DNA of 64,000 nt from Hymenobacter edaphi (GTDB taxonomy: Bacteria; Bacteroidota; Bacteroidia; Cytophagales; Hymenobacteraceae), in assembly GCF_003258365.1 (NCBI RefSeq), contig NZ_QHKM01000004.1, forward strand, positions 186,001-250,000, in the 5' to 3' direction. Position numbers and translations under genes: made by a program. Below the pieces are notes generated by a model. The model saw only the letters and a program-made list of their open reading frames with translations. It made no database searches and was not told the origin of the DNA. Shown here one piece after another: positions 1-64,000 of the stretch. Every line of letters starts with the position of its first letter. The stretch's first letter is position 1.

Positions 1-321
1 GAGGAGTTCGGCCCGAACACCATCGTAGTGCAGGGCCTGCCCGCCGACGTGCCGCACCGCAGCAACGAAAAAGAGCTGCTGGAGGGCCTGCTGGAGCAGT
101 TTCGGGTGCCCGGTGGCCGTGCCCGCCTCGACCGCCGCGAGCAGCTGGCCCGCACCCTGGCCCGGCGCGTAGCCGCCGGCGTGCCCGCCCGCCTCAGCGA
201 ACTGGAAATGACGGCGCTGGTCGACCGCCTCTTCGCCTGCCAGACGCCCGGCTACACCCCCGACGGCCAGCGCACCCTGGTGATGCTGGAGCTGGATCAG
301 CTGCAGGCCTTCTTCCGCTGA
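1..321 (+). CDS. mutL: DNA mismatch repair protein MutL, C-terminal fragment
   Basis: The reading frame is open from the first base and ends at TGA, giving the last 106 residues of a protein whose 5' part lies outside the window. The segment FGPNTIVVQGLPADV and the closing DGQRTLVMLELDQL match the C-terminal dimerisation domain of MutL, which couples MutS mismatch recognition to strand nicking. Where endonuclease-type MutL proteins carry a CPHGRP-like metal-binding motif, this protein reads TPDGQR, so the cysteine is absent at that place. The next gene is 234 bases downstream, so no operon link is evident. The family call is fairly sure; nuclease activity cannot be judged from the fragment. 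Confidence 0.85.
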   Translation, partial: EEFGPNTIVVQGLPADVPHRSNEKELLEGLLEQFRVPGGRARLDRREQLARTLARRVAAGVPARLSELEMTALVDRLFACQTPGYTPDGQRTLVMLELDQLQAFFR

Positions 322-555
322 GCGGCAAAGTGCGCGACCGGGGCGCGGACACCGGCTGATTCGCGGGCGGCGTTTACCTTCGCTGCCGCGTACACGGTAG
401 CGTTTGCTGTGACGGGAAGCCTGGGCCTTGCCCACGGCGCCTGGGGCCGACTGTTTTCCTCGCAAGCCGTAACCAAGCCGCTGCAGACGTGACCGGCCGC
501 CTAACCTGCCCGGCTGATCCGGCGCAATCCACGAAATCCGCTTAACCCGAAATCT

Positions 556-1344
556 ATGTTCAATGTCACTCCGATGGTGCGCAACCTGCTGCTCATCAAC
601 GTGGCCCTGCTGCTGCTGGACGCAACGGGCGCGATGAGCAACGTGGCGCGGCTGTTGGCCCTCTACCCCTGGACGTCGCCGCTGTTTCTGCCCACCCAGC
701 ACCTGACGTACATGTTTATGCACGCCGGCATGGGCCACCTGCTCGGCAACATGTTTGGTCTGTTCTCCTTCGGGCCCATGCTGGAAATGCGCTGGGGGCC
801 GCAGCGGTTTTTGGCGTTCTGGCTGATCTGCGGCGTCGGGGCGGGCGTGCTTTACTCCGGCATCCGGCAGTACGAGCTGACCCAGATGCGCGCCGACCGC
901 AACGCCTTCGTGGAGCGGCCGACGGCGGTGGGCTACAGCGACTTTTTCCGCGACTACTACCCCCAGGCCAACGGCTACGAGCTGGTGGCCAATGCCTTGC
1001 GCCAGGACCCTGGCAACACCCAGCTGGTGCAAGGGGCCGTGCGGACCGTCGATGAAATCTACGACGGCTCCAACAACGTGCCCATGGTCGGGGCCTCGGG
1101 CGCGCTGTTCGGGATTCTATTGGCTTTTGCCTATCTTTTCCCCAATACCGAGCTGATGCTGCTCTTTTTCCCGTTCCCCATCAAAGCCAAGTACTTCGTC
1201 GCCCTCTACGGGCTGTACGAGCTATACGGCGGCATCCAGCGCGCCCCCGGCGACACGGTGGCCCACTTTGCCCACCTCGGCGGAATGTTGTTCGGGTTCC
1301 TGCTGTTGAAATTCTGGGAGCGAAACAGCTCGCGCTTCTACTAA
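556..1344 (+). CDS. Rhomboid family intramembrane serine protease (first of a tandem pair)
   Basis: The 262-residue protein has several hydrophobic segments and the rhomboid active-site parts: HAGMGHLLGNM near residues 56-66, the nucleophile Ser181 in GASGALFG, and His240 in AHFAHLGG. Rhomboids cleave transmembrane substrates within the inner membrane. A polar insert of about 70 residues (roughly 104-175) between the early helices and the serine helix is unusual and probably faces the periplasm. The ATG start directly precedes a hydrophobic helix. The next rhomboid gene begins 14 bases after the stop, so the two are very likely co-transcribed. Substrate is unknown. Confidence 0.9.
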   Translation: MFNVTPMVRNLLLINVALLLLDATGAMSNVARLLALYPWTSPLFLPTQHLTYMFMHAGMGHLLGNMFGLFSFGPMLEMRWGPQRFLAFWLICGVGAGVLYSGIRQYELTQMRADRNAFVERPTAVGYSDFFRDYYPQANGYELVANALRQDPGNTQLVQGAVRTVDEIYDGSNNVPMVGASGALFGILLAFAYLFPNTELMLLFFPFPIKAKYFVALYGLYELYGGIQRAPGDTVAHFAHLGGMLFGFLLLKFWERNSSRFY

Positions 1345-1358
1345 GTCCACCCGCCCCC

Positions 1359-2249
1359 ATGAGCATTTTCGCCGATATCCAGGCCACCTTCAGCCGCCGC
1401 GACAACGCCCTGAACCAGCTGCTGGTCATCAACGTGCTGGTGTTTGTGGTGCTGCTGGTGGTGGAAGCCATCCTGACGTTCACCGGCGCCGGCGTCGCCT
1501 ACGAGGTGCTGATGCGGCAGCTGGCCCTGCCCTCGGATCTGCCCGGTCTGCTGCGCCACCCCTGGACGCTGCTGACTTACGCCTTCACCCACCAGCAATT
1601 CCTGCACATTCTCTTCAACATGCTGAACCTGTACTGGTTCGGCATGCTGGTGCGCGAGTACCTCGGCGACCGGCGCCTGGTGAGCATCTACATCCTCGGG
1701 GCCCTGGCCGGAGCCCTGCTGTTCGTGCTCAGCTACAACCTGCTGCCCCGCCTGCAGGTGCACCTGGGCATCCCGATGGTGGGCGCCTCGGCGGCCGTCA
1801 CGGCGGCCATCGTCGCGGCGGCCACGCTGCTGCCCGATTATACCTTCAGCCTGTTCCTGATCGGGCCGGTGCGCATCAAGTACATAGCGGCGGCCGTGGT
1901 GCTGATTTCCATTGCCGGCATCAACGGTGCCAACCCCGGCGGGCAGATTGCCCACTTGGGCGGCGCCCTGCTCGGCTTCGTTTACATCCGCCAGTTGCAG
2001 CGCGGCCGCGACCTGGGCCGCCCCGTGGTGGCCGCGGGCGAATGGATCAGCGCCCTGCTGCACGGGCGGCCGCGGCTGCGCGTGTCGCACCGCAGCCCGC
2101 AGGCGGCGCCAGCCGGCAGCAAGCGGGGCCCGCTGGCCCAGCCCGCTCAGGAGGAAATCGACCGGATTCTGGAGAAGATTTCGCGCTCCGGCTACGAAAG
2201 CCTCTCGAAGGAGGAAAAGCAGAAGCTCTTCAAGGCTAGCCAGCAGTAA
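1359..2249 (+). CDS. Rhomboid family intramembrane serine protease (second of the pair)
   Basis: The 296-residue protein carries the rhomboid core with FTHQQFLHILFNM around residues 76-88, Ser144 in GASAAV and His199 in QIAHLGG. The cytoplasmic tail from about residue 255 (EEIDRILEKISRSGYESLS) resembles the short helical tail (DUF6576-like) found on many Bacteroidetes rhomboids. It lacks the large insert of its upstream neighbour and shares only the motif regions with it, so the two probably cut different substrates. It is followed by a bidirectional terminator shared with the convergent AlkD-like gene. Confidence 0.9.
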   Translation: MSIFADIQATFSRRDNALNQLLVINVLVFVVLLVVEAILTFTGAGVAYEVLMRQLALPSDLPGLLRHPWTLLTYAFTHQQFLHILFNMLNLYWFGMLVREYLGDRRLVSIYILGALAGALLFVLSYNLLPRLQVHLGIPMVGASAAVTAAIVAAATLLPDYTFSLFLIGPVRIKYIAAAVVLISIAGINGANPGGQIAHLGGALLGFVYIRQLQRGRDLGRPVVAAGEWISALLHGRPRLRVSHRSPQAAPAGSKRGPLAQPAQEEIDRILEKISRSGYESLSKEEKQKLFKASQQ

Positions 2250-2271
2250 GCAGGCGCAGGTTTTAGTTGAA

Positions 2272-2304
2272 AACGCCCCGCCGGCCTTGCGCCAGCGGGG
2301 CGTT
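2272..2304. terminator. Bidirectional hairpin terminator between convergent genes
   Basis: A 10-bp stem AACGCCCCGC / GCGGGGCGTT with a 13-base loop lies 22 bases after the rhomboid stop and just before the stop of the convergent AlkD-like gene. A T-run follows on the minus strand. Confidence 0.75.
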
Positions 2305-2306
2305 GT

Positions 2307-3011
2307 TCATTTCTGCAGGTAGGCCTGGCGCTGAGCCGGGGCAAACTTCTCGATGGCGTAGCGCAGCATGGTGCGCGGCATGTGCCGGGCGTGGTCGGCC
2401 AGAAACTCCTCCAGCGCCTCCTCGTTGCGCTTGCCCACTTCGCGCAGCATCCAGCCCACGGCCTTATGAATCAAATCGTGGCGGTGGGGGAGGAGCTGCT
2501 CGGCCAGGGTGAAGGTATCGGCAAACTGGCCCTTGCGGATGAAGGCCAGCGTGCTCACGATGCTCATGCGCTGGCTCCAGAGGTGGTCTTCGGCGGCCAG
2601 CTCGTAGAGCGGGCTTCGGTCGCGCTTCAGCAAATAGCCGCCCACGATGGCCGGGCAGGTCACGTCCACCAGGTCCCAGTTGTTGACGTAGCGGCGGTTG
2701 GCGAGGTAGCGCTCATAGATTTCCTGCTGCCCGGCCGGGCCGGCCTTGGCAAACTGCAGCGTCCAGATGATGAGGCCGATGGAGCGGCAGTCGTGCCAGG
2801 GACTGCGCACCAGCTGCGCTTCCACCTCGTCGATGGAGAGCTGCCGGAATTCCCGGGCCAATTCCCGCTGCCGGGGCATGGGCAGGCCGAGGAACTGGTC
2901 CCCCTCGCCGTACTGGCCGGGGCCGGTTTTGAAGAAGCGGGCCACCAGTACGGCCCGCTCGGGGTCGGCCAGGGCGTGGATGCGGGCCAGCAGGTCGGCA
3001 GCAGCGGGCAT
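2307..3011 (-). CDS. DNA alkylation repair protein, AlkD-like HEAT-repeat family
   Basis: The 234-residue protein is built of helical repeats and contains the family features YGEGDQFLGL near the N-terminus, SPWHDCRSIGL in the middle and HDLIHKAVGWMLREVGKR near the C-terminus. AlkD-type glycosylases remove bulky or cationic alkylated bases without base flipping. The ATG at 3011 was preferred over upstream alternatives because it gives the conserved N-terminus and lies 2 bases after the stop of the macro-domain gene. The tight spacing indicates one transcript and suggests linked functions in nucleic-acid damage or ADP-ribose metabolism. Confidence 0.88.
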   Translation of the reverse strand: MPAAADLLARIHALADPERAVLVARFFKTGPGQYGEGDQFLGLPMPRQRELAREFRQLSIDEVEAQLVRSPWHDCRSIGLIIWTLQFAKAGPAGQQEIYERYLANRRYVNNWDLVDVTCPAIVGGYLLKRDRSPLYELAAEDHLWSQRMSIVSTLAFIRKGQFADTFTLAEQLLPHRHDLIHKAVGWMLREVGKRNEEALEEFLADHARHMPRTMLRYAIEKFAPAQRQAYLQK

Positions 3012-3013
3012 GG

Positions 3014-3646
3014 CTAGGGAATGTCGTAGGTAATGTGCTGCGGGTCGTGGGTGTAGAAGTAGGCGTAGTTGGAGCGCAGCTCTTCCCAGCCCTGCTTGGT
3101 GGCGTGCTGCTCCCGCGTCACGTCTTCCCAGGCCAGGCGCATCTGCCGGGCGCACACCAGCGGGGCCACCTGCCCCACGCCGGTACCCAGGCCCGGAATG
3201 GCTACCGTTTGCACCTTATCAGCCACCAGCTCCCCGGTGCGCAGGCGGCCGTGGCGCAGCAGCAGCAGGATGGCTTTGGTGGCCAGGTACACGTTCGGTC
3301 CGCGCGTGATGGTCATGGGCGTGCGCATGGTGGGGGCCGAAATCAGGTAGGGAAACAAGGCGCTGCCGGTTTCGATGATTTCGGCCTGGCCCACCAGCAG
3401 CTCCCCGTAGTATTTCTCGCGGATGACGCGCTGCAGGTCTTTTTCGAGGTGCCAGCCCAGGTGCTTGGAAATGGCGAAGTCGATGCCGCCGTTCATGAAG
3501 CCGAAGCTGTTGGCGGGGCTGACCAGGGCGTCGGCCGGGTGCTCGAAGATGGAGGCGTGGCGAACAGTGACCTGCGGCACATCGGCAAACACGCGTTGCC
3601 AGGCGGCCACCACCTCGGGGTTGGTGTCGATTAAGGTTAAGTGCAT
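3014..3646 (-). CDS. Macro domain protein (ADP-ribose binding or hydrolysing)
   Basis: The 210-residue protein shows macro-domain signatures: an N-terminal beta strand, VSPANSFGFMNGGID (about residues 42-56), and the glycine-rich VAIPGLGTGVGQV near residue 150. Macro domains bind ADP-ribose and many remove it from proteins, DNA or ADP-ribose-1''-phosphate. The protein is nearly all domain, without a transmembrane segment. The upstream sequence has TACCTTGC, a near match to the Bacteroidetes -7 element. The gene leads an operon with the AlkD-like gene. Which ADP-ribosylated substrate it acts on cannot be told from sequence. Confidence 0.88.
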   Translation of the reverse strand: MHLTLIDTNPEVVAAWQRVFADVPQVTVRHASIFEHPADALVSPANSFGFMNGGIDFAISKHLGWHLEKDLQRVIREKYYGELLVGQAEIIETGSALFPYLISAPTMRTPMTITRGPNVYLATKAILLLLRHGRLRTGELVADKVQTVAIPGLGTGVGQVAPLVCARQMRLAWEDVTREQHATKQGWEELRSNYAYFYTHDPQHITYDIP

Positions 3647-3698
3647 GAAATGGGTTTCGGCGGCAAGGTACTGGCTTTCAGCTTACGCCAAAAACAAA

Positions 3699-3731
3699 CC
3701 GGGCCGCCCCGCACGATGCGGAGCGGCCCGG
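3699..3731 (-). terminator. Rho-independent terminator of mdh
   Basis: A GC-rich 15-bp stem (CCGGGCCGCCCCGCA / TGCGGAGCGGCCCGG with one mismatch) is followed on the minus strand by GTTTGTTTTTGG, 22 bases past the mdh stop. Confidence 0.75.
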
Positions 3732-3753
3732 CGAAGGCAGTTGCTAACGCGAA

Positions 3754-4698
3754 TTAAGCGTTGGCGGGCTGGCCCATCTTGTCCAGCGCGTCCATCACCT
3801 CTTTCACGTGGCCGCGCGAGGTTTCCAGCAGGGCCTTCTCCTCGTCATTCAGCTGCAGCTCGATGATGCGCTCAATGCCGTTTTTGCCCAGGATAACCGG
3901 GGCGCCCAGGTACACGCCGTCGATGCCGTACTCGCCTTTCAGCTCCACGCACACCGGGAACACGCGGCGCTGGTCGCGCACGATGGCTTCCACCATCTGG
4001 GCCGCGGCGGCGCCGGGGGCGTACCAGGCCGAGGTGCCCATCAGCTTCACCAGCTCGCCGCCGCCCACGGCGGTGCGCTGCACGATGGCGTCCAGCTCAG
4101 CCTTGCCAATCAGCTCGGTGACGGGGATGCCGCCCACGGTGGTGTAGCGGGGCAGCGGCACCATGGTGTCGCCGTGGCCGCCCATCAGCACGGCCTGGAT
4201 GTCCTTGGGGCTCACGTTCAGGGCCTCGGCCAGGAAGGCGCGGTAGCGGGCCGTGTCGAGGATGCCGGCCATGCCGAACACCTTGGTGCGGTCCAGGCCC
4301 GAAGTGAGGTGCGCCTGGTAGGTCATCACGTCGAGCGGGTTCGACACGACGATGATGATGGCGTTGGGCGAGTGTTTCACCACGTTCTCGGTCACCGATT
4401 TCACGATGCCGGCGTTGGTGGCGATAAGGTCGTCGCGGCTCATGCCGGGCTTGCGGGGCAGGCCCGAGGTGATAACCACCACGTCGGAGCCGGCGGTGCG
4501 GGAGTAGTCGTTGGTGACGCCCACCGTGCGCGTGTCGTAGCCGATGATGGGAGCCTTCTGCCAGATGTCGAGGGCTTTGCCTTCGGCAATGCCTTCCTTG
4601 ATGTCAACCAGGACTACTTCGTTGGCAATTTCGCGGGTGGCGAGTACGTCGGCGCAAGTGGCGCCCACGTTACCGGCCCCTACTACGGTTACTTTCAT
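3754..4698 (-). CDS. mdh: Malate dehydrogenase, LDH-like type
   Basis: The 314-residue enzyme interconverts malate and oxaloacetate with NAD in the TCA cycle. Visible are the Rossmann motif GAGNVG (7-12), Asp32 for NAD preference, the loop PRKPGMSRDDL with Arg82 and Arg88 that read malate/oxaloacetate rather than lactate, ILDTARYR with Asp148, and catalytic His175 in GGHGDTMV. Start was set at MKVTVVGAGN because the upstream extension has no conserved sequence. It is monocistronic with its own terminator. The intergenic stretch behind its promoter contains a 21-bp repeat array. Confidence 0.97.
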   Translation of the reverse strand: MKVTVVGAGNVGATCADVLATREIANEVVLVDIKEGIAEGKALDIWQKAPIIGYDTRTVGVTNDYSRTAGSDVVVITSGLPRKPGMSRDDLIATNAGIVKSVTENVVKHSPNAIIIVVSNPLDVMTYQAHLTSGLDRTKVFGMAGILDTARYRAFLAEALNVSPKDIQAVLMGGHGDTMVPLPRYTTVGGIPVTELIGKAELDAIVQRTAVGGGELVKLMGTSAWYAPGAAAAQMVEAIVRDQRRVFPVCVELKGEYGIDGVYLGAPVILGKNGIERIIELQLNDEEKALLETSRGHVKEVMDALDKMGQPANA

Positions 4699-4837
4699 GG
4701 GGTGGTCGTTGGGAATTAGTGATGGGGTTCTGGCCTGCAAGGTAAGCACCAGGGGTTAGAGGGTGGTGCTTAACGGGGAGTTTTTACCGCCGGGGCGCGG
4801 CTGGGCACTGGGAAAGCCGATTCGGGAGCCGCCCCGT

Positions 4838-5110
4838 GACAACGGGCGGTTCGGGTGACAAGGCTCGGTTCGCGTGACAACGGCCGGATGGCCCCGACAA
4901 CGGAGCGGGCATGGCGCCCAACGCCGACGATACGCCCCGCAAGGTGCCGCGCACGACTGACAACGCGGTCCGCAGGCCTCACAACGGCACCGGCACGGCG
5001 CGCAAGGCCCAGGTTGCCCGTCGCAACGCGGCAGGTGCGGCGCCCAACGCGGCGGCCATGCCTTGCAATGCGGCGCGCAGGGCCGACAACCCGCGGGCCG
5101 GGCGCGGCCA
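4838..5110. repeat. Degenerate 21-bp tandem repeat array, about 13 copies
   Basis: The core CAACG (with variants CAAGG, CAATG, CAACC) recurs at 4840, 4859, 4878, 4898, 4919, 4940, 4961, 4982, 5003, 5024, 5045, 5066 and 5087. The first steps are 19-21 bases and the last eight are exactly 21. Between cores the sequence is GC-rich and variable. The array fills most of the gap between the mdh promoter side and the end of the next minus-strand lipoprotein gene. Both strands give open frames here, but they are simple Arg/Ala heptads with no ribosome site and are not taken as genes. Function is unknown. Confidence 0.85.
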
Positions 5111-5124
5111 CGTGGTCGGAGGCG

Positions 5125-5601
5125 CTAGCGCTTCGGCAGCTGCAGCGTGCCGATGTTCACGCCGCGGGGGCCGTTGAACACGTCCCGGCCGTTGAAGAAG
5201 ATGCGGATGCCGTCCAGGTCGGGGTTGTGGCAATCGTCTTCGAACAGCCGGTAGCGGAACGTAATCGTGTCCTGGTCGGCGCGGCTGAGGTACAGCAGAT
5301 AGGTGTCCTCCAGGTCGGCGCCGTACACCGGCGGCGCGGCGCGGCGGATAACCGGAAGCTCGAGGCTGAACGGCTGCGCCACGCGGCCGGCCGGGCCGAG
5401 GTAGTACAGCCGGAGGGTATCGGGGTGGAAGCGGGGCGGCGTCAGCGCAATGGGGGCGCCGCCGGCATTCACCAGCTCGAAGGAGGCAATGCGGCCGCTG
5501 CCGTTGTCGCCCTCGCACTTATCGAACATGCCCGACCAGCCGCAGCCGGTTAGCAGCAGGCCGCCCAGCAAGCCGCCTACTGGGCGCGTGTATTTCAGCA
5601 T
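5125..5601 (-). CDS. Hypothetical lipoprotein
   Basis: The 158-residue product begins with a lipoprotein signal peptide ending in LLTGC, so it is predicted to be lipidated and exported. Behind the signal lies a beta-rich domain with two further cysteines (KCEG and DDCHNP) and a closing segment GVNIGTLQLPKR. No known family was recognised. The ATG at 5601 was chosen because it starts the signal peptide; the longer frame upstream lacks one. It is transcribed alone, upstream of the 21-bp repeat array. Confidence 0.7.
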   Translation of the reverse strand: MLKYTRPVGGLLGGLLLTGCGWSGMFDKCEGDNGSGRIASFELVNAGGAPIALTPPRFHPDTLRLYYLGPAGRVAQPFSLELPVIRRAAPPVYGADLEDTYLLYLSRADQDTITFRYRLFEDDCHNPDLDGIRIFFNGRDVFNGPRGVNIGTLQLPKR

Positions 5602-5758
5602 AGCATCGAGGTAAATTAAGGCGTTACGTGTAGAAGTGGCTCGGGCAGTTGGGGGGCTGGGCTGCGTCTGCAAAGCCGGTTGAAACTCGTGGAAAGGCCG
5701 GTTTCGGCCAGCTCAGCAGGGCCGTTCTGGCGTTTTCCGACCAACTGCGACTGGGCGT

Positions 5759-5852
5759 CTTTCATCCTGAACAAAGCAAAGGACCCTCTCCCCGTTGAAC
5801 GTTGGTGTCGTTCAGGCGTGAGAAGGTCCTTCGCGCTGCTCAGGATGACCGT
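5759..5852. repeat. Dispersed palindrome, TCATCCTGAGC / AAGGACC type (element A)
   Basis: Left arm 5761-5790 and right arm 5819-5850 are imperfect inverted copies that start with TCATCCTGA and pass through AAGGACC. The loop (CCCCGTTGAACGTTGG and following) contains GTTGAACGT, which also occurs beside elements B and C. It lies just past the 3' end of tilS in non-coding DNA and could fold into a long hairpin in RNA or single-stranded DNA. Confidence 0.8.
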
Positions 5853-5866
5853 TAGGAAGAGCCGGT

Positions 5867-7216
5867 CTAGCCCGCTTTGGTTGCCAGCTGCCGCCGGATC
5901 AGCAGCACCCGCTGGGTTTCCTCGGTTACTTTGAACCGGTCGTCGGGGCGCATGCCCACCACCCACACCACCTTGCCGTCGGCGGCGGTGAGCAGCAGCA
6001 CCTGGTCCTTGAGGTTCAGCGGCACTTTCTGGTCGATGAGGAAGTCGCTGATTTTCTTTTTGCCCTTCAGGCCGATGGGCATAAACCAGTCGCCCTCGCG
6101 CCAGCGCCGCAGCGTGAGCGGGAACTTGAGCTTGTCGAGGTCCAGCGCCGCCACATCTTTGGCTTTGGGCACCTGGAAGCCCTCGGCGGCGTGCTCCTTG
6201 GCCGTCAGGCGCAGCCCGTCCACGGTCAGCTCCGCCTGTCCCTCCGGCCACTGGTAAGTGCCGAAGCCGCTCAGGTTCTTGGCGGTGATGACCAGCTGGT
6301 CGCGGTCCTTCACCAGCCGGTGCGTGGGCGAGTCGAACTGCTTGCCCGACACGGCCCGGAACGACTCGACGATGTCCTTGGTGACGGGCCACGAGAAGTG
6401 GAAGGGGCGCAGCAGCTCGTGCAGCATCACGGCCGTGGCGGGCGTGGCCTGCAGCACGGCGATGTTGAGGTAGGTGGCGTCGGCCTCGTCGCGGCGGGCC
6501 TGGTGGGCGGTCTGGTCCACCAAATGCTGCACCAGCAGCTCGGCGCCGCGCACCCGCTCGGCGGTGTGCTGCAGGGTCTGGTCGAGGGCCGGGTTCAGCT
6601 CGCGCAGCACCGGCAGCACGTCGTGGCGCAGGCGGTTGCGCTGGTAGAGGGTGCTGTCGTTCGAGGAGTCTTCGCGCCAGACGAGGTGCTTTTCCACCAC
6701 GTAGTCGTACAAATCGTCCTTGGCCGCGCCCAGCAGCGGGCGCACCACCCGGCCCTGGCGCACCGGAATGCCGTGCAGGCCCGAGAGGCCGGTGCCGTGG
6801 GTGAGGTTGAGCAGCATGGTTTCGGCCGCGTCGCGCTGGTGGTGGGCGGTGGCAATGTAGGCCAAGCCCTGGGTGCGGCGTACCTGCTCAAACCACTGGT
6901 AGCGCAGCACCCGGGCCGCCATCTGCGTCGACAGCCCTTCCTGCTCGGCAAAGCCCTTGGTGTCGAAAAACTCGGCGAAGTAGGGCACCGCGTACTTCTT
7001 GGCCAGCTTGCGCACGAACTCCTCGTCGGCGTCCGACTCCTCGCCGCGCAGCCCGAAGTGGCAGTGCGCCACCGCTGCCGACACGCCCAGCTGGTGCAGC
7101 ACGTCGAGCAGCACCACCGAATCGAGCCCGCCGCTGACGGCGACGAGCACCGGGTCGGTGGCGGGGTCGAAGAGTTGATGATCGAGGATAAAGCGGCGGA
7201 CGAGGTCGGGGAGCAT
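5867..7216 (-). CDS. tilS: tRNA(Ile)-lysidine synthase TilS
   Basis: The 449-residue enzyme modifies C34 of the CAU-anticodon tRNA-Ile to lysidine using ATP and lysine, which lets the tRNA read AUA. The PP-loop motif SGGLDS is at residues 28-33, followed by the family features THGTGLSGLHGIP and the EDSSN motif. The C-terminal TilS substrate-binding domain closes the protein. The ATG at 7216 gives the usual N-terminus and sits 26 bases after a perfect TACCTTTG promoter element. Length is normal for the family. Confidence 0.95.
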   Translation of the reverse strand: MLPDLVRRFILDHQLFDPATDPVLVAVSGGLDSVVLLDVLHQLGVSAAVAHCHFGLRGEESDADEEFVRKLAKKYAVPYFAEFFDTKGFAEQEGLSTQMAARVLRYQWFEQVRRTQGLAYIATAHHQRDAAETMLLNLTHGTGLSGLHGIPVRQGRVVRPLLGAAKDDLYDYVVEKHLVWREDSSNDSTLYQRNRLRHDVLPVLRELNPALDQTLQHTAERVRGAELLVQHLVDQTAHQARRDEADATYLNIAVLQATPATAVMLHELLRPFHFSWPVTKDIVESFRAVSGKQFDSPTHRLVKDRDQLVITAKNLSGFGTYQWPEGQAELTVDGLRLTAKEHAAEGFQVPKAKDVAALDLDKLKFPLTLRRWREGDWFMPIGLKGKKKISDFLIDQKVPLNLKDQVLLLTAADGKVVWVVGMRPDDRFKVTEETQRVLLIRRQLATKAG

Positions 7217-7528
7217 AGCGGGGAGGCGCAAAAAGATTGCGCAAAGGTAGGCGGAGCTGGCGCCGGTTTGGCGCCGCCCGGCGCGTAACCGGTGCCGATA
7301 ATAAAGCGGGTTTTCAACTTGCGGGTCGGAACTGCGCCGTTCGGGCGCTGCACGCCGGCTGATGTTGGGCACCGGTTAGGCCGCTGCGCGACTACAGCGG
7401 CGCCAGTCCTGCCCCGCGGCTTTCCCGTCGGAAACCTCGCGGCCCAAACCTGCAGCCGCCGTAGGCAGTATTACAAGCCGAGCAGCGACGTTTGCTGCGG
7501 TTGAGGGCCTTTTAACGCAGTGGGGGCG
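7217..7528. other. Intergenic region between divergent tilS and GDPD genes
   Basis: This 312-base gap holds the tilS -7 element close to the tilS start. No gene-like frame, long repeat or terminator was seen in the rest. A promoter for the rightward GDPD gene is expected here, but no clear TAnnTTTG match was found near its start. Confidence 0.5.
7242..7249 (-). promoter_or_regulatory. Bacteroidetes-type -7 element of tilS
   Basis: The minus strand reads TACCTTTG, a full match to the TAnnTTTG consensus, 26 bases upstream of the tilS ATG. Confidence 0.65.
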
Positions 7529-8479
7529 ATGCACAAAACCATACTCCGAGGGTGTTGCCTGCTGGTGCTGCTGGCCCTGGCCGCCTGCGCCCGCCCGGCC
7601 GCGCCCGGCCCCGGGCTGGGCGTCCGCCGCGGGCCGCAGGTTATCGGCCACGCCGGCTCGGGCTTTTTCACCCCGATCAGCCCCTTCAACGCCCTGCCGC
7701 CGAGCAGCCTGGGCGGCATCCGGCAGGCCCTGAGCCGCGGGGCCGACGGCGTCGAAATCGACCTGCAGCTCAGCCGGGACAGCGTGCCCATGCTCTTCCA
7801 CGACGAGGACCTGACCAACCGCACCCGCGCCCAGGGCTACATCAGTCAGCACACCGCCGCCGAGCTGACCCGGCTGAAATACACCGGCGGCTGGCCCTAC
7901 GACTGGCTGCAGCACGAGCGCGTGGCCACCCTCGACGAGCTGCTGACCGAGCTGGCCGGGCGCCCCGGCTTCCCCTACCTGCACCTCGACCTGCACGAGC
8001 ACGACGACGCCAACTTTGCCCAGCCCTACGCCCGCTCCCCCGCGCTGGTGCGCGCCATCGGGCGGGTGCTGCGCCGCCACCAGGTGCCGCCCGAGCGCCT
8101 GCTCATCCTCACCCAGCACGAGCCTTCGCTGCGCCAATTGCGGCGGGAGCTGCCCGGGGCCGCCCTGGGCCTGGAAATCACCGACCGGTTTGAGGAGCGG
8201 CTGCAGCAGGCCGTGGCGGCGCAGGTGGAAGCCGTGGTGCTGTCGAAATATGTCATCACGCCGGAGCGCGTGGCCCGGGCCCACGCCCGGGGGCTGCAGG
8301 TGGTGGTGTTCGGCGGGCGCTCCAAGAAGGCCATTCAGCGCCTGCTCGGCTGCCGCCCCGACGGCATCGAGGTCGACAACGTGCCCCAGCTGCTGAGCCT
8401 ACTGGGCCGGCGCGGCCGCCCGGCCGAAGCGGTAACGCAGGTGCACGCGGGCGCACCAAAAGACGGACCGCTGCGTTAG
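7529..8479 (+). CDS. Glycerophosphodiester phosphodiesterase family lipoprotein
   Basis: The 316-residue protein starts with a lipoprotein signal ending in LAAC (Cys20). The GDPD barrel follows, with His41 in IGHAG, Glu76 and Asp78 in GVEIDLQLS and His91 in LFHDEDL. GDPDs hydrolyse glycerophosphodiesters to an alcohol and glycerol-3-phosphate. The usual HRG motif reads HAG here, so the arginine that often contacts the phosphate is missing. The ATG at 7529 was preferred to the GTG at 7520 because it begins the signal sequence. The next gene begins 28 bases later. Confidence 0.88.
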   Translation: MHKTILRGCCLLVLLALAACARPAAPGPGLGVRRGPQVIGHAGSGFFTPISPFNALPPSSLGGIRQALSRGADGVEIDLQLSRDSVPMLFHDEDLTNRTRAQGYISQHTAAELTRLKYTGGWPYDWLQHERVATLDELLTELAGRPGFPYLHLDLHEHDDANFAQPYARSPALVRAIGRVLRRHQVPPERLLILTQHEPSLRQLRRELPGAALGLEITDRFEERLQQAVAAQVEAVVLSKYVITPERVARAHARGLQVVVFGGRSKKAIQRLLGCRPDGIEVDNVPQLLSLLGRRGRPAEAVTQVHAGAPKDGPLR

Positions 8480-8493
8480 GCCTGCGGGTTCCG

Positions 8494-8501
8494 TACTTTT
8501 G
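8494..8501 (+). promoter_or_regulatory. Bacteroidetes-type -7 element before the OstA-like gene
   Basis: TACTTTTG fits the TAnnTTTG consensus and lies only 6 bases before the ATG at 8508, implying a very short leader. Confidence 0.6.
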
Positions 8502-8507
8502 CGCCGC

Positions 8508-10229
8508 ATGCGCCTCCGACTACTCGTCTGTTTCTTCTTTCTGCTGCTGACCGCGCCGCTGGCGTGGGCCCAGCGCCCGGGTGCCCAGCCGGCGCGCCCC
8601 GCCCCCAAAGGCCAGCCCACCCCCAAAGGCTCGAAGGTGGAGCTGCTGCCCGGGGCCCGCGAGCTGGTGGGCGGCTCGTTCAACGGCCAGCAGATCCGCA
8701 AAATCATCGGCAACGTCAGCTTCAAGCAGGACGACGCGCTGCTGTTCTGCGACTCGGCCTACCAGTACGTCGACCGCAACGCCATCGAGGCCTTCAGCAA
8801 CGTGCGCGTGGTGCAGAACGACACCATCACCATCACCGGCGACCGGGGCACCTACAACGGCGACACCCGCACGGCCCGCATGACCGGCAACGTGGTGATG
8901 CGCGACCCGCGCATGACGCTGACCACCCAGACGCTGGACTACGACCTGAACCGCAAAACGGCCTTCTATAGCACCGGCGGCCACCTCACCGACCCCGAAA
9001 ACACGCTGGACTCGCAGCGCGGCTACTACAACACGGAGACGCAGGTGTTCAGCTTCCGCACCAACGTGAAGCTGGTGACCCGCGACTACACCATCACCAA
9101 CGACACGCTGCAGTACAACACGCAGTCGAAGGTGGCCTACTTCTTCGGCCCGACGCGCATCGTGGGCAAGCAGGGCAACATCTACGCCGAAAAGGGCACC
9201 TACAACACCCGCACGCGGGTATCGGACTTCCAGCGCAACGCCAAGATCGAGACGCCCAACTACCTGCTTGGCGGCGACAAGCTGGTGTACGACGAGACCC
9301 GGCAGTACGGCGTGGCCACCGGCAACGTGTCGATGACGGCCAAGAAGGACAACGTGGTCATCCGCGGCGACGTGGGCCGCTACTGGCGCGGCACCGGCCG
9401 GGCCAAGGTGTACGGCTCGCCGGTGATGCGCAACATCACCGACCGCGACACGATGTTTCTGGCCGCCGACACGCTGGTGAACGTGGAAAGCAAGTCGGAA
9501 AACGACCCGGGCATCGTGTACGCCTACCGCAAGGTGCGCATCTGGCGCGGCGACCTGCAGGGCCGCTGCGACTCCCTGACCTACAACCGCCGCGACTCGG
9601 TCATCTACCTGAACGTGAATCCGGTGCTTTGGAGCAAGCAAAACCAGCTCACCGCCGACTCGATGGAAATCCGGCTGCGGCGCCAGAAGATTGACCAGAT
9701 GCGGCTTTACGCCAACTCGTTCATTATCGGACAGGACACCTTGCTGAACTTCAACCAGGTGAAGGGCCGCAACATGGTGGCCTACTTCGTCGACAGCAAG
9801 CTGCGCAAGGTGAACGTGCTCGGCAACGCCGAAAGCCTCTACTACGCCCTGGAAAATGACACGGCCACCACCGGGCTGAACAAGGCCGTGTCGGCCAACA
9901 TGGTTATGCGCTTCGCCAACAACAAGCTGCAGACCATCAGCTTCCTCAACGAGCCCGACGCGAGCTTCATTCCGCCCCACGAGTTCAAGCCCGAGGACGA
10001 GAAGCTCAAGGGCTTTCAGTGGCTGATCGGGCAGAAGCCCACGCGCCGGCAGGTATTGGGCAAGCACTTCGCGCCGGTGGCCAAGGCCAAGCCGAAGAAG
10101 AAGCCGGTGAAAGCCAAGGGCAAAACCACCAGACCCGCCCCGAAGAAGGCCGCGCCGAAAAAAACGGTGCCAACCAAGCCCGCGCCCAAACCTGCCGCCA
10201 GGCCGGTGGCCGGCGCGGCGAAAAAGTAG
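8508..10229 (+). CDS. OstA-like protein (LptA/LptD organic solvent tolerance domain family)
   Basis: The 573-residue protein has a signal peptide (hydrophobic core ending LAWAQ) and a long series of beta strands typical of OstA/LptA-like jellyroll repeats, with recurring pieces such as ITGDRGTYNGDTRTARMTGN and YAEKGTYNTRTR. In this superfamily LptA bridges lipopolysaccharide across the periplasm and LptD inserts it in the outer membrane; the long Bacteroidetes form is of less defined role. The last 60 residues are a basic, low-complexity Lys/Pro/Ala tail (KKPVKAKGK, APKKAAPKK) that is probably disordered. A promoter element sits directly before the start. Confidence 0.85.
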   Translation: MRLRLLVCFFFLLLTAPLAWAQRPGAQPARPAPKGQPTPKGSKVELLPGARELVGGSFNGQQIRKIIGNVSFKQDDALLFCDSAYQYVDRNAIEAFSNVRVVQNDTITITGDRGTYNGDTRTARMTGNVVMRDPRMTLTTQTLDYDLNRKTAFYSTGGHLTDPENTLDSQRGYYNTETQVFSFRTNVKLVTRDYTITNDTLQYNTQSKVAYFFGPTRIVGKQGNIYAEKGTYNTRTRVSDFQRNAKIETPNYLLGGDKLVYDETRQYGVATGNVSMTAKKDNVVIRGDVGRYWRGTGRAKVYGSPVMRNITDRDTMFLAADTLVNVESKSENDPGIVYAYRKVRIWRGDLQGRCDSLTYNRRDSVIYLNVNPVLWSKQNQLTADSMEIRLRRQKIDQMRLYANSFIIGQDTLLNFNQVKGRNMVAYFVDSKLRKVNVLGNAESLYYALENDTATTGLNKAVSANMVMRFANNKLQTISFLNEPDASFIPPHEFKPEDEKLKGFQWLIGQKPTRRQVLGKHFAPVAKAKPKKKPVKAKGKTTRPAPKKAAPKKTVPTKPAPKPAARPVAGAAKK

Positions 10230-10299
10230 CCGGTGGCCGGCGCGGAATCAGCCCCGCTGACCCGCCGCAATACGTGCCGACGGCTCCGCAGCTGGCAGC

Positions 10300-11220
10300 T
10301 CAACGAAGCGCCTTGAGCCGGTGCTTCTGCTTGGTTTTCAGGTAAGCGGCGGCTGGCGTTACCTCGTAAGCCGGATTGGCGGCCAGCAGCTCCTGCAGCA
10401 CGCCCACGTGGGCCACGCCGAAGATGACCAGCACGCGCTTAGCCTGGCTTTGCTGCTGGGCCCGCAGGATGTTGGAGTAGATTTTCAGGTTCCGGTTGTA
10501 GAACAGGCTGATGTAGTGAGCCCCGATATAGGCCGTATCCACCGGGCCCAAGTCGACGGTATTCTTCCCCTGCGGGGAAAAGGCGCCGTCCGTCACCATT
10601 GCCGGCGTATTGAAGATGGCGCGGTGTATCAGGTTGACCAGGGCCGGCTGGTTGGCCAGGGCAATGTAGTCGTACACCGAGAGGCTGTCGTGCTGCACCA
10701 GGGCTTTCAGCGGCCGGGAGGTCGTCTGCATCAGGCGCAGGTCGCGGGCGAAGGCGTCGTAGTTGGTACCCGACTGCAGTAGGGACTGCGTGGTGGCCGC
10801 GTAGTAGTCCACGGCCCGCACGCCGGGCAGCCCCAGCTCCTTGGCCAGGGCAAACCCGACCTGGTACCGCTCGCTGCGCCCGTCGGGGAGGGCGGCCAGG
10901 TCAAGCTGCCCGGCCTGGTAGCGCGCAAACAGGCTGTCGAGCCGCCCCTGCTCCGCCGGCTCCGCCTCCACCATAATGGCATCGGGCCGGAAGCGGCTGA
11001 GCTGCTGCCGCAGCTTGGCCACCTCAGCTTGCTTTTTAACGCCGAGCACGTCGGATTGGGGCTGCTTGTTGTAGAGCTGGGCCAGGTGGTCGAACCCCAC
11101 CACCATAATGGCGGTGCGCCCACCGGATTGCGCCCGGCTGGCCTGGGTGGCGCCGACCAAGAGCAGGTAACACAAGAACACGGCGCGTTGGGCCGTGCGG
11201 AAGCCATCGGAAAAAATCAT
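10300..11220 (-). CDS. Exported DUF5694-like protein
   Basis: The 306-residue protein starts with a signal peptide (LCYLLLVGATQASRA). The mature part contains MVVGFDHLAQLYN, RPDAIMVEAEP and, near the C-terminus, VLVIFGVAHVGVLQELL, which fit the DUF5694 family as I remember it. The VEAEP and FGVAHVG patterns recall TraB/PrgY-type proteins, where Glu and His motifs are also key. No biochemical role can be assigned. The ATG at 11220 gives the signal peptide. It faces the OstA-like gene convergently. Confidence 0.65.
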   Translation of the reverse strand: MIFSDGFRTAQRAVFLCYLLLVGATQASRAQSGGRTAIMVVGFDHLAQLYNKQPQSDVLGVKKQAEVAKLRQQLSRFRPDAIMVEAEPAEQGRLDSLFARYQAGQLDLAALPDGRSERYQVGFALAKELGLPGVRAVDYYAATTQSLLQSGTNYDAFARDLRLMQTTSRPLKALVQHDSLSVYDYIALANQPALVNLIHRAIFNTPAMVTDGAFSPQGKNTVDLGPVDTAYIGAHYISLFYNRNLKIYSNILRAQQQSQAKRVLVIFGVAHVGVLQELLAANPAYEVTPAAAYLKTKQKHRLKALR

Positions 11221-11621
11221 ACTCAAGCAGGAATAAAAGCGGGGAAAGATACAGGCCGCTGCCAAATTCGGGCAGGGCAGACAGGTGCTGGCAGGGGAGA
11301 GGTATGGACTGGTTGTGGTGGTTTATGGTCTGATTTATAGAAGACTGGCAGAAGGTTGCGCGTGGGCCCTGCGCCGGAGCGGGGCCAGAAATAACCAACC
11401 GGCCGGTGGCTGGCCCGCCGCCGCCGCTACCCGCGCCGCCGCCGCGGGGTTGGCCCGGGGCGCGTTACTTTGTTGCGGCTTCGGCGGCGGCCGGGCGCAC
11501 CAAATAGCCCGCGGCCGCGTTACCGGCCCGGGTACGGGCGCAACCTTTCCACCGGCCCCGGCCTCTCTGACGATGAGCGGCTTTGCGCCGCCCGCGCCAA
11601 ATCCTTACCTTTGCCCCCCTT
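11221..11621. other. Intergenic region between divergent DUF5694-like and bamD genes
   Basis: About 400 bases separate the two starts. The centre (about 11400-11540) is extremely GC-rich with CCGCCG runs. The right end carries the bamD promoter. No convincing gene or long repeat was seen. Confidence 0.5.
11583..11613 (+). promoter_or_regulatory. Promoter of the bamD operon
   Basis: A -33 TTG at 11583-11585 and a -7 TACCTTTG at 11606-11613 are 20 bases apart, within the Bacteroidetes range. The ATG follows 8 bases later, so the mRNA has almost no leader. Confidence 0.7.
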
Positions 11622-12467
11622 ATGCCCGCATTCCGTCTCCGCATCGTTGCCCTGCTTGTCTGCACCCTGTCGTTGGGTGCGTGCAGCCCCTACCAGAAGC
11701 TGCTCAAGAGCACCGATGTCACCAAGAAGTACAACGCGGCCATCGACTACTACGAGAACAAGCACGACTACTACCGGGCCGGCACCCTGCTGGAGCCGCT
11801 GATTCCGCTGTTGAAGGGCCGCCCCGAGGCGGAAAAGGCCGAATTCTACTTCGCCCACACCAACTTCCGCCAGCGCAACTACACCCTCGCGGCCTACTAC
11901 TTCGACCAGTTTGCCACCACCTACGGCGCCTCGCCCCTGGTGGAAGAGGCCGAGTTCATGCACGCCAAGTCGCTGTTTAAGGACTCGCCCGAGTACGAGC
12001 TGGACCAGACCAACACGGTGCAGGCCATTGCCGCCATTCAGGACTTCCTGAACCGCCACCCCGAGAGCAAGTTCCGTTCGGAAGCCGAGAGCATGTCGAA
12101 CGAGCTGCAGAAGAAGATGGAGGTGAAGGCCTTCGAAGGCGCTAAGCTCTACTACTCGCTGCGCTACTACCAGTCGGCTGTGGTGGCCCTGCAGACCTTC
12201 CAGCAGCAGTACCCGGCTTCGGTGTACAGCGAGGAAGCGGCCTACCTGCGCATCGTGTCGCAGTACGAGCTGGCCCGCGAGTCGGTGGAGGAAAAGCAGC
12301 GCGACCGGTACCTGGAGGCCGTGGCCATTTACCAGAACTTCGTCGACACCTTTCCGCAGAGCAAAAGCCTGAAGCAGGCCGAAACGTACTACGACGCGGC
12401 GCAGAAATTCCTGAAAGACCACCCGGCTCCGACCGGCGCCCCCAACGCCGCCGCCGCCACGAACTGA
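11622..12467 (+). CDS. bamD: Outer membrane assembly lipoprotein BamD
   Basis: The 281-residue lipoprotein has a signal peptide ending LSLGAC (Cys21) and then TPR-like helical repeats (KKYNAAIDYYENKHDYYRA, RNYTLAAYYFDQF, RYLEAVAIYQNFVDTFP). BamD is the essential lipoprotein of the BAM complex that inserts beta-barrel proteins in the outer membrane. It is first in the order bamD-rpoZ-coaBC-porD-recN that is widely conserved in Bacteroidetes, which supports the call. A TACCTTTG promoter lies just before the ATG. Confidence 0.93.
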   Translation: MPAFRLRIVALLVCTLSLGACSPYQKLLKSTDVTKKYNAAIDYYENKHDYYRAGTLLEPLIPLLKGRPEAEKAEFYFAHTNFRQRNYTLAAYYFDQFATTYGASPLVEEAEFMHAKSLFKDSPEYELDQTNTVQAIAAIQDFLNRHPESKFRSEAESMSNELQKKMEVKAFEGAKLYYSLRYYQSAVVALQTFQQQYPASVYSEEAAYLRIVSQYELARESVEEKQRDRYLEAVAIYQNFVDTFPQSKSLKQAETYYDAAQKFLKDHPAPTGAPNAAAATN

Positions 12468-12577
12468 ATTTGAATGGCTAACTTGTCGGATGGTTAACTG
12501 GCTGGTCGTTCTGGCTTAGCAATCAACCGTTTGACAATTCAACCATTTAGCCATTGTACAATTTGACCCTTTAAGCC
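12468..12577 (+). other. AT-rich linker between bamD and rpoZ with an inverted repeat
   Basis: This 110-base gap is far lower in GC than its surroundings. AATGGCTAA at 12472-12480 is complementary to TTAGCCATT at 12547-12555, so the linker could fold into a hairpin in the operon mRNA. It also contains GGCTGGTCGTTCTGGC, which recurs at 48298 as half of a perfect hairpin. Confidence 0.5.
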
Positions 12578-12919
12578 ATGAAAGTACCGAGCAACGTTCC
12601 TGCTTCCATCGTTACGCGCAACCTGTCGGATTTCGTGAAGGAAACCGGCAACGTGTACGAGTCGATTGCCATCATTTCGAAGCGCGCCAACCAAATTTCG
12701 GTGAAGCTCAAGGAAGAGCTGAACGGCAAGCTGTCGGAGTTTGCCACCACCGTCGACAACCTCGAGGAGGTGTTTGAGAACCGGGAGCAGATCGAAATCA
12801 GCAAGCACTACGAGCGGCTGCCCAAGCCCACGAACCTGGCCATCGAAGAGTTTCTGGAAGGCAAAGTGACCTTCTCGACCCCCGAGCTGGAGGAGCCCAC
12901 GGCCGACAAAGCCGAGTAA
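12578..12919 (+). CDS. rpoZ: DNA-directed RNA polymerase omega subunit
   Basis: The 113-residue protein carries the N-terminal region of Bacteroidetes omega with ESIAIISKRANQIS, the motif that contacts the beta' subunit, followed by an acidic C-terminal tail. Omega helps fold and assemble RNA polymerase. Its place between bamD and coaC is the standard Bacteroidetes arrangement. The stop is 22 bases before coaC, so it is part of the same operon. Confidence 0.92.
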   Translation: MKVPSNVPASIVTRNLSDFVKETGNVYESIAIISKRANQISVKLKEELNGKLSEFATTVDNLEEVFENREQIEISKHYERLPKPTNLAIEEFLEGKVTFSTPELEEPTADKAE

Positions 12920-12941
12920 TTTTTCTTAGCCCGACGCTGCC

Positions 12942-13505
12942 ATGCTGGCCGGACGCCGCATTGTACTGGGCGTAAGCGGCAGCATTGCCGCCTACAAGGC
13001 GGCCGCCCTGGTGCGGCTGCTCATCAAAGCCGAAGCCGAGGTGCAGGTTATCCTGACGCCCTCGGCTTCGGCTTTTGTGACGCCCCTGACCCTGGCCACC
13101 CTCGCCAAACGCCCCGTGCTCCAGGGCTTCATCAAGGATGAAGCCGGCGGCGTGTGGCACAACCACGTCGACCTGGGCCTCTGGGCCGACGCGCTGCTCA
13201 TTGCCCCGGCCTCAGCCAATACCCTGGCCAACCTGGCCCAGGGTCTGTGCCCCAACCTGCTCACCGCCGTGTACCTCTCGGCCCGCTGCCCCACGCTGGT
13301 AGCCCCGGCCATGGACCTGGACATGTACCAGCACCCGGCCACCCAGCGCAACCTGCAGCAGCTGCGCCAGGACGGCGTGCGCGTGCTCGACTCGCCCGCC
13401 GGCGAGCTGGCCAGCGGCCTGACGGGCCCCGGCCGCATGCTGGAGCCCGAGGATATCGTGCGGGAGCTGGCGGCGTTTTTTGCCGACCAGCAACAGCCTC
13501 GTTGA
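12942..13505 (+). CDS. coaC: Phosphopantothenoylcysteine decarboxylase (CoaC half of CoaBC)
   Basis: The 187-residue flavoprotein decarboxylates 4'-phosphopantothenoylcysteine to phosphopantetheine in CoA synthesis. The N-terminal GVSGSIAAYKA binds FMN, WHNHVDLGLWAD holds the active-site histidine, and PAMDLDMY is the Bacteroidetes version of the PAMN substrate motif. In most bacteria this domain is fused to CoaB. Here it stops at TGA and CoaB starts 128 bases later in another frame, with a palindromic repeat in the gap. The two pieces together have 406 residues, the size of a normal fused CoaBC. Confidence 0.92.
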   Translation: MLAGRRIVLGVSGSIAAYKAAALVRLLIKAEAEVQVILTPSASAFVTPLTLATLAKRPVLQGFIKDEAGGVWHNHVDLGLWADALLIAPASANTLANLAQGLCPNLLTAVYLSARCPTLVAPAMDLDMYQHPATQRNLQQLRQDGVRVLDSPAGELASGLTGPGRMLEPEDIVRELAAFFADQQQPR

Positions 13506-13508
13506 ACG

Positions 13509-13613
13509 TCCTGTCGAGTGAAGCCGAAGCATCTGGCGTGCTGACGCCGGGTAGGAATCTGATAAGTGATTTTACTATCGAGCGAGATGTTTCGGCTTCG
13601 CTCGACATGACGC
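13509..13613. repeat. Dispersed palindrome, TGTCGAG / GACAT-like type (element B)
   Basis: Left arm 13512-13534 (TGTCGAGTGAAGCCGAAGCA and on) and right arm 13586-13608 are inverted copies with three mismatches, around a 51-base loop. GTTGAACGTC directly precedes it, as at element C. It fills the gap between coaC and coaB. Confidence 0.8.
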
Positions 13614-13633
13614 CCTGATTTTATCGTTCTGCC

Positions 13634-14293
13634 ATGCACGTCCTGCTCACCGCCGGCCCCACCTACGAGCCCATCGACCCGGTGCGCTTTATCGGCAACC
13701 ACTCCACCGGCAAGATGGGCTACGCGCTGGCGGCCGAGTTTGCCGCCCAGGGCTGGCGCGTGACGCTGGTGAGCGGGCCTACCAATCAGACCATCAATCA
13801 CTCGCTGGTGACGGTGGTGCCGGTGCAAACGGCCCAGCAGATGTACGAGGCCGCCGCCGCCGTGGCCCCGCGGGCCGACGTGTGGGTGTTTGCCGCCGCC
13901 GTGGCCGACTACCGCCCGCGCACCGTGGCCGCCGAGAAAATCAAGAAGCGCGACGATGGCTCGGACGAAACGCTGACCATCGAGCTGGTGAAGAACGTGG
14001 ACATTGCCGCCACGCTGGGCCAGACCAAGCGGCCTGAACAATTTTCGGTGGGTTTTGCGTTGGAGACGCAGGACGAACTCCCGAACGCCCAGCGCAAGCT
14101 GCGGCGCAAGGGCTTCGACCTGGTGGTGCTGAACTCCCTGCGCGACGCCGGGGCCGGCTTCCGCCACGATACCAACAAGATTACCCTCGTGGAAGCCTCC
14201 GGCGTGACTACCTTTGAGTTGAAGCCCAAAGCCGACGTGGCCCGCGACATTGTTTCTGCCATTCTTGCCCGCCTCCAGCCCCATGGTGCGTAA
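13634..14293 (+). CDS. coaB: Phosphopantothenate--cysteine ligase (CoaB half of CoaBC)
   Basis: The 219-residue protein joins cysteine to 4'-phosphopantothenate using a nucleotide triphosphate. LLTAGPTYEPIDPVRFI and NHSTGKMGYALA form the nucleotide-binding start, AAVADYRP is the conserved central motif and EKIKKR contains the catalytic-loop lysines. The ATG gives the exact start of the CoaB domain without a leader. Its stop overlaps the start of porD by 11 bases, which indicates translational coupling. It is presumed to work with the separate CoaC protein. Confidence 0.92.
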   Translation: MHVLLTAGPTYEPIDPVRFIGNHSTGKMGYALAAEFAAQGWRVTLVSGPTNQTINHSLVTVVPVQTAQQMYEAAAAVAPRADVWVFAAAVADYRPRTVAAEKIKKRDDGSDETLTIELVKNVDIAATLGQTKRPEQFSVGFALETQDELPNAQRKLRRKGFDLVVLNSLRDAGAGFRHDTNKITLVEASGVTTFELKPKADVARDIVSAILARLQPHGA

Positions 14294-15221
14294 CTACTCC
14301 GCCTTCTGCCTCAGCCTGCTGCTCACCGCGCTGCTGGTCCTGCCCGCCCGCCGCGCGGCCGCCCAGGAGCTGCTGACCGAAGTGACGGTGAAGGCCGAAA
14401 ACGTGACCATCACCGATCCGCAGCTGCTGAACTCGATGAAAAACGACGTGACGCAGTTCCTCAACAACCGGCGCTGGACCAACGACGTGTACAAGCCCGA
14501 GGAACGCATCAAGTGCAGCGTGTACATCGGCATCACCAGCATTCCATCGAACGGGCAGTACATTGCCACGGCCCGCGTGTTCAGCCGCCGCCCCGTGTAC
14601 GGCACCAGCTACGAAACCACGCTGATGAGCTACGCCGAGTCGTGGAAGTTTACCTACCTGCCCGGCCAGCCGCTCGACTTTTCCGAGAACAGCTACGTCA
14701 ACAACCTCTCCTCGTTGCTGAGCTTCTACGCCCTGACCATCATCGGCATGGACCAGGACAGCTTCGCCCCGCTGGGCGGCTCGCGCACCTTCGACCGCGC
14801 CCGCAACATCCTGCAGACGGCCGCCTCGCAAAACCAGGACGGCGACGAGGGCTGGAAGGACAACGGCAAGCGTGACCAGCGCAGCCGCTACTGGCTGCTC
14901 TCGGGCCTGCAGGACCCGCAGCTCCAGTCGTTGCGCTCGGCCTCGTACTCCTACTACCGCCAGGGCCTCGATATCTTCATTCAGAAGCCCGAGGACGCCC
15001 GCACCTCCATTTTCATTGCTCTGCAGGGCGTCAAGGAGTCGGCCGAACGCCGGCCCGGCTCCACGCTCATCAAGGCCTTTTTCGAAACCAAGGCCGACGA
15101 AATTGCCAACCTCTACCGCAGCAGCACCTCGCCCGAGCTCAAGCAGAGCGTAGTGGCCCTGCTGCAGGAGGTTGACCCGACCAGCTCGGCCAAGTACCAG
15201 GCCATTCTGCAGCCGAAATAA
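14283..15221 (+). CDS. porD: Type IX secretion system protein PorD (DUF4835)
   Basis: The 312-residue exported protein has a signal peptide ending ARRAAAQ and the DUF4835 sequence throughout (NRRWTNDVYKPEERIKC, YGTSYETTLMSYAESW). DUF4835 includes PorD, which is needed for type IX secretion and gliding in Bacteroidetes. The gene sits between coaB and recN as in other members of the phylum. The ATG at 14283 begins the signal peptide and overlaps coaB by 11 bases. A strong hairpin follows 51 bases after the stop and ends the operon. Confidence 0.85.
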   Translation: MVRNYSAFCLSLLLTALLVLPARRAAAQELLTEVTVKAENVTITDPQLLNSMKNDVTQFLNNRRWTNDVYKPEERIKCSVYIGITSIPSNGQYIATARVFSRRPVYGTSYETTLMSYAESWKFTYLPGQPLDFSENSYVNNLSSLLSFYALTIIGMDQDSFAPLGGSRTFDRARNILQTAASQNQDGDEGWKDNGKRDQRSRYWLLSGLQDPQLQSLRSASYSYYRQGLDIFIQKPEDARTSIFIALQGVKESAERRPGSTLIKAFFETKADEIANLYRSSTSPELKQSVVALLQEVDPTSSAKYQAILQPK

Positions 15222-15272
15222 CGCCCGGATTCCTGCGAATTGCGCGGCTTTCGCCGCCGCTTGACGTTCTTG

Positions 15273-15303
15273 TGGTGCCACGACTCCCGGAGTTGTGGCA
15301 CCA
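15273..15303 (+). terminator. Terminator of the bamD-porD operon
   Basis: TGGTGCCACGACT pairs with AGTTGTGGCACCA (12 of 13 positions) and is followed by TTGTTTTTA. Confidence 0.8.
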
Positions 15304-15455
15304 TTGTTTTTAGCCGCCCGGGCCGCTGGCAGCCCGCGGGGCGGGCGAAGAGCCGTTGAGTGAAAAAAGTGCCCGAACGGAAAAATTTATTGGTGCAGCA
15401 GGGCGCTGGAATGCGGTTTTGCTTAGCAAGCTGCTAAGTCGATTGGGGGGCGGGC

Positions 15456-15487
15456 TTGCGCGGGTGCTAACTCATTTAGTAGGTTTG
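15456..15487 (+). promoter_or_regulatory. Promoter of recN
   Basis: A -33 TTG at 15456 and a -7 TAGGTTTG at 15480-15487 are 21 bases apart. The leader to the ATG at 15566 would be about 70 bases. Confidence 0.6.
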
Positions 15488-15565
15488 CAGACCGCCCTTT
15501 TCGCCGCCAGCCCCTGGCGTGCGGATACGGCTGCTTGTCCAAGTATCACGCAACCAAAGCTTTTT

Positions 15566-17245
15566 ATGCTGGTTGACCTTCGTATTCAGAACTACGCCCT
15601 GATTGAGTCCCTGGAGCTTCGGCCCTCAGCGCAGCTCAACATTATCACGGGCGAAACCGGCGCCGGCAAGTCCATTATGCTCGGCGCCATCGGGCTGCTG
15701 CTCGGCAACCGGGCCGACTCCAAGCTGCTCTTCAACACGGCCCGAAAGTGCGTGATTGAGGGGCAGTTCGACATTTCGGGCTACCAGCTGCAGGACATCT
15801 TCGAGGCCGAGGACCTGGACTACGACGCGCAGTGCATCCTGCGCCGCGAAATAGCCCCGACGGGCAAGTCCCGCGCCTTCGTCAACGACACGCCGGTGAC
15901 GGTGGAGACGCTTCGCAAGATCGGGGCAAACCTGATGGACATCCACTCCCAGCACGACACGCTGCTGCTCGGCGACCCGGTGTTCCAGCTCAACCTCATC
16001 GACCTCTACGCCGGCCTGGTGCCCACGCGCACCCAGTACGGCGCGGCTTTCCGCCAGTACCGCAAGCTGGCCGCCGACCTCAAAACCCTGGAAGACCAGG
16101 TGGTGCAGGCCAACAAGGAGCTGGACTACCACAGCTTTCTGCTCAACGAGCTGGAGGAAGCCCGCCTCGACGGCGAAGACCAGGAGGTGCTGGAGCAGGA
16201 ACTGAAGGAGCTGGAGCACGCCGAGGAAATCAAGCTCAAGCTCGGCTACGCCCTGCAAAGCCTTGCGGACGGGGAGTACTGCGCCACCGCCTCGCTCAAG
16301 GAAACCAGCATCGTGCTGGGCCAGATTGCGGCCTACTCCGAGGGCGCCCGGCAGCTCAAGGAGCGCCTCGACAGCTGCCTGATCGAGCTGCGCGACGTGG
16401 CCGACGAGGCCGAGCAGGCCCAGCAGCGCACCGAAGCCGACCCCTTGCGCCTCGACGAAATTCAGCAGCGCCTGACCTTGCTCTACAACCTGCAGCGCAA
16501 GCACCAGGTGCGCGACCTGGCCGCCCTGCTGCTGGTACGCGAGGAGCTGCGCCAGAAAGTGGGCTCGGTGCTGAACCTGGACAAGGAAATCAGCCGCCTG
16601 CGCCGCGACGCGGAAGGCGCCCTGGCCACCGTGAACAAGCGCGCCGCCCACCTCTCGGAGCAGCGGCGGCGGGCTTTCCCGCAGTTCGAAAAGGAGCTGG
16701 CCGGGCTGCTCTTCGACCTGGGCATGCCCAACGCCCGCCTGCTGGTGCAGCACAGCACCGGCCAGCCCGCCACCTCCGGCACCGACGTTATCAGCCTGCT
16801 CTTCACGGCCAACCGCGGCGCCCAGCCGCAGACCCTGAGCAAGGCCGCCTCGGGCGGGGAATTTTCGCGCCTGATGCTGTGCGTGAAGTACCTGCTGGCC
16901 GACAAGACCGCCCTGCCCACCATCGTATTCGACGAAATCGACACGGGCATCAGCGGAGAAATAGCGGTGAAAGTGGGCCGCATGATGCAGCAGATGGCCA
17001 AAAAGCACCAGCTGGTGGCCATTTCGCACCTGCCGCAGATGGCCGCCGCCGGCGACGCGCACTTCTACGTGTACAAGGAAGACCGCCCCGACCGTACCAT
17101 CAGCCGCATCCGCCGCCTGACGGAGGAGGAGCGCATCCGCGAAATTGCCCAGATGATTTCGGGCGCCCGCGTGAGCGAAAACGCGGTGCAGAGCGCCCGC
17201 GAGCTGCTGGCCCTGCGCGGCGAAAGTGACCTGGTAGCGGCGTGA
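15566..17245 (+). CDS. recN: DNA repair protein RecN
   Basis: The 559-residue SMC-like ATPase acts in double-strand break repair with RecA. The Walker A motif GETGAGKS is at residues 29-36, long coiled coils fill the middle (ELKELEHAEEIKLKL, RDVADEAEQAQQR), and the C-terminal half has the signature SGGEFSRLMLCVK and the Walker B VFDEIDTGISG. The ATG at 15566 gives the conserved N-terminus MLVDLRIQNYALI. A longer in-frame start at 15356 was rejected because the extension is not RecN-like and overlaps the promoter. Confidence 0.96.
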   Translation: MLVDLRIQNYALIESLELRPSAQLNIITGETGAGKSIMLGAIGLLLGNRADSKLLFNTARKCVIEGQFDISGYQLQDIFEAEDLDYDAQCILRREIAPTGKSRAFVNDTPVTVETLRKIGANLMDIHSQHDTLLLGDPVFQLNLIDLYAGLVPTRTQYGAAFRQYRKLAADLKTLEDQVVQANKELDYHSFLLNELEEARLDGEDQEVLEQELKELEHAEEIKLKLGYALQSLADGEYCATASLKETSIVLGQIAAYSEGARQLKERLDSCLIELRDVADEAEQAQQRTEADPLRLDEIQQRLTLLYNLQRKHQVRDLAALLLVREELRQKVGSVLNLDKEISRLRRDAEGALATVNKRAAHLSEQRRRAFPQFEKELAGLLFDLGMPNARLLVQHSTGQPATSGTDVISLLFTANRGAQPQTLSKAASGGEFSRLMLCVKYLLADKTALPTIVFDEIDTGISGEIAVKVGRMMQQMAKKHQLVAISHLPQMAAAGDAHFYVYKEDRPDRTISRIRRLTEEERIREIAQMISGARVSENAVQSARELLALRGESDLVAA

Positions 17246-17271
17246 CGTATGGATGAACGTTGAAAACGTTG

Positions 17272-17350
17272 GTCATGTCGAGCGAAGCGAGACATCTGGG
17301 TGCAGGTCGTTGAAAGTCTTTACCCAGATGTCTCGCTTCGCTCAATACGA
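17272..17350. repeat. Dispersed palindrome, ATGTCGAGCGAAGCGAGACAT type (element C)
   Basis: Left arm 17274-17300 and right arm 17322-17350 pair almost perfectly, with the loop GCAGGTCGTTGAAAGTCTTT. Each arm is itself a small hairpin: ATGTC pairs with GACAT around GAGCGAAGCGA, which contains the very stable mini-hairpin sequence GCGAAGC. It sits 24 bases before the GIY-YIG gene. Confidence 0.88.
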
Positions 17351-17373
17351 CCGTAACCGTTAGATTATCAGCT

Positions 17374-17679
17374 ATGAAATACCTCAACTATTGCGTTTAC
17401 ATCGTGACGAATCCGAAGAAGACGGTACTGTACATCGGCGTCACCAATGGTTTGGTGCGTCGGCTGGATGAGCACCTGAACAATGCTGGCAGACCGCATA
17501 CCTTCGCGGGCCGCTACTGGTGCCATCTGCTGGTGCATTGGGAATTGTTTGCCAATGTGCAGCAGGCTATTGCGCGGGAAAAGGAGTTGAAGGGCTGGAG
17601 CCGCACCAAGAAAGACGCGCTGGTTACGGCGCAAAACCCGGAATGGCGGGAGCTGAACCAGGAGGTTGGCGGGTTCTGA
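17374..17679 (+). CDS. GIY-YIG nuclease family protein (COG2827/YhbQ-like)
   Basis: The 101-residue protein is a single GIY-YIG domain: CVYIVTN (7-13) and LYIGVT (19-24) are the two beta strands of the name motif, Arg29/Arg30 follow in LVRRLDEH, and a catalytic-type glutamate lies in REKELKGW (68-75). The C-terminus NPEWREL is typical of the small COG2827 group. This domain cuts DNA in UvrC and homing endonucleases, but the small group has little known function. Codon use is less GC-biased than recN and fabI. It lies alone between palindromes C and D, which are in opposite orientation, so it may be part of a mobile unit. Confidence 0.88.
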   Translation: MKYLNYCVYIVTNPKKTVLYIGVTNGLVRRLDEHLNNAGRPHTFAGRYWCHLLVHWELFANVQQAIAREKELKGWSRTKKDALVTAQNPEWRELNQEVGGF

Positions 17680-17684
17680 CGTTG

Positions 17685-17782
17685 TTATGTCGAATATGTT
17701 GCGCATCAAGCAAGTGACGAGACATCTGGGTTAATTTCGTTCAACGACTTGCACCCAGATGTCTCGCTTCGCTCGACATGAC
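17685..17782. repeat. Dispersed palindrome, ATGTCGAGCGAAGCGAGACAT type, inverted and interrupted (element D)
   Basis: The right arm 17753-17780 is an intact copy of the header. The left arm 17686-17732 starts ATGTCGA, then has an extra block of about 18 bases, then resumes with GAGACATCTGGGT. The loop on the minus strand (GCAAGTCGTTGAACG) matches the plus-strand loop of element C, so D is oriented opposite to C across the GIY-YIG gene. Confidence 0.85.
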
Positions 17783-17816
17783 ATTTGTCGCGCAGCGACA
17801 ATCTAGTTCGAACCCC

Positions 17817-17824
17817 TATTTTTG
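17817..17824 (+). promoter_or_regulatory. Bacteroidetes-type -7 element of fabI
   Basis: TATTTTTG fits TAnnTTTG and lies 39 bases upstream of the fabI ATG, directly after palindrome D. Confidence 0.6.
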
Positions 17825-17863
17825 CCCGTTCCTTTTTCCCGACTTCGACTCAACTCCGTTTTT

Positions 17864-18697
17864 ATGGCCAACAACCTCCTTGCCGGCAAGCGCGGCATCA
17901 TCTTCGGCGCCCTCAACGAGCAATCCATTGCCTGGAAAGTGGCGCAGCGCTGCCACGAAGAAGGCGCCACGTTTGTGCTGAGCAATGCCCCGCTGGCCAT
18001 GCGCATGGGCGAAATCAACAAGCTGTCGGAGGAGTGCAACGCCCCGATCATCGCGGCCGACGCGACGGTGGTAGAAGACCTGGAGAAAGTGTTCAGCGGC
18101 GCCGTGGAGCAGCTCGGCGGCAAGATTGACTTCGTGCTGCACAGCATTGGCATGAGCCCCAACATCCGCAAGGGCAAGGGCTACGGCGAGCTGAACTACG
18201 ACTGGTTCCAGAAGACCCTGGACATTTCGGCCCTGTCGTTTCACAAGATGCTGCACGTGGCCGAAAAGCAGGACGCGCTCAACGAGTGGGGCTCGGTGGT
18301 AGCCCTGTCGTACATCGCCGCCCAGCGCGCCTTCCTCGACTACACCGACATGTCGCAGGCCAAGGCCGTGCTCGAAAGCATTGCCCGCAGCTACGGCCAG
18401 CGCCTGGGCCACCTGAAGAAGGTGCGCGTGAACACCGTGTCGCAGTCGCCGACCAAAACCACGGCCGGCGCCGGCATCAGCGGCTTCAATGCCTTCTACG
18501 AGTACGCCGAGCGCATGTCGCCGCTGGGCAACGCCCCGGCCGAAGCCTGCGCCGACTACTGCGTGTCGTTGTTTTCGGACCTGACGCGCTTCGTGACCAT
18601 GCAGAACCTGATGCACGACGGCGGCTTCAGCACCACGGGCATCTCCGAGGGCATCGTGGAGGCCATTACGCAGGCCAGCGCCGGCAGCGAGGCGTAA
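17864..18697 (+). CDS. fabI: Enoyl-[acyl-carrier-protein] reductase (NADH), FabI type
   Basis: The 277-residue SDR-type enzyme performs the last step of each fatty-acid elongation cycle. The N-terminus GKRGIIFGALNEQSIAW is the FabI cofactor site, and Tyr160 and Lys167 form the Y-x6-K pair of FabI rather than the Y-x3-K of ordinary SDRs. Tyr150 (ALSYIAAQRAF) is the second conserved tyrosine. SQSPTKTTAGAGISG is the substrate-binding loop. The ATG at 17864 starts the conserved N-terminus. It is followed by its own terminator. Confidence 0.96.
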   Translation: MANNLLAGKRGIIFGALNEQSIAWKVAQRCHEEGATFVLSNAPLAMRMGEINKLSEECNAPIIAADATVVEDLEKVFSGAVEQLGGKIDFVLHSIGMSPNIRKGKGYGELNYDWFQKTLDISALSFHKMLHVAEKQDALNEWGSVVALSYIAAQRAFLDYTDMSQAKAVLESIARSYGQRLGHLKKVRVNTVSQSPTKTTAGAGISGFNAFYEYAERMSPLGNAPAEACADYCVSLFSDLTRFVTMQNLMHDGGFSTTGISEGIVEAITQASAGSEA

Positions 18698-18726
18698 GCC
18701 GGGCTTGTCCTTCTTGTCTTGCAACG

Positions 18727-18750
18727 AAGCCCGACCCGATGGTCGGGCTT
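18727..18750 (+). terminator. Terminator of fabI
   Basis: AAGCCCGACC / GGTCGGGCTT forms a perfect 10-bp stem with a 4-base loop, followed by CCTCTTTT. Confidence 0.85.
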
Positions 18751-18801
18751 CCTCTTTTGGGTGCGCCATCCGTGCCAATGCTACGGGGGCGGCTATGAAA
18801 A

Positions 18802-18825
18802 ACGCCCGGCCGCAAGGCCGGGCGT
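18802..18825 (-). terminator. Terminator of the Kazal lipoprotein gene
   Basis: ACGCCCGGCC / GGCCGGGCGT is a perfect 10-bp stem with the loop GCAA; on the minus strand it is followed by TTTTTC. Confidence 0.8.
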
Positions 18826-18858
18826 CGTGGAAGTTGCAATAGGGGAGAGGAAGCGGGC

Positions 18859-19122
18859 CTAGATGGGGCCGCCGCTGCCGTCGCAGGCGCCGCGGGTGTA
18901 GCTGGTCACGCCGGCCCGCCGGGCGTAGCAGGCGTTGCTGTAGGTGACGCCGTTGCTGCCGCAAACGGGGTCGTACACGTCCAGGCACTCGTAGCCGGGG
19001 CCCGCTTTCACCTCGCTGGTGGCGGTGGCTGCCAGCTTGGCCGATGGCAGCGCTTCCTGCTTGCCGCAGGCCGTAGCCAGCGCCAGCAGGGAGAGCAGGG
19101 TAAGGGTCTTGAGCGTTTTCAT
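18859..19122 (-). CDS. Small lipoprotein with Kazal-type domain
   Basis: The 87-residue product has a lipoprotein signal ending ALATAC (Cys20) and a C-terminal Kazal-like domain with YDPVCGSNGVTYSNAC and GAC. Kazal domains inhibit serine proteases, usually with six cysteines; this one shows four, so it is a reduced form. A paralogue with six domain cysteines is at 46171-46425. The mature lipoprotein could guard the envelope against proteases, but that is inference. The ATG at 19122 starts the signal. Confidence 0.82.
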   Translation of the reverse strand: MKTLKTLTLLSLLALATACGKQEALPSAKLAATATSEVKAGPGYECLDVYDPVCGSNGVTYSNACYARRAGVTSYTRGACDGSGGPI

Positions 19123-19305
19123 AGAGCGTTTTGGTTGGTTGGGTGAACAATATGACGCGAGTAAGGTAGTAGGAAAAAACACGGAAACAAGTGCTGCCCG
19201 AGCAGCCTTGCCCAATTGCGCGGTTGGCGCAGGCGGCAATGAAAAGTAGCTTCGCCCTCACCCGGCCCGGGTTGCCCGGCACCCGGAAGCTGCTTGTTAT
19301 TCCCG

Positions 19306-19605
19306 ATGATTTCCCTGCCCGAGCACCTGGAGTGCCTCGGCCTGCCGGCCGCAGCAAGTGAAGCCACCCGGCGGGCCGTGCACGCGGCCCACGCCCGTGC
19401 TATGCCGTTCGAAAACCTCGACATCCCCCCCGGCCAGCCCATCAGCGGCGAGGTAGCAGCCATTTTCGTCAAGCTCATCCGGCCCGGTGGCGCGCAGACC
19501 TACCGCGTGGCCGACGAAGCCGAGTACCGGCCGGTGCGGGCCGCCGAATTCGACATCGAGCTGACGGCGGCCGAGCAGCTGCGGCCGCGGCTGGCGGCGC
19601 AGTAG
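19306..19605 (+). pseudogene. Remnant of arylamine N-acetyltransferase (NAT)
   Basis: The first 55 residues (HLECLGLPAAASEATRRAVHAAHARA, then PFENLDIPPGQPIS) match the start of NAT enzymes, which transfer acetyl groups to arylamines. Where NAT continues with RGGYCFEQN, holding the catalytic Cys, this frame reads RPGGAQTYRVADEAEYRPV and ends after 99 residues, while NATs have about 260-280. The tail resembles a later part of the family (the strand before FELT). The simplest reading is an internal deletion that removed the active site. A short functional protein cannot be excluded. Confidence 0.6.
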
Positions 19606-19615
19606 CCCCGCCGTG

Positions 19616-20551
19616 TCAGTAGCCCCGGCGCAGCTCCACCAGGTTTTCCGGCTGCTCGCCGCGCTGCAGCCGCGCCAGGTTGCCGAGCAGGATATCCACC
19701 TTGCCTTCGTCTTCGCGGGGCTGGCCGCCAGCGGTGTGCTGGGTGAGCAGCACCTGCGGCAGGGCCCAGAGCGGGTGTTCGGGCGGCAGCGGCTCCTGGG
19801 CCGTCACGTCGAGCACGGCGCCGCCGAGCCGGCCCTCCTGCAGGGCCCGGATCAGCGCGGGCTCGTCGGTGGTGGTGCCGCGGCCCACGCTGGCGTACAC
19901 GCTGCCGGGGCGCATGGCATGAATGAGGTCAGCCGAGAAAAAGCCCCGGGCGCTGCCGGGCAGGCAGTTTATTACCAGGTCAGTGTCGGGCAAGGCGGCC
20001 CGCAGCTCGTCTTTGGAATGCAGCTGGGCCCGCGCATCGGTGCGGGCCAGCAGGCGCACCTGGCAGCGGAAACCGCCGAGCTGCTCCCGCACCGCCAGCC
20101 CGATGGCCCCGGCGCCGAGGACGATGACGCGCTGCCCGCGCAGCAACTGCAGCTGCCGGCGCAGCGGCGCGCCCACCCAGGTGTGCTGGTGTTGCAGCAC
20201 GGCCAGCTCGTTGAGGCGGCGGTAGTGCGCCAGAATGCCGGCCACGATGGTTTCGGCGCAGGGCCAGGCGAAAAAGTCGCCGACGTTGGCCACCGGAAAC
20301 GGCACCTGCAGCCCGGCGTACTGGTCGAAGCCGGCCGAGTCGATTTGCCAGAAGCGCAGGCCGGGCGGCGGCTCCGGGCTCAGCCAGGCCGGCGGCGGGT
20401 TGCCCATCAGCAGATCGGCCGCCTGGAAAGCGGCGCCCTGCTCGGCGGCGGACAGCTCGGTGCGAAACGTGACTTCGGTAGCCGGCGGTAGCTGCTGCCG
20501 CAGGTAGGCGCGGGCGGCGGCGCTGAGGGCGGAATAAACGAACAGGCGCAT
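19616..20551 (-). CDS. D-2-hydroxyacid dehydrogenase
   Basis: The 311-residue protein has the NAD-binding motif GAGAIGLAVREQL in the middle, the DTDLVINCLPGS and VGRGTTTDE segments of the family, and the catalytic acid pair near the C-terminus (AQEPLPPEHPLW and TQHTAGG with the histidine). These enzymes reduce 2-keto acids to D-2-hydroxy acids, or the reverse, and many look alike, so the substrate cannot be told. The stop lies 10 bases after the end of the NAT remnant on the other strand. Confidence 0.88.
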   Translation of the reverse strand: MRLFVYSALSAAARAYLRQQLPPATEVTFRTELSAAEQGAAFQAADLLMGNPPPAWLSPEPPPGLRFWQIDSAGFDQYAGLQVPFPVANVGDFFAWPCAETIVAGILAHYRRLNELAVLQHQHTWVGAPLRRQLQLLRGQRVIVLGAGAIGLAVREQLGGFRCQVRLLARTDARAQLHSKDELRAALPDTDLVINCLPGSARGFFSADLIHAMRPGSVYASVGRGTTTDEPALIRALQEGRLGGAVLDVTAQEPLPPEHPLWALPQVLLTQHTAGGQPREDEGKVDILLGNLARLQRGEQPENLVELRRGY

Positions 20552-20730
20552 AGCGGAAGGAAAAGAGGAAACCAGGGACCGGAACGGCCGGGGCAGGGCT
20601 GTTTACGGCAGAAGCCGGCCGTGCGCCGTCGGGCGTGGCCGGGAGAGGGGAGCATGGGTAAGGGCTGCGGGGCTACCGCCTGCCGCACAAGGGCTTATAT
20701 AGAATGCTTGTTATTGCCTAATTTTCAGGC

Positions 20731-22830
20731 ATGAAGTCTTGCCGTGCGCTGTTGCCTGGGTTTCTGTTTGTGTTCGGTCTGATACTTTCGGGCCGCGCCC
20801 AGAGCCCGCAAACGCCCGCCCTGCGCCGCGCCCTGGCCCGTGCCACGGCCGATACCACCCGCGTGCTGCTGCTGGCCGACCTGAGCGCCACCTTCCGCTA
20901 CTCGCGCTACGACTCGGTGCAGCACTACGCCAGCCAGGGCCTGGAGCTGGCCCGGCGCATCGGCTACGCCAAGGGCGAAGGGCGCTGCCTCTCGCGGCTG
21001 GCTTTGCTGCAGGCCGAGCGCGGCAACCTGCCTCAGGCCCTGCGCACCGACCTGCGGGCCCTGGACCTGCACCAGGCCGCCCGCGACGCCGACGGCACGG
21101 CCCGCACCCTCAATCAGGCCGGCCTGCTCTATCAGGCCCTCGACGACCACCGCCCCGCGCTGGCCTACTACTTCCGCGCCAAGGCCATCTACGACCACAG
21201 CCCCCACCTCGACGACTCGCAGCTGGTGAGCGTGCTCACCAACCTGGGCTCGACCTACGTGGGCCGCCGGCAGCTCGACTCGGCCGCGTATTTCCTGAAC
21301 CAGGCCTACGCCCTGACCACCCGCTCGCGCACCATTGCCCAGAGCTATTGGGGCAACCCGCTGCCCTACGTGCTGCGCGAACTGGGCCTGTTGGAAGCCG
21401 CCAAAGGACGCATCAGTCTGGCCATCAACTACTATCACCGCAGCGCCCGCGTCGCCCTGCCCGAAAATGACCGGCGCAGCGCCTGCCGGGCCTACCAGTA
21501 CTTGGCCGAGCTGTACCACGAGCGGGGGCAGACCGATTCGAGCATCTTCTACGCCCGCCGCGCCCTGCAAACGGGCCAGACGCTGCCCTACGTGGTGGGC
21601 GTGGTGCGCACCAGCCGCCTGCTGGCCGATGTGTTTGCGGCCCGCCGCCAGCGCGACAGCACGCTGAAATACCTGCTGATCCGGCAAACGGCCGAGGACA
21701 GCCTCTACAACCCCCAGCGCATCAAGCAGCTCGACGCCATCGGCTTTGCCGAGCAGCAGCGCCTGCAGCAGCTGGAGGATGAGCGCGTGGAGTACGCCGC
21801 CCGCCTGCGCAACTACGCCCTGTGGGGCGGCCTGGGCGTGCTGGCGCTGCTGGTGCTCGGCCTGGGATACTACAACCGCCGCCAGCGCCTGGCCAACGCC
21901 GAGCTGCAGCGCCTCAACGCCCAGGTAACCCACCAGAGCCAGGAACTGACCACCCAGCGCGACCGGCTGGCTGAAATGCTGCAGGAGCTGCGTACCGCCC
22001 AGCAACAGCTGGTGCTACGCGAAAAAATGGCTTCGCTGGGCGAGCTGATGGCCGGCGTGGCCCACGAGATTCAGCAGCCCGCGCAGGCCATTCACAACCT
22101 GGCCGGCGTGAGCGAGCAGCTGTGCCAGGAGCTGCGGCTGGAGCTGGTGAAGGGCGAGGAGCTGCAGCCCGCCGACCTAGAGCTGCTCGACGAGATGCTG
22201 CTGACGCTGGCGCGGCACCAGGCCAAAATCAGCCAGCACAGCCAGCGGGCGGGCAGCATCGTGCGGGGCATGGTGGAGTACGGTGGCTCGCAGCCCGCCG
22301 CCCGCCAGCCCACCGACCTCAACGCCCTGGCCGAGGACTACCTGCGCCTGACCTACCACGACATGCGCGCCAAGCAGCGCAACTTCCACGCGGCCCTGCT
22401 GCCCCGCCTCGATCCGGCCGTGGGCACCGTGGAAGTGGTGCGCCACGACCTGGGCCGCGTGCTCATCAGCCTCTTTGCCAACGCCTTCTACGCCGTGCAG
22501 GAGCGCCGCCAGCAAACCGACGCCGCCACCGACGACGCCGCGGAATACGTGCCGCAGGTGATGCTGACCACCGAGCGCACCGGCCCGCAGCAGGTGCGCA
22601 TCTGCGTGCGCGATAACGGCCTGGGCATTCCGGCCGAGGCGCAGCCACACGTGTTCGAGCGGTTTTTCAGCACCAAGCCCGCCGACGAAGGCCCCGGCCT
22701 GGGCCTGGCCCTGAGCCGCGACATTGTGCACAGCCTCGGCGGCATGCTCACGCTTCACACCGAGCCCGGCGCCTTCACCGAGCTGGTGGTGACGCTGCCG
22801 GTGCCCGCCCTGGCGCCGCTGTCGGCATAA
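20731..22830 (+). CDS. Sensor histidine kinase with periplasmic TPR domain
   Basis: The 699-residue protein has a signal peptide (FLFVFGLILSGRAQ), about 320 residues of TPR-like repeats (ALDLHQAARDADGTARTLNQ, AYYFRAKAIYDHS), a single membrane segment near residue 370 (LGVLALLVLGLGYY), a coiled coil, and the kinase core. The H box EKMASLGELMAGVAHEIQQP has His445; NDNG-like DNGLGIP and GPGLGLALSRDI are the ATP-binding boxes. The usual HEIQNP reads HEIQQP. No response regulator gene is adjacent, so this is an orphan kinase. The stimulus is unknown. Confidence 0.92.
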   Translation: MKSCRALLPGFLFVFGLILSGRAQSPQTPALRRALARATADTTRVLLLADLSATFRYSRYDSVQHYASQGLELARRIGYAKGEGRCLSRLALLQAERGNLPQALRTDLRALDLHQAARDADGTARTLNQAGLLYQALDDHRPALAYYFRAKAIYDHSPHLDDSQLVSVLTNLGSTYVGRRQLDSAAYFLNQAYALTTRSRTIAQSYWGNPLPYVLRELGLLEAAKGRISLAINYYHRSARVALPENDRRSACRAYQYLAELYHERGQTDSSIFYARRALQTGQTLPYVVGVVRTSRLLADVFAARRQRDSTLKYLLIRQTAEDSLYNPQRIKQLDAIGFAEQQRLQQLEDERVEYAARLRNYALWGGLGVLALLVLGLGYYNRRQRLANAELQRLNAQVTHQSQELTTQRDRLAEMLQELRTAQQQLVLREKMASLGELMAGVAHEIQQPAQAIHNLAGVSEQLCQELRLELVKGEELQPADLELLDEMLLTLARHQAKISQHSQRAGSIVRGMVEYGGSQPAARQPTDLNALAEDYLRLTYHDMRAKQRNFHAALLPRLDPAVGTVEVVRHDLGRVLISLFANAFYAVQERRQQTDAATDDAAEYVPQVMLTTERTGPQQVRICVRDNGLGIPAEAQPHVFERFFSTKPADEGPGLGLALSRDIVHSLGGMLTLHTEPGAFTELVVTLPVPALAPLSA

Positions 22831-22834
22831 AAAA

Positions 22835-22866
22835 GGCGGGGCGTAACCCGCGCGGCCGCCCCGCCC
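22835..22866. terminator. Bidirectional terminator between kinase and FAD dehydrogenase genes
   Basis: An imperfect GC-rich stem (GGCGGGGCG with CGCCCCGCC, one bulge) lies between the two convergent stops at 22830 and 22871, with an A-run on the left that gives T-run on the minus strand. Confidence 0.6.
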
Positions 22867-22870
22867 GCAC

Positions 22871-24541
22871 TCAGCTGGCGCCGGCCGCGGCCCGGCCGGC
22901 CGCGCGGCCCGAGAAGATGCAGCCGCCCAGAAACGTGCCTTCCAGCGCCCGGTAGCCGTGCATGCCCCCGCCGCCGAAGCCCGCCACTTCACCGGCGGCG
23001 TAGAGGCCCGGCACCGGCTGCCCGTCGGCCCCGAGCACGCGGCTGCTCAGGTCGGTCTGCAGGCCGCCGAGGGTTTTGCGCGTCAGAATGTTCAGGCGCA
23101 CGGCAATGAGCGGGCCCGCCGCGGGGTCGAGCAGGCGGTGGGGCGGGGCGGTGCGAATGAGCCGGTCGCCGAGGTAGGCGCGGGCCCCGCGAATGGCCGT
23201 AATCTGCCCGTCTTTGCCGAACGGGTTGGTTAGTTGCGCGTCGCGGGCGCGGATTTCCCGCTCCAGCGCGGCCAGCTCAATCAGCGGCTCGCCGCCTGCC
23301 AGCGCGTTCATGCCCTCGACCAGTGCCGGCAACGATTCGCGGACCACAAAATCGGCGCCGTGCTGCATGAAGGAAGCCACCGGCCCGGGCACCCCGCCGC
23401 GCACCCGCCCGAAGGTCTGCAGCACGCTTTTGTTGGTCAGGTCGGGGTTCTGCTCCGAGCCCGAAAGGGCAAATTCCTTGCGGATAATCTTCTGCGTCAG
23501 CACAAACCACGAGTAGTCGTAGCCGGTGTGCATCAGGTGCTGCAGGGTACCCAGCGTGTCGAAGCCGGGGTAGAGCGGGCCGGGCAGGCGGCGGCCCCGC
23601 GCATCGAGCCACAAGGAGGACGGTCCGGGCAGGATGCGGATGCCGTGTTGCGGCCAGATCGGTGCCCAGTTCGCTATGCCCTCGGTGTAGTGCCACATCC
23701 GGTCGGGGTTGATGATGCGCCCGCCGGCCCGCTCGGTGATGCCGAGCATGCGCCCGTCGACGTGCGCGGGCACGCCCGAGAGCAGGCGGCGGGGCGGCTC
23801 GCCGAGGCGGGCGGGCCAGTTCTGGCGCACCAGCTCGTGGTTGGCCCCGATGCCCCCGGCCGTGACGATAACCGCCTGGGCCCGGAATGTGAAGTCGCCC
23901 ACCACCTCGCGCGAGGTAGGCTGCCCGCGCTCCGCTTCGCTGGGGGCCAGCACTTCGCCGCCGGCGCCCACCACCGCGCCGCCCTGCACCAGCAGCTCGC
24001 TCACGCGATGCCGAAACTTGAACGTGAGCAGGCCGCGCCGGGCCGCGTCGCGCACGCGCTCCACGAAGGGCGCCACCACGGCCGGGCCGGTGCCCCAGGT
24101 CACGTGGAAGCGCGGCACCGAGTTGCCGGGGCCCAGGGCGCCGTAGCCGCCGCGCTCAGCCCAACCCACCACCGGAAAGAAGCGGATGCCGCGCCGGCGC
24201 AGCCAGCTACGCTTTTCGCCGGCCGCAAACTGCACGTAGGCCTCGGCCCAGCGCCGCGGCCAATGGTCCTCTTCGCGGTCGAAGCCGGCGGTGCCCAACC
24301 AGTCCTGCCAGGCCAGTTCGTAGGAGTCGCGGATGCCGAGGCGGCGCTGCTCGGGCGAATCGACCAGCAGCAGGCCGCCGAACGACCAGAAGGCCTGCCC
24401 GCCGAGGTTTTGCTCGGGCTCCTGGTCGAGCAGCAGCACGCGGCGGCCGGCGTCGGTCAGCTCGCAGGCGGCCACCAGGCCCGCCAGCCCGGCCCCGATG
24501 ATGAGCACGTCGGCTTCGGCGGGGGAAGTAGGGGAAGTCAT
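22871..24541 (-). CDS. FAD-binding dehydrogenase (flavocytochrome/KstD-like fold)
   Basis: The 556-residue protein opens with the dinucleotide-binding motif VLIIGAGLAGLVAACEL and an acidic strand end (LLLDQEPE), and closes with GLYAAGEVAGFGGGGMHGYRALEGTFLGGC, which is typical for the FAD-binding dehydrogenase group related to fumarate reductase and ketosteroid dehydrogenases. GGQAFWSFGG near residue 50 is also characteristic. The reaction is not known. The ATG at 24541 was chosen over the one at 24571 for fit to the family start. No signal peptide is visible. Confidence 0.85.
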   Translation of the reverse strand: MTSPTSPAEADVLIIGAGLAGLVAACELTDAGRRVLLLDQEPEQNLGGQAFWSFGGLLLVDSPEQRRLGIRDSYELAWQDWLGTAGFDREEDHWPRRWAEAYVQFAAGEKRSWLRRRGIRFFPVVGWAERGGYGALGPGNSVPRFHVTWGTGPAVVAPFVERVRDAARRGLLTFKFRHRVSELLVQGGAVVGAGGEVLAPSEAERGQPTSREVVGDFTFRAQAVIVTAGGIGANHELVRQNWPARLGEPPRRLLSGVPAHVDGRMLGITERAGGRIINPDRMWHYTEGIANWAPIWPQHGIRILPGPSSLWLDARGRRLPGPLYPGFDTLGTLQHLMHTGYDYSWFVLTQKIIRKEFALSGSEQNPDLTNKSVLQTFGRVRGGVPGPVASFMQHGADFVVRESLPALVEGMNALAGGEPLIELAALEREIRARDAQLTNPFGKDGQITAIRGARAYLGDRLIRTAPPHRLLDPAAGPLIAVRLNILTRKTLGGLQTDLSSRVLGADGQPVPGLYAAGEVAGFGGGGMHGYRALEGTFLGGCIFSGRAAGRAAAGAS

Positions 24542-24597
24542 GGGAATGCGCGGTAGAAGTGGGGCCGCCAACTTACGGACTTCGCTGCACCGACGCT

Positions 24598-25461
24598 TCA
24601 GTAAAGCGAGTAGCCCAGGCTGGCGCTTAGCTGCGCGTATTGGTCCAGCGCGTTAAGCAGCAGCGCAACGCGCAGCCGCTGGATGTTGCGACTGATTTCG
24701 CCTTGCCATTGCCAGTAGCCCGGCCACCGCGTAGCAGTAAGCTGCAACGTGAGACGGAAAGGTTGAAAATAATGCCGGATACCACCTTCATAACCGAAAC
24801 CCGTGCTCCGTTCATCGATGATCCGGGCACGTCCGACGCCCAGCAGCAATACGGGTAGACGGTGGTAGAAACCGGCCTCCACCGTTAGGCTATGGCTTCT
24901 GAATTGGAGCCGCTGAGGAGTATTGCGCACGGCTTGCTGACGGATGCCTATATTGAAAGTACCTAGGTGACTAACGTGCAGACCGAGCCATTCAAGTTGG
25001 AGGTGCTGTTGGAAATTGCGCCGAAAATCAGTCTGGTAGCCAATAGTAGCCCGCAACGGCAGCGAAAATCGGTAGCCATACGCTTGGAGCCGTCCGCCAA
25101 ACGGCGTGTGACGCAATCCGCTGACCAGCTCAATAATTGCATCGGGAGCTAGGTTGCACCGTGTGCCGCCGCTAAGAGCTATACGGACTGAATCAGCAGC
25201 AACTACCAGCTGCTCAACGGTCATGTAGCCGATAGATGAAAAACTCAACGAAACGCTCGTACTGTCAGCGGGTATGCACTTGAATAAGAACGTGCCGTCG
25301 GCAGCAGTGCTGGTAGCGTTGTCACTGCGGCTCTGCATCACCGTAACGCCGGGTATTCCTTCACCAGTAAAACGGTCCGTGACCCGCCCGACGATGGTGC
25401 GTTGCGCTAGTAGTGGCATACTCAGCAGTAAGCTGAGGCATAAGACAGTAAGCAGCTGCAT
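24598..25461 (-). CDS. Exported protein with CarboxypepD_reg-like domain
   Basis: The 287-residue protein has a signal peptide (LLTVLCLSLLLSMPLLAQ) followed by RTIVGRVTDRFTGEGIPGVTV, the start of the carboxypeptidase regulatory-like domain found before many Bacteroidetes outer-membrane proteins. The rest (FRRNFQQHLQLEWLGLHV, GGIRHYFQPFRLTLQL) looks like alternating beta strands, so it may be a small beta-barrel. The DNA is clearly less GC-rich than its neighbours, which hints at transfer. An ATG at 25461 starts the signal. Upstream is the GAGTACTC repeat cluster. Confidence 0.75.
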   Translation of the reverse strand: MQLLTVLCLSLLLSMPLLAQRTIVGRVTDRFTGEGIPGVTVMQSRSDNATSTAADGTFLFKCIPADSTSVSLSFSSIGYMTVEQLVVAADSVRIALSGGTRCNLAPDAIIELVSGLRHTPFGGRLQAYGYRFSLPLRATIGYQTDFRRNFQQHLQLEWLGLHVSHLGTFNIGIRQQAVRNTPQRLQFRSHSLTVEAGFYHRLPVLLLGVGRARIIDERSTGFGYEGGIRHYFQPFRLTLQLTATRWPGYWQWQGEISRNIQRLRVALLLNALDQYAQLSASLGYSLY

Positions 25462-25878
25462 GGAAATAGCCAGTAAGGTTCGGCTATTGGATGCTACCAA
25501 CCACGCAATTACACACGCCGCTCCTCCCGAAAACGGTCGGCAAGGTGAATAGCGCACTGCCTTGGCGCCCAAAACGCTTCGCGAGCAGACCTGCCAGACC
25601 GCACGCTCTACTGCTGCGCCTCCCGGCTACTCATGAAGCTCTTTGTGCGCCGTAGTTGAGCGTCACGAGTACTCATGAGCCATATACTCAGCCAGCGGAA
25701 TCCCTCCTGAGTACTCGTACCGGCCCAATCAATCCAGCAAGCCCCTTCACGAGTACTCAGGAGGGATTCCGCCATCCGTAGCAGCCCCTCGTGAGTAGGC
25801 GGAGCGGATTTCTGCTAATGCAACAGCGGCCCGCGAGTACTCGTGGGCCGCTGCGCACAACTGCATCGGGGCTTCGGA
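25462..25878. other. Non-coding region holding the GAGTACTC cluster
   Basis: About 417 bases between two minus-strand genes. The left 200 bases show no clear feature; the right half is the GAGTACTC repeat cluster. No gene-like frame was found. Confidence 0.5.
25661..25857. repeat. Cluster of GAGTACTC palindromes with a 24-bp inverted repeat
   Basis: The 8-base palindrome GAGTACTC occurs at 25667, 25709, 25751 and 25835. The second and third copies lie in a perfect inverted repeat of 24 bases (25695-25718 and 25749-25772, outer ends GCGGAATCCC and GGGATTCCGC) with a 30-base spacer. The fourth is the centre of a GC-rich palindrome at 25821-25857 that also lies just behind the stop of the next gene and may end its transcript. 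A further half-site reads CGTGAGTAGGCGG near 25790. Confidence 0.85.
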
Positions 25879-26574
25879 TCAGGCGGCCGAGGCGCTGGCC
25901 ACCGGTGCGGGGGCCTTGCGGCTGTACTTGCGCACCTTGCCGAAGTCGAAAAAGCGGTACACGGCGGCGGGCTCGTCGAAGTGCAGCTCCAGCTGGGCCT
26001 TCACGCGGCGCAGGGCGCGGGCCAGCCGCAGCCAGTCGCCCGAAATGGACACGCGGGCCGCGTCGATGACGGCCTCGGCGATGGTGCGGGCGTTGTCGGC
26101 CTGGGTGAGCTGCTGGTACACGGCGCGGGCGTCGGCGGGCAGGGCGGGGTAGTGCAGGGCCGCGTGGTGGGTTTCGTAGAGGGCCAGCAGATTTTTCGAC
26201 TGCTGCAAGAGGCTGGCCTGATCGAGCCGGGCCAGATGACTCTTCTGGTACTGCCGAAAGTCGGCGTACACGGGCAGTTTGCGCAGGCGCGGCGTCACGT
26301 AGTCCTTCATCGTGTCGTCGACGAAGGCCAGCCAGTCTTTGCGGGCCGCCCGGAAGGCCTCGGTGCTGCCCGCGGTGGCCCCGCCGGCCTCGGTCAGGTT
26401 CACGTCGAAGGCATCGAGGGCGGCGGCCAGCTCCGTGAGGTGCGGGGCGAAGACGGACGGCAGTTCGGCCTCGCGCAGGGCCGTGCACACCGCCGTGCCC
26501 AGGGCCTTGAAGTTGACGCGGGAAATAGGCAGCGTCGCGAAGAAGTTATCGAAATAGATCTGGTAAGCAGGCAT
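25879..26574 (-). CDS. Hypothetical helical protein
   Basis: The 231-residue protein begins MPAYQIYFDNFFATLPISRV, is helical throughout by composition, and ends in a basic then Ala/Pro-rich tail (RKYSRKAPAPVASASAA). No family was recognised, and there is no signal peptide or membrane segment, so it is probably cytoplasmic. The ATG at 26574 gives a natural start; the longer upstream frame crosses the terminator of the preceding gene. Function unknown. Confidence 0.6.
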   Translation of the reverse strand: MPAYQIYFDNFFATLPISRVNFKALGTAVCTALREAELPSVFAPHLTELAAALDAFDVNLTEAGGATAGSTEAFRAARKDWLAFVDDTMKDYVTPRLRKLPVYADFRQYQKSHLARLDQASLLQQSKNLLALYETHHAALHYPALPADARAVYQQLTQADNARTIAEAVIDAARVSISGDWLRLARALRRVKAQLELHFDEPAAVYRFFDFGKVRKYSRKAPAPVASASAA

Positions 26575-26602
26575 GCGCAGTAACCTTAACCGGTGAACAA
26601 AA

Positions 26603-26624
26603 GGGCCCCGCCAATGGCGGGCCC
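26603..26624 (-). terminator. Terminator behind the four-helix membrane protein gene
   Basis: GGGCCCCGCC / GGCGGGCCC stem with a 3-base loop (one base bulged); TTTTG follows on the minus strand. Confidence 0.7.
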
Positions 26625-26705
26625 AAGCAGCTGCAAGGTACCAGCCCGGCCCACGCGGGGGTACCCGTGCCAGCGCGGTATTTATACTAGTGCCAGCCCG
26701 GATTT

Positions 26706-27164
26706 TTAGGCCTCGGGGCCGCGCCTCCGCGCGGTCCGCCGCTGCCTGTACAGCGCCGCGGTCAGCAGCGCCAGCACCGGTAGCGTCAGCAGCCATTGCC
26801 CGCCGATGGTGAGCAGCACGCGGCGCCGGTGCCCGCCGGCTGGCTCGTGCACCAGCTGATAAAACAGATAAAGGTGAAAAACCGCGTAGGCCAGGTTGGC
26901 CACCAGCAGCAACACCGTACTGCTGCGCACCGCCCAGCCGGGGCGGGGCAGGCCCTTCGGGCGTGGCCGCAGCAGCCCCAGCGCGACGACAAACAGGTAC
27001 GCCGCGTTCAGGCCGTGCAGCGCCAACAACGCCCGCTCGCTGGGCTCGGGGCGGGAAAGCCCGGCGGCCTCGTCGAAGGTGTACGACACGAGGTAGTGCA
27101 GCAGGGCCAGCACCGCCTGCCCAAACCCTAGCGCGACGACGCCCAGAAGCCGGAGCAGCCGCAT
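26706..27164 (-). CDS. Hypothetical integral membrane protein
   Basis: The 152-residue protein has four hydrophobic segments (LGVVALGFGQAVLALLHYLV, ALHGLNAAYLFVVALGLL, TVLLLVANLAYAVFHLYLF, WLLTLPVLALLTAALY) and ends in a basic tail (RQRRTARRRG). No family was recognised. It starts one base after the stop of the MmcQ/YjbR gene, so the two form an operon driven by the TAGCTTTG element upstream of that gene. Confidence 0.65.
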   Translation of the reverse strand: MRLLRLLGVVALGFGQAVLALLHYLVSYTFDEAAGLSRPEPSERALLALHGLNAAYLFVVALGLLRPRPKGLPRPGWAVRSSTVLLLVANLAYAVFHLYLFYQLVHEPAGGHRRRVLLTIGGQWLLTLPVLALLTAALYRQRRTARRRGPEA

Positions 27165-27165
27165 C

Positions 27166-27513
27166 TTAGGCGCTGAGCTGCCGGCGCACCTTCAGGGGCA
27201 GCTTTTCCACCACCAGCCGGTACGATTCGCGGATAAGCTGCGCCCAGCGCGCCGGGTTCAGGCGGGCTACGTCGTCGAGGTGCACCCAGTGGTAGCGGGC
27301 CAGGTGCGAGGCCGGGGCAAACCCGGGCTGCCCGATCAGCTGCTCGAACTGCTCGGGCGTGGCCTTGAACGAGGCCGTGGGCGGCACCTCGTCGGGGGAG
27401 GTGATAAGGAACATCTTGCCGCCCACGTTGAAGCACAGGTGATGGTCCCACTTGATGTCTTCGGTCACGCCGGGCAGCTGGCGGCAGAGGGTTTGCAGGT
27501 CTTCGATGGTCAT
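27166..27513 (-). CDS. MmcQ/YjbR family DNA-binding protein
   Basis: The 115-residue protein has the family pattern: an N-terminal helix with LCRQLPGVTEDIKW, the strand HHLCFNVGGKMFLIT, and the C-terminal HWVHLDDVARLNPARWAQLIRESYRLV. The CyaY-like fold of this family is thought to bind DNA, but its role is unclear. The ATG at 27513 was chosen because the upstream extension is out of character. A perfect -7 element lies 17 bases before it. The membrane protein gene follows directly. Confidence 0.88.
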   Translation of the reverse strand: MTIEDLQTLCRQLPGVTEDIKWDHHLCFNVGGKMFLITSPDEVPPTASFKATPEQFEQLIGQPGFAPASHLARYHWVHLDDVARLNPARWAQLIRESYRLVVEKLPLKVRRQLSA

Positions 27514-27530
27514 GGGCACAGGCGTAAGCC

Positions 27531-27538
27531 CAAAGCTA
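27531..27538 (-). promoter_or_regulatory. Bacteroidetes-type -7 element of the mmcQ/yjbR-like gene
   Basis: The minus strand reads TAGCTTTG, matching TAnnTTTG, 17 bases before the ATG at 27513. Confidence 0.6.
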
Positions 27539-27554
27539 CAACCGGCGGGCCGCG

Positions 27555-28235
27555 CTACCGGCCCTGAATGCCGGGGTACAGCTCGGGCACCGGGTCGCTC
27601 TGCACGTACTCCTTGGTGCGCACGTTGAGCATGGTCAGACGGCCGCCGTAGCCCGCGCCCTGGTCGAGGTTCCACACGTTCTGGCGCTGCGCGGGCGCGG
27701 AGTGGGCGGGCCAGGTGGGCGTGTGGCCGATAAAGCACTCGTGGTAGGCCGCGGCGCGCTGGTGCTGCTGCCACAAGTCGCGCGTCCAGAACAAATCGAA
27801 CGAGTCCTGCGCGGCTATGGGCACGGCGGGGTCGTAGCCGGCGTGCACGTAGAGGTTGCCCCGCTCGTCTTCGTGGTAGGGTTTCTGCCGGCCAAAAAAC
27901 GCCTGGAGGTGCCGGTCAAGGTGCTCGGGCGGGCCGGTGCGGTAGGCGTCGTAGGTAGCGCGGCCGCCCTGGCTCAGCCAACTCGGGCTGACATCTGCGG
28001 CGGCGGGCTTGGTGGCCAGCCACGCAGCCGTCCACCAGTCGTGGTTGCCGGTCAGCCAGATGCTGTTCGGAATGGCCAGCAGCAGCTCCACGCAGCGCGG
28101 CGTTTCGGGCCAGCCGTCGGCCACGTCGCCGAGCTGGATGAGCCGGTCGAGGCCCGGGCGGAAAGGGCTGCGCTCCAGCACCTGCGCCAGGGCGCGGGCC
28201 GCGCCGTGCATGTCGCCGAGGACGTAGGTTTCCAT
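27555..28235 (-). CDS. Metallophosphoesterase (serine/threonine phosphatase-like)
   Basis: The 226-residue protein has the five metal-binding blocks of calcineurin-like phosphoesterases: GDMHG near residue 7, GDVADGW near 38, GNHDWW near 68, a histidine in YVHAGYD, and another in FIGHTPTW. This pattern is that of PrpA/PrpB-type or diadenosine tetraphosphatase-like enzymes; the substrate may be phosphoprotein or a nucleotide. The ATG at 28235 starts the first beta strand. A small interrupted membrane gene lies 20 bases upstream on the same strand. Confidence 0.9.
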   Translation of the reverse strand: METYVLGDMHGAARALAQVLERSPFRPGLDRLIQLGDVADGWPETPRCVELLLAIPNSIWLTGNHDWWTAAWLATKPAAADVSPSWLSQGGRATYDAYRTGPPEHLDRHLQAFFGRQKPYHEDERGNLYVHAGYDPAVPIAAQDSFDLFWTRDLWQQHQRAAAYHECFIGHTPTWPAHSAPAQRQNVWNLDQGAGYGGRLTMLNVRTKEYVQSDPVPELYPGIQGR

Positions 28236-28254
28236 GGGAGAAGCAGTCAGTTGA

Positions 28255-28482
28255 TCAGGTCTGCGGTAGGCACCCGGTAAGGAAGAACGCGCACAGCAGC
28301 AAGTCGGCGCGCGTCGTCCCGCGGTGCGACAACCCGGGCCATACGCGGCGGTTGTAGCAGGCGTTGGGGGCATCGGCTACGAAGGAAAGCAGTAGCAGCG
28401 GTAAGCCCACCACTCAAAAACCACTGCCGACAACCCAGAGAAAGACAATGGACGCCGCCAGCATGCCTTGCAGCAGAATCAT
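28255..28482 (-). pseudogene. Small membrane protein gene interrupted by one in-frame TGA
   Basis: From the ATG at 28482 the frame reads MILLQGMLAASIVFLWVVG, meets a TGA at 28414-28416 after 22 codons, and continues in the same frame as VVGLPLLLLSFVADAPNACY to a second stop at 28255. Both parts are strongly hydrophobic and a third hydrophobic stretch (LLLCAFFLTGCLPQT) ends it, so together they look like one protein of about 75 residues with two or three membrane helices. GTG codons directly follow the TGA (TGAGTG), so two coupled small proteins are possible too. It ends 20 bases before the phosphoesterase start. Confidence 0.45.
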
Positions 28483-28723
28483 GGAAAGGGAAGGTAGCCA
28501 GAGCTTACAGACGCACTGCGGCCCTCAGGACAAATGAAACCGACCCAGCGCCTATAACATGATCATGCGAGGAGTGCAACCCGCCCCGGCAACGCGTGTC
28601 TAGATGAAGTAAGTTATATTGGAGCTAAGTTGCGCCACTCCGGGCCGGCCGGTTTGCCCCGGCCCGCGCACACTTACGGTTCTCCCGCCCGCATCCTCGT
28701 TTCCGCTTTTCCCCGCCCACCGT

Positions 28724-30868
28724 ATGGCGCCTTTCCGCTCTTCCCTCGGTTTCTTCTCGGTGCTGCTGCCGGGCTTTCTGCTGGCCATTCCCGGCTCCTT
28801 CACCCCGCACGCGGCGGCCCCGGCCGACGGCGTGCCGCCCCAGAAAAAGCAGGTGCTGCTCGGCACCGTGGCCCAGGGCATGACGGTGGCCCACGTGCAG
28901 CCCGAGCAAATCGACGACGCCTTCTCGCGCCGCGTGTACGCGCTCTACCTCAAGCGCCTCGACGCGGGCAAGAAATTCCTGCTGCAGAGCGACATCAAGC
29001 AGCTGCAGCGCTACGAAACCGGCATCGACAACGAGGTGAAGCAGGGCAAGAGCGAGTTTCTGGACCTCAGCACCAAGCTCATCAACCAGCGCCAGCGCGA
29101 GGCCCAGGCCATCTACCGCGAGCTGCTGGCCCAGCCCTTCGACTTCACGGCCCAGGAAACCTTCGAAACCGACACCGACAAGCTCAGCTACCCCGCCGAC
29201 GAGGCCGGCCGCCGCGAGCTGTGGCGCCGCCTGCTCAAGTACCAGACCATGACGCGCCTCTCGGAGCTGCTGGACGAGCAGGAGCGGCAGCAGACCAAGG
29301 CCCTGGCCGCCGCCGGCGCCAAGCCCTCCGACGCTACCCTCTCGGCCCCGGTGCGCACCGCCGCCCAGCTGGAGGCCGACGCCCGCAAGCAGGTGCTCAA
29401 GTACTACGACGAGTACTTCAACGACCTGCTGCAGACCGACGAGGCCGACCGCCTGACCGCGTTTGCCAACACCATTGCCAACACCTTCGACCCGCACTCG
29501 GAGTACTTCGCGCCCAAGGACAAAACCAACTTCGACATTGCCGTGACCGGGCGCCTCGAAGGCACCGGCGCCCAGATGGGGGAAAAGGACGGCCAGATCC
29601 TGGTCACCTACATCGTGCCGGGCTCGGCCTCGCACCGCCAGGGCGAGCTGAAGGCCGGCGACGTGGTGCAGCGCGTGGCCCAGGGCGCCGCCGAGCCGGT
29701 GGCCGTGGAGGGCATGCGCCTGGATAAGGTGGTGCAGATGATCCGGGGCAAGAAAGGCACGGAGGTGCGCCTGACGGTGAAAAAGCCCGACGGCAGCGTC
29801 AAGGTCATTCCCATTATCCGCGACATCGTGGTCATCGAGGAAACCTACGCGCAGTCGGCCGTCATCAACGAGGGCGGCAAGAAAATCGGCTACATCCTGC
29901 TGCCCAGCTTCTACGCCGACTTCAACCGCAACGGCGGCCGCAACTCGGCCCAGGACGTGCGCCAGGAGCTGGACAAGCTCAAGGCCCAGAACGTGCAGGG
30001 CGTGGTGCTCGATTTGCGCTTCAACGGCGGCGGCTCTTTGTACGACGCGGCCGAAATGGCGGGCCTGTTCGTGCCCGGCGGGCCCATGGTGCAGGTGAAA
30101 AGCCGGCAGCGCGCCGCCGAAGTGGTGAGCGACCCGGACAGCAAAACCCAGTACGAGGGCCCGCTGGTGGTGCTGGTGAACCGCTACAGTGCCTCGGCCT
30201 CCGAAATCCTGGCCGGGGCCATTCAGGACTACCAGCGCGGCGTCATCATGGGCAACCTGACCTACGGCAAGGGCACGGTGCAGCGCGTGTTCGAACTCGA
30301 CGACATGATGAACCCCGAGCTGGCGGCCTACAAGCCCTTCGGCTCGCTGAAGATGACCATTCAGAAATACTACCGCGTGACGGGCTCCAGCACCCAGTTC
30401 AAGGGCGTCACGCCCGACATCATGGTGCCCGACGCCTACAGCACCCTGGCCGACGGCGAGCAGGACACCGACTACCCGCTGCCCTGGGACGAAATCACGC
30501 CGGCCAAGTACCAGCCCTGGGTTAGTGCCCCGCCCGTGGCCAAGCTCAAGGCCGCCAGCAACGCCCGCGTGGCCGCCAACCCCTCGTTCCGCCTGCTCAC
30601 CGACGCGGTGCAGGGCATGGCCAAGCGCCGCGAGGAAACCCGCGAGTCCTTGAACCTGGCCAGCTACCGCGCCCAGCAGAAGGAAGGCCGCGCCCTGAAC
30701 GAGAAGTTCAAAACCATTCAGCAGCAGACCACGGCCCTGAACGTGACGGCCCTGGCCGCCGCCGCCGCCGACAGCGTGCAGAATGGCCGCGCCCAGCGCT
30801 TCATTGCCCCGCTGCGCAAGGACCTGACGCTGCGCGAAGCCGTAGCCGTGATTCAGGACGAGCTGTAA
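28724..30868 (+). CDS. Tail-specific (carboxy-terminal processing) protease, S41 family, copy 1
   Basis: The 714-residue protein has a signal peptide, a long N-terminal helical domain typical of Prc/Tsp (QPEQIDDAFSRRVYALYLK), a PDZ domain around residues 285-370 (GRLEGTGAQMGEKDGQILV), the S41 protease core, and a C-terminal Tsp-type extension. Catalytic Ser491 is in RYSASASEIL and Lys516 in TYGKGTVQ, 25 residues apart as in E. coli Prc. Such periplasmic proteases trim or degrade envelope proteins from the C-terminus. The ATG at 28724 begins the signal. A close paralogue is at 51595-53733. Confidence 0.94.
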   Translation: MAPFRSSLGFFSVLLPGFLLAIPGSFTPHAAAPADGVPPQKKQVLLGTVAQGMTVAHVQPEQIDDAFSRRVYALYLKRLDAGKKFLLQSDIKQLQRYETGIDNEVKQGKSEFLDLSTKLINQRQREAQAIYRELLAQPFDFTAQETFETDTDKLSYPADEAGRRELWRRLLKYQTMTRLSELLDEQERQQTKALAAAGAKPSDATLSAPVRTAAQLEADARKQVLKYYDEYFNDLLQTDEADRLTAFANTIANTFDPHSEYFAPKDKTNFDIAVTGRLEGTGAQMGEKDGQILVTYIVPGSASHRQGELKAGDVVQRVAQGAAEPVAVEGMRLDKVVQMIRGKKGTEVRLTVKKPDGSVKVIPIIRDIVVIEETYAQSAVINEGGKKIGYILLPSFYADFNRNGGRNSAQDVRQELDKLKAQNVQGVVLDLRFNGGGSLYDAAEMAGLFVPGGPMVQVKSRQRAAEVVSDPDSKTQYEGPLVVLVNRYSASASEILAGAIQDYQRGVIMGNLTYGKGTVQRVFELDDMMNPELAAYKPFGSLKMTIQKYYRVTGSSTQFKGVTPDIMVPDAYSTLADGEQDTDYPLPWDEITPAKYQPWVSAPPVAKLKAASNARVAANPSFRLLTDAVQGMAKRREETRESLNLASYRAQQKEGRALNEKFKTIQQQTTALNVTALAAAAADSVQNGRAQRFIAPLRKDLTLREAVAVIQDEL

Positions 30869-30887
30869 CCGCCGCTACTGCCAACTG

Positions 30888-30923
30888 AAAACGCCCCGTC
30901 GCGAAGCTTCGCGGCGGGGCGTT
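30888..30923 (+). terminator. Strong terminator of tail-specific protease 1
   Basis: AAACGCCCCGTCGCGAA pairs with TTCGCGGCGGGGCGTTT (one unpaired base), between convergent genes. Confidence 0.85.
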
Positions 30924-30941
30924 TGGCATTAAGAGGTACGA

Positions 30942-31619
30942 CTAACAATCATCGGTCAGCACCCGCTGCACAAGGCCGGTTGGCTTCAGCACCCACACCA
31001 GCCCGTAGCTGCCGGCCCCGTCGCTGTTGAACTGCACCACGAAGTAGGTGGAGCCGTTTTTGTACGCGTTGAACTCCGCGGAGCCATTGTACAGGTTACG
31101 ATACAGGGAAGCCGGTATGGCCACCGGCTGGCCGGCAACGACCACCTGCAGCCGGCTGGTTTCCGTGCGCGGCATCGTGCCGTCGACGCCCCAGGGCCGC
31201 AGGCCGTCGATGGTTTCCACCCAAGGGCTGCCGGGGGCCGGACCGTACTTGATGCGGTGAGCCTGCCGGCGAAAGGGAACGAGGGTGCACTTATACACCA
31301 TCTCCGGCGGGCGGCAGGCCGGCAGGCTGGATACGGGCCGGATACGACTGCGGTGCATGTAGCCCAGAGGCTGAACCTCGGGGCAGAACCGGCCGCGCGG
31401 GACGTTTACGCTGATCCATTCCCGCTGCTGAATGTAGGCTTCCGTGTCGTACAGGAAAACTTCGCCCGCCCGCACGGTGGCATTGATGGCCGCCCGGCCG
31501 TTCGCGTCTGTCCGCACATTGGTGTACGCGTCAGCGTCCTGAATGATAGCGGCTTCGTAGGGATAAACGGGCTGATGCCGGGCGGGCGGCGGGCTCGTCA
31601 GGGCCAGCAGCGGGAGCAA
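30942..31619 (-). CDS. Hypothetical exported protein with possible SH3-like segment
   Basis: The 225-residue product has a short hydrophobic start (LPLLALTSPPPA) and then a segment EAAIIQDADAYTNVRTDANG, EVFLYDTEAYIQQREWISV that recalls bacterial SH3 domains. The C-terminal half (GSPWVETIDGLRPWG, STYFVVQFNSDGAGSYG) has no recognised family. The start is uncertain: the TTG at 31619 is used, but the frame stays open and hydrophobic for 13 codons upstream (as in KLLQLIPSIL) without an ATG or GTG before a TAG at 31659. An unusual start or a lost ATG is possible. Confidence 0.6.
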   Translation of the reverse strand: MLPLLALTSPPPARHQPVYPYEAAIIQDADAYTNVRTDANGRAAINATVRAGEVFLYDTEAYIQQREWISVNVPRGRFCPEVQPLGYMHRSRIRPVSSLPACRPPEMVYKCTLVPFRRQAHRIKYGPAPGSPWVETIDGLRPWGVDGTMPRTETSRLQVVVAGQPVAIPASLYRNLYNGSAEFNAYKNGSTYFVVQFNSDGAGSYGLVWVLKPTGLVQRVLTDDC

Positions 31620-31677
31620 CAGAATAGAGGGAATAAGCTGCAGTAACTTGTTCGTCGGCTAAAAACGCGCGGCCGGC

Positions 31678-32121
31678 TTAAGCTTCCTGCTCCACCCGCG
31701 GGCGTTCCTCCACGCGGCGCGGCTCCTTGTCGTCGCCGGGGCGGTGGTTGTCGCGGGTGTTTTTCTGCACGGCAATGGCGGCAAACAGGCTCAGCGTGAA
31801 AGCCATGGCGTAGAAGCCCTTTTCGCTGAGCGTGAGCGTGGCGTGCCACAGGCCCACGACCAGCAGCAGCACGCACAGCACCGTGGAAAACCAGCTGATG
31901 GCGTAGTACAGGTTGGTGACCGGGATGCCCTCCAGCCGGTCGCGCACGCTCTTCTGCACCGAAATGGCGGCGAACAGCCCGTACATGAGCACGGCGAAAT
32001 AGTAGCCCTTTTCGTTCAGGGCCATCTGCGCGTTCCACAGGCCGATGTTGTAGGCCAGCATGCCAATGAGCAAGGCCGCCCAGGAGGCGCCCACGAAGGC
32101 GGTTGAAGGTTGTTGGTTCAT
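31678..32121 (-). CDS. YiaA/YiaB-like inner membrane protein
   Basis: The 147-residue protein contains two copies of a two-helix unit: [18 protein letters not shown] with [21 protein letters not shown], then [17 protein letters not shown] with [21 protein letters not shown]. This internal repeat is the YiaAB two-helix domain pattern. The tail is acidic and basic ([18 protein letters not shown]). The family sits in the inner membrane and its function is unknown. It stands alone between two exported-protein genes. Confidence 0.85.
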
Positions 32122-32204
32122 GGCGGGTGCTTGCGGCGGCCACGCGAAGGTGGCCGCCAGTTGACATTAACGACGGCTAATATACTGGTCTGCACACGCC
32201 AACG

Positions 32205-32242
32205 CCGCGCCAAAAGCCCGCTGTATCTGACTTTTGGCGCGG
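32205..32242 (-). terminator. Hairpin behind the lipoprotein gene at 32266
   Basis: CCGCGCCAAAAG pairs with CTTTTGGCGCGG (12 bp) around a 14-base loop; no clear T-run follows, so it may act as terminator or mRNA end. Confidence 0.6.
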
Positions 32243-32265
32243 CGCCTTAGAGGGCGGCCGGCGGG

Positions 32266-32997
32266 CTAGCGCAGCAGCTGAATTTCGCGCTCCTGTACCA
32301 CCACCGTGTCGCCGGCGCCGAGCAGGCTTTGCACCGATTCGTTGAGCAGGTTCCACTCGCCGGTGTAAGCCGACTGGCAGCTGCCCGACTGCACCAGGCA
32401 GCTGACCAGCGGAATGGTAAGGTCCTTCTTCCGGGCCTTGAGCACGCGCACGCGGCGCACCTGGCAGTACTGCGAGTAGCCCGTCACCGGCGACATGGCC
32501 TGGCAGGTCTGGTCGTGGCGGGTCTGGAGCACCGCCTCGGCCAGCTGGTTGACGCGCGTCATGCAGCCGGTGGTAATGGGCTTCATCACGCGGGCCGTGT
32601 CCAGCTGCCTGAGCACCAAGTAGTCAGGCTCCCGCTCGGTTATTTCGGTGCGGAAGCTGTCGACGGCGGTGGGGGTGCCGGTGGTGATGGTGGCCTGGTT
32701 GGCGCCGCGGAACGTCAGCGTGAGGGTGGCGTTGCCGACGGGCACATCGGTGTGCGAGAAGTACCCGGCCGCCCAGGGCCGCCGCGCCAGAAAGCGGTCC
32801 ACCCGGGGCTTGTCGTTGATGACCCCGTTCTGGGTGAGGATCAGGATGGGACTGGAGGCGTAGATGGTGGGCCCGGCGTGGTAGCGGCCCGTGGCGTCGT
32901 ACAGGATTGCGCGGGGGCTGAAATCGTCGTTCGTGCCGCCGGAGCAGTTGGCCAGCAGCAGGGCGGCGGCCACGGCGAGGGAAGGGAGTAAGCGCAT
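32266..32997 (-). CDS. Hypothetical lipoprotein
   Basis: The 243-residue protein has a lipoprotein signal ending ALLLANC (Cys18) and a mature part with five more cysteines (TGCMTRV, HDQTCQAM, YSQYCQVRRV, VSCLVQSGSCQ), which could form disulfides in the periplasm. The first half (ILYDATGRYHAGPTIY, ATLTLTFRGANQATITTG) appears beta-rich, like small lipocalin-like lipoproteins. No family was recognised. The ATG at 32997 begins the signal. Confidence 0.68.
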   Translation of the reverse strand: MRLLPSLAVAAALLLANCSGGTNDDFSPRAILYDATGRYHAGPTIYASSPILILTQNGVINDKPRVDRFLARRPWAAGYFSHTDVPVGNATLTLTFRGANQATITTGTPTAVDSFRTEITEREPDYLVLRQLDTARVMKPITTGCMTRVNQLAEAVLQTRHDQTCQAMSPVTGYSQYCQVRRVRVLKARKKDLTIPLVSCLVQSGSCQSAYTGEWNLLNESVQSLLGAGDTVVVQEREIQLLR

Positions 32998-33102
32998 TGG
33001 GGGTAGCTATGAGTACGGCAGCAATGGAGGCCGTAAATATAATACTGCCCGCGCTCCAGCAGCCGGTTGGGCGGCGGGCGGGCTCCCAAACAGAAAGGCA
33101 CT

Positions 33103-33138
33103 AAAAAAAGCCCGCCCGTACGAAACGGGCAGGCTTTT
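33103..33138 (-). terminator. Terminator of the SDR gene at 33159
   Basis: AAAAAAGCCCGCCCGT pairs with ACGGGCAGGCTTTT (one mismatch) and gives a T-run on the minus strand. Confidence 0.85.
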
Positions 33139-33158
33139 AGGCGGGAGCTGAGGGCCGC

Positions 33159-33968
33159 TTACCGGGCGCTTTCGTCGCCGTCGACGGGCTTGCTCTCGTT
33201 GTGCACCTTGGCCGCCACCAGCTCGTCGGGAATCACGTTGCTGGCCGTTACCTGCACCTTGTTCATCAGGCCCGAGATGACGCGGTTCTGGCCGGCCATC
33301 AGGGCCTGGTAGCCGTCCTTGGCCACGTCGGCGGGCGGCATCATGCCTTTCTTCTCGGCCACGTTTTCGGCGCGCGTCATGTCGGCTTTGTTGAAGAAGT
33401 CGGTGTCGGTCAGGCCGGGCAGCAGGTTGGTGATGGTGACCTTGCTGTCCTTGTTTTCCTCCTGAATGGACGTGGCGAAGGAGTTGACGAAGGCCTTGGT
33501 GGCGTGGTACACGGCCTGCAGCGGACCGGGGAGCTGCCCGGCAATGCTGCCCACCAGCAGAATCTTGCCCTCGTGGCGGGCCAGCATTTCCTGCAGGTAG
33601 AGCTTGGTCAGGGCCACGTAGGCCCCGCAGTTGAGCTGAATGATGTCCAGCTCGCGCTGAATGTCGGTGGTGTCGAAGGTGCCGTACTGGCCCTGCCCGG
33701 CGTCGTTCACCAGGATGTCGACCTGCAGGCCCCGGCCCTTGACCTCGTCGTAGAGCTCGAACGGGGCCTCGCGCCGGAACAGGTCCTTGGCAATGGTGGT
33801 GACCTGCACGCCGTACTGCTGCTGGATTTCCTGGGCCGTCCGGGCCAGCTCCTGCTCGTTGCGGGCGACCAGAATGAGGTTGTGCCGGTCCTGCGCGAAG
33901 CAGTTGGCCAGCTCGCGGCCGATGCCGCTGGTACCGCCGGTGATAAGGGCCGTTTGGGTAGTTGCCAT
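33159..33968 (-). CDS. Short-chain dehydrogenase/reductase
   Basis: The 269-residue protein is a classical SDR: TGGTSGIG at residues 10-17, NDAG in the LVNDAGQGQYG segment, a serine in LVGSIAG, and the catalytic pair Tyr154/Lys158 in YHATKAF. The group with a leading ALITGGTSGIGRELA and a C-terminal region FFNKADMTRAEN is common in Bacteroidetes and often annotated only as SDR oxidoreductase. The substrate is unknown. The upstream TAGGTTTT is a one-mismatch -7 element. Confidence 0.9.
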   Translation of the reverse strand: MATTQTALITGGTSGIGRELANCFAQDRHNLILVARNEQELARTAQEIQQQYGVQVTTIAKDLFRREAPFELYDEVKGRGLQVDILVNDAGQGQYGTFDTTDIQRELDIIQLNCGAYVALTKLYLQEMLARHEGKILLVGSIAGQLPGPLQAVYHATKAFVNSFATSIQEENKDSKVTITNLLPGLTDTDFFNKADMTRAENVAEKKGMMPPADVAKDGYQALMAGQNRVISGLMNKVQVTASNVIPDELVAAKVHNESKPVDGDESAR

Positions 33969-34057
33969 GATGGAATAAGGACGTTTGGTTGTGGATAAAA
34001 CCTAACGCACCGATTCCCGCAGCGGTTACGGTCGGGCTTGGCAGGCGCGGGCCGCCG

Positions 34058-35074
34058 CTACTTCTTCTGCAAATACACCAGCGTCGACTGGTTGGAGGGG
34101 CCGTACTTGTCGTTGATCAGGAAGTAACCGTCCTTGTAAGCTGCCAGGCCTTCCCAGTTGTAGGTCATGTACTCGGCGGGCAGCTCCAGCAGCGGCTTCC
34201 AGCTCAGCTTGCCGCCCTTGTAGCGCACGCTGATGAGGCGGCAGTAGTTTTTGTAGCCGCTGCCTTCCTGCACGAAGCGGGCGTTGGCATCCCCGGCGGC
34301 GGGGCGGTACACGGCGTCGTCGTCGCCCTTGTAGAAGTAGTTGATGGCCGTGAAGCGGCCCTCGCCGACGGGCGTCAGGTCCGTCACGCGGAAGGGCAGA
34401 CGGTCGACGGGCACGTAGCGCGGCACGTCGGGCGTGGGGGCGGTGGTGGGCAGCTCGAAGGCGTAGTTGTCGTGGCCGAAGTAATTGTACTCGAACAGGG
34501 CCAGTACGCGCTGGTGGTGGCTGACCAGGGACTCGAAGCCGGCGTTGTGGACGTGGGTGCCGTCGAGCAGGGCGGGCTTGGGCAGCGGCACCAGGAAGCC
34601 CGGGTCAAGCGTGAGGTAGGCGTCCTCGTCGTTTATCGTGCCCCGGATCAGGTAGCAGTAGGGCGAGGGCGTGGTGGTTTCGATGGAGATGTAGGCCACG
34701 TCGCCGATGAAGGTGAGGCCCTCCAGGCCCTCGTAGATCTGGCCCAGACTATCGATGCGGGCGCGCACGCGCTCCAGGCCCCGGATAGCGTATTTTTTGT
34801 AGTCCAACTCCTTCGCCTTGCCGGCCAGCAGCTCGCTCACGCTGCCCAGGTGGATGCCGTAGATTTTGGCCTCGGCCCCCTCCTGCAGGCGGCTCTCCCC
34901 AAGCAGCAGCACTTGCTCGTTGCGGATGCACAGCCCCGAAAACTGGTTGTTTTTGTCGGCAATTTCCTGGGGCAGGGGCAGCGTACGGATGGCAAACGGA
35001 ATCTTCTGGGCGCTGGCCAGGGTAGCGGGCAGGCTCAGCAGGAGGAGAAGAAGGAGACGCTGGAGAGGCGACAT
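34058..35074 (-). CDS. Exported protein, possible esterase-like/phytase beta-propeller
   Basis: The 338-residue protein has a long signal peptide (LLLLLLLSLPATLASAQ). In the mature part, NNQFSGLCIRNEQVLLLGES, YEGLEGLTFIGDVAYISIE and, near the end, YNWEGLAAYKDGYFLINDK are recurrent strand-turn units with an EGL motif, as in the esterase-like-activity-of-phytase group and related propellers. This is a structural guess; no catalytic residues can be assigned. The ATG at 35074 begins the signal. It lies alone. Confidence 0.6.
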   Translation of the reverse strand: MSPLQRLLLLLLLSLPATLASAQKIPFAIRTLPLPQEIADKNNQFSGLCIRNEQVLLLGESRLQEGAEAKIYGIHLGSVSELLAGKAKELDYKKYAIRGLERVRARIDSLGQIYEGLEGLTFIGDVAYISIETTTPSPYCYLIRGTINDEDAYLTLDPGFLVPLPKPALLDGTHVHNAGFESLVSHHQRVLALFEYNYFGHDNYAFELPTTAPTPDVPRYVPVDRLPFRVTDLTPVGEGRFTAINYFYKGDDDAVYRPAAGDANARFVQEGSGYKNYCRLISVRYKGGKLSWKPLLELPAEYMTYNWEGLAAYKDGYFLINDKYGPSNQSTLVYLQKK

Positions 35075-35374
35075 GCGGGAAAATGGCTGGGTAACACGTC
35101 CGCGACGAGGGGCGGAGCAACGCAAAGATGGGCAGGGAAGGGCGTTGTCGGGTGCGGCAACGGTCCTTGCCTAGTCCAACCGCCCCGCCGGCCATGCGAG
35201 GGCGGCATCTGCGTAGCCGGCCGTGGTTGCTCGGCCCCGGCTGGCATGGCATCAGACCGGCCCGCTGGGGTGCTTTCTGGGCGGTAAGACGTGGGACCGG
35301 CTAAAAATGAACGCCGCTCCTGACGGCTCGCGCAGGAGCAATCAGGAGCGGCGCACGGGCAGCCGAGCAGTCGG
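35075..35374. other. Intergenic region between exported protein and PRISE-type SDR genes
   Basis: A 300-base gap between two minus-strand genes. It carries the terminator at 35312-35353; no gene was seen. The part next to the start at 35074 must hold its promoter but shows no clear TAnnTTTG match. Confidence 0.45.
35312..35353 (-). terminator. Hairpin behind the PRISE-type SDR gene
   Basis: CGCCGCTCCTGA pairs with TCAGGAGCGGCG (12 bp, perfect) around an 18-base loop; the minus strand continues with TTCATTTTTAG. Confidence 0.75.
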
Positions 35375-36451
35375 CTACGGAATCAGGCGGTCGGCGCGCA
35401 GCTGCTCGAACAGGTCGAAAAACGAGTCCTCCGTGGACTGGTACACCAGGAAGCCCCGCTTCCGGCTCTTCGTCATGTCGGTCATCACCTCCAGCGGCCG
35501 CCCCAGGTCCAGGTCGGTGTGCCAGGGCGAGGCCAGGCGGTTCAGGTCGGGCTCGGCCAAGCCGTGGCGCTCGGCAATTTCGCGCCACAGGGCGGCGTCG
35601 TGGGCCAGCTCGGCTTCCAGGGGGCGCACGGTGCCGTCGAAGCCCGCCGCCTCCACGCCAAACCACGCGGCCAGGCGGGGCCACAGCCAGCTCCAGCGGA
35701 ACACGTCCCCGTTCACGATGTTGAAGGCTTCGTTGCGGGCGGCGTCGGTGGTGGCGGCCCACACCAGCTGCTGGGCCAGCACGCGGGCGTCGGTCACGTC
35801 GGAAAGGCCGTTCCACTGGGCTGCGGAGCCGGGAAACTGGAACTTGCGCCCCGTTTCGCGGCAGATGGTAGCGTACACGGCCAGCGTGGTGCCCATGTTC
35901 ATCTGGTTGCCCACGGCCTTGCCGATGACGGTGTGCGGGCGGTGCACGCTCCACGTAAACCCGTCGCGGGCGGCGGCGTACACCTCGTCTTCCTGGGCGT
36001 AGTAGAAGTTGGGGAGCGGCAGGCGGGGCTGTTCCTCGCGAAGCGGCGTGAGGGGCAGCGTGCCGCTTTTGGCGTAGGCATCGAAGGGCCCGAGGTAGTG
36101 CTTCAGGCCGGTCACCAGCGCCACGTGCCGCACCGTGCCCTTCGGCGACAGGGCCGCGAGCAGGTTGCGCACCATGCCGGCGTTGACGCGGATGTTCTCC
36201 GCTTCCGTGTCCTGGCGCAGCCAGCTGGTGATAAACACGTGGGTCGGCTGCACCTCGGCCAAGGCCGCTGCCAGGCCGGCCGGGTCGAGCAAGTCGGCCG
36301 CTACCGGGCGCAGGCCAGCCACGTCGGTGCCGGGGTTGCGGGCCAAGCCGTAGGTCGTCCAGCCGCCATGCAGCAGCTCCTGGGCCAGGTTGCTGCCGAT
36401 GATGCCGCTTGCGCCCACGACCAGGGCAATGGTATTGGAGTCAGAAATCAT
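35375..36451 (-). CDS. PRISE-type SDR (progesterone 5-beta-reductase/iridoid synthase family)
   Basis: The 358-residue protein starts with the extended-SDR motif VVGASGIIGSNLA and has the family marks VTGLKHYLGPFDAYAKSG and PLPNFYYAQED, and HRPHTVIGKAVGNQMNMG in the second half. PRISE enzymes reduce activated C=C bonds of enones with NADPH. The bacterial members are found as general enone reductases. The family call is firm, the substrate is not. No operon partner is evident. Confidence 0.88.
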   Translation of the reverse strand: MISDSNTIALVVGASGIIGSNLAQELLHGGWTTYGLARNPGTDVAGLRPVAADLLDPAGLAAALAEVQPTHVFITSWLRQDTEAENIRVNAGMVRNLLAALSPKGTVRHVALVTGLKHYLGPFDAYAKSGTLPLTPLREEQPRLPLPNFYYAQEDEVYAAARDGFTWSVHRPHTVIGKAVGNQMNMGTTLAVYATICRETGRKFQFPGSAAQWNGLSDVTDARVLAQQLVWAATTDAARNEAFNIVNGDVFRWSWLWPRLAAWFGVEAAGFDGTVRPLEAELAHDAALWREIAERHGLAEPDLNRLASPWHTDLDLGRPLEVMTDMTKSRKRGFLVYQSTEDSFFDLFEQLRADRLIP

Positions 36452-36611
36452 GATGCTGTTTGAGGCTGTACCGGCACGGAATTGCGCGGTAGAAGCTTTG
36501 GGAACAGCTGAAACGGGGAATGGTTGCCGGTGGGTGGTCTACCGAACGCCGCTCAACGGGCCGTCGGAGGCCGATACGCCGCGGGCCGCCGCCTGCGGAT
36601 TGCCCGGCATA

Positions 36612-36875
36612 TCAGGCCAGTACAATACGCTTCGGAGCCATTTCCACGGCGTAGTCCTGCATTACCTGTCGCAGAATCTGCATGTCGCGCGGGCAGCAGC
36701 GGGCAAACTCCTCCCAGTTGGTCAGGGTAAGCTGCTCCGGCATTTCCACGATGGCCACGATAGAATCCCAGAAAGCGTCCCAGCTTGGGCCGTACCAGTC
36801 TTCAAAGCCCAACTGCTCCTTGAACAATTGGTGAATGGCGGCTTTGCTGGTAATGCCGGTCAGGTCGAGGGTCAT
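36612..36875 (-). CDS. Barstar-like ribonuclease inhibitor family protein
   Basis: The 87-residue protein follows the barstar pattern: an N-terminal strand, the helix SKAAIHQLFKEQLGF, YGPSWDAFWDSIVAIV which aligns with the inhibitory loop and helix of barstar (YGxNLDALWD), and a C-terminal strand. Barstar blocks barnase-type ribonuclease toxins. No barnase-like gene is next to it, so it is an orphan immunity gene or has another role. It lies 36 bases downstream of the low-GC hypothetical gene on the same strand. Confidence 0.85.
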   Translation of the reverse strand: MTLDLTGITSKAAIHQLFKEQLGFEDWYGPSWDAFWDSIVAIVEMPEQLTLTNWEEFARCCPRDMQILRQVMQDYAVEMAPKRIVLA

Positions 36876-36911
36876 AGGCAGCAGTTGAGAAAGAAGCAGA
36901 TCATCATGAAA

Positions 36912-37526
36912 TTATACTTCGCCAGACTCGCGCAAGCCTGGCCGAAAAGAGGCTATGCCATTGACGCCAAGGCCTGCAAGCTTGCCTGTGGTTAAATTGA
37001 CCTCAATGCACCAATAATAGCTGCCCCCGTCCAGTACAAGCTTATAATCAGATTTCCAGGTTTCATCGCGTGGATACAAATCCTGCAATCTGTCAATCAG
37101 CGTGTGCCGCTCCCAGCTAGCATTTATGAATATTATCTGCTCGTTGTCGCTTGAGGTGTAACCTAAATACTGACGCTGATACTTTTTCAGTCGCCTATGG
37201 ATGACCGGACCATAGCCTCTTCCCTGATATGCAGTTTTGCGGTTATGGTGGCGTAAATTCTTCTGCAGGATGCGTTCTGCTAACTCTGCTTGGGAAAATG
37301 ATGGCGTAAACCGATGGGAAATGCCGGCCTGATATTGTCTGAAGGATCGGGTTATATCAAATACACCCAGGTCAGGATTATACTCGCTGGAAAAAATAGC
37401 CCCTTCAAAGTTGTTGCCTTTGACGTAAGTAGAGGTAGGAGAAATAACTGCTGGTGAAATAATGCGCTGTCCAATGCAGTTGTAAATGGTGCATAGGATA
37501 AAGGCGACGCAGAAAATACTTCTCAT
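36912..37526 (-). CDS. Hypothetical exported protein, low GC
   Basis: The 204-residue protein has a signal peptide (IFCVAFILCTIYNCIGQ). The mature part includes FTPSFSQAELAERILQKNLRHH and the closing SYYWCIEVNLTTGKLAGLGVNG, which resembles the last strands of PepSY-like domains but is not conclusive. The DNA is AT-rich and uses codons such as ATA and TTA much more than neighbours, which suggests recent transfer. It lies just upstream of the barstar-like gene, and both could belong to one acquired unit. Confidence 0.65.
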   Translation of the reverse strand: MRSIFCVAFILCTIYNCIGQRIISPAVISPTSTYVKGNNFEGAIFSSEYNPDLGVFDITRSFRQYQAGISHRFTPSFSQAELAERILQKNLRHHNRKTAYQGRGYGPVIHRRLKKYQRQYLGYTSSDNEQIIFINASWERHTLIDRLQDLYPRDETWKSDYKLVLDGGSYYWCIEVNLTTGKLAGLGVNGIASFRPGLRESGEV

Positions 37527-37563
37527 GTAAAGATGGATGCAGCCTGGCCAGGATTTCCACATC

Positions 37564-39375
37564 TCACGCCGCCGTATCCTCCACCTCATCCCCATCGTCC
37601 ACCAGCACCCGGGCCAGTTTCTCGATGTTGAGGCTGCGGGCCGAGGCGTCGAATATCTCGCGGTAGGTGCCGCGCAGGTCGTAGAGCTGCTCGTGGGTGC
37701 CGCTTTCCACCATGTGGCCCTGCTTCATCACGTAGATGACGTCGGAGTCGACAATCTGGGCCAGGCTGTGGGAGATGATGACCACGGTGCGGCCCTTTTT
37801 GATGGCGTCGAGCGAGTTTTTGATTTGCTCGGTGGCAATGGCGTCGAGGGAGGCGGTGGGCTCGTCGAGGAAGATGATGGGTGGGTTCTTGAGGAACAGC
37901 CGGGCAATGGCAATGCGCTGCTGCTGCCCGCCCGAGAGCTGCTGAGCGTCGGACTGGTAGCCCTTGGGCAGGTCCATGATCTGCTCGTGCAAATACGCCT
38001 GCCGGGCCGCATGCTGAATCTGCTCCAGCGTGGCGTCCATCAGCCCGTAGCGGATGTTTTCCTCGATGGTGCCCTTGAAAATGTGGTTTTTCTGCAGCAC
38101 CAGCCCGATTTGCTGGCGCAGGGCGTGGGTGTCGTAGTCGGCCAGGGGCTGGCCGTCGAGCAGCATCTGTCCGCGCTGGGGCTCGTAGAACTTGCAGAGC
38201 AAATTGATGATGGTGCTCTTGCCGGCTCCGCTCAGCCCGACCAGCGCGGTGGTTTTGCCCGCTTCGATGCGCAGGCACACGTCGTGCAGGGCCTGGGTGC
38301 CGCTGGGGTAGGTGAAGTCCACGTTGCAGATGTCGAAGGTGCCGGTGAGGTGCTCCGGCTGCAGCGGGCCGGTGGGCTCCCGGGCGTCGCGGGCATCCAG
38401 AATGTCGAAGAAGCCCTCGGAGTAGGTCAGCGCGTCGTTCATCTCGTCGTAGATGCGGTGCAGCTGCCGGATCGGGGCCGACACGTTGTTGAACAGCAGG
38501 ATGTGGAACATGATGGCCCCGATGCTGATCTGCCGGTCGAGCACCAGGTAGGCCGTCAGGATGATGATGAGCACCACCCCGATCTGCTCGGTGAAAGTTT
38601 TGAGGCCGTCGTAGAGGAAGTTGGTTTTGCGCGTCTGCAGCTGGGCTTCCTGCAGCGCGTCCTGCTGCTGGTTTTGCTTGCGGGCCTCGTAGTCCTCGCG
38701 CACGAAGCTCTTGATGACCACGGCCGAGTCGATGAGGTTCACCAGGCCCTGGCTGCGGGCCTCGCGCAGGCCGCGCAGGGCCCGGCGGGTGCCGTTGAGC
38801 TTGTCGGCCTGTCGGTAGCTGAGCCAGAAGTACACCGGCAGTACCGCCACGGCCACCAGCCCCACGTACACGTTGGCCATAAACATGACCACCAGGGCCA
38901 CGATGGAATTGGCGAACAGCGGCAGAATGTCAATAAAGAAATTCTGCACCAGCTTCATCAGGCTTTCCACGCCCCGGTCGATGCGCGTTTGGAGCTTGCC
39001 GGTCTGGTTGCCGGTGTCGGCGTAGAAGCCGAGCTGGTAGTTCACCACCCGCTCCACCGCGTCGTGCATCAGGTTGCTCGACACGTTGATGCGGATTTTC
39101 TCGCCGTAGAACTTCTGCCCGAACTGAATCAGGGTGTTGATGATTTCCTTGCCCAGCAGCAGCCCGCTCACCGCCAGCAGCAGGGGCATGCCCTGGGCCA
39201 GCGTGGCGTTCTGGCCCAGCAGCCGCTGCACCGTATCCACCGTGTAGCGCAGCACGAAGGGATTCACCTGCGCCGCCAACGAGCCCACCAGCGTGAGCAG
39301 CAGGGTGGCAATGATGAGCCCGCGGTAGGGGCGCACGTACGGCAGCAGGCGCTGAATAATTTCCCAAAGGCTCAT
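37564..39375 (-). CDS. ABC transporter, fused permease and ATPase (MsbA-like exporter)
   Basis: The 603-residue half transporter has an N-terminal six-helix membrane domain (LIIATLLLTLVGSLAA and following) and a C-terminal nucleotide-binding domain with Walker A GLSGAGKST near residue 380, Q loop, signature LSGGQQQRIAIARLFL, Walker B IIFLDEPTAS and the switch His in VIISHSL. Such homodimeric exporters move lipids, peptides or drugs. The cargo is unknown. The ATG at 39375 gives the usual N-terminus. It stands alone. Confidence 0.94.
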   Translation of the reverse strand: MSLWEIIQRLLPYVRPYRGLIIATLLLTLVGSLAAQVNPFVLRYTVDTVQRLLGQNATLAQGMPLLLAVSGLLLGKEIINTLIQFGQKFYGEKIRINVSSNLMHDAVERVVNYQLGFYADTGNQTGKLQTRIDRGVESLMKLVQNFFIDILPLFANSIVALVVMFMANVYVGLVAVAVLPVYFWLSYRQADKLNGTRRALRGLREARSQGLVNLIDSAVVIKSFVREDYEARKQNQQQDALQEAQLQTRKTNFLYDGLKTFTEQIGVVLIIILTAYLVLDRQISIGAIMFHILLFNNVSAPIRQLHRIYDEMNDALTYSEGFFDILDARDAREPTGPLQPEHLTGTFDICNVDFTYPSGTQALHDVCLRIEAGKTTALVGLSGAGKSTIINLLCKFYEPQRGQMLLDGQPLADYDTHALRQQIGLVLQKNHIFKGTIEENIRYGLMDATLEQIQHAARQAYLHEQIMDLPKGYQSDAQQLSGGQQQRIAIARLFLKNPPIIFLDEPTASLDAIATEQIKNSLDAIKKGRTVVIISHSLAQIVDSDVIYVMKQGHMVESGTHEQLYDLRGTYREIFDASARSLNIEKLARVLVDDGDEVEDTAA

Positions 39376-39433
39376 GGAACGGCTACGCAGTAGGTGGTAG
39401 CCGGTTAGACGAGCGGGGTGGGGGCGGGGTTAT

Positions 39434-39928
39434 TTATTGGGCTACGGCAGCTGGATAATCCCGCTGATACACCTCCACGGCAAGCGTGGCATCCTGCTGG
39501 GAAAGCTCCAGGTGCACGGCCCAGTCAAAGTAGGAATCGAACAGCACCATTGCGGTGTCACCAGCTTCGGCGGCGCGGGTGGTGCTCAGCGAAGCGAGGA
39601 TAAACAGTTGCCAGTTCTGCCGGAAACTCAACGAGCCTATGCCGACCCAGGAGTTGAGGGCATCATCGTCGTAGTTGACGCGCAGCCAATTGGCCGAGTG
39701 TAGAAGGCGCTTCGCCAACAGAATTTCCTCGATAAACAGCGCCGCTTGCGGAAAAAGCGGGGAGAAGTGGGATGGGGGCAGCACAACGGGCTCTTCCAAC
39801 GCAACGGCGGCGACTTCGCGTGAGCGTAACGACCCGGTACGGCTAAAGTCCAGGCCGACGCCCGGGCCGCCCAGCCCAAAATGCGCGTCAACACAGGCGT
39901 AGTATTCGGCCGTGGAGGAGAAATGCAT
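39434..39928 (-). CDS. Hypothetical protein
   Basis: The 164-residue protein begins MHFSSTAEYYACVDAHFG and contains FIEEILLAKRLLHSANWLRVNYDDDALNSWVG and DSYFDWAVHLELSQQDATLAVEVY in two separate parts. There is no signal peptide or membrane segment. The mix of acidic residues and helices is that of many small immunity-type proteins, but no family was recognised. It lies 44 bases downstream of the frameshifted DUF4274 gene on the same strand and may share its transcript. Confidence 0.6.
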   Translation of the reverse strand: MHFSSTAEYYACVDAHFGLGGPGVGLDFSRTGSLRSREVAAVALEEPVVLPPSHFSPLFPQAALFIEEILLAKRLLHSANWLRVNYDDDALNSWVGIGSLSFRQNWQLFILASLSTTRAAEAGDTAMVLFDSYFDWAVHLELSQQDATLAVEVYQRDYPAAVAQ

Positions 39929-39972
39929 GGCAACACCAAAATGACGAAATCAAGAGCGAACTACCGGGCGGT

Positions 39973-40516
39973 TCAGTTTCTACGCTTGCGCCGACGGCGC
40001 CAGTTCTTCAGCCAGTGCATCGTGGCAGCAAGCCATTTCGCCACCGCTTCCTGTGCCACCATAACTTGCCCTGAATTAGCTAACCTGAACGCTGCGGGAA
40101 TAGGCCACTTCGCATTGGGCCGCTCGTATTCAATGTCCTCCGTATCTGCAGCCGGGTTGTATGCAATACGGCGGTTTTGGTAAAAGCCGGCTTCCCATTT
40201 GCAAATGATGGTCTGCAGCAACTGAAAAAAAGCCTTCCTCATCCGCCTCCTGCTCATTGGCAAATTCGGTGTAGAAATCGGGCTGAGCGCGCCAGAAAAT
40301 CAGCAGCGCCGTGCCATAGTCGCACGTTGGGCTGTTGATTACCCAGTCGAGCACGGTTACTCCGTCGTCCCAATTGTAGGCATCCGCCAGGTAGTGTAGT
40401 TCCGCTGCCGAGCGGAGTTGCTGAAACCGGGCCAAATCAGGAATCATGCCCTTGGCCGCAGTGCCGATAAAATGCGTTTGAATAAAATCAGTCCGGCTCT
40501 TCGATAGGAAATACAT
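39973..40516 (-). pseudogene. DUF4274 family gene with a frameshift at a T7 run
   Basis: From the ATG at 40516 the frame encodes LADAYNWDDGVTVLDWVI and SPTCDYGTALLIFW, typical of DUF4274. At the coding-strand run GGCTTTTTTTCAG (about 40226-40238) the original frame reads GFFSVAADHH and soon ends out of character, while the next frame continues GFFQLLQTIICKWEAGFYQN to a stop at 39973. One T less would restore one protein of about 180 residues. A real mutation, a sequencing error in a homopolymer, or programmed slippage could each explain this. Confidence 0.7.
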
Positions 40517-40533
40517 ACATAGCTGTTGGTGGC

Positions 40534-40824
40534 CTACTCCACTACCGCGTAGTGCTGCATCTCCTCGATGCCCTCGTAAAACGGCTTCACCAGCTGAAAA
40601 AACGCCGGGAACTCCGCACTCTTGCGGAAGCCCTGCAGGTGCCGCTCCACCGACATCCACTCGATGCGCCAGACAAACCGCGCAGGGTCTTCCTCGCAGT
40701 GCGTCAGCTCGTAGCGCAGGCACTCGGGCGCGGCGTCCAGCATTTCGTTGGCGGCGCGGATGGCTGCGAGAAAGGCCGGCTGCTGCTCGGCGCTGATGCG
40801 GTAGCGGATGTATTCGACGGTCAT
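40534..40824 (-). CDS. Antibiotic biosynthesis monooxygenase (ABM) domain protein
   Basis: The 96-residue protein is one dimeric alpha+beta barrel domain: EYIRYRISAEQQPAFLAAIR, ECLRYELTHCEEDPARFVW and HLQGFRKSAEFPAFF match small quinol-monooxygenase-like ABM proteins (YgiN relatives). They act on quinols or serve unknown oxidation roles. The ATG at 40824 was chosen to give the first beta strand. It is 29 bases downstream of the hydrolase gene, so the two may be co-transcribed. Confidence 0.85.
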   Translation of the reverse strand: MTVEYIRYRISAEQQPAFLAAIRAANEMLDAAPECLRYELTHCEEDPARFVWRIEWMSVERHLQGFRKSAEFPAFFQLVKPFYEGIEEMQHYAVVE

Positions 40825-40853
40825 GGCGCGGAGGGAAAGGGTGCGCCCGGAAG

Positions 40854-41828
40854 TTAGCTTTTCCGCTCCGTCTTGCGCAGAAACTTGATCAGGGCCGGGA
40901 AGTAGTGCTGCGGGTCGTCCCACATGGCGTAGTGCGAGCCGGCCGGGCAGATGTACTGCTGGCAGCGCGGAATGTGGCGCTGCATGTAGGCAATGTCGGC
41001 CACGGGCACGTAGTCGTACTGCGAGCCGATGACCAGCGTGGGCGGCTGAATGCTGGCCAGGCGGCTGCTGAAGTCCCAGGAAACCATGGTGGGCAGCATC
41101 ACGCCCGCGTACTTGCGGATGACGTGCGCCTGGCTGCGGGTAAACACGGGCGGCTCCGGCTTCAGGCGCATCATGTGCAGCTGCCGAAACTCCGTCTGCA
41201 CCGCCGGCGTGATGTACGTCGTCAGGTTCCGCAGCCCCATCGTGTCGAGCCCGGCCACGGTTTTGCCCTCCTTGGCCTGGTGGCGGCGAATGATGTCGAT
41301 GTACAACCCATAGCGGTGCTGGTTGAACACGGTGGCCTTGTAGCCGATGTTGGAGGTAATCAGCCCTTTCAGGTGCTGCGGATACTTGGCCGCGTACTCC
41401 AGGGCCAGCATGCCGCCCCAGGAGTGGCCCAGCAGGTAAAAATGGTCGAGGCCCAGGCCCTGGCGCACCTGCTCTATCTCTTCCACGAAGCGCGGAATGG
41501 TCCAGACGCTCTTGTCGTCGGTTTTGTCGGAGTGGAAGGAGTTGAGCTGGTCGTAGTAGTACAGCTCCACGCCCTCCGCGGCCAGGTGCTCGGGAAAGTT
41601 CTCGAAGTACTCGTGGGTGTTGCCGGGGCCGCCGTGCAGCACCAGCAGCTTGATCTTGCCTGCGCCCACCTTCTGCGTCCAGACTTTGTACTTGCCGTCG
41701 ATGGTAATCATCTGCACGCCCGGGGCGCGCATCTTGGCCTGGTAGGAGCTATCGGGCGCCGGCGACTGGGCGGCGGCCAACAGGGAACAGAACAGCAGCG
41801 AAGCGGAGAGCAGCCAGCGAAACAGCAC
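40854..41828 (-). CDS. Exported alpha/beta hydrolase, proline iminopeptidase-like (S33)
   Basis: The 324-residue protein has a signal peptide (WLLSASLLFCSLLAAAQ), the oxyanion motif LHGGPGNTHEY, the nucleophile elbow GHSWGGM, and the late His in GSHYAMWDD. HGGPG and GHSWGG are typical of proline iminopeptidases, which remove N-terminal proline, though related esterases look alike. The GTG at 41828 was chosen because it opens the signal peptide; a TTG at 41885 would add 19 residues without conservation. Confidence 0.88.
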   Translation of the reverse strand: MLFRWLLSASLLFCSLLAAAQSPAPDSSYQAKMRAPGVQMITIDGKYKVWTQKVGAGKIKLLVLHGGPGNTHEYFENFPEHLAAEGVELYYYDQLNSFHSDKTDDKSVWTIPRFVEEIEQVRQGLGLDHFYLLGHSWGGMLALEYAAKYPQHLKGLITSNIGYKATVFNQHRYGLYIDIIRRHQAKEGKTVAGLDTMGLRNLTTYITPAVQTEFRQLHMMRLKPEPPVFTRSQAHVIRKYAGVMLPTMVSWDFSSRLASIQPPTLVIGSQYDYVPVADIAYMQRHIPRCQQYICPAGSHYAMWDDPQHYFPALIKFLRKTERKS

Positions 41829-41912
41829 GGGATGATAAGTGGGAAAGGGCCGGAGAATACCTAAGATCGGCCCGAAGATGCGCAAATTCTGCCGGTGAAG
41901 CAGAGGGAGGCG

Positions 41913-42707
41913 CTATGCCGCCATGTAGGCTTCCATGGCTGCCAGCGTCTCGCGCGGGGCACTCACGTGCGGGCAGTGCCCGCTCACCGGCAGCGTCACC
42001 AGCGTCGCAGCGGGGAGGGCCTTGCGCAGGTAGTCGCCCACTTCCAGCGGGGCAATCAGGTCTTCGGCGCACTGCACCAGCAGGCAGGGCGTGTGCAGCC
42101 GGGCCAGGTCGGGGCGGTTGTCGGAGAGGAAGGTGACGCGGGCAAACTGCTTGGCAATGGCCGGGTCGTTCTGGCAGAAGCTGTGGATCAGCTCGGCCGA
42201 GAGGGTGGGGCGGTCGGGGTTGCCCATGATAAGCGGGGCAAACGTATCGGCCCACTCCACGAAGTCGCGCTCCATGAAGCCGAGCATGTTTTCGATATCG
42301 GCCCGGTCGAAGCCGCCGTGGTAGTCGGCTTCGTTGAGGTAGCAGGGCGAGGGGCAGAGCAGCAGCAGGCGCTGAAACCGCTCCGGTTCCCGAATGGCCG
42401 CCAGCGCCCCGATCATGGCCCCGACGGAGTGGCCTACCAGCGTGACGTCGGTCAGGGCCAGCTCGGCGCACACGTCGAGCACGTCCTGCGCGTAGCCGTG
42501 CAGCGAGGCGTACTTGGCCGGGTCGTAGGCCCGGGCATCGGAGAGGCCCGCCCCCACGTGGTCGAAGAGCACCAGGCGGTACTGCTCGGCCAGCGCCGGC
42601 AGGATGTAGCGCCAGATCGTCTGGTCGCAGCCGAAGCCGTTGACAAACAGCAGGGTGCGCTGCCCCCGGCCGGCTACGTGCACGTTGTTGCGTTTCAGAA
42701 CACTCAT
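41913..42707 (-). CDS. RsbQ-like alpha/beta hydrolase
   Basis: The 264-residue protein starts MSVLKRNNVHVAGRG and has the RsbQ marks FVNGFGCDQTIWR, FDHVGAGLSD, the elbow GHSVGAMIG with the serine, and GHCPHVSAP with the late histidine. In Bacillus RsbQ provides a small molecule to the PAS-PP2C phosphatase RsbP that turns on the stress sigma factor; related plant proteins perceive strigolactone and karrikin. No RsbP-like gene is in the window. The ATG at 42707 gives the family N-terminus. Confidence 0.9.
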   Translation of the reverse strand: MSVLKRNNVHVAGRGQRTLLFVNGFGCDQTIWRYILPALAEQYRLVLFDHVGAGLSDARAYDPAKYASLHGYAQDVLDVCAELALTDVTLVGHSVGAMIGALAAIREPERFQRLLLLCPSPCYLNEADYHGGFDRADIENMLGFMERDFVEWADTFAPLIMGNPDRPTLSAELIHSFCQNDPAIAKQFARVTFLSDNRPDLARLHTPCLLVQCAEDLIAPLEVGDYLRKALPAATLVTLPVSGHCPHVSAPRETLAAMEAYMAA

Positions 42708-42938
42708 GGCCAGTAGCGGTTGACGGATCTTGCCTATGATATTAGGAAGCTTTGGTGGTTGATGCAAGCCAATTTCATATTGGGAAAGTATCAACGGGCC
42801 GGTGCTGCTGCACTGCCCACCATCCGGCTTCCCGCCCCAAATCGGGAGAGGCTACTTTGGCGCAACGCTGCCGCGGAAACCTCGTCCCTTTCGCGTTTCT
42901 TCGGCCCTCACACTGCCGAAACTCTATTCGCTGCCCCC

Positions 42939-44501
42939 ATGCAAAAACTGTTCTACCTGGCCCTTGCCTACGGCCTCAGCGCCCCGGCCCCTGCACTGGC
43001 CCAGCAGGCCGCCGAAAAACTCGACCAGGCCACCCTGGCCAAAATCCGCGACGAAGGAATGAACCGCTCCAAAGTCATGGAAACCGCGTTTTACCTTACC
43101 GACGTGTGCGGGCCGCGCCTCGCCAACTCCGAGGGCCTGAAGCGCGCCAACGAGTGGACGCAGAAGCAGCTGGCGCTGTGGGGCCTGTCGAACGCGAAAA
43201 TTGAACCCTGGGGCGACTTCGGCCGCGGCTGGGACATCGAGAAGTCGTACGTGGCCATGACGGCGCCCTACTACCACGCCATGATCGGGGCGCCGAAAGC
43301 CTGGACGCCGGGCACAAATGGCGTGCTGAAAAAGCAGGTAGTGCTGGTGAAAGCCGCCACCGAGGCCGACCTCGACAAGTACAAAGGCCAACTGCGCGAC
43401 AAAATCGTGCTGACGGAAGTGGCCTCGGAGCCCAAAACCACCTTCGCCGCCGATGCCAAGCGCTACACTGATGAGGAGCTACAGAAGATGACCGCGCCCG
43501 CCGAGCCCCGCCCCGCCCGCGAAGGCGGCGACGAGGCCGCCCGCACGGCCTTCCGCGCCCGCGCCGCCCTGCGCACCAAGATGACGGAAATGTTCCTAGC
43601 GGAAGGCGCCGCGGCCGTGCTCAGCACCCGCGGCGGCTCGCACGGTACCTTCTTCACCTCCAACGGCGCCCCCTACGCCGCCGACGCCAAGCCCGTGCTG
43701 CCCGAAATCGAAATGGCGCCCGAAGACCAGCTGCGGCTGATCCGGCTGGTGGAAGCCGGCATTGGGGTGGAGCTGGAAATGGACACGAAAACCCGTTTCC
43801 AGACCCAGGACCTGAAGGGCTACAACGTGGTGGCCGAAATTCCCGGCACCGACCGGAAGCTGAAAAGCGAAGTGGTAATGCTCGGCGCCCACCTCGACTC
43901 CTGGCACGCCGCCACCGGCGCCACCGACAACGCCGCCGGCTGCGCCGTGATGATGGAAGCCGTGCGCATTCTGAAGACGCTGAACGTGAAGCCGCGCCGC
44001 ACCATCCGCGTGGCCTTGTGGGGCGAGGAGGAGCAGGGCCTGCACGGCTCGCGCAACTACGTGAAAAACCACTTCGGCGACCCGGCCACCATGAAGCTGC
44101 TGCCGGAGCACGAAAAGCTGGCCGCCTACTTCAACCTCGACAACGGCTCGGGCAAAATCCGCGGCATCTACGCCCAGGGCAACGAGCAGGCGCAGCCCAT
44201 CTTCGCCGAGTGGCTGCGGCCCTTCGCCGACCTCGGCGCCACCACCGTCACGCCCCGCAACACCGGCGGCACCGACCACCTGGCCTTCGACGCGGTGGGG
44301 CTACCCGGCTTCCAGTTCATCCAGGACGGCCTCGACTACAACACCCGCACCCACCACACCAACATGGACACCTACGAGCGGCTGCAGCCCGACGACCTGA
44401 AGCAGGCCTCGGTCATCGTGGCCTCGTTCGTGTATAATGCCGCCATGCGCGACCAGAAGCTGCCGCGCAAGCCGCTGCCCCAGCCGCAGGCGAAGTCGTA
44501 A
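42939..44501 (+). CDS. Exported M28 family metallopeptidase with PA insert
   Basis: The 520-residue protein has a signal peptide ending APALAQ and the zinc site of M28 peptidases: [17 protein letters not shown] (His and bridging Asp), [10 protein letters not shown] (catalytic and zinc Glu), DNGSGKIRG, and a late His in [10 protein letters not shown]. The middle section (about residues 130-290) is a protease-associated domain. M28 enzymes are aminopeptidases or carboxypeptidases; the nearest well known group is carboxypeptidase Q-like. The ATG at 42939 begins the signal. Confidence 0.92.
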
Positions 44502-44516
44502 AAGGTGCCGGAAATC

Positions 44517-44556
44517 AACAACAAGCCCCGCCAGGTTACTGGTGGGGCTTGTTGTT
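44517..44556. terminator. Bidirectional terminator between peptidase and small membrane protein genes
   Basis: AACAACAAGCCCCGCCAG pairs with CTGGTGGGGCTTGTTGTT (one wobble pair) around GTTA. The right arm overlaps the last codons of the convergent gene. Confidence 0.85.
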
Positions 44557-44844
44557 TGCGCGGAATAGAGCCAACAGGTAGTATCCGAAGGCGAATACCA
44601 CGCCGGACACCACATGCGCTATCAGCACCAGTAACGCAAGGAGTAGTTTGCCCAAGCCGTACTCGTCATGGCCGAAGCTCTGCCATTCGGTGCCTAGGAG
44701 CACTACTACGTAACCCAGCAAAAGCAACCTGTTGAACCACAGGAAACGCCGAAAATGCGGCCAGTCCGAAAGCAAGTAAAGGGTTAATATCCAAAGTAGA
44801 GGGAGCAGCAACAGCAATAGAAGTAGGTACGGTGCCAGTATCAT
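44536..44844 (-). CDS. Hypothetical small membrane protein
   Basis: The 102-residue protein has three hydrophobic stretches ([52 protein letters not shown]) and a short charged tail (RANNKPHQ). The composition and lower GC content differ from the neighbouring enzyme genes. No family was recognised. The last codons lie inside the terminator hairpin shared with the convergent peptidase gene. It starts 13 bases after the stop of the dienelactone hydrolase gene, which indicates an operon. Confidence 0.65.
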
Positions 44845-44857
44845 GTTGTAGCCCGAC

Positions 44858-45715
44858 TTACCCCAACTGCTCCCTGAACAGCCGCAGCGTCCGCTCCCAG
44901 GCCAGCTTGGCGGCCGCCTCGTTGTAGCGCGCCGGCGAGGAGTCGTTGTTGAAGGCGTGCTGCACGTCGGGGTATACGAACTGCTCGTACTGCACCCCGT
45001 ACTTTTTCAGGGCCTCTTCCCAGGCGGCCATGCCGGCATTCACGCGCTCATCCAGACCGGCGTAGTGCAGCAGCAGGCGGGCCTTGATGGTGGCCGCGGC
45101 CGCGGCTTCGGGCTGCCGGCCGTAGTACGCCACCGCCGCGTTCAGCTTGGGGTCGTGGGCAGCCAGTTGATTGGCCAGGGCCCCGCCCCAGCAAAAGCCC
45201 ACGCAGCCGGTTTTGCCGTTCGCGTCGGGGCGGGCGCGGAGGTAGTCCAGCGCACTGAGGTAGTTGCGCAGGTTCTGCGGCGCCTCCAGCTTGCCGATCA
45301 GCTCCCGGCCCTTCTCCTCGTCGGTGGGCGTGCCCCCGAACACCGACAGCGCATCCACGCCCAGGGCGAGGTAGCCCGCTTTGGCCACGCGCCGCGTCAC
45401 GTCCTTGATGTGGGGCGTCAGGCCGCGGTTTTCGTGGATGACTACCACGGCCCCGCGCTTTTTCCGGCCCTTGGGATGCACCAGGTAGCCCTTCATGGCG
45501 GTGCCGTCGCCCGGCCAGCTCACGTCCTGCGTCACCAGGTCCTTGTCGTCTTCGGGCACGGTGCCGGCCTCGGCGTAGCCCGGGTCGAGCATGCCCAGGG
45601 CGGTGGTGGCCAGCGCGAGGCTACCGGTGAGCTGCACCAGCCGCCGCATAAACTCCTGGCGGGTCAGCGGGCGGTGGGTGTATTCGTCGAAAAGGTTGAT
45701 GATGCGCTGGTCCAC
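44858..45715 (-). CDS. Dienelactone hydrolase family protein
   Basis: The 285-residue protein has an N-terminal segment with RRLVQLTGSLALATTALG, a twin-arginine-like export signal common in this group. The hydrolase core follows: VVVIHENRGL, the nucleophile Cys in GFCWGGA, an Asp in AGLDERV and His in HAFNNDSS. Dienelactone hydrolase opens lactones in aromatic degradation, but most relatives have unknown substrates. No ATG fits; the GTG at 45715 starts the conserved DQRIINLFDEYTH. Confidence 0.88.
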   Translation of the reverse strand: MDQRIINLFDEYTHRPLTRQEFMRRLVQLTGSLALATTALGMLDPGYAEAGTVPEDDKDLVTQDVSWPGDGTAMKGYLVHPKGRKKRGAVVVIHENRGLTPHIKDVTRRVAKAGYLALGVDALSVFGGTPTDEEKGRELIGKLEAPQNLRNYLSALDYLRARPDANGKTGCVGFCWGGALANQLAAHDPKLNAAVAYYGRQPEAAAAATIKARLLLHYAGLDERVNAGMAAWEEALKKYGVQYEQFVYPDVQHAFNNDSSPARYNEAAAKLAWERTLRLFREQLG

Positions 45716-45743
45716 GGAAGCTGGGTGGGTAAGTGACAACGAA

Positions 45744-45769
45744 AAAGGCGCCTGAATATAAGCGCCTTT
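45744..45769 (-). terminator. Terminator of the Kazal-cupin operon
   Basis: AAAGGCGC pairs with GCGCCTTT around CTGAATATAA; the minus strand continues with TTCG. Confidence 0.65.
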
Positions 45770-45789
45770 ACCGGGCCTTGGGCCAGCAG

Positions 45790-46161
45790 CTACTCGTCTT
45801 CGCGGTGCACGGTGGCCGGGCTGAAGGCCGGCACGCAAACCGACCAATACTCGCACTCCTCCGCGAAGGGATTGGAGTAGCGCACCCGCGCCCCGGCCTT
45901 GATGAGCAGCGCCTGCCCGGCGGCCAGCTCCACCTCTTCCCCGTCGATTTCGAAGCGCTTGCGCCCCCGCACTACGATGGTAATTTCGTCGAATTCCGGG
46001 CACTGGGGCGGCTCGCTCCACTGGGGCGGCGCTACCATGTGCGCCAGGCTGTACTGGCCGGTGCCGGTGCTGGCCAGCCCCACGTGCTCCTCGATGAGCT
46101 TGCCGTCGGTGGTGGGCACCACGAAGGGGGCCGGGTTCAGGATATAGCGTTTCTCAGCCAT
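45790..46161 (-). CDS. Cupin domain protein
   Basis: The 123-residue protein is a single cupin: EFDEITIVVRGRKRFEIDGEEVELAAGQALLI shows the second half of the barrel with the glycine-rich turn, and KAGARVRYSNPFAEECEYW completes it. The usual first metal motif GxxHxH is replaced by PPQCPEFDEITIV, so a metal site is doubtful. Small cupins serve many functions (binding, isomerase, ethanolamine utilisation-like), and none can be picked here. It follows the Kazal lipoprotein gene by 9 bases. Confidence 0.82.
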   Translation of the reverse strand: MAEKRYILNPAPFVVPTTDGKLIEEHVGLASTGTGQYSLAHMVAPPQWSEPPQCPEFDEITIVVRGRKRFEIDGEEVELAAGQALLIKAGARVRYSNPFAEECEYWSVCVPAFSPATVHREDE

Positions 46162-46170
46162 GCGAAGGGG

Positions 46171-46425
46171 TTAGTTTTGGGTGCCGGGGCAGGCGCCCTG
46201 GGTGAAGCTCGTCACGCCGGCGTTGGTGGCCTGGCAGGGGTTGCTGTAGGTTTTGTTGTCGCAGCCGCACACCGGGTTGTACTCCATGGTGCACATAGCG
46301 TCCTTGCGAATCTTGCTCGGGTCGATGCAGTCGGCGGCGGTTTCGGTAGGGGCGGCGGTGCGCTGGCAGGCGCCGGTCAGCAGTAAGGCCAGCAGGGGGG
46401 CGGCCAGTAGCAGGCGGGTAGGCAT
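46171..46425 (-). CDS. Small lipoprotein with complete Kazal-type domain
   Basis: The 84-residue product has a lipoprotein signal ending LLLTGAC (Cys20) and a Kazal domain with six cysteines (ADCIDP, AMCTMEYNPVCGCDNKTYSNPC, TQGAC). It is a clear paralogue of the protein at 18859-19122, sharing TYSN.C and AGVTS. As a lipid-anchored protease inhibitor it could act in the envelope, but targets are unknown. The cupin gene follows by 9 bases, so they are co-transcribed. Confidence 0.85.
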   Translation of the reverse strand: MPTRLLLAAPLLALLLTGACQRTAAPTETAADCIDPSKIRKDAMCTMEYNPVCGCDNKTYSNPCQATNAGVTSFTQGACPGTQN

Positions 46426-46582
46426 AGCAGAAAGGGCTTGGTCGGCCGAAAATACGCGGAAAGCCGGGTCTGCGGCCGTGCCCGGCAGTAAATGCCACGA
46501 ACTCAGGGCAGAGCCGACGGGGTTAATATATTTTTAAAACTATATTGTTGCCGGCCGGTATTGCTTTTCGCAATGCTGCCTA

Positions 46583-46606
46583 CAACCCGACGGTAGGCCT
46601 TCCGTA
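46583..46606 (+). promoter_or_regulatory. ECF-like promoter motif before ytxH1
   Basis: AAC at 46584-46586 and CGTA at 46603-46606 are separated by 16 bases. The same AAC-N16-CGT geometry occurs three more times in the next 1.5 kb. The leader to the ATG would be about 80 bases. Confidence 0.45.
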
Positions 46607-46692
46607 TAGGCAGGTCAAATCGACTGTCGGATATATAGGCAGCGCGGTTTATCAACCCCCGAACCTTTCTTTCAACCACATCCTCCTTCACC

Positions 46693-47127
46693 ATGTCTTA
46701 CAACGAAGACAACAACACGGGCAAAGTCCTGCTGGCCCTGCTGGCCGGCGCCAGCGCTGGTATCGTAGCCGGTCTGCTCATCGCTCCCGATAAAGGCAGC
46801 GCCACCCGCGGCAACCTGAAAAACTACGCCGGCAAATACGGCGACCAGCTCGGCGACCAGCTGAACAAGTTCGGCACCCAGCTCGACGGCTCTTTCAAAA
46901 GCCTCGTGGAGAAACTGGAAGACCTGGGCGTAACCGGCGCCGGCTCCAGCCTGAACCTGAAGGGCGACTGGGAACAGTCGAAAGGCAAGCTGAAGCAGCA
47001 GTACGCCCAACTCACCGACGAAGACCTGACCTACGCCGAAGGCCAGGGCGACGAGCTGGTGGGCCGCTTGCAGGAGAAGCTTGGCAAAGGCAAGCGCGAA
47101 ATCGTGAAGCTGCTCAACGACCTGTAG
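46693..47127 (+). CDS. YtxH-like membrane protein (copy 1)
   Basis: The 144-residue protein has one membrane segment (VLLALLAGASAGIVAGLLIAP, residues about 12-32), then KGSATRGNLKNYAGKYGDQL and a mostly helical, amphipathic cytoplasmic part; the C-terminal region GDWEQSKGKLKQQYAQLTDEDL resembles the CsbD-like stress motif. So this looks like a YtxH segment joined to a CsbD-like piece, both found in stress-induced proteins. The start MSYNEDNN is fixed by the ATG at 46693. A strong terminator follows. Confidence 0.88.
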   Translation: MSYNEDNNTGKVLLALLAGASAGIVAGLLIAPDKGSATRGNLKNYAGKYGDQLGDQLNKFGTQLDGSFKSLVEKLEDLGVTGAGSSLNLKGDWEQSKGKLKQQYAQLTDEDLTYAEGQGDELVGRLQEKLGKGKREIVKLLNDL

Positions 47128-47150
47128 GCCGCAGCCGCTTCCTGCTTCCC

Positions 47151-47185
47151 AAAACGCCCCGTACCTGCCCGGTACGGGGCGTTTT
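47151..47185 (+). terminator. Strong terminator of ytxH1
   Basis: AAAACGCCCCGTACC pairs perfectly with GGTACGGGGCGTTTT and is followed by a T-run. Confidence 0.92.
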
Positions 47186-47191
47186 TTGTGA

Positions 47192-47216
47192 TAACCTTCG
47201 CTTCACATTATCGTTA
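47192..47216 (+). promoter_or_regulatory. ECF-like promoter motif before ytxH2
   Basis: TAACCTTC at 47192 and TCGTTA ending at 47216, with 16 bases between AAC and CGTT, as in the two downstream non-coding units. The leader to the ATG at 47279 would be about 55 bases. Confidence 0.55.
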
Positions 47217-47278
47217 GCAACTACCGGCCCCGGCGGCCACGCGCATTCTTCCCCACTTCCAAACTCATCTGGTTTTTT

Positions 47279-47722
47279 ATGAAAGACAACGGCGGCAAAG
47301 TAATCCTCGCCCTGCTGGCCGGTGCCAGCGCCGGCATTGTGGCTGGCCTGCTGATGGCTCCCGAAACCGGCACGGCTACCCGCGAAACCTGGGGCAAGTC
47401 GCTCGGCAAGTTCGGCGACGACCTGAGCAAGCTCCTGCAGGACGGTCTGGCCAAGCTCGACGCCCTCAAGGGCGGGGCCTCCGGCAGCGAAGGCGACACC
47501 AACACGGACCGCTCCGGCGCCGAGGACGCCCTGGCCGGCTTGGGCGACACCGGTAAAAGCAGCGGCAGCAAAGCAGGTGGCGGACGCAAGTCAGCAGCCG
47601 GCTCCGGTGCCAACGCCGGCACCGTCGACGGCCCCGATTCTGCTTCCACCGCTACCTACTCGCAGGGCTCCGGCAGCTCCGATACCGGCGGCACCACTGG
47701 CGGCAGCGGGGTGGGCAGCTAA
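47279..47722 (+). CDS. YtxH-like membrane protein (copy 2)
   Basis: The 147-residue protein has the same N-terminal membrane segment as copy 1 (VILALLAGASAGIVAGLLMAP) and the following TGTATRETWGKSLGKFGDDL. After residue 70 it differs: a Gly/Ser/Ala-rich, probably disordered tail (GKSSGSKAGGGRKSAAGSG, SGSSDTGGTTGGSGVGS) replaces the CsbD-like part. The pair is a tandem duplication that diverged in its C-terminal half. YtxH proteins are stress-induced in Firmicutes; the exact role is unknown. Confidence 0.85.
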   Translation: MKDNGGKVILALLAGASAGIVAGLLMAPETGTATRETWGKSLGKFGDDLSKLLQDGLAKLDALKGGASGSEGDTNTDRSGAEDALAGLGDTGKSSGSKAGGGRKSAAGSGANAGTVDGPDSASTATYSQGSGSSDTGGTTGGSGVGS

Positions 47723-47743
47723 CGAAAAAAATCAGCGGCCGCG

Positions 47744-47768
47744 TAACCTTTCGGTAACACCGCCGTTA
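47744..47768 (+). promoter_or_regulatory. ECF-like promoter motif of non-coding unit 1
   Basis: TAACCTTT with AAC at 47745-47747 and CGTT at 47764-47767, spacer 16 bases. Confidence 0.55.
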
Positions 47769-47774
47769 ATGAAG

Positions 47775-47996
47775 GTAGAAATTGACTTAGAGAAGTCACT
47801 GCCTTGACATTCTGAAGCAAAATTGCCAACAGGTTGAACTTCTGCACGGATTGGTCAAACAACCGTATCAGCAAAATCAGCCTGGTTTTTTCCGGTAAGC
47901 TTCTTCAGAGCCTTTAAGCAGTTGAATTAGCTACAGACAATTTCCAAAGAAAGGCCTCGTACCCGCTTAGACTGGTACGAGGCCTTTCGACGTTTG
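47775..47996 (+). ncRNA. Candidate small RNA, unit 1
   Basis: If transcription starts about 7 bases after the CGTT box, the RNA would be about 220 bases and end at the hairpin AAAGGCCTCGTACC / GGTACGAGGCCTTT (47950-47987). The middle (47819-47880) contains AAAATTGCC, CTTCTGCA, GGAT.TGGT, AAACAACC and GCAAAATC, which also occur in order in unit 2. A 12-codon frame (47769) is not conserved in unit 2. It is called an RNA because promoter, conserved core and end hairpin are kept while coding potential is not. Confidence 0.45.
47950..47987 (+). terminator. Hairpin ending unit 1
   Basis: A perfect 14-bp stem with a 10-base loop, followed by CGACGTTT, as in unit 2. Confidence 0.75.
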
Positions 47997-48052
47997 GGAG
48001 CCCAGCCCGCGGCGGGGCCCGCAGCACTTTCAAAAAATAATAGGGCAAGGCG

Positions 48053-48077
48053 TAACCTTCTGGTAACGCTGTCGTTA
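48053..48077 (+). promoter_or_regulatory. ECF-like promoter motif of non-coding unit 2
   Basis: TAACCTTC with AAC at 48054-48056 and CGTT at 48073-48076, spacer 16 bases. Confidence 0.55.
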
Positions 48078-48083
48078 AAGAAT

Positions 48084-48294
48084 ATATAATCGGTTTAAAA
48101 GAAAGTCGGATAGACGTTCCAAAGTAAAATTGCCGACCGTAGAGCTTCTGCAAGGATCTGGTAAAACAACCCTGTAGTAAAATCGTACGCGTCCATCGCA
48201 CATTTCTTTGGTTTGTACTGACTGGAATGGTTAACTGATTTTCAAAAGAAAGCCCCCCGTGCACCTTATTAGCACGAGGGGCTTTCGACGTTTA
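48084..48294 (+). ncRNA. Candidate small RNA, unit 2
   Basis: Homologue of unit 1, about 210 bases from the predicted start to the end of its hairpin. The core AAAATTGCC, GCTTCTGCA, GGATCTGGT, AAACAACC and TAAAATC (48126-48184) matches unit 1, while the parts before and after it have diverged. The end hairpin (48249-48285) has a different stem sequence but keeps its pairing and its CGACGTTT flank. Confidence 0.45.
48249..48285 (+). terminator. Hairpin ending unit 2
   Basis: AAAGCCCCCCGTGC pairs with GCACGAGGGGCTTT (13 of 14 positions) around ACCTTATTA. Confidence 0.75.
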
Positions 48295-48297
48295 GAT

Positions 48298-48329
48298 GGC
48301 TGGTCGTTCTGGCATCAGAACGACCAGCC
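48298..48329. terminator. Perfect hairpin between unit 2 and lysS
   Basis: GGCTGGTCGTTCTG pairs perfectly with CAGAACGACCAGCC around GCAT. It lies 10 bases past the lysS stop and may end that transcript, although no T-run follows. Its left half also occurs at 12500. Confidence 0.65.
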
Positions 48330-48339
48330 GTTTAGCTAT

Positions 48340-49902
48340 TTATTCCACCGGCTTCTCCGATTTCTCGGTTTTCTTCTCGGCCTGCTCCGGCTTCATCTGC
48401 GGGAAAAACAGTACGTCCTGAATGGAGTTGGAATTGGTCATGATCATCGACAGGCGGTCGATGCCGATACCCAGACCGGCCGTGGGGGGCATGCCGTACT
48501 CCAGAGCGCGCAGGAAGTCCTCGTCGAGCACCATAGCTTCGGTGTCGCCGCGCTTGCCCAGCTCCAACTGGTCTTCGAAGCGCTGGCGCTGATCGATGGG
48601 GTCGTTCAGCTCGGAGAAGGCGTTGCAGATTTCCTTGCCGTTGCAGATAGCCTCAAAACGCTCCACCAGGCCCGGCTTCGAGCGGTGCTTCTTGGCCAGC
48701 GGCGACATTTCCACCGGGTAGTCGGTGATGAACGTGGGCTGGATTAGCTTGGGCTCCACGTGCTCCCCGAAGATTTCGTCGATGATTTTGGCTTTGCCCA
48801 TGCTCGGCTCCAAGCCCACTTTCAGGTCCTTGGCGGCGGCGCGCAGCTCGTCTTCGCTCTTGCCGTCGATGTTGAAGCCGGTGTAGTGCTCGATGGCTTC
48901 GGCCATGGTGAAGCGCTTCCAGGGGCGTTGGAAGTTGATGACGTTCGGGCCGACCTGCACTTCGGTTTTGCCGTGCAGGGCCAGGGCCACGCGCTCCACC
49001 ATTTCCTCCACCAGGTCCATCATCCAGTAGTAATCCTTGTAGGCTACGTACAGCTCCATCTGGGTGAATTCCGGGTTGTGGAACCGCGACATACCCTCGT
49101 TGCGGAAGTCCTTCGAGAATTCGTACACCCCGTCGAAGCCGCCCACGATCAGGCGCTTCAGGTACAGCTCGTTGGCAATGCGCAGGTACAGCGTCATGTC
49201 CAGCGTGTTGTGGTGCGTCTTGAAGGGGCGCGCGGCGGCCCCGCCGTACAAGGGCTGCAGAATGGGCGTTTCCACCTCCAGGTAGCCTTTGTCGTTGAGG
49301 TAGTTGCGCATAGCCTGCACCAGGTGCGTGCGCTTCACGAAAGCGTCGCGCACGTGCGGGTTCACCACCAGGTCCACGTAGCGCTGGCGGTAGCGCTGTT
49401 CGGGGTCGGTGAAGGCGTCGTAGGTGATTTTCTCGCCCGTGGCCTCGTCCACGCGCTCCTTCACCACCGGCAGCGGGCGCAGGGCCTTGCTCAGCAGCGT
49501 GAAACCCGTCACGTGAATGGACGTTTCGCCCACCATGGTCTTGAACACGTGGCCCTTCACGCCCACGAAGTCGCCGAGGTCCACCAGCTTCTTGAAGACG
49601 GTATTGTAGAGCTCCTTGTCTTCGCCGGGGCAGATTTCGTCGCGGTTGATGTAGAGCTGAATGCGGCCCGAAGCGTCCTGCAGCTCGGCAAACGAGGCCT
49701 TGCCCTTCACGCGAATCGACATCAGGCGGCCGGCCAGGCTCACGTCCTGGAAGTTGTTCAGCTCGGGGTGATAGTTGTCGTGAATCTCCTGGGCGTAGAA
49801 GGTCACGTCGAACAGCTCCGACGGGTAGGGCTCGATGCCGAGCTTCTGCAGCTCGTCGAGCTTGTTGCGGCGAATGATTTCCTGTTCGCTAAGGTGGTGC
49901 AT
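48340..49902 (-). CDS. lysS: Lysyl-tRNA synthetase, class II
   Basis: The 520-residue enzyme has the OB-fold anticodon-binding domain near residues 50-150 ([20 protein letters not shown]), class II motif 2 ([16 protein letters not shown]) and motif 3 ([12 protein letters not shown]). It charges tRNA-Lys. The short C-terminal extension is Lys/Glu-rich ([13 protein letters not shown]). The ATG at 49902 gives the usual start [15 protein letters not shown] perfect TATCTTTG element is upstream. Confidence 0.97.
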
Positions 49903-49952
49903 GGCACGAGGCGTAAAAACAAGGCCCACAGCGGGCCGCGAAAGTCAAGCCG

Positions 49953-49960
49953 CAAAGATA
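49953..49960 (-). promoter_or_regulatory. Bacteroidetes-type -7 element of lysS
   Basis: The minus strand reads TATCTTTG, 51 bases upstream of the lysS ATG; a TTG lies upstream with a short spacer. Confidence 0.6.
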
Positions 49961-50017
49961 GACCACGAAGCGCCAATGATGATACTGAAGTACGCATGAC
50001 AGCAACGGGTGCACCGG

Positions 50018-50188
50018 CCGTCATTGCGAGCAGAGCCAAGCAATCGGTCCTGGTCACTGCACTGATCAACGCACCAGCCCCGCCCGAAACCAGCGTCTGC
50101 AGTTTTGGACGAGGCTGGTTTCAGGCAGCGCGGGTTGTGACGTCGGTGCTGCTAGAGGAACGGTTGCTTGGCTCTTCTTGTGATGACG
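50018..50188. repeat. Dispersed palindrome, GTCATTGCGAGC / AAGCAATC type (element E)
   Basis: Left arm 50018-50047 (CCGTCATTGCGAGCAGAGCC and on) and right arm 50160-50188 are inverted imperfect copies with a 112-base spacer. The left arm is a small hairpin by itself: ATTGC pairs with GCAAT around GAGCAGAGCCAA. It lies between the lysS promoter and the terminator of the next gene. Confidence 0.8.
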
Positions 50189-50216
50189 GCTGGAGTTACC
50201 GTCCCGCAAAAACAAA

Positions 50217-50243
50217 AACCGCCGGCCCAATGGACCAGCGGTT
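50217..50243 (-). terminator. Terminator of the hypothetical gene at 50286
   Basis: AACCGCCGGCCC...GGACCAGCGGTT forms an imperfect stem; the minus strand continues with TTTTTGTTTTTG. Confidence 0.7.
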
Positions 50244-50285
50244 ACGTGTATATGCAGTGGTGTAAAGAACCAGGTAGTGCGAAGC

Positions 50286-51335
50286 TTAGGCGGCCATGCC
50301 CAGCTGCGACTCGCCCTCCGTCAGCGTCGGAGCTACGCGGGTGCGCAGGCGCTCCTCCACGAAGCCATGCTGCAGGTGCTTGGGCAGGTTGTGTACCAGC
50401 TCCTGGTAGCGCTCCAGGCCGAGGGCCTTGGCCACGTAGGTTTCGTGGATGCCGTTGAGGTAGCTCACGATATCGAGCAGCGACTGGTGAAACAGGCGGA
50501 AGTCGATGTCGGCCTCCACGTAGCGCTCAATCTCGCGGCTGGTCTGCGAGATGCGCAGGCGGCCCAGCAAATCGAAGATGGTGGTGTAGCCCAGGCGCCA
50601 GGTAATCTGCTGCCAGTGCTGCGCCGTCCACTTCTCCAGCGGCTGGCCCGTTTTCTGACTGCGGATAGCCGTGCTGGGGTTGGCCTGCACCTGCTGCCGC
50701 ACACCCGCGGCCTTCTGCTTGCGGGTGGTGCGCAGAAACTGCCCGATCTGGGCCTGCGCGTCGATGGCTTTGCCCGCAATCTGCAGCCCGGCCTTGTAGC
50801 CGGCCAGCGGCAGGCGGTGGATGCTGAAGTCGCCGTACGAGCCGGCGGCGTAGAACGCCACCGGGCGCGGGTAAGCATTGCGCACTACCAAGCGGCCCAC
50901 TTCGCGACGAATCAGAGCGGGATTGTTGCTGCGTACGCCGGCCGTGTGCAGGAAGGCCTGTAGCCCGGCCATAATGGCGTGATAGGCCTGCGGGAACGTC
51001 CAGTGCAGGGCGTTGCGCAGGTAATCGTCGTCGCCCAGATCAGCCGTAGCGCGCAGGGCGTACTCCGTGCTCCAGCAGCTGTGCAGGCACTTCTGCACCG
51101 CGGCGCGGTCGGCGTCGGTCAGCTCCGCCTGGTGCGCGCGGAAGAAAGGTAGATGCTGCAGCCCGCCCGTGGCATCATCCGCCTCGCGGATGTGGTAGCT
51201 CAGGGCAAAGAAGTAGTTCAGGAACACCTGCGCCGGGATGGACTTACGCCATGCCTCATCATGCTGAAGCTGTGCGTCGTCGGACACCGGCAATTGCAGG
51301 ACGTTGTCGGTCAGTTGTTCGTTGTTCGTCATCAT
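50286..51335 (-). CDS. Hypothetical cytoplasmic protein
   Basis: The 349-residue protein has no signal peptide or membrane helix. It contains YFFALSYHIREADDATGG, SCWSTEYALRATADLGDDDYLRNALHW, VGRLVVRNAYPRPVAFYAAGSYG and IERYVEADIDFRLFHQSLLDIVSYLNG in separate parts, mostly helical. No family was recognised, though its length and complete start (double ATG at 51330-51335) argue for a real gene. It has its own terminator and stands alone. Confidence 0.65.
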   Translation of the reverse strand: MMTNNEQLTDNVLQLPVSDDAQLQHDEAWRKSIPAQVFLNYFFALSYHIREADDATGGLQHLPFFRAHQAELTDADRAAVQKCLHSCWSTEYALRATADLGDDDYLRNALHWTFPQAYHAIMAGLQAFLHTAGVRSNNPALIRREVGRLVVRNAYPRPVAFYAAGSYGDFSIHRLPLAGYKAGLQIAGKAIDAQAQIGQFLRTTRKQKAAGVRQQVQANPSTAIRSQKTGQPLEKWTAQHWQQITWRLGYTTIFDLLGRLRISQTSREIERYVEADIDFRLFHQSLLDIVSYLNGIHETYVAKALGLERYQELVHNLPKHLQHGFVEERLRTRVAPTLTEGESQLGMAA

Positions 51336-51533
51336 ATCTGCTCAACGCAAGTTAGCCGGATATGGTGCCGATTTGCTAATATTTTTGGTATGATTTACGT
51401 TAAAATTTAGTATTGATAGTCAGTGGTTTATAAGGCAATCTGTTAAATTGTTTGGGCCTTATAATCGACGCCGGTTCTTTGCCGTCTGCCACCTTATTCG
51501 TTTAGGACGAGTAGCCGCGCGCCACTCCAATGA

Positions 51534-51570
51534 AAACGCCCCCGGCGCCGCGAAGGCACCGGGGGCGTTT
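51534..51570 (-). terminator. Terminator of tail-specific protease 2
   Basis: AAACGCCCCCGG pairs with CCGGGGGCGTTT (12 bp) around a 13-base loop; the minus strand continues with TCATTGG. Confidence 0.85.
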
Positions 51571-51594
51571 GCTAAACTTCGTGGCCGGCCGCGC

Positions 51595-53733
51595 TTAGCG
51601 CTTGGTTACCTGCGGGGCGTCAATCTGGTCTTTCACCACCGCTACGGCTTCGCGCAGGTTGATATCCTTCACCAGGTTTTTCGACATGCGGCTGCGGCGG
51701 TTCACCTGCACCGAGTCCGACTGCACCGTGCGCAGGTCGGTGGCCAGCGGTGCGATGCTCAGGGCCGGCGCAGCTTTCTGCAGATCGTCGTACTTCTTGG
51801 ATTCGGCTTTGGCCAGCGCCTGCTCGGCGCGGTAAGTCGCCAGCTTCAGCGACACGCTGGTGTCGTCCTTGCGCTTGCGCATACGCTCCACGATATCGGT
51901 AACCAGCTTAAAGCTCGGGCTGGCGGCCACGCGGGCCGAGCTACCGGCTTTCAGCTTGTCGAGCTGCGGGGCCTGCTGCCAGGCACGGTAGCGGGCGGGG
52001 TTGATTTCGTCCCACTTCAGCGGGTAATCCGAATCCTTTTCGCCCTGGTCGAGGTAGCTGTAGGCGTCGGGCAGGATGATGTCCGGCACCACACCCTTAA
52101 ACTGCGTCGAACCCCCGTTGATGCGGTAGAACTTCTGCGTGGTGAGCTTCAGCGAGCCGAAGGGCTTGATGGCGTTAAACTCGGCGGGCAGGGCGTCATC
52201 GAGGTTGAAAATACGCTGCACCGTGCCTTTGCCGTAGGTGCTGGTCGAGCCCATGATGACGCCACGCTTGTAGTCCTGAATGGCCGCAGCCAGAATTTCC
52301 GAAGCCGAGGCGCTGTACTTGTTCACCATCAGCACCAGCGGGCCGTCGTACTGCACGCGCGGGTCACGGTCGTTGAGCACCTGGGCTGAGCCCTGACCCG
52401 AACGTACCTGCACCACGGGGCCGCTGTCGATGAAGAGGCCCGCCATTTCCACCGCGTCGGTGAGGGAGCCGCCACCGTTGCTGCGCAGGTCAAACACGAT
52501 GCCCTGTACGTTTTCGGCTTTCAGCTTCTCCAGCTCCTTTTTCACGTCCTCGGCCGAGCTGCGGCCGCCCTTCTCGTCGTTGAAGTTGGCGTAGAAGGTA
52601 GGCAGGCGCAGGTAGCCGATTTTCTTGCCGCCTTCGTTGATGACGGCCGACTGCGCATAGGTTTCCTCCACGATAACCACGTCGCGGATAATCGGGATGA
52701 TCTGGGTGCTGCCGTCGGGCTTTTTCACCGTCAGGCGCACTTCGGTACCCTTGGCACCGCGGATAAAGCTGATGGCTTTGTCGAGGCGCATGCCTTCAAT
52801 GGTCACCGGCTCGGCCGGGCCTTGGGCTACGCGCTGAATAATGTCGCCGGTTTTCAGCTGGCCCTGGCGGTACGAAGCCGAGCCGGGGATGATGTCGGCG
52901 ACCTTGATCTGGCCGTCTTTTTCCGACAGCGTGGCGCCGATGCCCTCGAAGCGGCCCGTCATGGCAATGTCAAACGACTCCTTGTCCTTCGGGGCGAAGT
53001 ACTCGGTGTGCGGGTCGTAGGTGTTGGCAATGGTGTTGGCCCACAACGCCAGCCGGTCATTGGCGTCGTTCTGCATCATGTCGCTGAACTGCTCGTCGAA
53101 GTACTTCAGCACGCGCTTGCGGGCTTCGGCTTCCATCTGCGTCGCGCTCAGGGCGGCGTCGGTGGCCTTTTTCGGGTCCCGCTTGGCTTGCTCGTCCTGA
53201 ATTTCGGCCAGGCGCGTCATGGTGTGGTATTTCACGTAGCGGCGCCACTCGTCGCGCTGCGCGGCTTTGTCGGCCGGGAACTGGGCCTTGTCAAAGTCGG
53301 TCTGAAACGACTCTTCCACGCTGAAGTCGATGGGCTTGCTCAGCAGCTCGCGGTACAGGCCCTGCACCTCTTTGGTGCGCTGGCCCACCAGCTGCGTCGA
53401 AAGCTCCAGAAACTCGTGCGAGCCGCGTTTTACCTCGTCGTCAATGTCAGTCTGGTACTTGCGCAACTGCGCCACGTCCGACTGCAACAGGAATTTCTTC
53501 GAGTAGTCGATGCGCTTCAGGTACAGGTCGAACACCCGCTTCGAGAAGTTGTCGTCAATCTGTTCGGGCTGGTAGTGCGCCTGGCTCAGGCCCTGCAGCA
53601 TGGCCTTGATCAGCACTTCTTCTTTTTCGGGCGCGGGGGCATCGTTGCCCCGGTAAAGCTTGTAGGAAGCCAGCACGAACACTGCCATGACGACAGCAGC
53701 GTACAGACCTATTTTCAGGCGGATGAATGACAT
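51595..53733 (-). CDS. Tail-specific protease, S41 family, copy 2
   Basis: The 712-residue protein is a full-length paralogue of the protease at 28724-30868, with the same order of N-terminal helical domain, PDZ domain (GRFEGIGATLSEKDGQIKV), S41 core and C-terminal extension. Instead of a cleaved signal it has a hydrophobic N-terminal helix (IGLYAAVVMAVFVLASYKL) that may be an anchor. The catalytic serine lies in KYSASASEIL and the lysine in STYGKGTVQ; their spacing is one residue longer than in copy 1 (MGSTSTYGK). The ATG at 53733 opens the helix. Confidence 0.94.
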   Translation of the reverse strand: MSFIRLKIGLYAAVVMAVFVLASYKLYRGNDAPAPEKEEVLIKAMLQGLSQAHYQPEQIDDNFSKRVFDLYLKRIDYSKKFLLQSDVAQLRKYQTDIDDEVKRGSHEFLELSTQLVGQRTKEVQGLYRELLSKPIDFSVEESFQTDFDKAQFPADKAAQRDEWRRYVKYHTMTRLAEIQDEQAKRDPKKATDAALSATQMEAEARKRVLKYFDEQFSDMMQNDANDRLALWANTIANTYDPHTEYFAPKDKESFDIAMTGRFEGIGATLSEKDGQIKVADIIPGSASYRQGQLKTGDIIQRVAQGPAEPVTIEGMRLDKAISFIRGAKGTEVRLTVKKPDGSTQIIPIIRDVVIVEETYAQSAVINEGGKKIGYLRLPTFYANFNDEKGGRSSAEDVKKELEKLKAENVQGIVFDLRSNGGGSLTDAVEMAGLFIDSGPVVQVRSGQGSAQVLNDRDPRVQYDGPLVLMVNKYSASASEILAAAIQDYKRGVIMGSTSTYGKGTVQRIFNLDDALPAEFNAIKPFGSLKLTTQKFYRINGGSTQFKGVVPDIILPDAYSYLDQGEKDSDYPLKWDEINPARYRAWQQAPQLDKLKAGSSARVAASPSFKLVTDIVERMRKRKDDTSVSLKLATYRAEQALAKAESKKYDDLQKAAPALSIAPLATDLRTVQSDSVQVNRRSRMSKNLVKDINLREAVAVVKDQIDAPQVTKR

Positions 53734-53879
53734 GGGCAGGGACGCGGTAAAAAGTGGTGTTGAGATGTACGTAAAGCCGCACCGAATGGGTATGGTCAAA
53801 AACCGGCCCATTCATCTTGCTAAACCAGCCTCGCTGGGCAATAGTGCCAAGGAATGGTTTCCGAGCTATAGAAACAAAA

Positions 53880-53907
53880 AAGACCTCCCCGGTTGCGGGG
53901 AGGTCTT
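53880..53907 (-). terminator. Terminator of the stress-protein gene
   Basis: AAGACCTCCCC pairs perfectly with GGGGAGGTCTT around a 6-base loop; the minus strand continues with TTTTTG. Confidence 0.9.
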
Positions 53908-53954
53908 GATAGCCAGTCTTAAAAAGTTGACTGGAGGTCAATGCTAGCCCGGGG

Positions 53955-54797
53955 CTAGTAGTAGATACGGTCGCCGTTGTTGCGGCGGAACTCGTCCTGG
54001 AAGTGACGGGCATCTTCTTCGTTGCGGGGTTTCACGCCCATTACGATGCCGCCGTTCTTGATGTCGTGCTCGTATTCGGCAGCCCGCTCTTCGGGAATGC
54101 CCGAGCCCACCAGGGCGCCTACCAGGCCACCCGTCAGGCCACCGGCACCGGCACCGGCCAGGGCAGCGGCCAGCGGACCGGCGATGATCAGGCCCAGGCC
54201 CGGCAGGGCCACCGAGGTACCGATGGCGGCAATGGCACCGATTACGGCACCAGCCGTGCCACCGATGGCCGAGCCTACGCCGGCGCCTTCCATGGCTTTG
54301 CTGCCCAGTTCGGTATCCGGCGCATCATCGCCGAAGTGCGTCTTGCGGGTGTCGTCCGACATCAGCAGGTTCACGTCGTCTTTGGTGTAGCCGCGCGACG
54401 AGAGCGATGAGTAGGCGCGCTCGGCCGATTCACGGTCGCGGAAAGTCGAGGTCAGGTAGCGGTTCGACGACTGGTAGTTGTCGCCGTACGTTTGGCTCTC
54501 ACCGGTTACGGCGCGGGCGGCGTCGCCGGCGGTATTCTGCACGGCATCGATGCCGCGGCCCACTACGGCGCCGGGCGTGCCGGCAAGATTGGCGCCTTTT
54601 TCGGTGGCGCTGAAGTCGTGGTGGGGGTTGGAGCTGGTTTCGTCAATGCCAGCGCGGTTTACCGGAGTCGTCGACGAAACATTGCTGCTGCTATTGATAT
54701 CCGAGGCGCCCATGGCGCCGCTGCCCGTGTGGCCGGTAGTACCGTAGCCGGCACCTGCACCGGTGCCCGAGTTGGCGGGATTCTGGTCGTTATTCAT
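53955..54797 (-). CDS. General stress protein 17M-like (YflT-domain) protein
   Basis: The 280-residue protein begins with a Gly/Ser/Asn-rich part, then has the general stress protein 17M-like domain (STFRDRESAERAYSSLSSRG, YTKDDVNLLMSDDTR), a hydrophobic glycine-rich helix pair (GTAGAVIGAIAAIGTSVAL, LIIAGPLAAALAGAGAGGL) and a closing domain with GIVMGVKPRNEEDARHFQDEF. Relatives are induced by stress and of unknown role; the glycine-zipper helices suggest membrane association. The ATG at 54797 was chosen for the MNNDQNP start. No AAC-N16-CGT motif is seen before it. Confidence 0.8.
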   Translation of the reverse strand: MNNDQNPANSGTGAGAGYGTTGHTGSGAMGASDINSSSNVSSTTPVNRAGIDETSSNPHHDFSATEKGANLAGTPGAVVGRGIDAVQNTAGDAARAVTGESQTYGDNYQSSNRYLTSTFRDRESAERAYSSLSSRGYTKDDVNLLMSDDTRKTHFGDDAPDTELGSKAMEGAGVGSAIGGTAGAVIGAIAAIGTSVALPGLGLIIAGPLAAALAGAGAGGLTGGLVGALVGSGIPEERAAEYEHDIKNGGIVMGVKPRNEEDARHFQDEFRRNNGDRIYY

Positions 54798-54996
54798 TTC
54801 TGCTTTGGTTTTGGTTGGATGGTAGGGAAGGAGTTTCAACGAATTCTGCATCGAGGGGTCGAGCTTACATTCGTTTGGCTACCTTAACGCGGGCCTTTCC
54901 ATCCGGGTTGCGTTGGGTGGCACAAAAGGGCGGGATGCTTGGCCGTTGCCACGGTGGAAAACTGGCCCGATGGGGCCGGAAGCGGGAATTAAAAAA

Positions 54997-55027
54997 AGCG
55001 GAGCCGCATCCAGTGCAGCTCCGCTTC
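54997..55027 (-). terminator. Terminator of the hypothetical gene at 55049
   Basis: AAGCGGAG pairs with CTCCGCTT, with further pairing possible inside; the minus strand continues with TTTTTAATTCC. Confidence 0.75.
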
Positions 55028-55048
55028 GGTGTTGACGCCCCCGGTGCG

Positions 55049-55432
55049 TTATTCAACCATTGCCCCTGAAAACTGCGCGTAGTTCTTTTCGTCGCGCCAG
55101 AACTCGCGGCATTCGGTGCGCAGGCCCGAGAGAAAGTCGGGGTTTTGCTTTAGCTCGCGCCAGGGACCCAGGCCCAGCCGCTCACAGAGCTTGAAAAAGT
55201 TGTCGCCCTGGCCCTTGGAGCCTTCCACTTTCACCAGGCAGCTCAGGATAGGGCGGCCGGCGGTGTATTCGGTTTCCGAAATTTCGGCCAGCAGCTCGTT
55301 CAAGCGCGATTTTTCGTGCGAGATGTCGAGGTTGAGGCCCAGTTCCGCTTCTTGGACCACTGTCAGGTAGCTGACGGTGCCGGTCTGGTTCCGGGAGTAG
55401 TTGATGAGAAAGCGGCGGACGCGAGTTATCAT
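55049..55432 (-). CDS. Conserved hypothetical protein
   Basis: The 127-residue protein starts MITRVRRFLINYSRNQTG and includes QEAELGLNLDISHEKSRLNEL and CLVKVEGSKGQGDNFFKLCERLG. The segments are mixed alpha/beta, without signal or membrane parts. No family was recognised with certainty; the LSCLVKVEGSKG piece recalls small proteins near restriction or phage genes but that is weak. It has its own terminator and lies between stress and proline genes. Confidence 0.6.
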   Translation of the reverse strand: MITRVRRFLINYSRNQTGTVSYLTVVQEAELGLNLDISHEKSRLNELLAEISETEYTAGRPILSCLVKVEGSKGQGDNFFKLCERLGLGPWRELKQNPDFLSGLRTECREFWRDEKNYAQFSGAMVE

Positions 55433-55473
55433 GTGGGAGGTAAGGGGAGTTGAGAGGGGTTAAAATACAAAAA

Positions 55474-55510
55474 AAGCCCGTGGCGTAGGACAATTCCAAC
55501 GCCACGGGCC
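55474..55510 (-). terminator. Terminator of the proline dehydrogenase gene
   Basis: GCCCGTGGCGT pairs perfectly with ACGCCACGGGC around a 12-base loop; the minus strand continues with TTTTTTTGTATTTT. Confidence 0.92.
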
Positions 55511-55537
55511 GCGTTCCAACAACTATGCCATTGAGTG

Positions 55538-56737
55538 TTAGCGCACTTTATTTTTGCGCCGCTCCATTTCGCGCTTGATCAGGAGGAATTCCCGGCTGCT
55601 TTGGCCCGCAATGGCAGTGTTTTCGTCGGCGCGGCGCAGCAGGTAGGGCATCACCGCTTCCACCGGGCCATAGGGCACGTACTTCGCGGTGTTGTAGCCG
55701 GCGTGGGCGAGGTTGTAGCTCAGGTTGTCGCTCATGCCGTAGAGCTGGGCAAACCACACCCGCTCGTCGCCGGGGGCGAGGCCGGCATCGGCCAGCAGCT
55801 CGGTGAGCAGGCGCGAGGAGGCTTCGTTGTGGGTGCCGGCGCAGATGGCAAGGCGGTCGAGGTGAACCACCGAAAAGCGCAGGGCTTCGTCGTAAAGGTC
55901 GTCGGTGGCCTGCTTGGTGGGGTTGATGGGGTTCGGGTAGCCGCGCTGCTGGGCCACGCGGGCTTCCTTTTCCATGTAGGCACCGCGCACCAGCTTGGCC
56001 CCCACGAAGTAGCCTTCCTGCGCGCCCCGCTCGTAGTCGGCCTGCAGGGCCTCGAGCCGGTCGTGGCGGTAGAGCTGGTAGGTGTTCCACACGATGGGGC
56101 GCTGCTGGTTGTAACGGCGCATCATGTCGCGGGCCAAATCGTCGATGGTGTCCTGAAACCAGCTTTCCTCGGCGTCGACGAAGATGCGCACGTTCCGGTC
56201 GTGGGCGCGGCGGCAGAGCATGTCGATGCGCTGCTGGGCCCGCTCGTAGGCCTGCTGCTCCAGGATGGTGAGCGACTGGCCGGCCTGCACTTTCTCCAGC
56301 AGGGCGCTGTCGGCCACGCCCGTCACCTTGAACACCGAAAACGGGATGTGCGGGTTGCCGGCGGCCAGGTCAATGGTGCGCAGCAGCTCGTCGCGGGTCT
56401 GGTCGAAGCTGCCTTCGCTGCCTTCGCCCTCCACCGAGTAATCGAGGATGGTGCCGATGTGGTACTTGCCCAGCTCGGCAATGACGGGCTTGCATTCCGC
56501 AATGGTTTCGCCGCCGCAGAACTGCTTGAAAATGGTGTGCTTGATGATGCCCTTGGTACCCGGAATGCCCCAGCTCAGCGCCTTTTTCATCACGCCGCCG
56601 CCAAAACTCACCAGAGCATTGTTGTTCATGGCAGCGAACAGGGCGTACATCTGGCGCAGCTCCGCGTCGGATTTGCTGGCGAAGGCCACGGCGGTGTTGT
56701 CGAAGGAAACGGCGGGGTGGGTCTGGGGCTCGGGCAT
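55538..56737 (-). CDS. Proline dehydrogenase
   Basis: The 399-residue flavoenzyme oxidises proline to pyrroline-5-carboxylate. The barrel strands can be followed from KHTIFKQFCGGETI through VRIFVDAEESWFQDTID and GAKLVRGAYMEKEAR to the FAD/substrate motif YLLRRADENTAIAGQ, where the two arginines and Glu/Asn correspond to RRxxEN. It is the monofunctional Bacteroidetes type without the P5C dehydrogenase part of PutA. The ATG at 56737 gives the usual start. A near-consensus promoter (TTG-N17-TATCTTCG) lies upstream. Confidence 0.93.
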   Translation of the reverse strand: MPEPQTHPAVSFDNTAVAFASKSDAELRQMYALFAAMNNNALVSFGGGVMKKALSWGIPGTKGIIKHTIFKQFCGGETIAECKPVIAELGKYHIGTILDYSVEGEGSEGSFDQTRDELLRTIDLAAGNPHIPFSVFKVTGVADSALLEKVQAGQSLTILEQQAYERAQQRIDMLCRRAHDRNVRIFVDAEESWFQDTIDDLARDMMRRYNQQRPIVWNTYQLYRHDRLEALQADYERGAQEGYFVGAKLVRGAYMEKEARVAQQRGYPNPINPTKQATDDLYDEALRFSVVHLDRLAICAGTHNEASSRLLTELLADAGLAPGDERVWFAQLYGMSDNLSYNLAHAGYNTAKYVPYGPVEAVMPYLLRRADENTAIAGQSSREFLLIKREMERRKNKVR

Positions 56738-56761
56738 GCGGGGCGGGGAAAGAGTGGGGGC

Positions 56762-56789
56762 GCGAAGATAGCCACGAAACATCGGACCA
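56762..56789 (-). promoter_or_regulatory. Likely promoter of the proline dehydrogenase gene
   Basis: On the minus strand a TTG and a TATCTTCG (one mismatch to TAnnTTTG) are 17 bases apart, about 25 bases before the ATG. Confidence 0.5.
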
Positions 56790-56895
56790 AGGGCCGTAGT
56801 TTAGCAGCTAGAACGCGCCGGTGGCGCCCTCACAACGCTTACGCGGCAAGGGGAGTTCGGCCCCGGACCGGCCGGCCCCGCGGCCGCCGCTTTCC

Positions 56896-57978
56896 ATGGA
56901 AATCGATACCTATTTCACCCGCCGCCTGGCCCAGAAGGGCCAGCCACTGCTGTTTGCCGGCCCCTGCTCGGCCGAAACCGAAGAACAGGTAATGGCCACG
57001 GCCCGCGGTCTGCAGGGCCTGGGCGTCGATTTGTTCCGGGCCGGCATCTGGAAGCCCCGCACCCGCCCGGGTTCCTTCGAGGGCATCGGCACGGAGGGGC
57101 TGCGCTGGCTGCAGCGCGTGCGGCAGGAAACCGGCCTCGCGGTGACGGTGGAAGTGGCCACGCCGCGCCACGTGGAGGAAGCCCTGGCCCACGGCGTCGA
57201 CGTGGTCTGGATCGGGGCACGCACCACGGTGAACCCCTTCGCGGTGCAGGAGCTGGCCGAGGCGCTGGGCGGCACGGGCGTGCCGGTGATGGTGAAAAAC
57301 CCCGTCAACCCCGACCTGGCCCTGTGGGCCGGGGCGCTGGAGCGGCTCGACCGCGCCGGCGTCACGGACCTGGCCGCCATTCACCGCGGCTTCAGCACCG
57401 GCGCGCCCAGCAAGTACCGCAACGCGCCCACCTGGGGCATTGCCATCGAGCTGAAAACGCGCTTCCCGGAAATTCCGCTGATTTGCGACCCGAGCCACAT
57501 CACCGGCCGCCGCGACCTGCTGCTGCCCGTGGCCCAGAAGGCCCTCGACCTCGACTACGACGGGCTGATGCTGGAAACCCACCCCGACCCCGACCACGCC
57601 TGGAGCGACGCGGCCCAGCAGGTGACGCCCGCGCGCCTGGGCGAGATGATGCGCGAGCTGAAGCACCGCTACCGCAGCACCGACAACGCCGACTACCTCA
57701 ACAAAGCCGAGGAGCTGCGCCAGAAAATGGACGTGGCCGACCAGGAAATCATCGAAGCCCTGGCCCGCCGCATGGCCCTGGTGGAGGAGCTGGCCGAGTA
57801 CAAAAAGCAGAACAACGTGAAGATTCTGCAGCTGGACCGCTGGAACGACATCTTCAAAAGCCGCCCCGAGTGGGCCGCCCGCCTCGGCGTGAACGACAAG
57901 TTCGTGGCCGAGCTTTACAAGCTCATTCACATCGAGAGCATCCGCAAGCAGACGGAAATCATGCAGCGGCCGGAGTAG
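56896..57978 (+). CDS. Bifunctional 3-deoxy-7-phosphoheptulonate synthase/chorismate mutase
   Basis: The 360-residue protein joins a DAHP synthase domain (residues about 1-265; FAGPCSAETEEQ, RAGIWKPRTRPGSFEG, CDPSHITGRRDLL) to a C-terminal AroQ-type chorismate mutase (about 270-360; KMDVADQEIIEALARRMALV). DAHP synthase makes the first intermediate of the shikimate pathway from PEP and erythrose-4-phosphate; the mutase converts chorismate to prephenate and can mediate feedback by prephenate. This fusion is usual in Bacteroidetes. It starts the cluster that contains aroB and aroA. Confidence 0.94.
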   Translation: MEIDTYFTRRLAQKGQPLLFAGPCSAETEEQVMATARGLQGLGVDLFRAGIWKPRTRPGSFEGIGTEGLRWLQRVRQETGLAVTVEVATPRHVEEALAHGVDVVWIGARTTVNPFAVQELAEALGGTGVPVMVKNPVNPDLALWAGALERLDRAGVTDLAAIHRGFSTGAPSKYRNAPTWGIAIELKTRFPEIPLICDPSHITGRRDLLLPVAQKALDLDYDGLMLETHPDPDHAWSDAAQQVTPARLGEMMRELKHRYRSTDNADYLNKAEELRQKMDVADQEIIEALARRMALVEELAEYKKQNNVKILQLDRWNDIFKSRPEWAARLGVNDKFVAELYKLIHIESIRKQTEIMQRPE

Positions 57979-57981
57979 CGG

Positions 57982-58386
57982 CTACTGGCCCGTGCGGCGC
58001 GGCGCGTAGGTATAGGTCTTGCGCGGCGCGTCGCGGCACAGGCCCTGGTCGATGGTGAGCTTGCCATCAACCAGGGTATAGGAGGCCGGCGAGGCGCTGA
58101 GCCAGCTGAAGGTCATCAGCTGCGCGTTGGCGGCGCAATCGGTCGAACCGGAGCTGAGCTGGTAGGTGCCCGTCTGCACGGCTTGCCCGTTTTGGTACTC
58201 GGTCACGTTGCCGTTGCCGTCTAATTCGATGGCCTCGTCGGGCGTGGGCGTGCCGGGCGGGCAGTAGCATTCGAGGCGGCTCAGCTGCCAGTAGCCGGCC
58301 AGGCCGTCGGGCTTGGGGGCGTCTTTATCGGCTTTGCAGCCGCCGAGTGAAAGGCCGCAGAGCAACAGGACAGTGGTACGTTTCAT
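57982..58386 (-). CDS. Small lipoprotein, lipocalin-like (copy 1)
   Basis: The 134-residue protein has a lipoprotein signal ending LSLGGC and then GYWQLSRLECYCPPG, EAIELDGNGNVTEYQNGQ, GTYQLSSGSTDC, which form the start and strands of a small beta-barrel-like domain. It resembles the next gene in design (both start with a G.W.L strand, carry a V.EF or IEL strand, then a C-terminal Cys loop). The stop is 3 bases from the stop of the convergent DAHP synthase gene. Function unknown. Confidence 0.7.
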   Translation of the reverse strand: MKRTTVLLLCGLSLGGCKADKDAPKPDGLAGYWQLSRLECYCPPGTPTPDEAIELDGNGNVTEYQNGQAVQTGTYQLSSGSTDCAANAQLMTFSWLSASPASYTLVDGKLTIDQGLCRDAPRKTYTYAPRRTGQ

Positions 58387-58424
58387 GGGCTAAGGGGAAA
58401 TGTCAGCAGGACAGCAGCGGCCGG

Positions 58425-58871
58425 CTACTGAGCCGCTTCCAGCCAGCGGTAACGGCTCAAGGTTCCGTCGAGGCACATATTGCCGTCGAGCAGCAGGTAA
58501 GGGCCCTGGAGCTGGTAGGCGAAGGTGGGGCTGTACTCAGCGGGTGTCGCGGCCTGCAGGCGGAGCAGGCGCAGGGGCCGCAGCTGGGTGCAGAAGTCGC
58601 CGCTGGCCGGGCGCAGGCGGTACTGCTGGGTCAGCTGTTCGCCGCGGTAGATGCGCACGGTGCTGTCGGGCGCAAACTCGATGACCTCGCGGATGGTGGG
58701 CGCGCTGGCCGGCAGCATGCCGCCCGTTGAGCTTTCCAGCTCCCAGCGGCCAAACACGCTGGCGCGCCCGGGCGCATCCTCTACGGGGTCGTCGGAGCAG
58801 GTCAGGGTTTCGCAGGCGGTTAGCAGCGGCAGCCCGGCCAGCAGAAAAGCGCGGGAGAGGAAACGAGGCAT
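58425..58871 (-). CDS. Small lipoprotein, lipocalin-like (copy 2)
   Basis: The 148-residue protein has a lipoprotein signal ending LPLLTAC and then FGRWELESSTGGMLP, REVIEFAPDSTVRIYRGEQLTQQYRL and a late cysteine loop (LLLDGNMCLDGTLSRY). Design and size match the neighbour at 57982-58386, which follows on the same strand 38 bases downstream, so they are probably a duplicated pair in one operon. They lie inside the aromatic gene group on the other strand, which seems accidental. Confidence 0.7.
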   Translation of the reverse strand: MPRFLSRAFLLAGLPLLTACETLTCSDDPVEDAPGRASVFGRWELESSTGGMLPASAPTIREVIEFAPDSTVRIYRGEQLTQQYRLRPASGDFCTQLRPLRLLRLQAATPAEYSPTFAYQLQGPYLLLDGNMCLDGTLSRYRWLEAAQ

Positions 58872-59022
58872 AAACCAATCGATGTGAAGCAGGAGCCGCG
58901 GCTGCAAAACCGGCCCGGAGCTGGAATAAAGCCGCAAGTGGAAGAGGCGGCGGGGAGTCGTTAGGTTGCATGTTGGCCCCGGTTTCGCGTACAACCATGT
59001 CGAACCCCGAACTTAGCGCCCC

Positions 59023-60060
59023 ATGACCGATTACCTCCACCTTGGCGCCGCGGCCCTGCCCGCCCTTGCGGCCCTGCTCACGCGGCCCGGCACCACGCAG
59101 GTAGCCGTGCTGGCCGACGGCAACACCGCCCGCCTGTGCTACCCGGCCCTGCAGCCCCACCTGCCCGCCGGCCACCGCCTCATCGAAATACCGGCCGGTG
59201 AAGACTACAAGACGCTCGAAACCTGCCAGCGGGTGTGGGACGAGCTGACCGAGCACGGCTTCGACCGGCACAGCGTGCTGGTGTGCCTGGGCGGGGGCGT
59301 GGTGACCGATCTGGGCGGCTTCTGCGCTGCGCTTTACAAGCGCGGGCTGCGCTGCGCCCTGGTGCCCACCACCCTGCTGGCCCAGGTCGATGCGGCCATC
59401 GGCGGCAAGACCGGCGTGGACTACCACGGCTACAAAAACCACCTCGGCGTGTTTCAGCTGCCCGAAGCCGTGTGCATCGATACGCGGTTTCTGGCCACGC
59501 TCGACCCGCGCGAGCTGCGCGCCGGCTACGCCGAAATCGTGAAGCACTGGCTGATTGCCGACGCCGACGCGTTTTACCAGGGCCGGCAGCAGGGCCTGTT
59601 CGTGGAGGACTGGCTGCCGGTGGTGGAGCAGTCGGTGGCGGTGAAGCAGGGCATTGTGCGGCAGGATCCCACGGAGCGCGGGCCGCGCAAGCTGCTCAAC
59701 TTCGGCCACACCGTGGGCCACGCCCTCGAAAGCTACCTGCTGCTGCAGGGGCGCGCCATTCTGCACGGCGAGGCCGTGGCGGCGGGCATGATCTGCGAGG
59801 CCTGGCTGTCGGTGCAGAAAGGCCTGCTCGACGCCGAGGCGCTGGACAAAATCGAAACCTTCCTCTTCACCGTGTTCGAGAAAGTGCAGTTTGTGCTGCT
59901 CGAAACCGAAGCCATTGCCGAGCTGGCCCGCCAGGACAAGAAAAACCAGGGCGAAATCATCAACTGCACCCTGCTGCGCGGCATTGGCGAAGGCGCCTAC
60001 GACCAGCCCGTGACCCTGGCCGAGCTGGCCGCCGGCCTGCGCTACTACCACCGGTTGTAA
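59023..60060 (+). CDS. aroB: 3-dehydroquinate synthase
   Basis: The 345-residue enzyme cyclises DAHP to 3-dehydroquinate with NAD and a divalent metal. The NAD-site motif GGGVVTDLGGFCAALYKRG, PTTLLAQVDAAIGGKTGVD, and the metal-binding NFGHTVGHALE and HGEAVAAGM are all present. The ATG at 59023 fits. AroA begins 59 bases after the stop, so they form an operon with the bifunctional DAHP synthase further upstream. Confidence 0.96.
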   Translation: MTDYLHLGAAALPALAALLTRPGTTQVAVLADGNTARLCYPALQPHLPAGHRLIEIPAGEDYKTLETCQRVWDELTEHGFDRHSVLVCLGGGVVTDLGGFCAALYKRGLRCALVPTTLLAQVDAAIGGKTGVDYHGYKNHLGVFQLPEAVCIDTRFLATLDPRELRAGYAEIVKHWLIADADAFYQGRQQGLFVEDWLPVVEQSVAVKQGIVRQDPTERGPRKLLNFGHTVGHALESYLLLQGRAILHGEAVAAGMICEAWLSVQKGLLDAEALDKIETFLFTVFEKVQFVLLETEAIAELARQDKKNQGEIINCTLLRGIGEGAYDQPVTLAELAAGLRYYHRL

Positions 60061-60119
60061 GTTCGCCGGCTCAATATCCATCACCCGCGCGGCTCCGCGC
60101 GGCGCTACCCGTTGCCTAC

Positions 60120-61364
60120 GTGCTGTCCCCTCAGTTTCCCGATTCGCTCACGCTGCGCTGGTCCGGCGGCCCCCTGCGGGGCACGGCCCTGCTGCCCGCC
60201 TCCAAAAGTGAAAGCAACCGCGCCCTCATCATCCAGGCCCTGGCCGGCGCGGGCACGCTGCACAACCTCTCCGAAGCCAACGACACCCAGCTGATGCGCC
60301 GCCTGCTGGCGCACCCCGCGGCCACCGAGTTCGACGCCGAAGACGCCGGCACCGTCATGCGCTTCCTGACGGCCTACCTGGCCGCCACCGACCGCCGCGC
60401 CCTGCTCACCGGCACCGCCCGCATGCAGGAGCGCCCCATCGGCGTGCTGGTGGATGCCCTACGCCAGCTCGGTGCCCACATCAGCTACGAGGCCCGGGAG
60501 GGCTACCCGCCGCTGCGCCTGCGGGGCTGGCAGCCCACCAGCGGCGCCCCGCTGAGTGTGCGCGGCGACATCAGCAGCCAGTTTATTTCGGCCCTGATGA
60601 TGATTGGGCCGCTGCTGCCCGCGGGGCTGCATTTGCAGCTCACCGGCGCCATCGGCTCGCGGCCCTACATCCTGATGACGGCCGCGCTGATGCGCCACTT
60701 CGGAGCCGAAGTCGACGTGCAGGCGCGGGAGGTGCACGTAGCCCCGGGGCCCTACCAGCCCGCCGACTACACGGTGGAAGCCGACTGGTCGGCGGCCAGC
60801 TACTGGTACAGCCTGGTGGCCCTGGCGCCCGAAGGCTCGCAGCTGCACCTGCCCGGCCTGCGCCGCCACTCCTGGCAGGGCGACCAGGCCATTGCCCGCC
60901 TGATGGAGCCGCTGGGCGTGCGCACCGAGTTCGTGGCCGACGGCGTGATGCTGTACCAGCGCCCCGCCGAAGAACGCGCTGCCCGCGTGGCCATGAACTT
61001 CACCGACTGCCCCGACCTGGCCCAGACCATTGCCGTCACCGCCGCCGCCACCGGCGTGGTGGTCGACATGACCGGCCTCGAAAGCCTGCGCATCAAGGAA
61101 ACCGACCGTATCACAGCCCTGCAGCGCGAGCTAGCCAAGTTCGGCGCCGTGCTGGCCCCCGCCGGCCGCGACATATTCCAGGCCTCGGCCCCGAACCTGC
61201 ACGTGGGCGGCCAGACCGTGCACACCTACCACGACCACCGCATGGCCATGGCCTTTGCTCCGCTGGCCCTGCGCGGCGACGTGACCGTGGAAACGCCGGC
61301 CGTGGTGCGCAAGTCCTACCCGTTTTTCTGGGAAGAGCTGCGGCAGGCCGGGTTCGAGCTGTAG
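60120..61364 (+). CDS. aroA: 3-phosphoshikimate 1-carboxyvinyltransferase (EPSP synthase)
   Basis: The 414-residue enzyme adds enolpyruvate from PEP to shikimate-3-phosphate. Conserved pieces are LPASKSESNRALI, EDAGTVMRFL (the usual NAGTAMR reads DAGTVMR, common in the phylum), QERPIGVLVDALRQLGA, GDISSQFISAL, ESLRIKETDRI and YHDHRMAMAFA. No ATG fits before the conserved start; the GTG at 60120 gives MLSPQFPDSLTLRW. The frame is open far upstream across aroB, but that part is antiparallel to nothing and not conserved. Confidence 0.95.
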   Translation: MLSPQFPDSLTLRWSGGPLRGTALLPASKSESNRALIIQALAGAGTLHNLSEANDTQLMRRLLAHPAATEFDAEDAGTVMRFLTAYLAATDRRALLTGTARMQERPIGVLVDALRQLGAHISYEAREGYPPLRLRGWQPTSGAPLSVRGDISSQFISALMMIGPLLPAGLHLQLTGAIGSRPYILMTAALMRHFGAEVDVQAREVHVAPGPYQPADYTVEADWSAASYWYSLVALAPEGSQLHLPGLRRHSWQGDQAIARLMEPLGVRTEFVADGVMLYQRPAEERAARVAMNFTDCPDLAQTIAVTAAATGVVVDMTGLESLRIKETDRITALQRELAKFGAVLAPAGRDIFQASAPNLHVGGQTVHTYHDHRMAMAFAPLALRGDVTVETPAVVRKSYPFFWEELRQAGFEL

Positions 61365-61377
61365 CGTGGCCTTTGGC

Positions 61378-61451
61378 CCGCGTCCGCCTGAGCGGTGGTC
61401 GTTGAGCGGAACCGGCAGGACGAGTGAAATGACTACCGGCCGGACGCGGGC
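61378..61451. repeat. Inverted repeat after aroA
   Basis: CCCGCGTCCG (61378-61387) and CGGACGCGGG (61441-61450) can pair, with a second partial match of GGTGGTC and GACTACC inside. It lies between the convergent aroA and metal-receptor genes and may be a terminator or another palindromic repeat; it was not matched with elements A-E. Confidence 0.45.
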
Positions 61452-61462
61452 TGAAGCCGGCG

Positions 61463-62290
61463 CTACTCCGTGCCCAACCCCCGGAAGTACGCCGCCGACT
61501 GCCGCAAACGGCTGCCGTACCAGCTGAACAGCTCCCCGTCGACCACCAGCACTCGGGCCTGCGGGCAGATGGCCTGAAATTCGGCCACGTGCTTCGGCTG
61601 AAACGGGTAGGGCTCGGAGGACAGCAGAATCACCGCCGGATTGGCTGCGGCCAGCTGTTCCGGGCTGATTTCGGGGTAGCGCGTGTGGTCCGCGAATACG
61701 TTGCGGAAGCCGGCCCGCGGCAGCATCTCGTGGATAAACGTGCCCGCCGCGGCTACCATGTAGGGCTGCCGCCAGATGAAGTACGCGGCCGATTGCAGCT
61801 CCGGGGCCGCCGGCAGAGCTGCAAACGACGCGCTGATTTCGGCGGTGAGCTGCTCCGCGCGCGTTTTGGTGCCCGTAATCAGGCCCACGCGGCGCATCAT
61901 GTCCAGCGCGTCGTCCAAGGTCACGATGTCGCTCATCCACACCGGGTACTGCGCCGCCAGCTGCTCGATGCCTTCCCGGTAGTTTTCCTCCTTGTTGCCG
62001 ATGATGAGGTCGGGCTTCAGCGCGGCAATCCGGTCGAAGTGAAAGTTCTTGGTGCCGCCCACGACGGCCGCCTGCTGGCGCGCTTCGGCCGGATGCAGGC
62101 AGAACTTGGTCACGCCCACCACCCGCGCCGCCAGGCCCAGGTCGAAGAGCAGCTCCGTCTGCGAGGGCACCAACGACACGATGCGCCGCGGCGGAAACGG
62201 CACGGCCACGCGCCGGTTCATTTGGTCCGTGACGGTGAGGGGCGGAAAGACGGGCGGCAGCTTGAGCACGGGTTCGGGGTAGGGCGGCAA
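61463..62290 (-). CDS. Helical-backbone metal receptor (BtuF/FhuD-like)
   Basis: The 275-residue protein follows the substrate-binding protein pattern of the BtuF/FhuD group: TVTDQMNRRVAV, RIVSLVPSQTELLFDLG, ALKPDLIIGNKEEN, YPVWMSDIVTLDDALDM and the C-terminal LVVDGELFSWYG. Such proteins bind cobalamin, haem or siderophores for ABC importers, but no transport genes are near and no signal peptide is visible, so it may act in the cytoplasm. TTG at 62290 is used as start; a GTG at 62269 is an alternative. Confidence 0.82.
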   Translation of the reverse strand: MPPYPEPVLKLPPVFPPLTVTDQMNRRVAVPFPPRRIVSLVPSQTELLFDLGLAARVVGVTKFCLHPAEARQQAAVVGGTKNFHFDRIAALKPDLIIGNKEENYREGIEQLAAQYPVWMSDIVTLDDALDMMRRVGLITGTKTRAEQLTAEISASFAALPAAPELQSAAYFIWRQPYMVAAAGTFIHEMLPRAGFRNVFADHTRYPEISPEQLAAANPAVILLSSEPYPFQPKHVAEFQAICPQARVLVVDGELFSWYGSRLRQSAAYFRGLGTE

Positions 62291-62451
62291 GATACGGCTT
62301 CGGCCCGGCAGCGGGGCACCGACCCGCAGGCCCCGCTGCCGGGCCGAAGCCGGTGCGTTGGCCGGGCGCCAACAACGACCCGGCCGGCGCGGCAGAAGCA
62401 GGAGCTTCTGCCGCGCCGGCCGGGGGCATCAAGCAGGTAGCCGCTCGGCTG

Positions 62452-63003
62452 CTACGCGAGGCGCTGGTTCAGGGAGCCGTTGGAAGTGTCGGCGCGCTGA
62501 AACAGCCAGGCCGAGCCCAGCCAGAAGGCGGCAAACACCACGCTGATGCCCCATTCCTGGGGTTTTACCTCGATGTGCGAAACGAGGAGCGCCACGACCG
62601 GAACCAGCAGCTGCAGCAGGGCTGCGGCTCCCGTGGCGTAAGCCATGCTGCGGGCCTGAAAGCGCCCCATCAAAGCCCCGCCCAGCGCCAGCAGGGGCAC
62701 GGCCCCGCAGAGCAGGTTGGCCGCGTTCGGGCCGCTGCCGATAAAGCCCACGGCCAGGTTGGACCACACCAGCAGCAGCGTCGTCAGCACGGCCCCGGCG
62801 GCCGCCAGCCGGTACACCACCGGGCCCCGCCGGCTGGCCACCAGCTCCAGCGCCAGCCCGACGCTGAACAGCAAAGCGCCCATCACAATGAAATCGAGCG
62901 GGCTCCAGTTGACTTCGGCCGTGAACTGCATGGCCACCAGCGGGACCAGCAGCAGGGTAGCGGTGATGAGCGAGACGCGGGTGAGGCTTTTGGAGAGGTT
63001 CAT
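62452..63003 (-). CDS. Hypothetical integral membrane protein
   Basis: The 183-residue protein has six hydrophobic segments, such as LITATLLLVPLVAMQFTAEV, LDFIVMGALLFSVGLALELV and LLQLLVPVVALLVSHIEV, with short loops. It is probably a small inner membrane protein; the pattern is common in Bacteroidetes near stress or regulatory genes, but no family was named. The ATG at 63003 begins MNLSKSLTRVSLITA. The gene stands alone. Confidence 0.7.
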   Translation of the reverse strand: MNLSKSLTRVSLITATLLLVPLVAMQFTAEVNWSPLDFIVMGALLFSVGLALELVASRRGPVVYRLAAAGAVLTTLLLVWSNLAVGFIGSGPNAANLLCGAVPLLALGGALMGRFQARSMAYATGAAALLQLLVPVVALLVSHIEVKPQEWGISVVFAAFWLGSAWLFQRADTSNGSLNQRLA

Positions 63004-63223
63004 GACGTTGGAGGTTTGTGCTAACGCGGTGCAGTGACAATGCAAAGGAAGTAAAGAACTTTGAGTTTCAAAGTAATTTACGAATGATTTTCTTTGCGGT
63101 TGCAGCAAAGTGCATGATTAACAAGGAGATGTCGCCGGCGGAGGGCCGGTTCTCAGGCCGTCAGGCCGCCCGCCGCGCTGTTTGCCTGAACCGTGGCTTG
63201 ATCTGCCGCCGGTACCGGATGGG

Positions 63224-64000
63224 CTATACCAAGCGGTAGTTGCGGTACTCAAACAGGCGCTTACCCGTCAGCTGCTCAATCCAGTGCAGCACGCGGTTTT
63301 TCAGCTTGAAGTGCTTGCGCGTCACGTCGATGTCGACCTGCCAGTTCTGCCGCTCTACCCGCGCTTGCATCACCGCCGGGTGGGTGCCCTCGAAGCGCCG
63401 CAGGGAGTCGTAGTCGTCGAAGTTGAAGGCTTCGGCCGCGGCCAGCGGGTGCTGCTCGGGCGCGCGGCCCTCGTCCCAGAGCGAGTCGAGGTTTTTGATT
63501 TTGGTGAGCATCTGCTGGGGGCTTTTCACCCAGCCGTAGTGGTACACGCTGGCGTGAGCGGGCTTCACGCGCAGCTTCTCGCCCTCGCGCCGGAAGCCCT
63601 GCGCGTCGCGGTAGGAGCGGATGGCCTTGTCAGGGCGCACGATGCGCACCTCCCGCCGGTACCAGCGCCGACTGTCGCCCACGTAGTCGTAGGTGCCATA
63701 GAAGTGGGTGTAGTCGAACAGCAGCCCGTCCACTTCCGGGTTGTGCAGGTGCTCTTTGCAGGCCTTGCGAATGGCGTGATGGTACTGCTCGTGCACCACT
63801 TCGTCGGCCTGGATGTAGAAGGCCCAGTCGGCGTCGGGCCGGATCTGCTGGAAGGCCTTGTCCGTCTCGGCCGCCAGCACCGCGCCGCCCTTGCGCAGGG
63901 CCGGGTCCCAGGTGGAGTGCACGATGCGAATCTTGGGCGAATCGATGCTGCGGATCAGCCCCTCGGTGTCGTCGTCGCTGTCGCCCACGCTCACCACCAT
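63224..64000 (-). CDS. Glycosyltransferase family 2 protein, C-terminal part
   Basis: The frame runs off the right end of the window, leaving 258 residues. VSVGDSDDDTEGLI and DWAFYIQADEVVHE are the GT2-type segments, the latter holding the acidic residues that bind the nucleotide sugar and metal. WYRREVRIVRPDKAIRSYRDAQGF and VYHYGWVKSPQQM follow and the protein ends with a basic helix (KHFKLKNRVLHWIEQLTG). The true start is outside the window. Acceptor and sugar are unknown. Confidence 0.85.
   Translation of the reverse strand: MVVSVGDSDDDTEGLIRSIDSPKIRIVHSTWDPALRKGGAVLAAETDKAFQQIRPDADWAFYIQADEVVHEQYHHAIRKACKEHLHNPEVDGLLFDYTHFYGTYDYVGDSRRWYRREVRIVRPDKAIRSYRDAQGFRREGEKLRVKPAHASVYHYGWVKSPQQMLTKIKNLDSLWDEGRAPEQHPLAAAEAFNFDDYDSLRRFEGTHPAVMQARVERQNWQVDIDVTRKHFKLKNRVLHWIEQLTGKRLFEYRNYRLV

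Follow-up and report, generated by a model that had tools for sequence, protein, structure and literature searches.

Tandem units of a predicted rod-shaped RNA gene family between ytxH and lysS in Hymenobacter edaphi

Genes and promoters at the locus

The window analyzed here is the whole stretch of 64,000 nucleotides of Hymenobacter edaphi, taken from contig NZ_QHKM01000004.1 (positions 186,001 to 250,000, forward strand) of assembly GCF_003258365.1. Two small-RNA gene units, both complete and each about 245 bases long, were located at 47741-47995 and 48050-48294, following two genes for YtxH-domain proteins and preceding lysS (Table 1). Each unit was composed of an ECF-sigma-like promoter, a core of approximately 165 nt, and an intrinsic terminator, and both units showed the promoter box, the core blocks in the same order, and an end hairpin that is itself followed by CGACGTTT. 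The units of RNA1 and RNA2 were alignable end to end with a mean column identity of 76%, and the direct repeats D1, D2, and D4 were shared between them at spacings of 309, 307, and 298, respectively. The first-pass annotation had described a tandem pair with promoter box, core, and end hairpin, and the alignment and repeats confirmed both this description and its coordinates. Two further features were observed nearby. A small protein with a Kazal-type inhibitor domain is encoded on the minus strand at 46171-46425, and its homologues are found beside ytxH genes in many relatives. A further hairpin, in which 20 pairs were counted, lies at 48292-48335, directly 3' of RNA2 and before the convergent lysS.

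Table 1. Genes and predicted features at the locus, in window coordinates
Feature	Position	Strand	Basis or remark
YtxH + CsbD domain protein gene	46693..47127	+	Pfam YtxH 1e-13, CsbD 1e-11; homologue adjoins most related units
ytxH promoter, ECF-like	47191..47216	+	TAACCTT-N13-CGTTA at 47192-47216; motif as before both RNAs
ytxH (second YtxH-domain protein)	47279..47722	+	Pfam YtxH 3.1e-9, just over cut-off
RNA1 promoter	47743..47769	+	GTAACCTT-N13-CGTTAA
RNA1 gene, ~215 nt	47775..47995	+	Start inferred from -10 box, end from terminator
RNA1 internal loop 1	5' strand 47817..47827 (GCAAAATTGCC); 3' strand 47892-47904	+	Placed by covarying helices
RNA1 internal loop 2	5' strand 47836..47843 (GAACTTCT); 3' strand 47871-47878 (GCAAAATC)	+	
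RNA1 intrinsic terminator hairpin	47949..47988	+	15-bp arms, 100% complementary
RNA2 promoter	48052..48078	+	GTAACCTT-N13-CGTTAA
RNA2 gene, ~208 nt	48083..48294	+	Both ends inferred
RNA2 internal loop 1	5' strand 48124..48134 (GTAAAATTGCC); 3' strand 48194-48207	+	Covarying helices
RNA2 internal loop 2	5' strand 48142..48149 (GAGCTTCT); 3' strand 48177-48184 (GTAAAATC)	+	
RNA2 intrinsic terminator hairpin	48248..48286	+	15-bp arms, 93% complementary
lysS (lysyl-tRNA synthetase), convergent conserved neighbour	48340..49929	-	Pfam tRNA-synt_2 4.6e-93

The boxes GTAACCTT and CGTTA, 13 bases apart, preceded both RNAs, and the motif was present as ATAACCTT before ytxH. The general consensus of ECF sigma promoters has AAC at -35 and CGT at -10, and by likeness to this consensus the promoters were regarded as ECF-like, with a putative cognate sigma factor. 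In the 6.04-Mb genome, TAACCTT-N13-CGTTA matched exactly three times, all at this locus (before ytxH, RNA1, and RNA2), while the reversed control had no match. When one mismatch was allowed in the window, three promoters were found versus 0.04 expected. A looser pattern yielded six matches in the genome, namely these three and three others, versus four for its reversed control. The pattern GTAACCTT-N(14-17)-CGTTA returned no match because the spacer is 13 nt, and a scan for sigma-70 promoters returned none on the strand of the units. Across eight genomes of the genus, 13 exact matches were obtained versus 4 in the control, with two genomes lacking any. The strict two-box promoter was present in 82 of 118 upstream regions, 70 of them with the 13-nt spacer, and the spacer sequence was variable; the strict pattern was missed in the remaining 36, of which 15 were inspected and found to be near variants. 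In the window, a second GTAAC lies 11 bases past the first in both RNA promoters (GTAACCTTTCGGTAAC; 47741-47760 and 48050-48069) and is absent in many relatives. An additional regulator may bind at this second GTAAC.

Fold, internal loops, and coding potential of the units

To describe the fold, all column pairs of a 48-unit alignment were scanned, and the helices were ranked by pairing and pair types. Helix ranks 1-5 and 7 corresponded to P2b, P3, P2, P4, and P1, and rank 6 was P2 in another register. In the 34-pair structure, 86.1% of the cells were paired compared with 71.9% in shuffles, and changes on both sides were found in 29 of the 34 modelled pairs. The covariation score was 0.496 versus 0.235 in shuffles, none of the 500 shuffles being as high, and in a control with the 3' partner slid by 1-3 columns the pairing was only 26-44%. 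A covariance model, R1, was built from the same 48 units; it matched RNA1 at 47774-47944 (82.5 bits) and RNA2 at 48082-48242 (156.6 bits), each unit being itself part of the model.

As the 34-pair structure was taken from the same alignment, the test was repeated without any structure on 119 distinct units, which were aligned by sequence alone and evaluated with our own model-free script. These units were the distinct sequences of a 79-unit and a 91-unit set, with two cut-off units (130 and 76 nt) excluded. The null comprised 60 tree-preserving alignments, in which the substitutions of a FastTree tree were replayed on random columns. Among the 12,246 column pairs, those at ranks 1-14 after tree correction were all within one nested rod, and eight pairs scored higher than any pair in the 60 null alignments, with tail-fit E values between 0.0001 and 0.046. 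Non-rod pairs were intermixed below rank 15, and the tree-corrected support was modest after the first eight pairs. In a tree-corrected run with 79 units, three pairs with E < 0.05 were found in the rod, and ranks 1-14 were again inside it. Comparison of the 119 distinct copies thus supports one long, rod-like predicted fold held by compensatory changes, with the covariation beyond phylogeny that marks a structured non-coding RNA. The first-pass annotation had named missing covariation in related genomes as evidence against its proposal; covariation was found, and it lay in the core, which that annotation could not fold and where it is decisive. Its central claim of duplicated structured non-coding RNA genes is supported by this core covariation together with the model-free, tree-corrected fold.

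Over 35 pairs, 3335 cells were Watson-Crick, 314 were G-U, 126 were A-C, and 361 were other combinations. As G-U cells exceeded A-C cells, the plus strand is predicted to be the RNA. Without its terminator, the core of RNA1 folded alone into the rod (z -4.08), with none of 200 shuffles as good, and that of RNA2 did so only moderately better than its shuffles (z -2.02, 7 of 200 as good). From the ends inward, the order is the closing stem P1 (AAYCGGCUU with AAGCCGRUU), an internal loop, P2, P2b, loop 1, P3, loop 2, P4, and an apical loop, UGGUYAAACAA, which is recurrent across units. Covariation was strongest in P2b, P4, P3, and P1, while P2 was weaker than the other helices.

The invariant bases were concentrated in two internal loops with a common motif, GCUU opposite UAAAA. 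In loop 1, the 5' strand reads GYAAAAUUGCC and the 3' strand CAUCGCAAGCUUCU or, alternatively, CAUCGCACAUUUCU; in loop 2, the 5' strand reads GAGCUUCU and the 3' strand GYAAAAUC. When each loop is traced from its neighbouring helix, the order 5'-GCUU-(helix)-UAAAA-3' is obtained both times, so that P3 is flanked by two copies of the motif in inverted orientation. Of the 119 units, 118 have GYAAAAT in both loops; GCTTC was found in 113 at loop 2 and in 77 at loop 1, the other 42 deviating at loop 1. The twin motif was spotted post hoc and is regarded as a candidate motif. The strands of loop 1 are 11-14 nt long, and UUGC/GCAA can close part of this loop; three of these pairs hold in 119 of 119 units, almost without variation.

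With respect to the 3' ends, a terminator stem of at least 12 bp followed all 119 cores compared with 4 of 119 shuffled tails. A cut-off of at least 8 bp was also passed by all 119 units but was non-discriminating, because 78 of 119 shuffled tails passed it as well. The differing terminator stems of the two units had been observed to pair nevertheless, and this pairing is real; as a sign of kept structure it carries no weight, as it is expected of any terminator. The longest ORF per unit had a median of 26 aa, with at least 40 aa in 15 of 119 units and a largest value of 66 aa, while in shuffled units the median was 31 aa, with at least 40 aa in 28 of 119 and a largest value of 71 aa. There was no conserved reading frame among the 119 units, the commonest start position being common to only 18. 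The earlier statement that the pair has no shared reading frame was borne out, as the ORFs are shorter than in shuffled sequence and no peptide is conserved. An intrinsic terminator of their own and the lack of a conserved ORF are features that the units have in common with ECF-sigma-dependent sRNAs.

Distribution of the family and sister units behind like promoters

When unit 2 was used as a blastn query, matches were obtained in all eight genomes of the genus, its own included, and in 71 of 150 genomes of the family, a count that includes a few short promoter-only or chance matches (e.g., in G041, G053, G057, and G120). Excluding its own genome, the best genus matches started at query position 16-17, in the promoter, in four genomes and at 54, in the core, in three, and all ended at 254-260, in the terminator. 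Among 84,980 genomes, one per species, the exact three-block core pattern was found in 67 DNA stretches, of which, by title, 64 were Hymenobacter, one was Solirubrum, one was a 'Cytophagales bacterium' MAG, and one was a 'Hymenobacteraceae bacterium' MAG. The viral contig collection contained no match to the core pattern, and a virus origin of the units was dropped. R1 was applied with stricter filters and 7-10 candidates scored per genome, settings under which weak relatives may escape. It gave matches in 37 of the 291 genomes searched in the order, which belong to 3 of 115 genera and to a single family, and in 4 of 395 genomes drawn from the whole phylum, again only in this family. The covariance search across Cytophagales proposed in the first-pass annotation therefore recovered relatives, but the family is narrower than the order. 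In its own genome, only two copies were found by R1, and blastn of the pair returned, besides the pair, only the terminator's own inverted repeat. Weak partial blast matches were seen in two genomes of genus g3 (L070 and L071); neither had an R1 match, and the match in L071 is inside a listed ORF.

The units were also compared with known RNA families. No Rfam 15 family reached its gathering score in the window, and permissive scans of the window units and other loci gave weak matches, all below gathering score. The strongest of these was a microRNA family (E 6.4e-9) at L068 5443-5528, outside the unit. Searches of the open-access literature, judged by titles and abstract starts, yielded no such RNA of Hymenobacter or Cytophagales. 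Within Rfam and these titles and abstract starts, the duplicated RNAs are undescribed for Hymenobacter and Cytophagales, in line with what had been supposed for the phylum.

Relatives occurred in Hymenobacter, Solirubrum, one further genus of the family, and two MAGs, nearly always between ytxH and lysS. Among 65 loci (L003-L067, several per genome in cases), a YtxH homologue was beside the unit in 64 and lysS in 63. Two genomes of genus g4 (L068 and L069) each have a single complete unit, promoter and terminator included, and the 6.5 kb examined there contain neither gene. As these units are away from ytxH and lysS, the RNA appears to be a gene of its own. The wider flanks of the two g4 loci align mutually with 81-87% identity over three stretches, and their immediate neighbours differ. 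Since the wider flanks align, the loci represent one alternative site, and relocation is seen in one genus only; at this alternative site, a purely cis role is excluded.

Among the 119 units, 34 loci were paired and 51 units were single, where single may reflect a cut end, the removal of identical rows, or a missed partner. In the tree, 26 'second' copies outside the window's genus formed their own group with a support of 0.84. Within the window's genus, to which loci were assigned partly manually, first copies were likewise apart from second copies in leaf order, a grouping that carries no support value. As the copies group apart, they look old and distinct, which suggests that the two copies are not redundant.

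Similar promoters were found beyond the rod RNA. GTAACCY-N14-CGTTAAA occurred at 106 places, in 87 of 200 genomes of the family, versus 13 for the reversed control. Twenty places were examined, 16 of them from genus g3, where R1 found none. By reading, a terminator-like hairpin closes a short stretch behind the promoter at 16 of the 20 places, ahead of any likely gene; at the other four (L261, L263, L266, and L269), the promoter is followed by an ORF. In g3, a terminator-ended unit of about 105 nt was found at nine loci (L250-L254, L262, L264, L265, and L268) and was nearly identical in several genomes, and another of about 85 nt (GAGTATGGCTAAAAGTTGAAAAT...) was found behind a like promoter at five loci (L255-L258 and L260). 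At L250, the unit of about 105 nt comes after an ORF that, by eye, resembles an RNA helicase.

In genus g6, the ytxH-lysS site is occupied by a conserved RNA-like unit, termed 'type II' (L072, minus strand, from 1636; L073, 1863-2110; L166-L175), whose promoter and terminator style is as in the Hymenobacter units and whose closing stem is similar to that of the rod RNA. Over nine aligned rows of g6 units, AAAATTGACC was present in five and GGTTAAGC in three of these, and AAAA was again opposite GCUU. A second unit, remote from the first and behind a promoter of this kind, was present in five g6 genomes (L196, L197, L198, L200, and L203), at a distance of approximately 145 kb in G041 and G053. 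When R1 was run with filters off on six g6 and two g3 loci, nothing convincing was obtained, the best E being 0.22 at a position away from the RNA. As the type II RNA was unrecognised by R1, common descent with the Hymenobacter RNA is not claimed, despite the shared promoter, place, and closing stem.

Proposed function and alternative explanations

As the comparison of copies demonstrates, the family consists of units of predicted promoter, core, and terminator, with a rod fold, invariant twin loops, and no conserved peptide. The explanation we favor, with a probability of roughly 0.55, is that the tandem units are two members of a family of free-standing structured RNA genes, which are ECF-driven and whose products bind protein in trans. 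Under envelope or general stress, an ECF-type sigma factor would activate ytxH along with the two RNAs, as suggested by the promoter form and the YtxH/CsbD company. Each RNA would act in trans, and the two mirror-placed loops would form a pseudo-twofold platform for a protein, probably a dimer or two copies, which the RNA would sequester or modulate. Binding of a protein is considered because the invariant bases are internal-loop bases and not a free seed. Our confidence is highest for ECF stress transcription, lower for trans action, and lowest for protein binding via the twin loops. The most likely function would accordingly be that of a protein-binding regulatory RNA made under stress. Protein-titrating RNAs of the CsrB/RsmY type carry GGA in hairpin loops. 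Compared at the level of this general description, the Hymenobacter RNA would likewise present repeated candidate protein sites in a structured RNA, but its motif is GCUU/UAAAA in internal loops.

The main rival to protein binding is a trans-acting base-pairing sRNA under an ECF sigma factor, in which the apical loop or the 5' tail would pair with mRNA starts and the rod would only stabilise the molecule. We regard this as possible but doubtful. Each unit has its own promoter and terminator, and the recurrent apical-loop sequence could be a pairing seed; however, the rod leaves little unpaired sequence, and most invariant positions are in the internal loops and not at the 5' end. The sigma-E sRNAs of enterobacteria, MicA and RybB, are small stand-alone genes with an ECF-type promoter and intrinsic terminators. 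By that general description, the Hymenobacter units are alike in all three respects, whereas their RNAs are far more structured and without an Rfam match, and their sigma factor, like any seed or chaperone dependence, would be putative. A closer comparison in the phylum is GibS of Bacteroides (RF04182), which is described as relatively unfolded, with a single-stranded 5' seed, and as pairing near start codons (PMC7366714). Like the units here, GibS is a Bacteroidetes sRNA encoded between genes, and it has a promoter and a terminator of its own (PMC7366714). Its pairing near start codons would fit the base-pairing alternative, but its relatively unfolded form with a 5' seed is the opposite of the rod RNA (PMC7366714). 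The one RF04182 match in our scans, from a g6 locus, did not rise above noise (E 4.1). Several Rfp RNAs of Flavobacterium psychrophilum have strong predicted structure, and Rfp11 and Rfp36 appear in sigma-motif promoter tables (PMC9723704); these Bacteroidetes RNAs, with strong structure and sigma-motif promoters, are likened to the present family by description only.

An unlikely alternative to the protein-binding RNA is a 6S-like RNA, in which the rod, with loop 1 as a central bubble, would bind RNA polymerase and could be the missing 6S of these bacteria. The long irregular rod of about 200 nt is indeed shared with 6S RNA (RF00013). Moreover, RF00013 matched none of 38 relatives, so their 6S RNA is either unrecognised or missing, while 11 of 61 genomes of the phylum were matched, one over the cut-off. 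However, no covariance-model match was obtained in either direction: RF00013 gave none in the window units up to E 10 or in six other loci up to E 5, and R1 gave nothing better than E 2.3 in four loci carrying 6S matches. 6S RNA binds RNA polymerase, templates pRNA, and has a large open central bubble that mimics an open promoter. Loop 1, with its strands of 11-14 nt, may be a bubble of this kind, but the almost invariant UUGC/GCAA pairs can close part of it. The family also differs in its invariant-sequence loops and its narrow distribution, with no R1 match in most genera of the order under the strict filters, unlike a housekeeping RNA.

Still less probable is a cis-acting element of ytxH or lysS, such as a 3' UTR, an attenuator, or a shared terminator region. 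The position between the two genes in nearly all loci and the relocation in a single genus agree with such an element. Against it stand the separate promoter and terminator of each copy, the convergent orientation of lysS, and the two g4 genomes, where an entire unit occurs and the examined stretch contains neither gene. Finally, a short conserved peptide or a DNA-level repeat mistaken for RNA is very improbable, for although the units are repeats and 15 of 119 have an ORF of at least 40 aa, the shorter-than-shuffled ORFs (median 26 vs 31 aa), the compensatory changes, and the bias of G-U over A-C argue against it.

Structured bacterial sRNAs are a known kind; what appears to be new is this family, together with its inverted pair of loops and its promoter company. 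Work on small RNAs in this phylum has covered only a few of them, and the results supply a further family with good support, whose fold lends itself to direct mutational tests. The shared promoter ties this RNA to genes for stress-protein domains (YtxH and CsbD) and to the short terminator-ended units in sister genera. Tentatively, GTAACCY-N14-CGTTAAA may mark a family-wide sigma regulon largely of small RNAs, driving different terminator-ended RNAs in each genus, of which that of Hymenobacter would be a pseudo-twofold-symmetric RNA with two inverted loops of a new motif docking a dimeric protein. Finding one sigma factor could thus open an RNA-based stress response, and the inverted twin loops offer a concrete prediction of how a protein may grip an RNA rod.
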